DNA of 27,492 bases from a virus, in the IMG/VR virus record IMGVR_UViG_3300017692_000005, positions 1 through 27,492 of that record; one strand, written 5' to 3'. The notes beneath the pieces were generated by a model that worked only from the letters and a program-made list of their open reading frames with translations, did not search any database and was not told where the DNA came from. The position numbers and the translations under genes were made by a program. Within the stretch, counting starts at the first letter, position 1. Each line of letters opens with the position of its first letter. This document shows positions 1 through 27,492 of this stretch, in pieces.

Positions 1-97
1 GAACACCGGCAACATCATCAACACGCTCGGCACCGACGCGAACGCCAAGGCCACCGTCGAGCTGGCCAAGGCTGACGTGACGGAGTTGGGCGAGTAA
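1..97 (+). CDS. C-terminal end of an upstream late gene (partial)
   Basis: An open frame enters from the left edge and stops at TAA (95-97). It gives 31 residues ending in AKADVTELGE. I do not recognise a family from this fragment. Terminase subunits usually sit just before the portal gene in this type of phage, so a terminase end is possible by position only. Confidence 0.5.
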   Translation, partial: NTGNIINTLGTDANAKATVELAKADVTELGE

Positions 98-98
98 T

Positions 99-335
99 AT
101 GCTGCGCGCCACGCACATCAATTACCTACACCCCAAGCACCTGCGCGTCGAAGATGGCGAGCAGCACCTTGGCTGGAATGCCGCGAAAGGCTTCCACATG
201 GTAGAAGCGGTGTGCGTGGCTCCCAGCTGCTCTAGCTATGAAAAGTTAAACAAACCCGGCCTTCCGACTTATCCTCGTGTAAGGCGAACCGGGAAAAGGG
301 AGGCCGTATATCAGATGATGCGGAACTTCGTTTAG
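99..335 (+). CDS. Possible small ORF between the upstream gene and portal
   Basis: This 78-codon frame begins one base after the upstream stop and ends with TAG directly abutting the portal ATG. It is in the same reading frame as portal, so only an amber codon separates the two. The protein is basic, matches no family I know, and its codon use is less typical than its neighbours. It also contains the hairpin at 255-293. A good Shine-Dalgarno (GGGAGG at 298-303) lies inside it, 11 bases before an in-frame ATG at 315, and that ATG would give only MMRNFV before the amber. The region may therefore be a leader that couples translation into portal rather than a true gene. Confidence 0.3.
   Translation: MLRATHINYLHPKHLRVEDGEQHLGWNAAKGFHMVEAVCVAPSCSSYEKLNKPGLPTYPRVRRTGKREAVYQMMRNFV
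255..293 (+). other. Imperfect hairpin upstream of portal
   Basis: CCCGG (255-259) can pair with CCGGG (289-293), and CCTT (260-263) with AAGG (281-284), leaving a four-base bulge and a 17-base loop. No T-run follows, so it is not a typical terminator. It lies just upstream of the GGGAGG ribosome-binding site and could affect translation or processing of the portal message. Confidence 0.35.
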
Positions 336-2219
336 ATGGCCCCGCCGTCTGACTTCCGCGAAATGGTGGTCAAACGGCGGGATGCGTGCGTCAAGTTCAA
401 GGACGGCAAGCCGGCGAGAGATCGCAAGCAGGCCTTGGACTTCTACAACGGCAAGAATCTCGACGCTTATGGAGATAGTGGCGACGGGCTCAGTACCGTT
501 GTCAGCCGTGACGTGATGGAGAGCATTGAGAGCGTCATTCCTCCGCTGGTGCGCCCGTTCGTGGCTGGCGAAGAGGTGGTGACGTTCGATCCGGTCGGCG
601 ATGAGGACGAGAAGGCCGCGCGTCAGGCCACCGAATACGTCAACCATGTATTTCGCCGGCACAACAACGTGCTGTTCATGGTCGAGACCTCGCTGAAGGA
701 CGGCCTGCTGTTCCGCCTGGGCGTGGCCAAAACGGTCATGGAAGAAGAGGAAGGCGAGCCCGAGACCTACGACGGCATGGACGAGAGCCAGCTTATGGCC
801 CTTCAAATGAAGGCTCAGAGCGAAGGCCGCGAACTGGCGGGCGATATCACGCAGGACCCTGCGACCGGCCTGTACGGGGCTGTGCTGGCGCCCAAGAAGC
901 TGAAGAAGTTCCGCGTTCACGTCATCGCGCCTGACGAGTTTCTGTACGAAGAGCGCTTGTCCCGCCTCGATCAGTCCACGTTCCTAGGGCACAGCAAGAC
1001 CGCGATGCTCGCCGACGTGATCGCGATGGGCATTGACGAGAAGAAGGCCAAGAGTCTGCGATCGGGCAAGCCCACCGAAGAGCAGGACGCTCGCTATGCC
1101 GACGAGGACAGCAGCAACGAAGACAGCGAGTGGGATGACGACGATCTAGCGCGTCCTGTGCAGATCGATGAGTGCTATATTCGCTGCGATTACAACGGCG
1201 ATGGTGTGCTGGAGTGGCGCAAGGTCATCTTGGGCGGCGCGCAGAAGATGCTTCTGTCCGACGAGCCGGCAGACGGCCATCCGTATTCGACATGGACGCC
1301 GGTGCCGATGAGCCACAAGCTGGTCGGGCTCAGCATGTACGACATGACCCGCGACGTGCAGATCCAGAAGACGGCCTTGCAGCGCGAGCAGTTGAACAAT
1401 CTGTATCTGGTGAACCGCCCGCAGCGTGAGGTGGTGGACGGCCAGGTTAATATCGACGATCTGCTGAACCCGGCGATCAACGGCATCGTGCGCGTCAAGC
1501 AGCAAGGCATGATCACGCCGCTGGTTACGCCGTTCGTGGCCGCTGAGACGTTCGGCATGATCGAGTATCTGGATGGCGTGCGTGAGGCCCGCACCGGCGT
1601 CACTCGCTACAACCAGGGTATGGATGCCAACTCGCTGAACAAGACAGCGACAGGCATGAACATCATCTCGAATAACAGCCAGCAGCGCCAGGAGCTTGTC
1701 GCGCGGCACTTCGGTGAGTTCCTCAAGGACGTTTTTACCAAGCTGCTGCATCTGGTGCGCCAGCATGCGGATCCGGCGGATGTTGAGCGCCTGTTGGGTG
1801 AGTTCGTTGAATGGCCGACCGAATACGACGCCACTGTGTCCGTTGGCTTGGGTACGAACAACAAGGATCAGCTCGTTGCGCACCTCAATGCGCTGATGCA
1901 GATCGACCAGCAGATCATCCAGTTGCAACAGGGCCTGCAGGGGCCACTTCTCACTGCACCGAACGTCTACGAGAAGCTGAAGCGTCTATGCGAGGCTATG
2001 GGGCTCAAGGGCGACGGATATTACACCGATCCCAGCAAGCCGCCGCCTCCCGGCGCGCAGCCTCCGCAGCAGAAGGAGCCGCCACAGGATCCGCTTGGCG
2101 AGGCCAAGATCAAGGCGCAGACTGAGATCGGCAAGGCCCAGATCAAGGCCGGAACCGATGTCCAGATTGCCGGCATGAAGCAGGCCATGCAGCCACAGGC
2201 TACAGCTGATGCCGACTGA
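336..2219 (+). CDS. Portal protein (SU10/P22-type)
   Basis: This is the dodecameric ring at the capsid vertex through which DNA is packaged and ejected. The 627-residue length fits podovirus portals. The N-terminal part (DFREMVVKRRDACVKFKDGK) and the central segment around residues 345-455 (MYDMTRDVQIQKTALQREQ; later LNKTATGMNI) match SU10/P22-type portals. The C-terminus has a proline-rich linker followed by a Lys/Ala/Gln helix (about residues 590-620). The start was chosen because the homologous block begins within a few residues of this ATG, although the closest strong Shine-Dalgarno serves an ATG seven codons upstream that is closed by an amber. The gene overlaps the next one by 11 bases and heads the head-gene block. 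Confidence 0.88.
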   Translation: MAPPSDFREMVVKRRDACVKFKDGKPARDRKQALDFYNGKNLDAYGDSGDGLSTVVSRDVMESIESVIPPLVRPFVAGEEVVTFDPVGDEDEKAARQATEYVNHVFRRHNNVLFMVETSLKDGLLFRLGVAKTVMEEEEGEPETYDGMDESQLMALQMKAQSEGRELAGDITQDPATGLYGAVLAPKKLKKFRVHVIAPDEFLYEERLSRLDQSTFLGHSKTAMLADVIAMGIDEKKAKSLRSGKPTEEQDARYADEDSSNEDSEWDDDDLARPVQIDECYIRCDYNGDGVLEWRKVILGGAQKMLLSDEPADGHPYSTWTPVPMSHKLVGLSMYDMTRDVQIQKTALQREQLNNLYLVNRPQREVVDGQVNIDDLLNPAINGIVRVKQQGMITPLVTPFVAAETFGMIEYLDGVREARTGVTRYNQGMDANSLNKTATGMNIISNNSQQRQELVARHFGEFLKDVFTKLLHLVRQHADPADVERLLGEFVEWPTEYDATVSVGLGTNNKDQLVAHLNALMQIDQQIIQLQQGLQGPLLTAPNVYEKLKRLCEAMGLKGDGYYTDPSKPPPPGAQPPQQKEPPQDPLGEAKIKAQTEIGKAQIKAGTDVQIAGMKQAMQPQATADAD

Positions 2220-2595
2220 ACGGTTCAGCATCCCGCGCGATCTGGTCGCAGGTTACAAGCAGGGCTCGGCGCCAGCATGGTATGCGCTGGCGGTTGTGTC
2301 GCTTGGGTCGGATGGTGCAGAGGGCGCGCCGCTTACCGCAGGAGCCGATCGCAGCGGAACGGCACAGACAAGTGCTGGAGTGTTGGCGCCCGCGAATGCA
2401 TCCCGGCGCAGCTTGGACGTGCAGAATGTCGGCACCGGCAACATCGGCATCACCGAGAACGATGCCGATCCCGTAATTGGGCAGGCGGGGACGTACACGA
2501 TTGCGCCTGGCGGTAGTTTCAAGGTGCGAACGAACCGCCAGGTCAAAGTTATCGCCGCGACTGCTGGAACGCCATATACGGCGACGGAACTGTAG
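2209..2595 (+). CDS. Small virion structural protein, probable beta-sandwich
   Basis: A 128-residue protein overlapping the end of portal. From about residue 45 it has the pattern SGTAQTSAGVLAPANASRRS, then DVQNVGTGNIGITENDADPV, then APGGSFKVRTNRQVKVIAAT. This layout is seen in small phage head or decoration proteins that form beta-sandwiches, and no specific function is assigned to them. Its place between portal and scaffold supports a virion role. It is not catalytic as far as can be seen. Confidence 0.6.
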   Translation: MPTERFSIPRDLVAGYKQGSAPAWYALAVVSLGSDGAEGAPLTAGADRSGTAQTSAGVLAPANASRRSLDVQNVGTGNIGITENDADPVIGQAGTYTIAPGGSFKVRTNRQVKVIAATAGTPYTATEL

Positions 2596-2597
2596 CT

Positions 2598-3053
2598 ATG
2601 GGCGAAGTCAGCAACCCGGGCATGACAGCTGCGCAAGTCGCGGCGATCATGCCGCAACCCGCCAGTGCGGCGCCGCCGCCGGTTCAAGTCGATAGCGCCA
2701 AGGGTGACGTTTCCCGTTACGCTCTAGAGAACCACACGCATGAGAGCCGCTTACAGGCACGACGCATGCAACTGGTTTTCGACGCGAACGGCGAGGCTAT
2801 TTACACGTTTCCGAAGGCTTATGCGACCGGCGTTGTCCCGATCGTTCAAGTGACGGCCGAAAATACGCGGGGGGCGTCTTACCGCTACGACGCGACGATC
2901 AAGCAGGATTCGACCAGCGCTTCGCAGACGACGGTTATCCTGTCGAAAACCCCGCGCACGCTGACGGCTTCCGTTTTGGGCGCCGTGCTGAATGTGTTCA
3001 CCAATCCTGCCGATACGGTCTGGATCAACATCATGAGTAGGGCGCCGTCATGA
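2598..3053 (+). CDS. Virion structural protein, head- or tail-fibre-like
   Basis: This 151-residue protein starts two bases after the previous stop. The N-terminal part is Ala/Pro-rich, including a run of three prolines. It leads into GDVSRYALENHTHESRLQAR, a His-containing motif that often marks the junction before a beta-rich receptor-binding or fibre domain in phage structural proteins. The remainder (QLVFDANGEAIYTFPKAY onward) looks all-beta. Function is inferred from motif and position among head genes; it could be a capsid fibre or decoration protein. Confidence 0.55.
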   Translation: MGEVSNPGMTAAQVAAIMPQPASAAPPPVQVDSAKGDVSRYALENHTHESRLQARRMQLVFDANGEAIYTFPKAYATGVVPIVQVTAENTRGASYRYDATIKQDSTSASQTTVILSKTPRTLTASVLGAVLNVFTNPADTVWINIMSRAPS

Positions 3054-3112
3054 GAAAAGGTATCGGTGTCGCAGTATCGTGCCAAGTTCCCATTCGCCCG
3101 GCGAGGGGCTGA
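3050..3112 (+). CDS. Candidate 20-residue micro-ORF
   Basis: It starts at an ATGA overlap with the previous gene and stops two bases before the next ATG. The peptide is MRKGIGVAVSCQVPIRPARG. Its tight fit between two genes is the only support. It may simply carry ribosomes to the next start rather than make a useful product. Confidence 0.25.
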   Translation: MRKGIGVAVSCQVPIRPARG

Positions 3113-3114
3113 CC

Positions 3115-3414
3115 ATGGGCACGAACATCGCTTCCAGCTTCACCCTCGCTGCCACGCCCATGATGGTGGATCTGCGCGAGGAGGAAGAAACCGAGTTTCA
3201 GGTGACCGGTCTGTCTGGCGGCGACACAATCGCGGTGACGCGCAGCTTCGACAAGGTAGGCTTTGCTCCCATGATGGTGTTCAACGGGGTGTTCGACTCG
3301 TTCACGTCGATTGCTGCGGATCACATCTATTCGTGCCCTGCTGCCGGCTATCTGACGTTCACGAAGACCGGCACGGCATCCACTCCGACGATCTCGGTGC
3401 GCCGTGGGTTCTGA
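3115..3414 (+). CDS. Small virion-associated protein
   Basis: A 99-residue protein. The start at this ATG is preferred to an in-frame ATG at 3079 because GAGGGG lies about six bases upstream and the peptide begins cleanly as MGTNIASSFTLAATPMMVDL. It is rich in Thr, Phe and small residues with alternating polar and hydrophobic positions, so it is probably all-beta. It lies in the head-gene block and overlaps the next gene by 11 bases. I do not recognise the family; a decoration or head-fibre component is a reasonable guess. Confidence 0.55.
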   Translation: MGTNIASSFTLAATPMMVDLREEEETEFQVTGLSGGDTIAVTRSFDKVGFAPMMVFNGVFDSFTSIAADHIYSCPAAGYLTFTKTGTASTPTISVRRGF

Positions 3415-3655
3415 CAACACGCGCCGGGCTGCTGAAGCCGCACAACTGCTCGACAATCCACTGCTTAACGAGGCGTTCGACAGCGTTCGTTCCGCTGCTG
3501 TACACGCGTGGGAGATGACGAAGGCCGATGACACGCAATCGCGCGAGATCGCCTGGCTGACCGTCAAGGTTTTGGCTCGGATCAAGGGCGAATTGCAGTC
3601 CATCGTCGATGATGGGCGGATTGCTGCGGCGCGCGTTCAAGCCCCGCTGCGATAG
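3404..3655 (+). CDS. Small helical phage protein upstream of scaffold
   Basis: An 83-residue protein with a GTG start inside the previous gene's end. It is predicted helical and amphipathic: LLDNPLLNEAFDSVRSAAVH followed by EIAWLTVKVLARIKGELQSI. Small helical proteins of this pattern are common just ahead of scaffold genes in tailed phages, but their role is not established. It has no catalytic motif and no membrane segment. A part in head assembly is inferred from position. Confidence 0.6.
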   Translation: MGSDNTRRAAEAAQLLDNPLLNEAFDSVRSAAVHAWEMTKADDTQSREIAWLTVKVLARIKGELQSIVDDGRIAAARVQAPLR

Positions 3656-3692
3656 TTCCCGCGCTTAGGCGCACAACACAGGAAATCACCAA

Positions 3693-4706
3693 ATGGTAGA
3701 TACGGCGACCCCGGAAACGGGACCCGTTGACGCGCCCGCGTCGATCGACAGCGTTATGGCTGAGTTCGAGGCAGGAGGTGAGGCCCCTGCTGATGCTCTG
3801 GAGAGCGTCACGCAGGAATTGGTCAATGAAGCCGAAGGGGCAGGCGAAGCCGAAGAGGCACCCGAAACCGAGGACGATGCGACCGATCCCGCCGAAGAGG
3901 CTGAGGAACCCGAGGACGGCAACCCGGAAGAGCAGAAGTACACCGTCAAGGTGAACGGCGAAGAGCGCGAAGTGCCGCTCTCCGAACTGCTCAACGGCTA
4001 CAGCCGAACCGAGGACTACAAGGCAAAGACGGCGGCGGTAGCGGAGGAAAGGCGCACACTGGAGGCCGAACGGTCCCGAGTGGATGCCGAAGCCCGCGCC
4101 GAATACGCGAGCCAGCTTGAGCAAGCGACCAACCTGTTTGCCCAGTACGATCCCGTTTTGGCAGAAGCCAGGACGCTCGACTGGGACGCCCTGAAAGCTG
4201 CTGACCCAGCGGCATATCTGCAGGCCCAAGATGCCGTGAACGCACGGCTGAATGCCATCCAGCAGATGCAGAGCCAGGTCCAGCAGCACCGCACGCAGGC
4301 GCAGCAGCACCAGCAGGCGGAATTGGAGCAGGAGCGTGCAACGCGCTTCGACAACACCGCAGACGAGATCGTGAAGGTTTTTCCCGAACTGGCTGACGAA
4401 GCCAAGTTCAAGGAATTTGCCGGCGCGAACATCGACTTCCTGCGGGCTCAGGGCTTCGATCAGCAGGAAATCGCCGACAGTCTCGATCATCGCGTCTTGA
4501 CGATGGTGGACAAGGCTCGGCGCTGGGATGCCCAACAGGCCGCCCAGAAGTCGCTTCCCGAAAAGAAGATCGTGCCGAAATCGGCGGTCAAGCCGCTGAC
4601 GACGGACGGATCTGGCTCGCGCGCAACCTCGTCCCGGTTCCCTGCCCGCGCATCGCGTGAGGGCAAGGCGGACTGGATCGCTTCCCAAATTCTATCCGAG
4701 GATTAA
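3693..4706 (+). CDS. Capsid scaffolding protein
   Basis: This 337-residue protein should act inside the procapsid to shape the shell and then leave. The first 85 residues are very acidic (Glu/Asp/Ala-rich). Next comes YTVKVNGEEREVPLSELLNG, a conserved segment of scaffold proteins in this phage group. A long Gln/Glu/Arg-rich coiled coil follows (about 110-220), and a basic C-terminus is typical of capsid binding. The gene sits directly before the major capsid gene, six bases away, as expected. AGGAAA about eight bases upstream serves as ribosome-binding site. No protease domain is visible. Confidence 0.88.
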   Translation: MVDTATPETGPVDAPASIDSVMAEFEAGGEAPADALESVTQELVNEAEGAGEAEEAPETEDDATDPAEEAEEPEDGNPEEQKYTVKVNGEEREVPLSELLNGYSRTEDYKAKTAAVAEERRTLEAERSRVDAEARAEYASQLEQATNLFAQYDPVLAEARTLDWDALKAADPAAYLQAQDAVNARLNAIQQMQSQVQQHRTQAQQHQQAELEQERATRFDNTADEIVKVFPELADEAKFKEFAGANIDFLRAQGFDQQEIADSLDHRVLTMVDKARRWDAQQAAQKSLPEKKIVPKSAVKPLTTDGSGSRATSSRFPARASREGKADWIASQILSED

Positions 4707-4711
4707 GGACC

Positions 4712-5668
4712 ATGGCTGTCCCAACCAATACGTTTCTGACGTTCGCCGCAGTCGGCAATCGCGAAGATCTGCTCGACAAGATCACCAACATCTCACCCAC
4801 CGACGTGCCTTTCACCAGCATGATTGGCGAAACCACCGCCAACGCGACCTATCACGAATGGCAGACCGACGCGCTTGCTGCCGCCGCGCAGAACGCGCAG
4901 CTGCAGGGTGACGATGTGACCTTCGCAGCCGCTGCGCCCACTGCTCGCTTGGGCAACCGCACGCAGATTTCCCGCAAGGAAGTCATCGTTTCGGGCACCC
5001 AGGATGCCGTCGACAAGGCCGGTCGCAACCGCGAAATCGTCTATCAGATGGGCAAGCGTCGTGACGAACTGAAGCGCGACAAGGAGTTCGTGCTCTGTTC
5101 GAACCAGGCACCGGTCACCGGCAACTCGTCGACGGCGCCGCAGCTTCGCCCGCTTTGTGGCTGGTTCGCGACCAACACCGATCGCGGTTCGGGCGGCGCC
5201 AATGGCACCACCACGGCAGCGGCCACCGATGGCACCCAGCGTGCCCTCACGCTCGGCATGATCACCACGCAGCAGCAGAACGCATGGACGCAGGGCGGCA
5301 AGCCTGGTTATCTGATGTGCGGCCCCAAGCAGCGCCAGAACCTCACCACCGTCATGGGCGGCGCGGCGACCAAGTTCTACGCCGTGGAAGACAAGAAGAT
5401 GACCGCCACGATCCAGGCGTTCGAAGGCGACTTCGGCTTGGTCAAGATCGTGACCGATCGCTTCATTCGCGGCGCGCAGAGCGGTGCAGACCGGGAGATC
5501 TTCCTGCTCGATCCGTCGCTCTGGAATATCGCGCACCTCAAGGGCCGCAAGATGGTCTCCGAGGATCTGGCGAAGACCGGCGATAACGAAAAGGGCATGA
5601 TGCTCTCGGAGTACACGCTGGAAAGCCTGCAGGAAGCCGGCAACGCGATCATCGCGGATCTGAGCTGA
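4712..5668 (+). CDS. Major capsid protein (SU10/DUF5309-type, HK97 fold expected)
   Basis: A 318-residue protein that forms the icosahedral shell. Conserved features of the SU10-type capsid family are visible: an N-terminal LDKITNISPTDVPFTSMIGE, then ARLGNRTQISRKEVIVSGTQ and KRRDELKRDKEFVLCSNQ. A further conserved block reads IVTDRFIRGAQSGADREIFL. AAGGA lies a few bases before the start. It follows scaffold directly and is followed by an intrinsic terminator, so the head block can end here with high transcript dose. Codon use is strongly biased, as expected for the most abundant virion protein. Confidence 0.93.
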   Translation: MAVPTNTFLTFAAVGNREDLLDKITNISPTDVPFTSMIGETTANATYHEWQTDALAAAAQNAQLQGDDVTFAAAAPTARLGNRTQISRKEVIVSGTQDAVDKAGRNREIVYQMGKRRDELKRDKEFVLCSNQAPVTGNSSTAPQLRPLCGWFATNTDRGSGGANGTTTAAATDGTQRALTLGMITTQQQNAWTQGGKPGYLMCGPKQRQNLTTVMGGAATKFYAVEDKKMTATIQAFEGDFGLVKIVTDRFIRGAQSGADREIFLLDPSLWNIAHLKGRKMVSEDLAKTGDNEKGMMLSEYTLESLQEAGNAIIADLS

Positions 5669-5674
5669 TCTACC

Positions 5675-5709
5675 TGGCGGGGGTTTCGCCGCTCCCGCCA
5701 TTTCTTTCT
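5675..5709 (+). terminator. Intrinsic terminator after the capsid gene
   Basis: TGGCGGG (5675-5681) pairs with CCCGCCA (5694-5700) across a 12-base loop, and a T-rich run (TTTCTTTCT) follows. It lies in the only clear gap of the head block. It is probably partial, because tail genes continue downstream. Confidence 0.8.
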
Positions 5710-5728
5710 CATCGTTGGGAGGTGCGCC

Positions 5729-6070
5729 ATGCCGGATGTTTTCCGCGAGGAATGGCAAGGCGATGTGCGCGTGCGCCATCTACATGATGCCGCCAGCGAT
5801 ACGTTCCACGTCGACTATTGGCAGGACAGCCAGGCTGCTGTCGATCTAGTCGACACGATCAATTCCGAAGGCGCACCGACGCTCGATGGCCTTGGCAAGC
5901 CGGTGGTCGAAGTGCCGATCGTGGTGGCCATAGAGTTCTGCCAGGTTCGCGGCATTCCTTGGGAGCGGTTCCTTTACGGCAACGAGTACGACACCGAGTT
6001 CAAGCGGTTCGCGCAGGAATACAGCCGGCTTGCCTACCGTTCGGCCAAGAGCGTGCACGCCGTATCATGA
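5729..6070 (+). CDS. Phage protein between capsid and adaptor
   Basis: A 113-residue protein with GGGAGG about seven bases before its ATG. It contains VRHLHDAASDTFHVDYWQDS and a helical C-terminal half (FCQVRGIPWERFLYGNEYDT). I do not recognise a named family. The position between capsid and adaptor, with ATGA overlap into the adaptor, suggests a neck or head-completion role. Confidence 0.55.
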   Translation: MPDVFREEWQGDVRVRHLHDAASDTFHVDYWQDSQAAVDLVDTINSEGAPTLDGLGKPVVEVPIVVAIEFCQVRGIPWERFLYGNEYDTEFKRFAQEYSRLAYRSAKSVHAVS

Positions 6071-6660
6071 TCACCAACTATTCCGAGCTTGTCAGCGCTG
6101 TGGGCGATTGGCTCGATCGGGATGACCTTGCCTTGCGTTCCAGCACGTTCATCCAGCTTGCGGAGTCGAGCCTCAATCGGAAGCTCGATGACCCGAGCAT
6201 GGAAGTGGCTGTAACCGGGACCGCCACCAGCGACAGCACGCCTTTGCCGGCAGACTTCGGCGCCATGGTTTCGATTTCGACGGGGAATGGCGATCTCAAG
6301 GCGATTGGCGCCGTAGAGTATGCAACCTATCGTCCTGTTTCGGACATCCCGCGCGCTTACGCCATCATCGACAACGCGCTGTGGTTCGCCCCGCGCAATC
6401 CGACAACGCCCTACACGCTGGTCTATCGGCGTCGTATTCCGGCTCTCACGGAGACGGCGCCTACCAACTGGCTGCTGGCTCTCGCGCCTGACGTGTACCT
6501 GTACGGCGCGCTGCTACAGGCAGAAGCGTTCCTGGCTGAAGATGATCGTATCTCGCTCTGGAAGGCGGCATTTGACGAAGCAGTTTCCGAACTGATCACG
6601 GACGGAGCGAAGCGCAAATGGGGGGCGGGGCCGATCGCGCCTCGCATTCGCCGCGCATGA
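6067..6660 (+). CDS. Head-tail adaptor protein (SU10-type)
   Basis: This 197-residue protein should form the ring attached beneath portal. The N-terminal block ITNYSELVSAVGDWLDRDDL followed by FIQLAESSLNRKL matches the SU10/P22 gp4-like adaptor family. A beta-rich middle and a helical C-terminal region (PDVYLYGALLQAEAFLAEDD) also fit. The start at 6067 is chosen because the frame upstream is a shadow of the previous gene and the ATGA overlap is typical here. The next gene also overlaps by ATGA. Confidence 0.8.
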   Translation: MITNYSELVSAVGDWLDRDDLALRSSTFIQLAESSLNRKLDDPSMEVAVTGTATSDSTPLPADFGAMVSISTGNGDLKAIGAVEYATYRPVSDIPRAYAIIDNALWFAPRNPTTPYTLVYRRRIPALTETAPTNWLLALAPDVYLYGALLQAEAFLAEDDRISLWKAAFDEAVSELITDGAKRKWGAGPIAPRIRRA

Positions 6661-8081
6661 AGCTGGTCTTTGGTGACTTTCTTCCCGATCTAACCGAGTA
6701 CGGCGCGCCAGGGGTGTCGGAAGTGCTGAATCTGTACCCCACGTCATCGGGCTATCGTCCAGTCGGCCAGTTCACGCCGCATTCGTCCAACTTCCCCGGC
6801 ATCTGCCGTGGCTCAAGCGCGTTCATTGCGCCATCGGGCCGCGTGGTGCTGATCGCCGGCACTGCCACCGCGCTGTACCGCAAGACGCTGACGGGATGGG
6901 AGGCAATTCGCTCAGGTTACAGCATGCCGACCGGCACGCGCTGGAGGTTCTGTCAGTTCGGGCCGTTTGCCATCGCCACCAACGCGATCGACGAGATGGT
7001 GCGGATAGATCTTGAGGACGACACCACTAGCCTTCTCGGCGGCGACCCGCCCAAGTTCCAAGCGCTGGCCACCGTCAGCAACTTCGTGGTCGGCACGCAG
7101 GCTGATGGCGCCGTAAATCAGATCGCATGGTCAGGCGAAAACGACGCCGAGTGGTGGACGTTCGCACAGCGCAAGTCAGACTATCAGGAGTTTCCAGACG
7201 GCGGTGAGATTACCGGCATCGTCGGTGGCGAGATCGGCCTGATTTTGCAGCGCAATGCCGTCCGGCGCATGGCCTATGTAGGCGGCAACGTGCTGTTCCG
7301 CTTTGACAAGATCAGCTCAAATGTTGGCTGTGCTTCGGTGCATTCGGTCGCGCAGCACGGCGAACTGGCCTTCTGGTACTCGCACACCGGTTTCAAGATG
7401 TGGGATGGCTCGCAGATCCGGCCCATCGGGTTCGAAAAGGTCGATCGGGCGTTCGGGTCGCTTTACGGTCAAATCAACCTCAACGACATGTCGACCGCGA
7501 TCGATGGTCAGCGCGGCACGGTGTGCTGGTCGACCGGGCGCAAGATGTGGCTGTACAACTGGCTGCTCGACAAGTGGACGGTCATCAACCAGGCGGCAGA
7601 GATCGTCACGTCGCGAGAGACGCAGGCGCCGGGTCTCGACGAACAAGATCCTGAGATCGGCTCGGCTGACGATGTGATCGACACTTCCGGGCTCGATACG
7701 CTCGACGCCGCTCGGTACAAGATCGGCGACCCGGTGTTCTACGTGTTCAATGGCCCCGCGCTCGGCACGTTCAACGGAGTCAATATGAGCGCCAGGGTCG
7801 TCGGACGCACCATGGAGGTGGTCGAAGGTCGCGATGCTCGTATACGGCGCATCCGCCCGATGACCGATGCCACCAGCGGGATTACGGTCCGGCTTGAGGC
7901 TCGGCAGAAGTTGGGCGATGTCCCAGTGCGACGCGACTTCAACACTCTGCAGGCGAGCGGAGAAATGCCAGTCCGGTCGCGTGGGCGTTTCGTGCGCGCT
8001 CGCATTGAGATCGCCGAAGGTGCGGCATGGAGCTATTTGCAGGGCGTTGACGCGACGCTTGATGTGGGAGGCCGGCGATGA
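6657..8081 (+). CDS. Tail nozzle / packaged-DNA stabilisation protein (P22 gp10-like)
   Basis: A 474-residue protein expected to form the lower tail tube (nozzle) that plugs and holds packaged DNA. Beta-propeller-like repeats dominate. Key segments are VSEVLNLYPTSSGYRPVGQF near the N-terminus, IAWSGENDAEWWTFAQRKSD in the middle and a run of WYSHTGFKMWDG-type strands. These match P22 gp10-type and related podovirus nozzle proteins. The start at 6657 gives MKLVFGDFLPDL; upstream in-frame codons belong to the adaptor's other frame. It follows the adaptor by ATGA overlap, the usual podovirus order. Confidence 0.82.
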   Translation: MKLVFGDFLPDLTEYGAPGVSEVLNLYPTSSGYRPVGQFTPHSSNFPGICRGSSAFIAPSGRVVLIAGTATALYRKTLTGWEAIRSGYSMPTGTRWRFCQFGPFAIATNAIDEMVRIDLEDDTTSLLGGDPPKFQALATVSNFVVGTQADGAVNQIAWSGENDAEWWTFAQRKSDYQEFPDGGEITGIVGGEIGLILQRNAVRRMAYVGGNVLFRFDKISSNVGCASVHSVAQHGELAFWYSHTGFKMWDGSQIRPIGFEKVDRAFGSLYGQINLNDMSTAIDGQRGTVCWSTGRKMWLYNWLLDKWTVINQAAEIVTSRETQAPGLDEQDPEIGSADDVIDTSGLDTLDAARYKIGDPVFYVFNGPALGTFNGVNMSARVVGRTMEVVEGRDARIRRIRPMTDATSGITVRLEARQKLGDVPVRRDFNTLQASGEMPVRSRGRFVRARIEIAEGAAWSYLQGVDATLDVGGRR

Positions 8082-8548
8082 GCCAGCTATACGCCTACAT
8101 CTCGACCAAGCAGACAGCGGACCCGTACGTTCCGCCTCAACCGTCGACGCTACCGACCCTCTCGCGTGACGTATCCGATGGCTTCTACGCGCTGCAAGGC
8201 GGTTACGTGCGGGTTGGACAGCTTGCGTTCTACCCGGTGCAGAAGTCTGTGCCGTTCCATCTGCTATGCGACGGCTCGGAAGTGCCGAAGGTGTCGTTTC
8301 CGGAGTTGTTCGAGTACCTAGGGGATAGCCAAGGCACGGCGAGCGATCCGCTTAATTTCGTGCTGCCCAACTTCGTCGGCGCGATCGAGCCCGCAACGGT
8401 GGTGGTGCCCGAAACGGTAGAGGCAGGCACGGTTACGTCTGAGCCGTCTTCTGAAGGGACAGGACAAGCCGGCGGCTCTACCAATCCGGCTGTGACCAGC
8501 GGTGGACGCCCTCCGGGGCGCTATGCGCGCGAAGTCAGCACCGAATGA
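8078..8548 (+). CDS. Tail-collar domain protein
   Basis: A 156-residue protein containing HLLCDGSEVPKVSFPELFEY (61-80) and NFVLPNF (93-99). These are the signature parts of the phage tail-collar domain, which normally reads CDGs...yp.Lf..lG...tFnLPdf. The C-terminal 55 residues are Thr/Gly/Ser/Pro-rich and probably disordered. It overlaps both neighbours by ATGA. A role in attaching receptor-binding proteins to the tail is known for the domain and inferred here. Confidence 0.75.
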   Translation: MSQLYAYISTKQTADPYVPPQPSTLPTLSRDVSDGFYALQGGYVRVGQLAFYPVQKSVPFHLLCDGSEVPKVSFPELFEYLGDSQGTASDPLNFVLPNFVGAIEPATVVVPETVEAGTVTSEPSSEGTGQAGGSTNPAVTSGGRPPGRYAREVSTE

Positions 8549-8931
8549 ACTTCGGCTACGTTCCGCCACCTTATGGCCCTCTGTGGCCCGCTGTGGAGGA
8601 GTTGCTGGACAAAGCTGTGCGCTGGGGCGGTAACGACTGGAGCCAAGTGAAGTCCGATCTGGCCGATCACAAGGCCCAGCTTTGGCTTACGGTCACTGAT
8701 CGCCCGATTGTGGCTCTTGTGACCCGGATGGACGGCGACACGCTTGAGGTGTGGCTGGTCGGCGGCGTGGTTTTGGCCGGATCGGTGAAGTTCTTGGAAA
8801 CGGCGATTGCAGCAGCCCGCGAAGCTGGCGCGACGAACGGACGCATCATCGGCCGCAAGGGCTGGAAGCGAGTGCTGGAGCCCTATGGCTGGCGGCAGGA
8901 TGGCGATTGCCTGGTGAAGGACTGGATCTGA
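8545..8931 (+). CDS. Phage protein with possible GNAT-like fold
   Basis: A 128-residue protein. The pattern QLWLTVTDRPIVALVTRMDG, then LEVWLVGG, then a helix, then GRIIGRKGWKRVLEPYGWRQ resembles a small phage family with an acetyltransferase-like (GNAT) layout. I cannot see a clear acetyl-CoA binding loop, so enzymatic activity is uncertain. It lies among tail genes with overlaps on both sides. Confidence 0.5.
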   Translation: MNFGYVPPPYGPLWPAVEELLDKAVRWGGNDWSQVKSDLADHKAQLWLTVTDRPIVALVTRMDGDTLEVWLVGGVVLAGSVKFLETAIAAAREAGATNGRIIGRKGWKRVLEPYGWRQDGDCLVKDWI

Positions 8932-9581
8932 TGGGCAAGAAAAAGACCGTTCAGAAGAACGATCCATGGGCGCCTGCTCAGCCGTATATTCTCGACAATC
9001 TGCAGCAGCAGTCGGACGTGTTCAAATCGACACAGCCACAGCTTGAGCAGTTCGCTGGCATGCAGCGCGATACCTACGGCCAAGTGGCTCCCGGCGCGCA
9101 GCAAGGCATCATGGGCGCGCAAAGCCTCGTCAATAACAACCTCTCAGGCGCCAATCTCAACGGCAATCCGTATCTGGATGCCATCATCAGCCAACGCAAT
9201 CAGGACATCGCCGGCACGGTCAACGATCAGTTCAGCACGGCGGGGCGGTTCGGCTCAGGCCAGCATGCGGCAATTCTGGCGAACGAACTAGCCAAGGCTG
9301 ACGATGCGCTGCGCTACCAGAATTACGGCGCCGAACGGGGCTATCAGCAAGACGCGATCGGCCAGGCGGGCAATCTGATGCAGGGCTCGCAATCCTTGCT
9401 CAACAACGCCGCCGAACTGCCGTGGATTGGCGTTCAAGCATCCAACGGAGCAGTGCGTCAGGCCAGCAGTGGGTACGGCACGCAGACGCAAAAGCAGAGC
9501 GGGGGGCTAGGCTCGATGCTCGGCGGTATCGTGGGTGCCGGCCTGTCCGGTTGGGCGGGCGGCGGCTTCAAGGGGGTCTGA
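8931..9581 (+). CDS. Internal virion / DNA-transfer protein
   Basis: This 216-residue protein is rich in Gln, Asn, Gly and Ala. It has NPYLDAIISQRNQDIAGTVN and FSTAGRFGSGQHAAILANEL, segments common in podovirus internal virion or ejection proteins. The C-terminus is a glycine-rich hydrophobic stretch (LGSMLGGIVGAGLSGWAGGG) that could insert into a membrane. The start at 8931 shares its A with the previous stop (TGATG), and MGKKKTV is a plausible N-terminus. It is followed by two more candidate ejection genes, so the three may act together in carrying DNA across the envelope. Confidence 0.65.
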   Translation: MGKKKTVQKNDPWAPAQPYILDNLQQQSDVFKSTQPQLEQFAGMQRDTYGQVAPGAQQGIMGAQSLVNNNLSGANLNGNPYLDAIISQRNQDIAGTVNDQFSTAGRFGSGQHAAILANELAKADDALRYQNYGAERGYQQDAIGQAGNLMQGSQSLLNNAAELPWIGVQASNGAVRQASSGYGTQTQKQSGGLGSMLGGIVGAGLSGWAGGGFKGV

Positions 9582-9582
9582 C

Positions 9583-10194
9583 ATGGCAATCGGCTTTCGC
9601 CCTAAGCTCGGAATGGGCTTGCAGGACATGGCGATGGGTAGGACCCCGCCCTATGCTCCTTCGACCACAGTGCGAGACTATACGCCCACAGCCAGCACGC
9701 TCGATCCGAACACGAAAAAGACCGGATTTCTCGGCGAAGGAGGGTTTGGCCGTATTCTAGCCGGCGCAATCGGTGACGGGCTGTTGCAGAATGCGGGCAT
9801 GGCCCCGGTCTATGCGCCGATGCAGCAACGCAAGCAGCAGATGGCGCAGGAAGAAGCACAGTGGTCGCGTAGGCAGACTGCGGAGAGGCAAGCGAGCATG
9901 GCCGATTGGCAGGCCAAGCAGGGATACGAAGCCGCGCATCCCAAGCCCTACCGCTTCCAGGACAACGCGGGCAATGTCGTCGAGCTTGGCCCCGACGGCC
10001 AGCCCAAGACGCTGTTTACGGACCCCACTCCCAAGATCAACTATCAGCGCGTGAACAATCCGGACGGCACATTCACGATGGTTCCGATGCCGCTGGGCGG
10101 AGTGCCTGCAGCACCGCCAACCGCTCCGGTCGGTAAGCTCACGCCAATGGGAGGCGGCGCTGGCAACGGCGCCGGCAACTTTCCAAGGCGCTAA
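9583..10194 (+). CDS. Ejection protein, N-terminal frame of a frame-shifted lytic transglycosylase
   Basis: A 203-residue frame starting with MAIGFRPKLGMGLQDMAMGR, with a Gln/Arg-rich helical middle (about 75-115) and a Pro/Gly-rich end. The stop at 10192-10194 lies immediately before sequence that, in the +1 frame, encodes the start of an SLT domain including its catalytic Glu. The natural reading is one protein of about 324 residues made by a +1 shift at TTTC (10180-10183). As written, the short product would lack any enzymatic domain. It sits between two other ejection-type genes. Confidence 0.65.
   Translation: MAIGFRPKLGMGLQDMAMGRTPPYAPSTTVRDYTPTASTLDPNTKKTGFLGEGGFGRILAGAIGDGLLQNAGMAPVYAPMQQRKQQMAQEEAQWSRRQTAERQASMADWQAKQGYEAAHPKPYRFQDNAGNVVELGPDGQPKTLFTDPTPKINYQRVNNPDGTFTMVPMPLGGVPAAPPTAPVGKLTPMGGGAGNGAGNFPRR
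10180..10186 (+). other. Candidate +1 frameshift site
   Basis: The upstream frame reads AAC TTT CCA AGG CGC TAA. If the Phe tRNA on TTT (10180-10182) slips one base to TTC (10181-10183), the reading becomes NFQGANFDAFKQAIIGQETG, a natural SLT-domain entry. Both codons are read by the same tRNA, and TTC is the better match. AGG follows two codons later. A one-base sequence error or true mutation would look identical. Confidence 0.45.
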
Positions 10195-10276
10195 CTTCGA
10201 CGCGTTCAAGCAGGCGATCATCGGACAAGAGACGGGCGGGCGCTACGGCATCGCCAATACGCAAGGCTCAGGCGCG

Positions 10277-10558
10277 ATGGGGATCGGTCAGGTCATGCCT
10301 GATACGGCGCGAGCATTGGCGGCTCGGGTCGGCCTACCTTACCGCCCTGATCTGATGGCCGGCGCGCACCCGGAGGCCAAGGCGTACCAGGACAAGATCA
10401 CCAACGCAGCGTTGCAGGAAGCATGGAACGCGGGTGGTCAAGGCCGCGATCCGCGCACCTCGGCGATGTATTATCACGGCGGCTCCAATCGCAAGATTTG
10501 GGGCCCGAAAACGCAGCGTTACGCTGACGAAGTTCTAGGCAGGATTGGACGTAGCTGA
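10277..10558 (+). CDS. Lytic transglycosylase (SLT) domain, downstream frame
   Basis: From the first ATG in this frame the product is 93 residues (MGIGQVMPDTARALAARVGL, later TSAMYYHGGSNRKIWGPKTQ). The frame is open back to 10055 and there encodes AFKQAIIGQETGGRYGIANT, which carries the probable catalytic Glu (residue 216 of the fused protein). No ATG, GTG or TTG exists between 10055 and 10277. The ATG start would delete the active site and has no convincing ribosome-binding site, so the active enzyme must come from the upstream gene by frame change. Virion transglycosylases cut peptidoglycan during DNA entry. The stop overlaps the next ATG (TGATG). Confidence 0.7.
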   Translation: MGIGQVMPDTARALAARVGLPYRPDLMAGAHPEAKAYQDKITNAALQEAWNAGGQGRDPRTSAMYYHGGSNRKIWGPKTQRYADEVLGRIGRS

Positions 10559-13191
10559 TGCCGCAAGCGCGCGACGAAGCCGGCAACATCTGGGAAACTG
10601 ACGCACAGGGTAATCCTGTGCGCCTCGTCCAAGCCGCTGGCGGTTCAGCGCCGATGACCTTTGGTGCGCCTGATCCAACGATCGCCCGTAAGGAAGCGCG
10701 CGCGAGTTCGGCTGATGCGCGTTCGGCTGCTGCCGATGCCCGCGCTGCTGCTGCTGCAGACCGGAGTGCGCGAGAGTTTAACGCTACGCACAACGCGGAC
10801 GGCTCGCCCAAGGACAGCGCGACGAAGCTGGCCAACATTCCAGCTGGTGCCGCGACGGGCATCCAAGAGAACCTGAAGACGCTGCGCGCGCTGGATGAAG
10901 CCATCGCCAGCTTGAAGAAGCGCCCGCAGTCGATCGGCACCGGCACCGGCGCCCTGGGCGATACCTTCACGCAGTGGAATGACCCTGAAGGCACCGGCAC
11001 CCGTTCAGCGATCGGAGCCGTGGGCGCGTACAAGATCCACGATCTGTCCGGCGCTGCTGTGTCGGCTTCGGAGGCGCCTCGCTTCACCCCGTTCGTGCCG
11101 ACCGTCACCGATCGTCCGGAAGTAGCGCAGCAGAAGCTAGAGCGGTTTCGGGCGGAGCTTCAGGGACAGATCCGGGAGTCGGCAGACTTCTACACGCCGG
11201 CCAATGGCTATCGCCCGTACAAGACGCCTGGGCTCGATACGGCGCTTGGCGGGAGTGAAGCGCAGCAGCGCGCGGATAACGAAGTTCCTGGGCAGGCGAA
11301 TGGTGCGCCGCTCAAGGCCGGCACCGCTCCCGTCGATCCTGGCGCGATGCCTCCCGCCAACTCTTCAGGCGGCGGTTTGCCTCCCGCTCCCGGCGGTGGC
11401 ACGCCCATGACAATCGCAACGGGCGCCAACCGCTCCATCGGCTCAGATCGGCTTAACGCCCAAGTCGACGCGATGATGAATGCCGGCGCGTCGAAAGCGA
11501 TGATCGATACGGTGCTGAAGCAGCAAGGCTTCCCCCCGATCAGTCCATCCAGTTACTCGGCTGCGACAGCGTGGATGAAAAAGAACCCTGGCGAGAAGTA
11601 TTTCGGCGCCAACGTGACGCGGGATGAGCCTAACAGCCTATTGGCGCAAGCTGCTGCAAACCCTGCCGGTTCATTCACGGCACAGATGGCCGACGCTGCG
11701 ACTGCTGGCACCGTTGGCGCACTGGCAGGCGACAAGGGGCGTGGTGCACTCGATGCGATGGACCAGACGCATCCCGACGCTTCGATGGCCGGGTCGATCA
11801 TTGGCGGCATCACAGGCGCAGGGGCGGCGGAGGCGGGCATTGCAGCACGTGCGCCTGGCGCCTTGGCGCAATACGCTCCGCGCCTCGCGGACGCTGTGTA
11901 CGGTGGCCTCTCGGGTTTTAACGGCGCGGCGGACGGCCAGGGCCTGCAAGGTGCGGCGATGGGAGCTGGCCTCGGCGTGGTTGGTGGCGCCGTAGGCGAG
12001 CGCGCGATGAACACAGCCGGATCTCTGGTCCGTGGTGTCCGTGATCCAGCAGTCGACTATCTGCGCGCTCGCGGCATCCCGCTCACTGTCGGCCAGATCG
12101 CCGGCCAGGGCGGCGCACTTGGGCGCGGCGTCAAGAAGATCGAGGATGCGCTGACCAGCATTCCTGGAGTGGGCAACGTCATTGACGCTCGCCGACGCGA
12201 GGGTGTGCAGGGCTTCAACCAGGCGGCATTCGACATCGGCGCTGAAACCACCGGCAATCAGGTGCAGGACTATGGCGCGGCGGGCCTTGGCCAATTGCGT
12301 GATGCTGTCGGCAACGCTTATGATCGCGCGTTAAACCCGGTCCGGATCAACGCCGCAGAGCCGCAGTTCGGACGCGATATTGGCGATGTTGTGAGCAACA
12401 TCGAGGGCATTCCCAATGTGAACGGCGCTCACGACGCCGCCATGGCCGGCTTGCGCGCTCGGGTCGACGGGGCAATCGACCCTGCTACCGATCAGATGAC
12501 GGGACGCAACTTCCAGGAAGCTTACCGTGGGCTTGCTCGGACCGGTCGTGAGCGTGCCAACGGCGACTATGGCCATGAGATCGGTCAGGCCATGCGGCAG
12601 GGGCAGGACGCCCTAGCGGGAGCGCTGGAGCGTCAGAACCCCGGAGCGTATCAGGGCTTTGTCGACGCCAACCAGGGCAACCGCCGCATGAACGTGCTGG
12701 CGCAGGCGGTCGATGCAGCGAAGAACCAGGAAGACCAGTTGTTCACGCCTGCCCAGCTAAACCGTGCCGATGCCCAATCAGCCACAAGGCTGACAGGCCG
12801 GGTAAACTCTGCGACGGGCAATCGCCCCTTCGCCGAGTTGGCGCAAGCCGGCCAGGACGTTTTGCCGTCGAAGCTGCCCGATAGCGGCACCTCAACGCGT
12901 GCCATGACCGCGCTTGCTCTCGGAAGTCTTGGAGGCGGCGGCGTTGGCGCTCTGACAGGCGGTACGAATGGCGCGCAGACCGGGACCGGTGTTGGTCTCG
13001 GCGCTACCCTGGCGTTGATGCTCGGCGGTACGCGTGGCGCTCAGCGCGCGGCGGAACGGCTACTTGTGGACCGTCCAGACCTTGCCATTGCGATCGGGAA
13101 CGGCCTCCAGCGTAACGCCCGCATAGGGGGTGGCGTCGGTGCGGGAACGAGCCTTGGGCTTGGTCTTCAGAACCTGGTGGCTGGGGAATAG
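10558..13191 (+). CDS. Large internal virion / DNA ejection protein
   Basis: An 877-residue protein, long and low in Cys. It has an Ala/Arg coiled coil near the N-terminus (about 42-74), a Pro/Gly-rich linker (about 255-290), long Ala/Gly-rich hydrophobic stretches (about 370-490 and 785-877) and a helical middle. These features fit the large ejection proteins of podoviruses that form a channel in the host envelope, but I see no named enzymatic domain. It follows the transglycosylase by TGATG overlap. Its TAG stop lies in the loop of an intrinsic terminator. Confidence 0.7.
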   Translation: MPQARDEAGNIWETDAQGNPVRLVQAAGGSAPMTFGAPDPTIARKEARASSADARSAAADARAAAAADRSAREFNATHNADGSPKDSATKLANIPAGAATGIQENLKTLRALDEAIASLKKRPQSIGTGTGALGDTFTQWNDPEGTGTRSAIGAVGAYKIHDLSGAAVSASEAPRFTPFVPTVTDRPEVAQQKLERFRAELQGQIRESADFYTPANGYRPYKTPGLDTALGGSEAQQRADNEVPGQANGAPLKAGTAPVDPGAMPPANSSGGGLPPAPGGGTPMTIATGANRSIGSDRLNAQVDAMMNAGASKAMIDTVLKQQGFPPISPSSYSAATAWMKKNPGEKYFGANVTRDEPNSLLAQAAANPAGSFTAQMADAATAGTVGALAGDKGRGALDAMDQTHPDASMAGSIIGGITGAGAAEAGIAARAPGALAQYAPRLADAVYGGLSGFNGAADGQGLQGAAMGAGLGVVGGAVGERAMNTAGSLVRGVRDPAVDYLRARGIPLTVGQIAGQGGALGRGVKKIEDALTSIPGVGNVIDARRREGVQGFNQAAFDIGAETTGNQVQDYGAAGLGQLRDAVGNAYDRALNPVRINAAEPQFGRDIGDVVSNIEGIPNVNGAHDAAMAGLRARVDGAIDPATDQMTGRNFQEAYRGLARTGRERANGDYGHEIGQAMRQGQDALAGALERQNPGAYQGFVDANQGNRRMNVLAQAVDAAKNQEDQLFTPAQLNRADAQSATRLTGRVNSATGNRPFAELAQAGQDVLPSKLPDSGTSTRAMTALALGSLGGGGVGALTGGTNGAQTGTGVGLGATLALMLGGTRGAQRAAERLLVDRPDLAIAIGNGLQRNARIGGGVGAGTSLGLGLQNLVAGE

Positions 13192-13203
13192 CCCCGCCTT
13201 TTT
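13179..13203 (+). terminator. Intrinsic terminator with the stop codon in its loop
   Basis: GGC (13179-13181) and GGGG (13183-13186) pair with CCCC (13192-13195) and GCC (13196-13198), with one bulged T, then five Ts. The loop AATAG contains the TAG stop of the 877-residue gene. It separates the ejection genes from the tailspike module. Confidence 0.8.
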
Positions 13204-13312
13204 AAGCACGCAGACCGTCACGCCTTTCAGGGCGCAAATCCAGAAGATTTCAGTGAGTGTCATCGGGCGCCGATCATAGGCTTTCCCGGTCGCTGCGCAA
13301 TTGGAGAATGCA
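13204..13312 (+). promoter_or_regulatory. Leader of the tailspike module
   Basis: This gap of about 110 bases follows the terminator and precedes the SGNH tailspike. It holds a small hairpin, CGCC (13221-13224) with GGCG (13231-13234), and a ribosome-binding site GGAG (13303-13306) six bases before the ATG. A promoter is expected because of the upstream terminator, but I could not identify clear -35 and -10 boxes. Confidence 0.35.
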
Positions 13313-15547
13313 ATGGCCTTCAAGGACTACCCCCTTGATCCTGCCGCTGTGGATAGCATCGGTGACGGCATTTATGTCGGGCCGAACATGGCGCGCAACG
13401 ATGTGCGTCCGGCGCTCCAGCAGCTTGCCGCTGACGGCCATGCGCTGTTCGATTACGTCAACCAGATCCTGCAACAGATTTATGGGACAATTTACTCCAG
13501 CGTGGCTGCGGGTCTGGCAGCAACTGCCTCGGGCGGGCTGTTCCTCGTTCGCAACTCCGATGGCACGGTCACGCTATATCTGGACCAGGGCGGCGAGGCG
13601 GTAGAGCAAGTCAGCCTCGCAACCACCAGCATGATCCCGGTGCGTCCTGCGCGCTCGCTGGGCCGGGTGTCGGCTGCGATGGCGCAGGGTGCGACAACCC
13701 GCATCATGTGCCTGGGCGATAGCGTCACCGATGGCCTGGGTACGACTGGATGGGTCGCTGATCACAACGCGCATGTCGGCGATCCCGCGTATGATCCGCC
13801 GCACGCCTGGCCGCAGGTGCTTGAAGATTATCTGCGGGCGACGCTGCGCAACGGCAACATCACTGTCTGGAACGGCGGCTTTTCCGGCCAACCCACCGTG
13901 TGGATGCTGGACAATTACGACTCGATCGTAGCTCCGATGGGCTCGCTGGACGTGGTGATCATCAACTCGGGCCTGAACGACGAATACATCGCAGGCTACT
14001 CCGCCGCATCGTATCTGGCCAACAAGCTGGCGCTGGTGAAGAAGATCATCGCCCGAGGTGCTGTGCCGGTCCTCACCTCCGTCGACGTGATGCAGCAGAT
14101 GGGCGGAGCGATCGGCGACGGCCTTGCAAACCGGCAGAACGTGCGCGCTTCCAACGAGATGGCGGTCATCGATCGCGGCATTGCGCAGATGTTCGGCATT
14201 GAGTTCTGGGACATGCACGCTGCCCAGCTGGACCACTACCACTCGAACCGCGATGGCATTGCTGGCAAGATCGGAATTGTGCAGCCCGACAATCTGCATG
14301 GCGGCGATCACCACCATGCTTTCAAGGCAAGCTACGCGCTCAAGATGTTGGCGCCGGGCCGGGTCATGGATTTGCCGGATGGTCGGCCTAGTGCGTTGTT
14401 CCCATGGGAAGGCCCTGCTGGCCTACTGTTCGGCGGTGGCGGTACGGCGGGCGCGCAGATATTCCACTCTTCCAACGCGCAGCCTGGCAGCAACGTGCAG
14501 GCGCACTATCCGACGATCCCTGCCACTCCCGACCGGCTGCTTAGCGCGTTGGTGTGGAATCCCGGCCCTGCCACGGCACTGTTCGCCGGCCATATCGGCG
14601 GTGCCGGCAATGGCGCGACCGGCATGCGCTTCAAGGTCTACGGCCTGAGCTATTCCGGCCTGACACTCAACGATACCCTGACGCGCGGCGACGGTATGAG
14701 CTTCGCCGCCAACAATGCGGGGCTTGGCGGGTCGGACGAAAAGCAGTTCGTGTGCATGCTCGCCCACGGCTTGAACCACGTTGAGTTCCGTGAGCCGACT
14801 GCGCTGATCTCGGGCGGCGTGGGCGACGTGTTCCCGCCTGTGCTGAAGTTCTTTCCCAACTATGCTCACGCGCCCTCCAGTGGGGCAACGTACACCAACC
14901 TTGCGGGCGCTGCCGGATCGAGCGGAGAGCTTCTGTGCGAAGCTGGCGGATTGTTCTCGCCGCCAGGATCGGGTGTGTTCGGCTTTTACCCGACCGCCGA
15001 CAAAGCGGATGCCCGTAATTTGCTGACGTTCGGCGCCTCGGAGGCAGCGGCTACCGTGTTCCTGTGGGAAGCGACGCTGCCCAGCGGGTTCGGCCTGCTG
15101 TTCAACGATGGCCCATTGTGGACGACCGACCCGACGACTGACACGGGCGCTAACCAGCGCGCGGCCAATTACCTGTACCGGCCTGGCGCTGCTGCTGGCG
15201 TAACGTCACAAGCGCTGATCTGGGGGCTCGCACACTACAGCCCAAAGATCGCGCAGTCGGAAGCCAATTTCGACAGCAAGATCGAAGGCACCGCTTTCGA
15301 CTGGGGGGCAACGGGCCGTGTCGATCTGCTGGTTGAGATGTGGCGCGATAGTGTCGCCAGCCCTGCAACCCAGCGCCTGCGCGTCAAGCTGCTCGACGGC
15401 ACAGTGGTCATGGATGCCACCCGAGCCATCACTGGCCGGGTTGGCACCTGGGGCGGCGCGATCGGCGGAACGCTAGTAGGCGACCGCCCAACGACCAACC
15501 AAGCCCGCGTTCTCAACCGGTGTCACCTTGTCCAGATGATCGGGTGA
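13313..15547 (+). CDS. Tailspike with SGNH/GDSL hydrolase domain
   Basis: A 744-residue protein. The first 110 residues (FKDYPLDPAAVDSIGDGIYV onward) look like a virion-attachment domain. Residues 130-345 are an SGNH hydrolase: GDSVTDG at 135-141 with nucleophile Ser137, NGG at 187-189, SGLND at 219-223 with Asn222, and DNLH at 326-329 giving Asp326 and His329. Such enzymes remove acyl groups from surface polysaccharides, so host-capsule or O-antigen deacetylation during adsorption is likely. Residues 350-744 appear beta-rich and may bind sugar. The start at 13313 is set by GGAG six bases upstream; an in-frame TTG 12 bases earlier has no such support. Confidence 0.85.
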   Translation: MAFKDYPLDPAAVDSIGDGIYVGPNMARNDVRPALQQLAADGHALFDYVNQILQQIYGTIYSSVAAGLAATASGGLFLVRNSDGTVTLYLDQGGEAVEQVSLATTSMIPVRPARSLGRVSAAMAQGATTRIMCLGDSVTDGLGTTGWVADHNAHVGDPAYDPPHAWPQVLEDYLRATLRNGNITVWNGGFSGQPTVWMLDNYDSIVAPMGSLDVVIINSGLNDEYIAGYSAASYLANKLALVKKIIARGAVPVLTSVDVMQQMGGAIGDGLANRQNVRASNEMAVIDRGIAQMFGIEFWDMHAAQLDHYHSNRDGIAGKIGIVQPDNLHGGDHHHAFKASYALKMLAPGRVMDLPDGRPSALFPWEGPAGLLFGGGGTAGAQIFHSSNAQPGSNVQAHYPTIPATPDRLLSALVWNPGPATALFAGHIGGAGNGATGMRFKVYGLSYSGLTLNDTLTRGDGMSFAANNAGLGGSDEKQFVCMLAHGLNHVEFREPTALISGGVGDVFPPVLKFFPNYAHAPSSGATYTNLAGAAGSSGELLCEAGGLFSPPGSGVFGFYPTADKADARNLLTFGASEAAATVFLWEATLPSGFGLLFNDGPLWTTDPTTDTGANQRAANYLYRPGAAAGVTSQALIWGLAHYSPKIAQSEANFDSKIEGTAFDWGATGRVDLLVEMWRDSVASPATQRLRVKLLDGTVVMDATRAITGRVGTWGGAIGGTLVGDRPTTNQARVLNRCHLVQMIG

Positions 15548-15673
15548 ACAAGTGTGGTCCTCATCTTCGCTACCGGCCCACTGACGGTCCATAGCGCAAC
15601 CGCGGCAGGCGATTTGCTCGCCTGATACGGCGCTCGAAGTAAGCCGCTTAAACCATGAGATTAGGTGTTTCAC
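15473..15673 (-). CDS. Candidate antisense small ORF in the tailspike gap
   Basis: A 66-codon frame with a GTG start. It begins (M)KHLISWFKRLTSSAVSGEQ and continues with IACRGCAMDRQWAGSEDEDH. The CxxC and another Cys (HTCSPDH) give a compact, protein-like composition. It fills the 184-base gap between two tailspike genes that has no plus-strand gene, and overlaps the end of the SGNH gene by 75 bases. There is no convincing ribosome-binding site, so it may be chance. Confidence 0.25.
   Translation of the reverse strand: MKHLISWFKRLTSSAVSGEQIACRGCAMDRQWAGSEDEDHTCSPDHLDKVTPVENAGLVGRWAVAY
15606..15624. other. Perfect 7-bp inverted repeat in the tailspike gap
   Basis: CAGGCGA (15606-15612) and TCGCCTG (15618-15624) are separated by TTTGC. 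No T-run follows on either strand. Weaker hairpins lie nearby (CGGC/GCCG, and GGTG/CACC at 15664-15674). It could be an RNA processing signal or a junction left by module exchange. The rest of 15548-15731 shows no plus-strand gene. Confidence 0.45.
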
Positions 15674-15731
15674 CAGCGTGCCGTACGCGCCCGCTCGCGT
15701 GCCCGCAACATCCATTTTTGGAGCTATCCGA

Positions 15732-16940
15732 ATGACCAGCACGACTGCTCGGGCCGCGCTTGCCTACGCCAAATCGGGTAAAGGCGCCGCCTCCTCGGCC
15801 ACGGCGGGCTCGCCGTTGGCGGGGCAGGTAGACCCATCACGGCGCTTTAGTGATCGTTATTCCTGGAAGCGAGGCGCTACTACGCCGCTGTTTACTAATG
15901 CCTCACAGGCGCCGGGATACGCCCTTGCCAGCATCTACTGGTTCGCCCCATTTCCACTTTACAAGTACGTGTCAAATCCGATTGCTAAGTACATCGCGCC
16001 GTACAGTACGGACCACGATAGCGGCCAGGGTGGCATCAGTCTTGCATTGTGTGGCGATCCCGCGAAGGACAGTGATCGGCCTTTGGGCCCATGGTCGCAA
16101 TATCAACCGCCCTCCGGCGTCGGCAATCCGGTGCTGCCAGGGGCTGTGTTCGTTGACAGGCGCGTCGCGACCGGCGTCAGCCCGCAAACAGGTGCCGCCG
16201 TCACCACCATCAACGATGCGGCGGGGCAGACCGAAACGCCATCCATTATTTGGGACAGCAAGATCGGTGGCCCGCGCATGTTCTACCAGCAGATCAACGG
16301 CGCGTGGACCCCGCCGAGCGGCGTCGAGACCGCCTCCTACGCGGGGCAGTGCACGCTCTCCTGCGTGAGCATGGACGGCGGGCGGACTTGGACCAAAGAT
16401 CCGAACTTCATCATCGACCATCTGCCTGGATACCTCGGTGTCGGTGGCCATACGGGCTACTTCAACACGTTCCAGGTGAACGATCGATGGGAAGCCTACC
16501 ATCTTGTGCGCGACACCAACCGCTCCACTTTCGGGCTGTCTCATGCGATAGACGGCGGCAGCGAGTGGTCACGCGACTACCGCGAGCTTGGCCTCTACAT
16601 GCATGTCGTGCCGCGTCCTGACGGCGTGCGCCGCTTCATCTCCTGGAACCATTGTCAGGTGGTTCGGATGAAGGATGGCCTCAAGCTGATCGGTATTGCC
16701 TCGAACTTTTCCTCGGGCAGCACGCCCAAAGATGCGCGGATTATCATGGCCCCGATCGCCGACGATCTGCGCACCATTACCGGACCTGTCGAAATCATCT
16801 GGTCACCGACTTTGGCCTGGGAGAGCGGCGATCTTCGCAGCGTCAATATCATGGTCGATTATGGCGTGATTTACGTGTTCTATCTCTGCAAGACCTTGGC
16901 CGGGGCGCAGAATGTGGGGGTGCTGACCTATGGCGTTTAA
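15732..16940 (+). CDS. Asp-box beta-propeller tail protein, probable glycan-acting enzyme
   Basis: A 402-residue protein. The sialidase-type Asp-box is clear at 213-220 (SMDGGRTW), and a second weaker one lies at about 270-279 (SHAIDGGSEW). ETPSIIWD (168-175) and repeated short strands ending in YVFYLCKT suggest a five- or six-bladed propeller of the sialidase/GH43-like type. No signal peptide is visible. Its place between two tail proteins suggests a second receptor-binding or depolymerase subunit. The start is fixed by GGAG (15720-15723) eight bases before the ATG; an earlier in-frame GTG at 15678 has no such site. Catalytic residues cannot be assigned by eye. Confidence 0.7.
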   Translation: MTSTTARAALAYAKSGKGAASSATAGSPLAGQVDPSRRFSDRYSWKRGATTPLFTNASQAPGYALASIYWFAPFPLYKYVSNPIAKYIAPYSTDHDSGQGGISLALCGDPAKDSDRPLGPWSQYQPPSGVGNPVLPGAVFVDRRVATGVSPQTGAAVTTINDAAGQTETPSIIWDSKIGGPRMFYQQINGAWTPPSGVETASYAGQCTLSCVSMDGGRTWTKDPNFIIDHLPGYLGVGGHTGYFNTFQVNDRWEAYHLVRDTNRSTFGLSHAIDGGSEWSRDYRELGLYMHVVPRPDGVRRFISWNHCQVVRMKDGLKLIGIASNFSSGSTPKDARIIMAPIADDLRTITGPVEIIWSPTLAWESGDLRSVNIMVDYGVIYVFYLCKTLAGAQNVGVLTYGV

Positions 16941-17682
16941 GGCAACGCACGACGCCCAAGGGCGCTTTCTCTACAATGGTCGCACCGAGCGTAAACGCCG
17001 GTGGGACGTGCTCGATGATACGACTTTACCGTCTTGGCTGAGCCTGTCTGGGACTGGTGGATCGGTCAGCGTCGTGCCGATTGGCACCACTCCAGGGGAA
17101 GGCTATTGCGAGTTCGCCAACTCGACAAGCGGCGCAACCGCTCGTTTGGACATGGTGTTCGGCTCTACTGGCGGTGTTCACCTCGACAAATTCGAGGAGA
17201 TCATCATGAACATCTACGATCTTCGGGTGCTGCAGAACTCCAACGCAGGTTCCGATCTAGGCTCTAACCTGTCGTTCCGCATGGGCGTTTTTACGTCACC
17301 GGGTAGAGGCTTTTTCTACGAGCAATCGGGCAACACCCGCAAGTCGCGCCTCTACAGCTTCAATGGCTCGAACAACATCGAGAATAAGCTGGCCGAAAAC
17401 GGAACGGACGGTTCGGGCGGGTTCGTCATCAACGATACTGGCTTCGTCGGCATGAGCATGAAGAACTTGGGCATTGTCGCGCGTCGAGATCGCTCGCCAG
17501 GCGGCGGCGGACGGCTTTACGTCAACAGCGGAACGCTCGACTCCATCCATGACGTGCTGGAGGTTCCCACAGCTGCCTGGCCCACGGCTCAGGCCGGGGT
17601 GTGCTTGGAGATCACCAATCACAACGGCCAGCTTGCCGGCATCCGCTTTTCTGCGCTCGAACTGATCTTGAGGAGTGGCTGA
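16930..17682 (+). CDS. Tail protein, beta-rich (jelly-roll-like)
   Basis: This 250-residue protein overlaps the Asp-box gene by 11 bases. It opens MAFKATHDAQGRFLYNGRTE and is rich in Gly, Ser, Asn and short strands, for example YDLRVLQNSNAGSDLGSNLS and AGIRFSALELILRSG at the C-terminus. The pattern resembles a concanavalin-like carbohydrate-binding jelly roll, but no specific family is recognised. It probably belongs to the host-binding module. Confidence 0.55.
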   Translation: MAFKATHDAQGRFLYNGRTERKRRWDVLDDTTLPSWLSLSGTGGSVSVVPIGTTPGEGYCEFANSTSGATARLDMVFGSTGGVHLDKFEEIIMNIYDLRVLQNSNAGSDLGSNLSFRMGVFTSPGRGFFYEQSGNTRKSRLYSFNGSNNIENKLAENGTDGSGGFVINDTGFVGMSMKNLGIVARRDRSPGGGGRLYVNSGTLDSIHDVLEVPTAAWPTAQAGVCLEITNHNGQLAGIRFSALELILRSG

Positions 17683-17739
17683 TGCCCACCACCCCGCATC
17701 TGATCGGAGGGGAAGCCCTCAACCTAAAGGAGAATACCC

Positions 17740-17826
17740 ATGGCCAAACCACCGAAGCCGCCTACCCCAACGCCGACCGAAGCGCCACAGAAGCCCGTCG
17801 AGCCGATCGCGCCGACTGATGGCTAA
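17740..17826 (+). CDS. Proline-rich micro-protein A (28 residues)
   Basis: ATG with a strong AAAGGAG eight bases upstream. It begins MAKPPKPPTPTPTEAPQKPV and ends in EPIAPTDG. There is no hydrophobic segment. Its stop overlaps the start of a second micro-ORF that also begins MAKPPKPP. The eight shared residues are encoded with only third-position synonymous differences. It lies directly before the lysis block, and its function is unknown. Confidence 0.5.
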   Translation: MAKPPKPPTPTPTEAPQKPVEPIAPTDG

Positions 17827-17878
17827 GCCGCCCAAGCCGCCGCAGCAGAAGCCCAAGCCAAAGCCCTCGCGTGGATGA
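17819..17878 (+). CDS. Proline/lysine-rich micro-protein B (19 residues)
   Basis: It starts inside the end of the first micro-ORF (ATGGCTAA) and reads MAKPPKPPQQKPKPKPSRG. It lacks its own ribosome-binding site, so re-initiation is likely. The GTG of the following membrane-protein gene lies inside it. It is very basic and may bind nucleic acid or membrane, but this is a guess. Confidence 0.45.
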   Translation: MAKPPKPPQQKPKPKPSRG

Positions 17879-18230
17879 ATGGCTCCTCTGGCTAGTAGCG
17901 CTTGCCGCGTGCGTGCCTGCCTACAAGGGCGATCGCACGGCAAGAGCGCTATTGGCCAGTCTGGTCTACTCGGAAGCGCTGTGCCTGTCGGGATTGCCGT
18001 TCAATCCGTTGTTCTGGGGCATGGCTGACTTGCTGGTGCTGGCGGCGATCGAGCGGCCCTACATGACCCGACGCGACGAGATCATCGCCGCCTTATTCAT
18101 CCCGGCTTGGTTCTCATACTGCCTGGATCCGCAGCAACTCTATCGAGTGGGGATGACCGTGGTGATTGCGCAATTTCTGCTGGTGCTGATCCCGCCCCGG
18201 CTTCTTTCTCGGCACCCGTTAGCGATATGA
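17871..18230 (+). CDS. Multi-pass membrane protein near the lysis genes
   Basis: A 119-residue protein starting at GTG. Hydrophobic segments occur at about 4-18, 28-43, 46-60, 68-84 and 92-110, giving about four membrane passes. It contains FNPLFWGMADLLVLAAIERP. The location before the spanin-like and endolysin genes, coupled by ATGA, suggests a part in lysis (holin or antiholin-like). A two-pass protein after the endolysin is a better holin candidate. Confidence 0.55.
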   Translation: MDEWLLWLVALAACVPAYKGDRTARALLASLVYSEALCLSGLPFNPLFWGMADLLVLAAIERPYMTRRDEIIAALFIPAWFSYCLDPQQLYRVGMTVVIAQFLLVLIPPRLLSRHPLAI

Positions 18231-18691
18231 TCAGTTACGCGCTCGCCGAGAACGTCATCCCGGTCAAGGTCACCAGCGGCAGCTTCACACCCACGACCTA
18301 CTCGCTCTGGGCGATCTTCGCTGCCTGCGTGTACCTCATCATCAAGATGCGGCCGGCGATGAAAAAGCTGCAGATGGAGCAGGACGGCTCGCTTCGCACG
18401 GACTTGCTGAAGCGGGTCGGCGATCTGGAAATGGAGCTCGCGACAGAGCGGCGCGATTGCGAGCGACGGCTAGGCCGGATGCAACAGAAGCTGGACGGTG
18501 CAATCCGCCAGATGGTGTCGTTCCAACTCATGACCGCGCAGTTGCTCCCGACCGGGACCGTGCCGCCCGCGACGCTCAACATGATGAAGACCATGACCGA
18601 GGATCTGCTGGGCTCTCTTACCGTCGATCCCAACGACGACGAGGATCCGGAGATGCGGCGCATGACCAATGTGATGAAGGACGAGGAATGA
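18227..18691 (+). CDS. Single-pass membrane protein with coiled coil, spanin-like
   Basis: A 154-residue protein. One membrane segment (about 24-40, YSLWAIFAACVYLIIKM) is followed by a charged helix, probably coiled coil (about 46-100), and an acidic C-terminus. This is the layout of inner-membrane spanins, but the family is not certain and no overlapping outer-membrane lipoprotein is seen. It overlaps the endolysin start by ATGA. Confidence 0.55.
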   Translation: MISYALAENVIPVKVTSGSFTPTTYSLWAIFAACVYLIIKMRPAMKKLQMEQDGSLRTDLLKRVGDLEMELATERRDCERRLGRMQQKLDGAIRQMVSFQLMTAQLLPTGTVPPATLNMMKTMTEDLLGSLTVDPNDDEDPEMRRMTNVMKDEE

Positions 18692-19242
18692 CCCGATCCG
18701 CTATCTTCGACGCTGTGCGCCAGCGCGCTCCCAAAGGCGTGTTCGACGACCCTGGCAACATCTTGGCGCTCGACAATCTGCTCGATGCGTTCGGCGTTCC
18801 TGTAGAGCGCAACACCCGCCAGATCAGGCAGCGCGGCGTGGATCTCATCAAGTCGTTCGAAGGCTTGCGCCTAGAGTCCTACAAGGACGCGGTGGGCATC
18901 TGGACGATCGGCTACGGCAGCACCGGCGAGCATGTCGTGCCCGGCATGAAGATCACGGAGGCGCAGGCCGAACAGCTGCTGAGAGACGACCTGACGCGGT
19001 TCGAGGCATGCGTCGAGAAGTCGGCGCCGGGGCTCTCTGACAATCGGTTCGCCGCATGCGTGTCCTTGGCGTTCAACATCGGCTGCGATGCCTTCGCTGG
19101 CTCCAGTGTGTGCCGTCTTGCGCGTGCTGGCGATCATGGCGGGGCGCAGCGGTCGTTCGGCTTGTGGAACAAGGCTGGAGGCAAGGTGCTAGCCGGTCTG
19201 ACGCGGCGGCGGGCGGCGGAAGCGGAGTTGTACGGATCATGA
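18688..19242 (+). CDS. Endolysin, GH24 lysozyme family
   Basis: A 184-residue muramidase that cleaves host peptidoglycan at lysis. The GH24 active site reads FEGLRLESYKDAVGIWTIGY followed by GST. The E-8-D-5-T spacing is exact, giving Glu58, Asp67 and Thr73. Residues 1-45 form an extra N-terminal segment (IFDAVRQRAPKGVFDDPGNI) that is not part of the catalytic core. There is no signal peptide or membrane anchor, so release should depend on a holin. The start overlaps the upstream stop (ATGA). Confidence 0.93.
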   Translation: MTRSAIFDAVRQRAPKGVFDDPGNILALDNLLDAFGVPVERNTRQIRQRGVDLIKSFEGLRLESYKDAVGIWTIGYGSTGEHVVPGMKITEAQAEQLLRDDLTRFEACVEKSAPGLSDNRFAACVSLAFNIGCDAFAGSSVCRLARAGDHGGAQRSFGLWNKAGGKVLAGLTRRRAAEAELYGS

Positions 19243-19502
19243 ACACCGTCCCACACGTCAAGATCATCCTGGCCTTCTGCGCGCTCGGGCTCGGCGGCTA
19301 TGCGGCACTAAGCCTCTGGGTGGTGCTGGTGAGCCGAGACGCCACCTTGCTGGGCGACGTGATCGGCACTTGGAAGAGCTTCGCCGTTGCCGCCTTCACG
19401 TTCTGGGTAGGATCTTCACTCGGCGGCAAGGCCAAGGCCGACAGTCCTAGTGGGAAGCCCGATGATCCAGTAAGCGTGAAAGAGACGGAGCCGCAGCCAT
19501 GA
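19239..19502 (+). CDS. Probable holin (two-pass membrane protein)
   Basis: An 87-residue protein with hydrophobic segments at about 8-31 and 44-62, then a hydrophilic, charged tail (KAKADSPSGKPDDP...). Size and layout fit a class II-type holin, which forms lesions that let the endolysin reach the cell wall. It overlaps the endolysin stop and the next start by ATGA. The family is not firmly recognised. Confidence 0.6.
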   Translation: MNTVPHVKIILAFCALGLGGYAALSLWVVLVSRDATLLGDVIGTWKSFAVAAFTFWVGSSLGGKAKADSPSGKPDDPVSVKETEPQP

Positions 19503-19648
19503 TCCGCAAGATCCTGCGCGGCGTCCTGAAGCCCATCCTCGGCAAGCGTAAAGCCGCTGTCGTGGCGGAGGTAGCGGATAGGGTAGTGGTCAAGCAGATC
19601 GACAAACGGACTGGTGGACTGGCCAGCAAGGCGGATGAGGTGTTGTAG
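19499..19648 (+). CDS. Small basic protein at the end of the late operon
   Basis: A 49-residue protein (MIRKILRGVLKPILGKRKAA...) beginning at an ATGA overlap with the holin. The first 25 residues are strongly basic and amphipathic, and the rest is a charged helix. There is no membrane segment. It is the last plus-strand gene before the convergence zone; its function is unknown. Confidence 0.5.
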   Translation: MIRKILRGVLKPILGKRKAAVVAEVADRVVVKQIDKRTGGLASKADEVL

Positions 19649-19654
19649 CTGCGG

Positions 19655-19677
19655 GCCGGGCTTGATACCGGCTTCTT
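19655..19677 (+). terminator. Probable terminator of the late operon
   Basis: GCCGG (19655-19659) pairs with CCGGC (19668-19672) across an eight-base loop, followed by TTCTT. It is a short stem but lies just after the last late gene. Confidence 0.5.
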
Positions 19678-19680
19678 GGT

Positions 19681-19701
19681 CCCCCGAATATGGCTCGGGG
19701 G
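19681..19701. other. GC-rich hairpin in the convergence zone
   Basis: CCCCCGA (19681-19687) and TCGGGGG (19695-19701) form a seven-pair stem with a seven-base loop. There is no T-run on either strand, so it may back up the neighbouring terminator or act as a barrier between convergent transcripts. No gene is evident from 19649 to 19785. Confidence 0.5.
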
Positions 19702-19785
19702 CACGCCTATAGCTCACAAACGCTGCCGTTTCTTGGTCCGGCAAACTAGCCTGTCCATCCACGCCGCCGCAGCCCCGCTAGAATC

Positions 19786-19917
19786 TCACATCCCGCCCCA
19801 CCGTGCAAGCGCTTCCGCCACCTGTTCCACCAGCACCCTAGTCAGAGCAATCACCAGCAACAGGCCTATGATGATGACCAAGTAACGCCACAGCCTGTAG
19901 AGACGGGGTGGTTTCAC
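19786..19917 (-). CDS. Small single-pass membrane protein (43 residues)
   Basis: GTG start immediately after an in-frame stop. The protein is (M)KPPRLYRLWRYLVIIIGL, then LLVIALTRVLVEQVAEALARWGGM. The basic N-terminus, hydrophobic core (about 12-30) and amphipathic end are typical of a small membrane protein. It is the last gene of the minus-strand chain, about 20 bases after the previous stop. Confidence 0.5.
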   Translation of the reverse strand: MKPPRLYRLWRYLVIIIGLLLVIALTRVLVEQVAEALARWGGM

Positions 19918-19936
19918 TCAGAAAGGGCGGCGTCGG

Positions 19937-20230
19937 TCATAGCCCAAGTGCCTTTGCTAATGAGTTGCCCGCTACCTGCCTAAGACCGCCGTATGTATAT
20001 GGGTTCTGCGCTTGCTGGAGAGCACTAAACTGTTGTGACGCAATAAGGTGTTGCTGGTATGCCGCTGCTGTGTCCCTGCTAGGGGCCGTTGCAACAGGAA
20101 GCGTCTCGGGTCGATATTTCATGAGCCAGGCAACCATATCCTCTGCACTTCCGGGAGCCAGCCAGAAGGCGAGCGAGCCTGGTTCCCAGTGCGGCCCGTA
20201 CTCTTTCAGCCAATCGAAATCGCTGCTCAT
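19937..20230 (-). CDS. Hypothetical accessory protein
   Basis: A 97-residue protein preceded by GGAGG seven bases before the ATG. It contains MSSDFDWLKEYGPHWEPGSL and a Gln/Ala-rich helix (YQQHLIASQQFSALQQAQNP). No family is recognised. Its start overlaps the stop of the upstream zinc-ribbon gene. Confidence 0.6.
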   Translation of the reverse strand: MSSDFDWLKEYGPHWEPGSLAFWLAPGSAEDMVAWLMKYRPETLPVATAPSRDTAAAYQQHLIASQQFSALQQAQNPYTYGGLRQVAGNSLAKALGL

Positions 20231-20451
20231 CACTTATCCTCCGGCTTGAAAGCAGGCTGAACGTCCCAAGGCCGCTGCCCACACAAATCGCACCGAAACC
20301 GCGCCCTAAGCTCGTCCATGGTGCGCACCTTATGCCTTATGCTCAAGACCGTGGGATCGAACAGCCTGTTGTTTCCGCATCGGCAGATCGCCTTTACCGC
20401 GTACCCCGCCCGAGCCACCTGTGACATGGTATCGGTCTTGATTCGGCCCAT
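20230..20451 (-). CDS. Small zinc-ribbon protein
   Basis: A 73-residue protein with C23-x-C25 (ICRCGN) and C54-x2-C57 (CDLCG), enough for one four-Cys zinc site. Residues 26-53 link the knuckles. Such small ribbons often bind nucleic acid or protein. The start has no good ribosome-binding site; an internal ATG eight codons later is possible. Confidence 0.6.
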   Translation of the reverse strand: MGRIKTDTMSQVARAGYAVKAICRCGNNRLFDPTVLSIRHKVRTMDELRARFRCDLCGQRPWDVQPAFKPEDK

Positions 20452-20460
20452 GCATGGACA

Positions 20461-20685
20461 TTAGCTTGTTTCGGGTTTGTTCTGCAAGGCGGTGCGGGTG
20501 AACAGCAGTGTGATGTGGTAGTCCCACCAGCCAACGGCCAAGGCAAATCCACACACATTCGCGAAAGCTCTGTGGCAGAATACAATCCCGGGCAGAACCA
20601 TCTTTTCAGGATCGTTGGATTTGCCCCTCTTGATCCTGATGCGCCACTTGCCCGCTGCGATCCGCTCGGCTTCAGTCTGCTGCAT
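20461..20685 (-). CDS. Hypothetical small protein
   Basis: 74 residues starting MQQTEAERIAAGKWRIRIKR. AGGAG eight bases upstream supports this start over an upstream alternative in the shadow of the next gene. The C-terminal half is hydrophobic (FANVCGFALAVGWWDYHITL), suggesting a buried or membrane-associated helix. It overlaps the upstream gene by 14 bases. Function is unknown. Confidence 0.5.
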   Translation of the reverse strand: MQQTEAERIAAGKWRIRIKRGKSNDPEKMVLPGIVFCHRAFANVCGFALAVGWWDYHITLLFTRTALQNKPETS

Positions 20686-21049
20686 GAGGTTGCTCCTTGA
20701 GGGCGCGGGCATCTGACAGACCGGCCTTGTTGATCTCATCGACCCATTCGAGCAGCATAACCGGGTCAGGATGACAGGACGGCCCACCGCACGTACCCGA
20801 TATGCGGTTAGCCACCTCGATCGCCTTTGCCTCCATGGTCGGGAATGCGGTAATATCACCCTCAAGGATCTCGCGAGCTTCCTGCAATCCCGCCTCCAAA
20901 GCCGCCACACTGGCGCGTAGCTGGGTGATGAGGTCGGCGGCTTGGAACGGCGCACTGTCCCGCGCCTTGTCCGGCATGCAGCCACCGTACTCGCCCCACC
21001 ATGCGTCTGGTTCAAGCAACCGCTCCACCAGCTCGTCAGCTTCGGTCAC
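20672..21049 (-). CDS. Hypothetical accessory protein
   Basis: A 125-residue protein. GTG is chosen because GGGAG lies seven or eight bases upstream and it overlaps the previous stop (GTGA). It contains a helical stretch (DLITQLRASVAALEAGLQEA), then CGGPSCHPDP, which could bind a metal weakly, and ends LKEQPHAAD. No family is recognised. Confidence 0.55.
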   Translation of the reverse strand: MTEADELVERLLEPDAWWGEYGGCMPDKARDSAPFQAADLITQLRASVAALEAGLQEAREILEGDITAFPTMEAKAIEVANRISGTCGGPSCHPDPVMLLEWVDEINKAGLSDARALKEQPHAAD

Positions 21050-21459
21050 GCGGCTTCTCCCTTCATGGTGGTGTGGTAGGCGGTGAGGGCTTGGCGCATT
21101 TTCTGATCGATTGCATCCCGGCACGACGGCAGGCCCTGCGCAGCCATGTCGTTCAAGTCGACACTCAGGTGGTCGAGCATGAGCCGATTTACGTTATGGT
21201 TCTGGATGAGGGTCCATCCATATGTCGAGCCATACTGAGCGTTCAGGGAAGCGTTGCAGCGGTCTAGGTAGTCAAGTCGTGCTTTATCAGCGAGAAGAGC
21301 CTCGATGTCGTGCTTCGCCACCACATCCCCGGTAGCCGTGGCGTCTGCTGCGAGGGCGGCGCGGGCGCACTCTAGCGCATGCTCCCAATTGCAAGCACCT
21401 CCCGCTTCGCTCAGCGCACGTGCCACAGCCTCAAGGCGGTTCTGGTTGGGTTGGGTCAT
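21046..21459 (-). CDS. Hypothetical accessory protein
   Basis: A 137-residue, mostly helical protein: NRLEAVARALSEAGGACNWE, then a mid helix DIEALLADKARLDYLDRCNA. The pattern is seen in small phage accessory proteins without known role. Overlaps on both sides (ATGA upstream, GTGA downstream) support it as real. Confidence 0.6.
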   Translation of the reverse strand: MTQPNQNRLEAVARALSEAGGACNWEHALECARAALAADATATGDVVAKHDIEALLADKARLDYLDRCNASLNAQYGSTYGWTLIQNHNVNRLMLDHLSVDLNDMAAQGLPSCRDAIDQKMRQALTAYHTTMKGEAA

Positions 21460-22058
21460 GGGCGTGCCTCATCCTCTTCAGGGAACTCAGCATCGCACTT
21501 TGGGCAGCGACCAAACTCCAATCGGCCATCATTGCGGCAGTGGTCACAGCCCCATTCATCGTTATCCGCCTCCCCTTCACCAACAAGGGATCGGGCGCGG
21601 GCTCTTAGAGCGGCGGCACAGATCGCGAGGGCGGGGTTGGCGCCAAATCCATGTTCGGATACCTCTGCGAGGTCGCCCGTCACGCTGTTGATATAATCGC
21701 CGACACGGTGAATTTGAGCGCGGCCAGCGGGCTTGGCTTTACCGGCAAGGATCCAGTGCAAAGGCCCCTCATCAAGGCTCCACGTCATGCCGGCGGGCAC
21801 CAGCGTCATCGCCGCGTCGATGCTGGCCGTGTATTGAACTGCGTGCGTCAGGCCATATGGCCCGCTTACCATCCGCCTCCGCTTTGGCGGTTCAGTAAAC
21901 TCAACCTGCGTTTCCGTAGAGTTGTATGCTTGATTGTGCCCAAGATAGCGCTTGCCATTAAGGGCGCACCAAATTCGAGCATCAAGTTCCCGGCTCGGCC
22001 CATCCGCCGCTTCCACCTGAGCGGCGAGGGATTCTAGGGAGGTCATGGGGTCGGTCAT
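21456..22058 (-). CDS. Phage ABA-sandwich domain protein with C-terminal zinc ribbon
   Basis: A 200-residue protein. DARIWCALNGKRYL, then YTASIDAAMTLVPAGMTWSL and NPALAICAAALRARARSLVG follow the phage ABA-sandwich family, known from many prophage accessory regions but without a defined role. A four-Cys ribbon is added at the C-terminus: C171-x2-C174 and C185-x2-C188. The start at MTDPMTSLE overlaps the upstream stop by ATGA, with GGGGAG upstream. Confidence 0.7.
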   Translation of the reverse strand: MTDPMTSLESLAAQVEAADGPSRELDARIWCALNGKRYLGHNQAYNSTETQVEFTEPPKRRRMVSGPYGLTHAVQYTASIDAAMTLVPAGMTWSLDEGPLHWILAGKAKPAGRAQIHRVGDYINSVTGDLAEVSEHGFGANPALAICAAALRARARSLVGEGEADNDEWGCDHCRNDGRLEFGRCPKCDAEFPEEDEARP

Positions 22059-22219
22059 GGCCGATGCTCCCCGCAGAACCACTCTGGCTTGGTTTCGGGA
22101 AACTTCGAGCTAGCTGCCACACCGATGCCGTACGGTGCGAGGGCCAGGATGCGCTGCGGAGGATATCGCCTGCACCGTCCTTCGACAAAGAACCTGCACG
22201 TGTTGCAGATTTTATCCAT
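22055..22219 (-). CDS. Cys-rich mini-protein (54 residues)
   Basis: MDKICNTCRFFVEGRCRRYP with C5-x2-C8, C16 and C49 (WFCGEH). Four cysteines in this layout suggest a small zinc or iron-sulfur site. GCAGGAG lies about nine bases before the ATG. ATGA overlap with the downstream gene and an eight-base overlap with the upstream gene support it. Confidence 0.6.
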   Translation of the reverse strand: MDKICNTCRFFVEGRCRRYPPQRILALAPYGIGVAASSKFPETKPEWFCGEHRP

Positions 22220-22670
22220 GCGCACTCTCCTGCAAAGGGGTGGATAGGCGGGTGAGGGTGGTGTTGATGCGCGTCACTTCCTTGAGAAGCGCAGCCGTGC
22301 GCTTGAACCATTCCCCTCGAATATGGGCTGATCGGAAGCGCTCGTGGTATTTCCACTCGTCGCCTGGCGTGCCTAGTCGTTGAGCGAGCAAATCCATTTC
22401 GTACGGGCATGCTGTCTGCAATGACTGCAGGCGGAAGGGCAGGTTGGTGGTGAAGCCGATCTTGACGGGCCCATCTCCATAACCAACGAAATAGATCACC
22501 CCCTGCTTATCTCCTCCGCGATCAAATCGGCGCGCGCGGCGGATGACTTCGAAATCTGGTGGGGTGTAAGTTTTTCCGCCGCTGGCCATGTCGTTGATAT
22601 CCTTGGGGCCAGTTTTCCTGCCATTTATCTCGAAAGGCTGCAGAAAGCTGGGCGTAAGAGTAACCGACAT
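22212..22670 (-). CDS. T5orf172/MUG113-type (GIY-YIG superfamily) protein
   Basis: A 152-residue protein. The core from about 57 reads VIYFVGYGDGPVKIGFTTNL with YFVGY at 60-64, KIGFT at 70-74, R80, E105 and GEWF at 119-122. This fits the T5orf172 branch of the GIY-YIG nuclease superfamily. The first 50 residues are an extra, poorly conserved segment. Cleavage activity is possible but not shown; many members are of unknown function. It lies just after the integrase in transcription order. Confidence 0.75.
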   Translation of the reverse strand: MSVTLTPSFLQPFEINGRKTGPKDINDMASGGKTYTPPDFEVIRRARRFDRGGDKQGVIYFVGYGDGPVKIGFTTNLPFRLQSLQTACPYEMDLLAQRLGTPGDEWKYHERFRSAHIRGEWFKRTAALLKEVTRINTTLTRLSTPLQESAHG

Positions 22671-22715
22671 TTACTTAACACCTTTCCAGATTTGGCTCAA
22701 GTCCGCGAGTCGCAC

Positions 22716-23747
22716 TCATGTGTTTTCCACCCGCTTTCCTGGGCCTCCTTTGTTCTCGAACTTAAGAATGGCAGCTTTCGATAGCTTCTGCGTGTTCACG
22801 CGAGCGGCATAATGCTCCACCACGCGATAGGTCTGACCGGTGATTGCGGCTGTTTCAGGCACAGTGCACCCGGCCTCTAGCAGCGCATTGACAGCATTCT
22901 TGCGGAGGCCGTGCGGTACAGTTTCATGGCCCATGCTGGACGTAAACCGCTTCAGCTCCTTGCGGATAATGTCGTGGCTGATCGGGTTGCCTTCGTGATT
23001 GACCAAAATCGTCAAGCCTCGCTTCGGCGTGCGATCAAGCTCGGCCACCAGGTTGCTGTGCAAGGGCATGCGAACCGCATAGCCGCGCTTTTCCTGAATG
23101 ATATGAAGCCATCCATTGGTGATATCCGACCAACGCATGGCGACCACATCACCGATTCGCTGGCCGGTGTAGTAGAGAAGGTGCACAGCTAGGCGAGTGC
23201 GGTCATGCTCTGCCTCTAAGGCCGCTGTCAGGACATGTTCCGGCCATGGGTGATGTGTGCCGGTCTTGAGCTTGTCGATATCCTTGGTCGGCTCTAGCGT
23301 CGTCTTGCCGCGCTTTCTGGCCCACGTGTACAGTACGCCAATGACGGCCAGGAACATGTTGTGCGCGCCAGGACCGGCCATCTCGTTATCCAAAACCAGT
23401 TGCACGTCCTCACGATGGAGGTCGTTCACCGGGAACTTACCGAGCAGGGAGGTAATGCGCTTGCCCGCCTTTCGGTATGCGTCTTGCGTGCCAAGGGAGA
23501 GCGCCTTGAACTTTGTGCTGTCCTCGAACTGCTCCACTAACTCGGCGACCGAAAAGCCTACGCGATCGCGCTTGGTGCGTGCCGCCTTCATGGCCGCATA
23601 ACTGTCGTAAAATCCTACGGCAGATGGCGCCGGCAGGGGTGCGTAGATCGGCTTGCCATCTTGCATCTTGCCCGTGTTGAAGTAGGCATAGACCTTGCCC
23701 TTGGACCTTACGTACTTGACGTGATCGAGCTTAGGCAGCTTCGCCAT
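22716..23747 (-). CDS. int: Tyrosine integrase
   Basis: A 343-residue site-specific recombinase. The SAM-like N-terminal domain occupies about 65-155. The catalytic part has R197 (TGQRIGD), K220, H279-x-x-R282 (HGLRK) and the nucleophile Y313 (VVEHYAARV). The usual His of the second box is replaced by Gln (ITGQT, Q305), a variant found in some phage integrases. This makes the phage temperate in principle. The gene overlaps the excisionase-like gene and leaves only 45 bases before the next gene. Confidence 0.92.
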   Translation of the reverse strand: MAKLPKLDHVKYVRSKGKVYAYFNTGKMQDGKPIYAPLPAPSAVGFYDSYAAMKAARTKRDRVGFSVAELVEQFEDSTKFKALSLGTQDAYRKAGKRITSLLGKFPVNDLHREDVQLVLDNEMAGPGAHNMFLAVIGVLYTWARKRGKTTLEPTKDIDKLKTGTHHPWPEHVLTAALEAEHDRTRLAVHLLYYTGQRIGDVVAMRWSDITNGWLHIIQEKRGYAVRMPLHSNLVAELDRTPKRGLTILVNHEGNPISHDIIRKELKRFTSSMGHETVPHGLRKNAVNALLEAGCTVPETAAITGQTYRVVEHYAARVNTQKLSKAAILKFENKGGPGKRVENT

Positions 23748-23973
23748 AGCGGCCCCTTAGGTCCTTGCGATAGTCTGGCATTGCTTCACCTGCGATCCGC
23801 GCCAGAGCAGCATCCAGAGCGTTGCGGTGCCAATGCTCTTGGCCACCGAACCTGACGCCAGCGGGCAACCTGCCGCCAACGATTTCCCGCTCGAACGCGG
23901 GCTCGGTCATGTCGCAGTATTCTGCCGCCGTCTTGCGCCGCATCATTGCGGGCCATCGTGCCTGCGCCGTCAT
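23731..23973 (-). CDS. Excisionase-like helix-turn-helix protein
   Basis: An 80-residue protein. RRKTAAEYCDMTEPAFEREI and the following GGRLPAGVRFGGQEHWHRNA form a MerR/AlpA-type winged helix (about 12-52). Proteins of this type beside an integrase often act as recombination directionality factors. It overlaps both the integrase and the upstream gene. Confidence 0.7.
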   Translation of the reverse strand: MTAQARWPAMMRRKTAAEYCDMTEPAFEREIVGGRLPAGVRFGGQEHWHRNALDAALARIAGEAMPDYRKDLRGRYGEAA

Positions 23974-24176
23974 CCCTCATTGTCCTTATGGGGTGGGTTG
24001 GGGGCTAAATGCCACGACCACATTTCCCGGATAGTTTCGCCGCCGCAGCAGCACTCTCGGCCATCGCAACAGTACGGCGCATCGGCATCCCTCAACCATA
24101 CGGTGCCCCGCCACTCTTGATAGGCGGCAATGAGCAGGCATCGGAGGACGCGCAGCTTGAACGACAGATCAGCCAC
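23970..24176 (-). CDS. Small Cys-rich protein
   Basis: A 68-residue protein with GTG start and GGAGG seven bases upstream. It begins (M)ADLSFKLRVLRCLLIAAYQE and has a striking cluster, YCCDGRECCCGGE, of five Cys. The cluster could bind metal. It overlaps both neighbours. No family is recognised. Confidence 0.55.
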   Translation of the reverse strand: MADLSFKLRVLRCLLIAAYQEWRGTVWLRDADAPYCCDGRECCCGGETIREMWSWHLAPNPPHKDNEG

Positions 24177-24297
24177 AGAACCACCTCCAAACCCTAGCCC
24201 ACACTCCCGGCGTATCGGTGACGATAGGACCGTACAGGCGCTTGCGATCGACCTCGGACATGGGGCGGTAGAGGTCTTTGGCGTCGGAGCGGGTCAT
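24169..24297 (-). CDS. Small protein (42 residues)
   Basis: MTRSDAKDLYRPMSEVDRKR, then LYGPIVTDTPGVWARVWRWFCG. The start overlaps the upstream stop by ATGA and the end overlaps the next GTG. The last nine residues are aromatic-rich and amphipathic. Function unknown. Confidence 0.5.
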   Translation of the reverse strand: MTRSDAKDLYRPMSEVDRKRLYGPIVTDTPGVWARVWRWFCG

Positions 24298-24569
24298 CGA
24301 CCAAACCCCGCATAACCATGAGTCGCAGACATAGCCCTATATCTGCGCTCACGGCGCAATGCCGCCTCCTCTTGCTTTGGCGTCAGAGGTGGTTCTTCCG
24401 GGCCTTGGTCATGCAAGAGGACGGCACTGTCATCCACGTCGACAGGAAAAGGATCAGGGCATCCGATGGTGTAAGCCATGCGAGACCCCTTTTTACCTTT
24501 GACTGCAACAGGCTCGAAGTTTCCGTCGCCTATGCGCGCCCAATAGAATTTAGCCTTTTCGTTCGCCAT
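24294..24569 (-). CDS. Hypothetical accessory protein
   Basis: A 91-residue protein. GAGG seven bases before the ATG favours this start over a GTG one codon earlier. It contains YWARIGDGNFEPVAVKGKKG and an acidic, Pro-rich middle, then a basic end. No family is recognised. Confidence 0.55.
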   Translation of the reverse strand: MANEKAKFYWARIGDGNFEPVAVKGKKGSRMAYTIGCPDPFPVDVDDSAVLLHDQGPEEPPLTPKQEEAALRRERRYRAMSATHGYAGFGR

Positions 24570-24976
24570 CACCCTACCTCGCTTTGCTTGTAGGCGGAGA
24601 GGGCGGCGTCGATCAGTGGCAGCGTGTCATGCGCGCTATCAGGGGTGTTGGCATCCGGCATGCGGATATAGCCAAACTCAATGCCGTTCGTGATGAACTG
24701 GCGCGCGGCTTTGAGCGCCTTCTCCACCACCGCCCGCTCTGGCTCGGGGTGCGAGGAAACCATTTTGCTGGCGTCGGGAGAATGGTCGCTGTCGAGGCGG
24801 ATCCAGTTGCCGCCGTTTAGAAAACCACTGCCCTTCCAGTTGGGGGACATACTCCACCCACGGTCGTCCTCTATTTCGAAGAAACGACTGTTTTCCCATC
24901 TCACGGGATAACGCTTTCCGGCAGTCAGATAATCGCACTCAGCCGGCACGCTCTCAGCCACAGCATAGACCGTCAT
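24569..24976 (-). CDS. Hypothetical accessory protein, SH3-like N-terminus
   Basis: A 135-residue protein. The start at MTVYAVAESV has GGGGGA five bases upstream and overlaps the upstream stop. The N-terminal 55 residues (YLTAGKRYPVRWENSRFFEI) look like a small beta-barrel. The C-terminal part is helical. The barrel assignment is by pattern only. Confidence 0.55.
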   Translation of the reverse strand: MTVYAVAESVPAECDYLTAGKRYPVRWENSRFFEIEDDRGWSMSPNWKGSGFLNGGNWIRLDSDHSPDASKMVSSHPEPERAVVEKALKAARQFITNGIEFGYIRMPDANTPDSAHDTLPLIDAALSAYKQSEVG

Positions 24977-25146
24977 ACCATCCCCCAAACACTGCGCTCG
25001 CCCTGCAAGCCCTCGTCATACCAGGCGTGCCCACGGTCAGCCTCACGCTCCAAGCTGTCTTGCGTCTCGGCTTCGTCGATCGCACGGACAAGCTCGTCCA
25101 GGTCGTAGGGCTGATAGGGCTCTGTGAAGATGTGACGGGCGCTCAT
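24973..25146 (-). CDS. Small acidic protein (57 residues)
   Basis: MSARHIFTEPYQPYDLDELV, then an acidic helix (RAIDEAETQDSLEREADR) and WYDEGLQGERSVWGMV. ATGA overlaps on both sides. The negative charge and length resemble DNA-mimic or anti-host proteins, but there is no direct evidence. Confidence 0.55.
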   Translation of the reverse strand: MSARHIFTEPYQPYDLDELVRAIDEAETQDSLEREADRGHAWYDEGLQGERSVWGMV

Positions 25147-25445
25147 GTGGTGGCTCCCGATTTGGCTAGTTCGATGCCGCGCTTAAGGGCCACAAAGATG
25201 ACATCAACCGTCTCGCTCCCACTTTCTTGGTCTGTCAGCCAGAAGTCATAAAGCGCCTGCGCTTCCTTCATAATAGGATCAACCGGCGCTTCTTCGTTTT
25301 CGGCGATGTAGCGGGCGAAGGCAGTTAACGCGATATTGCACGGGATGTCCCTCTTTGACCAGAATGAGCAGCCGTAAGCTTTGTTCGCAAGAGAAACGGC
25401 CTTCTCAATCGCCCACTCGGGCACGTCATTAGGCACCTCTGCCAT
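25143..25445 (-). CDS. Hypothetical accessory protein
   Basis: A 100-residue helical protein starting MAEVPNDVPEWAIEKAVSLA, with GGAGAAG just upstream. It includes NIALTAFARYIAENEEAPVD. No family is recognised; the longer frame upstream is a shadow. Confidence 0.6.
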   Translation of the reverse strand: MAEVPNDVPEWAIEKAVSLANKAYGCSFWSKRDIPCNIALTAFARYIAENEEAPVDPIMKEAQALYDFWLTDQESGSETVDVIFVALKRGIELAKSGATT

Positions 25446-25446
25446 A

Positions 25447-26001
25447 TCACTTCTCCAAAATGGGGGTTGGGCGCTCGGCCTGAAGGGCGGCGATGGCAGG
25501 CATATTGTTGAACACAGCTTGTGCGATGCGCCGCCAATAGCTCCTGCAACCTTCAGGCATGCCTTGCCCGCAGGCCGCATCCGACATTTCAGGCAAAGTG
25601 CTCCACAACAGGCCCGCTTCAAAGGTCATGATCTCCGCCACCACCTCCACCTGCGATGCGGATGCTGGGGGTGTGGCAAGGGCGGCGCGTCGTACCTCGG
25701 ACACGAACTGAGCAAGATCCGTGATCGCTTCCCGCCTCCAGCAATCGGGCGGGTAGTGGCGCTCTGCTTGGGCTACATCCCACGGCGTTACCTCCCCGCT
25801 AACCGGCGCTGCCTGGGCGGGTGGAGATGATGGAGTGCGGGTGTAGAGCGGGGTTTCGATCCAGCGAGGCATTGACCTTGCCCATTGAGCGCGAGCGTCC
25901 ATGTAGTCCGTCACGACAAACGAGCTTTGATAGCTCTCGCATGAGTACATCCAAGCCACCGCCTCGCCCATCTGCTCGGAGCGGTCTGTGTTGTCAGACA
26001 T
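25447..26001 (-). CDS. Hypothetical accessory protein with W/PLYT motif
   Basis: A 184-residue protein starting MSDNTDRSEQ with AAGGAG upstream. EAVAWMYSCE near the N-terminus and WIETPLYTRTPSSPP follow a pattern seen in phage accessory proteins of unknown role. The C-terminal half is helical with several Cys. It starts at TAATG overlap with the upstream stop. Confidence 0.6.
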   Translation of the reverse strand: MSDNTDRSEQMGEAVAWMYSCESYQSSFVVTDYMDARAQWARSMPRWIETPLYTRTPSSPPAQAAPVSGEVTPWDVAQAERHYPPDCWRREAITDLAQFVSEVRRAALATPPASASQVEVVAEIMTFEAGLLWSTLPEMSDAACGQGMPEGCRSYWRRIAQAVFNNMPAIAALQAERPTPILEK

Positions 26002-26201
26002 TACTGTTCTCCTTGAGGGGGTTGGGGGAGCGACATCCAGTGGGTGAACGGCCCAACTTCTTCGCTCGCCTCGACCCAAAAGCCGCCGCGCCATGCCACC
26101 ACTGCATACACCGGTCGTCCTGTTTGAGCCCAGATGGCCAAGAACCATTCTCCTGTTTTTGGCGCCGTTTCGAACGGTTGCCATTCGTGGGAAGCGGCCA
26201 T
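26001..26201 (-). CDS. DUF551-like protein
   Basis: 66 residues: WQPFETAPKTGEWFLAIWAQ and later THWMSLPQPPQGEQ. The W.P...APK.G...and THW..LP.PP ends fit the DUF551 family, common in phage accessory regions, of unknown role. GGAGGGG precedes the ATG. Confidence 0.7.
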   Translation of the reverse strand: MAASHEWQPFETAPKTGEWFLAIWAQTGRPVYAVVAWRGGFWVEASEEVGPFTHWMSLPQPPQGEQ

Positions 26202-26290
26202 CAGAACCCCTCCACAACAGGCTGAAAGAATCCAGCAGCAGCAAGGATGACGATACCGTAGGCGACGGCGCGGGTGAGGAGCTTGGTCAT
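26201..26290 (-). CDS. 29-residue membrane peptide
   Basis: MTKLLTRAVAYGIVILAAAG, then FFQPVVEGF: a basic start and one hydrophobic helix (about 8-21). It overlaps both neighbours by ATGA or TGATG, which supports expression. It could modulate the envelope or act as a small lysis or exclusion peptide; unknown. Confidence 0.5.
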   Translation of the reverse strand: MTKLLTRAVAYGIVILAAAGFFQPVVEGF

Positions 26291-26469
26291 GATGACCTCG
26301 CTTCACGCCACAGGCGGTCATCTTCGTGCATCCAACCATCTTGCCAATCGTCGAAGTAGATGGTTCCGCGCTCACGCTTACAGACTTCACGGCCCTTGCC
26401 GGCTAAGCGGGCTTTCTGCCCCGACTTCCAAGCGAGATCGCGACGGTATTCGCTGACATCAGCCATCAT
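26287..26469 (-). CDS. Rmf/CrpP-like small protein
   Basis: A 60-residue protein. The pattern G17-x2-A20-x3-G24...C30...W42-x2-GW (45-46) matches the ribosome modulation factor/CrpP family, which otherwise reads GxxAxxxG...CP...W..GW. In bacteria Rmf pairs 70S ribosomes into inactive dimers. In phages the role is not established and may be host ribosome control. The Pro after Cys is replaced by Lys. Start at ATGATG with GGAG just upstream. Confidence 0.6.
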   Translation of the reverse strand: MMADVSEYRRDLAWKSGQKARLAGKGREVCKRERGTIYFDDWQDGWMHEDDRLWREARSS

Positions 26470-26744
26470 TCATCTCCAAAACATGAGGATGCTGCAATCA
26501 GAGCAGCGTGATCAGCTACAGCTGCATGGATCGCTTCAACCTCGCGGCGGTACTCTTCGCGAGTGGGGCCGAACGTCTCCCAAGATGCGTCGTAAGCGCG
26601 CTTGAGGCGGCTCTCGGCTTCAAGTGCGGACATGGGCGGCAGCGGGTCTGGCTTGAGGCCGAAGTGACGGTTGCGGCGGTCCTGGGCACGCCAGGCATCG
26701 ATCGCAGCGTCATCCGCTATGGGAAAGGTTGTGGGGGCGTTCAT
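26466..26744 (-). CDS. Hypothetical accessory protein
   Basis: A 92-residue protein: FPIADDAAIDAWRAQDRRNR, then helices SALEAESRLKRAYDASWETF and EEYRREVEAIHAAVADHAAL. AGGAG eight bases upstream. Mostly helical; no family recognised. Overlaps both neighbours. Confidence 0.55.
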   Translation of the reverse strand: MNAPTTFPIADDAAIDAWRAQDRRNRHFGLKPDPLPPMSALEAESRLKRAYDASWETFGPTREEYRREVEAIHAAVADHAALIAASSCFGDE

Positions 26745-27373
26745 GCGGCCCGCTCCTGACGTGCAACAGTCTTGGCCATGCCGATCAGCAAATCGCGGAA
26801 CGGCAAAGGCGTCGCGTTGCGGATGCGCACCTTGTCTTTGCCGCCGACCATCGCGACGGTACCAATTCGCCTAGCCTTCTCGTAACCGTAGCGGTCAAGC
26901 ATCCATTGCGGGATGCGCTGCTCACCGCGTGACCAGTCAAGTTCCGGCAGATCGGCGCCGACCGCATAGAGCCAAGTTGGCTTGCGGCTCTCATGGCCAT
27001 AGTGGCCCTGCTCAACGTAGCAGGTGTGTCCGCCGTGGAAGTCGGCAGCGAGCCAGCCACCGCCACGCGTGGGTCTATTCAGATTAAAGTGCGCCCAAGC
27101 ATGGCTGTCAGCCGGATGCTCCAGCACGCCGCCCCAGGTGCGTACAGCGCGCAGCGCGGCCGCAAAGCAACCTGCATCGTCGCCAAGTTTGTACTGGTGC
27201 GGTTTGCGGGTACTGCCATGCCAGAACCGCCCCCAGCGTTGGCAGGGCGGATGCGCAACCACAGGATTAGGGCCGGCGTAAAGGCGAGCGTCGCGCTGGA
27301 TATCCCACGCATCAACGCCGGGAAGGCCGAAATAGCAGCCGTCCGTCTCGACATAGAGAGCGGCGATCGTCAC
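26741..27373 (-). CDS. C5-methyltransferase-like protein lacking clear SAM motif
   Basis: A 210-residue protein. GTG start with GGAGGG seven bases upstream; an ATG five codons earlier lies in the neighbour. It has HPPCQRWG (41-48), like motif IV (PC catalytic loop) of C5-DNA methyltransferases, GGVLEHP (81-87), like motif VI (ENP), and KPTWLYAVGA (131-140), like motif VIII. The expected FxGxG SAM loop at the N-terminus is not evident (ETDGCYFGLPG instead). It may be a divergent modifying enzyme or an inactive relative. Confidence 0.5.
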   Translation of the reverse strand: MTIAALYVETDGCYFGLPGVDAWDIQRDARLYAGPNPVVAHPPCQRWGRFWHGSTRKPHQYKLGDDAGCFAAALRAVRTWGGVLEHPADSHAWAHFNLNRPTRGGGWLAADFHGGHTCYVEQGHYGHESRKPTWLYAVGADLPELDWSRGEQRIPQWMLDRYGYEKARRIGTVAMVGGKDKVRIRNATPLPFRDLLIGMAKTVARQERAA

Positions 27374-27492
27374 GCCACAGCCCTCCACTCAGCCTGCTCG
27401 TCATGCAGGAAGTCGGAGTCCAGAGCCCAACCATGGTCACGCGGCGCGTCGAGGTCCGCCACCATGCCGGCAAAGTCCTGATCATCGTCACC
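27370..27492 (-). CDS. C-terminal end of an upstream accessory gene (partial)
   Basis: An open frame from the right edge gives 40 residues ending DEQAEWRAVA, overlapping the next GTG by four bases. It is acidic (GDDDQDFAGM near the edge). Family not recognised. Confidence 0.55.
   Translation of the reverse strand, partial: GDDDQDFAGMVADLDAPRDHGWALDSDFLHDEQAEWRAVA

Follow-up and report, generated by a model that had tools for sequence, protein, structure and literature searches.

A single gene of this phage appears to specify two proteins by a programmed +1 ribosomal frameshift, a reading to which we give a probability of about 0.9. Unshifted translation would end in a short protein of 203 residues, and a skip of one base at TTT_C would instead give a fusion of 324 residues that closes with an SLT (lytic transglycosylase) domain. 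The fusion seems to be a cell-wall-cutting version of an injected protein, made only when the inferred one-base skip takes place. What comparison of sequences establishes is the conservation of this arrangement, covariation within it and coding in both frames; that the shift occurs, how efficient it is, which contacts the ribosome makes and what the products do in the virion are inferred. The strongest evidence, and the novel part, is a GGAGG motif with a covarying hairpin ahead of the slip codon, both of which are absent from the earlier note on this DNA.

The DNA analysed here in full, referred to as the window, is the 27,492-base IMG/VR virus record IMGVR_UViG_3300017692_000005. It encodes a portal and a major capsid protein of the SU10 type and therefore contains a podovirus-like virion cassette; an integrase is also present. 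The integrase is adjoined by a small protein with a MUG113/T5orf172 (GIY-YIG-like) domain (22212–22670, minus strand), and positions 13301–15547 encode a tail-fibre-like protein with a GDSL/SGNH hydrolase domain (PF13472, 4.7e-12) that is possibly receptor-binding or polysaccharide-modifying. The split gene, its signals and its neighbours lie as follows.

8931–9581, plus strand: preceding cassette gene, 216 aa, probable ejection or internal virion protein (from the ORF list; role inferred from position)
9583–10194, plus strand: upstream gene, short unshifted product, 203 aa (from translation)
10150–10154, plus strand: Shine-Dalgarno-like GGAGG, in frame as GGA GGC, 30 nt ahead of TTT
10155–10174, plus strand: hairpin with an 8-bp stem, CGGCGCTG / CGGCGCCG, and a GCAA (GNRA) tetraloop (fold −16.6 kcal/mol; covariation)
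10175–10179, plus strand: 5-nt spacer from the stem to the slip codon
10180–10183, plus strand: slip site TTT_C (Phe UUU to UUC, +1)
10184–10558, plus strand: SLT domain in the +1 frame, 124 aa, catalytic Glu codon at 10229–10231
10192–10194, plus strand: 0-frame stop, 4 codons past TTT (2–8 codons past it in relatives)
10558–13191, plus strand: large downstream gene, 877 aa, probable ejection protein (from the ORF list; role inferred from position)

The reading frame that opens at 9583 comprises 203 codons with the C-terminus ...GNGAGNFPRR* and a TAA stop, and its first 200 codons double as the N-terminal part of the fusion. Its short product is a probable ejection or internal virion protein, judged by gene position; the product of the preceding gene had no family match. 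The +1 frame translates as ...F-QGANFDAFKQAIIGQETGG... and stays open to a TGA at 10556–10558. From the preceding in-frame stop up to the active site it holds no ATG, GTG or TTG, the first being the ATG at 10277, behind the active site. The earlier note had reported an SLT frame without any such codon ahead of the catalytic Glu (GAG), an upstream gene that stops just past the point where the +1 frame becomes protein-like, and a slip from TTT (10180–10182) to TTC (10181–10183) that joins the two into 324 residues. The window sequence confirms the first of these and translation the second, and the third is right in its coordinates, slip codon and length.

The window's SLT domain alone scores below the Pfam cut-off for PF01464 (19.6 vs. 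21.3 bits); all 16 relatives scanned match the family (E < 0.01; best 3.2e-8). An AlphaFold2 model of the domain (pLDDT 91.4) matches Slt70-type lytic transglycosylases (probability 1.00, TMq 0.67–0.72), and members of the family share an invariant QE followed by GG. On the profile match, the predicted fold and the catalytic-type Glu, the assignment as an SLT lytic transglycosylase holds.

A search with the single sequence returned three viral contigs whose SLT part is 66–72% identical to that of the window. All three keep the frame change, with TTTC in frame and a 0-frame stop two to three codons later, and a fourth relative, reached through the N-terminal part, has the same frame change at 49% SLT identity. 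A profile built on the first five sequences matched 43 viral loci, along with two clear prophages of Sphingomonas. The +1 frame change is common to sixteen genomes, with TTTC as the last shared codon in 16/16. For an unbiased scan, viral contigs were searched with a profile of the sixteen SLT domains, which holds no information on upstream signals. This gave 80 SLT loci, near-copies among them, 43 of which have the +1 frame change: 42 with GGAGG and TTTC, and one (L229) with GGAGG and TTT_TAA. The remaining loci are 20 single ORFs, two −1 cases, and others that are separate genes or unclear. As dozens of other sequences show the identical change at the identical motif, the frame change in the window is not a matter of chance. 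The earlier note had proposed checking whether relatives keep the shift and the TTTC; that they do supports the programmed one of its two alternatives. A conserved slip-prone codon connects two overlapping frames, both of them under coding selection.

As an internal control, the motif was also searched for with no condition on the frame. Matches with the right frame architecture had the spacing of 27, 30 or 33 nt described below and hairpins; zero-frame and other matches lay mostly at other distances, without stable hairpins. The composite element was found 38 times in SLT genes and three times elsewhere in 2.57 Mb, the latter being near chance. All sources pooled gave 52 distinct elements, from which 35 representatives were taken whose SLT domains are more than 20% apart; five of these 35 come from the motif scan and hence have GGAGG and TTTC by construction. 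The element is kept even where the SLT domain is only about 40% identical to that of the window. Among the matches to INPHARED isolates there was no isolated phage with the element, and the three best isolate matches checked (Itty13, SRB7757 and BPP-1) have the SLT domain inside continuous ORFs. The match in Pseudomonas phage Itty13 (L289:4001–4309) falls in a long open frame without a GenBank-annotated gene, which is an annotation gap. The gene was present in one of 397 Sphingomonadaceae genomes, so prophage copies are rare. Many Acetobacteraceae genomes (L054–L087) contain a weakly similar SLT-type gene (33–49%, part of the domain).

At the slip site, the P-site tRNA is predicted to be able to re-pair in the +1 frame. 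UUU_C would be exchanged for UUC with the same tRNA-Phe, the anticodon of which is GAA, and in L229 the sequence is UUU_U. The A-site codon in the window is CCA, a sense codon, and L229 is the only locus with a stop in the A site, which is RF2-like. Ahead of the slip codon, an in-frame GGA GGY stands 27, 30 or 33 nt before TTTC in all sixteen genomes, and GGAGG is found at these distances from TTT in 43/43 loci of the unbiased scan, which means that the reading phase is kept. GGA is used at this site in 35/35 representatives, in which it makes up 12% of Gly codons, and a competing Shine-Dalgarno-like motif in the 15 nt ahead of GGAGG occurs in only one of the 35.

The interval between GGAGG and TTTC folds into a hairpin in 16/16 of the first relatives, and the stem sequences differ widely. 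The main covariation set consisted of the 20 representatives whose stem is 7 bp long and whose spacing is 30 nt. In this set 93.6% of cells were paired, with two-sided compensatory changes at 7/7 pairs, and the covariation score was 0.578 vs. 0.151 after shuffling, a value that none of 500 shuffles reached; when the partners were slid by 1–3 columns the score was at most 0.108. The window belongs to a subgroup of five sequences with an 8-bp register and a GNRA loop, in which all cells were paired and both-sided changes were found at 5/8 pairs. As a synonymous control, the 0-frame peptide of each representative was recoded with its own codon usage. The hairpin was stronger than the mean of the recodings in 35/35 (mean z −2.1; combined Fisher chi2 238, 70 df), with individual p values above 0.1 in nine. 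Several loops are GNRA or UNCG tetraloops, and the stem ends exactly 5 nt before TTT in 25/35 minimum-energy folds despite its varying length. These alignments and folds thus point to a stable hairpin that would abut the E site, and to conserved signals beyond the slip codon in the form of GGAGG and the covarying stem, the stimulatory role of which is inferred. Folds of the 60 nt downstream of TTTC varied, with no common architecture seen, and Rfam had no match anywhere in the window.

The mechanism we propose would work as follows. Most ribosomes would end at the TAA at 10192–10194 and release the 203-residue ejection-type protein. With UUU (10180–10182) in the P site, the peptidyl-tRNA-Phe may re-pair with the UUC one base downstream, a move that would gain a G–C pair, and shifted ribosomes would read on into the SLT domain and produce the 324-residue protein with its peptidoglycan-cutting end. 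Stimulation would come from behind the ribosome: the hairpin would re-form directly outside the E site, with 5 nt between it and the slip codon, and its folding would bring GGAGG from a linear distance of 25 nt to about 5–6 nt from that codon. From the foot of the hairpin, GGAGG could pair with the tail of 16S rRNA, and the hairpin and the Shine-Dalgarno duplex would block backward movement and/or pull on the mRNA, favouring +1. That this pairing and the hairpin coexist is itself part of the inference. We cautiously favour a role for the hairpin as a folding spacer that presents a distant Shine-Dalgarno motif to the 16S tail beside the E site and so drives slippage at UUU_C, within a cassette that can be turned to −1 by a change of slip site, as in L246 and L248.

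Published work bears on both sides of this proposal. Placed beside the E site in an E. coli 70S system, a stable hairpin stimulated +1 shifting to about 60% of the level reached with an internal Shine-Dalgarno motif (PMC6321510), and Shine-Dalgarno duplexes can sit 5–6 nt upstream of the P site (PMC3639245). Also in favour are the natural single-ORF forms and a free-standing homologue of the short form. Against it, Shine-Dalgarno stimulators are known to act at 3 nt for +1 and at 9–14 nt for −1 shifts (PMC5009743), and not at 25 nt linear or 5–6 nt folded; hairpin-dependent +1 shifting in the 70S study required the absence of RF2 (PMC6321510); and the A-site codon is a sense codon everywhere but in L229. 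The nine representatives with a weak synonymous control and the weak homology of the N-terminal parts of split and single-ORF relatives also count against it.

An unlikely, though still viable, account is that frameshifting is real and the hairpin acts alone, with GGAGG kept for pairing with CUUUC, which would extend the hairpin, or for pausing some ten codons before the slip. GGAGG can pair with CUUUC by means of G–U pairs, as read directly from the sequence, RNAalifold stretches the stem to the last G of GGAGG, and upstream hairpins by themselves stimulate +1 shifting in 70S extracts (PMC6321510). However, pairing with the slip site would favour GAAAG, which is seen in no member, and the base after GGAGG is T in 32/35 representatives, as predicted by pairing with the anti-Shine-Dalgarno sequence.

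We consider it very improbable that the SLT domain is a separate gene with an internal start and GGAGG as its ribosome-binding site. The motif is a perfect Shine-Dalgarno sequence, the SLT frame of some relatives does have upstream start codons, and in other lineages the SLT domain seems to be encoded by a gene apart, with an ATG of its own. Yet the window, L007, L286 and L156 lack ATG, GTG or TTG in the SLT frame before the catalytic Glu. At 4–12 nt past GGAGG, an interval occupied by the stem, such codons are found in only 4/35 representatives and near-cognate codons in 6/35. An internal start also leaves the fixed in-frame TTTC and the phase-keeping spacing unexplained. Slippage by RNA polymerase instead of the ribosome is more doubtful again: a nascent hairpin before a slippage run does stimulate it in a Roseiflexus IS element (PMC5009743), but TTTC has three T only, no member has a long homopolymer at the junction, and both GGAGG and the unvarying reading phase speak for the ribosome.

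The SLT frame is under purifying selection, with a median dN/dS of 0.22 over 289 pairs, and a pseudogene reading was rejected on this ground. Sequencing error or a recent frameshift mutation in a truly single ORF, the other alternative of the earlier note, has in its favour that assemblies often err by one base in T runs and that many relatives are single ORFs, but is excluded for practical purposes by this selection, by the conserved hairpin and GGAGG, and by the recurrence of the frame change at this motif, seen in dozens of contigs that stem from different metagenomes as well as in two genomes of cultured Sphingomonas.

The split +1 form is one of several arrangements of this gene. Sister lineages have one ORF, a separate SLT gene or, in two cases, a perfect −1 heptamer in the corresponding position, and the GGAGG-hairpin-TTTC element was not found in the single-ORF relatives inspected. 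In the SLT tree the +1 form occurs in both halves, with single-ORF and separate-gene forms interspersed. The two −1 cases, L246 (2965–3010) and L248 (2971–3015), have the SLT domain in the −1 frame at the heptamers C_CCT_TTT and C_CCT_TTC, respectively. Both fall near +1 members in the tree, L248 inside them with modest support. As they keep GGAGG at the same place and a hairpin, albeit a weaker and bulged one, but use −1 heptamers, the direction of the frame change seems to have switched while the cassette stayed.

The split relatives have the N-terminal part in common. A Microcystis phage encodes a free-standing homologue of it (35% identity over 55% of the query, E 2e-5), with its transglycosylase encoded in another gene, an indication that the short product is a complete protein on its own. 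Single-ORF relatives were considered as direct N-terminal homologues and found only weak support (best E about 1e-3). On the other side of the SLT domain, the SLT stop and the ATG of the 877-aa gene share bases (TGATG, 10556–10560), with a similar overlap in 29/32 relatives, so the frameshift may influence translation of the next ejection gene. This gene has a moderate Shine-Dalgarno motif of its own, given which dependence on the frameshift is not shown.

If the proposed frameshift operates, recoding may determine how much of a peptidoglycan-cutting ejection protein is made, and standard gene callers will easily overlook the virion transglycosylases of these phages. Upstream structures are established as stimulators of gene 60 bypassing; for +1 shifting, engineered constructs show the effect, and a natural case has only been suspected ("perhaps"; PMC5009743). 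The conserved element supplies many natural variants, in stems, loops, lengths and slip directions, for the study of how RNA structure on the exit side acts on the reading frame, and two Sphingomonas prophages, one of them in Sphingomonas aquatilis DSM 15581, bring it within reach of bench experiments.

Among known systems, prfB (release factor 2) shares a +1 slip of the P-site tRNA, a pyrimidine-rich codon and an internal Shine-Dalgarno-like stimulator. In prfB, however, the motif lies 3 nt from the slip codon, a spacing not met in the window, there is no hairpin, the A site always holds a stop, and the shift is autoregulatory (PMC12421855), whereas the phage element has its motif 25 nt away in linear terms, a hairpin in between, a sense A-site codon and two structural products. 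Upstream hairpins that refold by the E site, such as the SARS-CoV attenuator and engineered 70S and 80S constructs, stimulate +1 and attenuate −1 shifting and work on E. coli 70S ribosomes (PMC3639245, PMC6321510); +1 stimulation was there obtained in synthetic constructs, unlike the phage element, which is natural, conserved, combined with a Shine-Dalgarno motif and used for a phage protein. Bypassing in T4 gene 60 also involves a 5' stem loop at the mRNA exit, proposed to pull the mRNA forward (PMC5009743), but the phage shift is of one base, and in place of identical take-off and landing codons across a coding gap, the frames join at one overlapping codon. The −1 frameshifts of dnaX and IS elements likewise combine a Shine-Dalgarno-like motif with a hairpin, and L246 and L248 have −1 heptamers; in the former the slip site is preceded by the motif at 9–14 nt and followed by the hairpin, whereas the phage hairpin is upstream, between the motif and the slip site. 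Listeria phage PSA (cps and tsh) provides productive +1 frameshifting in phage structural genes, with a slip at CCC and a pseudoknot cited (PMC5009743), and thus with other genes and stimulators. The open-access literature held no report of this frameshift in an SLT gene or of a natural +1 signal composed of a Shine-Dalgarno motif, hairpin and slip site, which is not proof of absence. Frameshifting by +1 is known as a kind, and the composite signal and the gene that carries it are, as far as could be tested, new.
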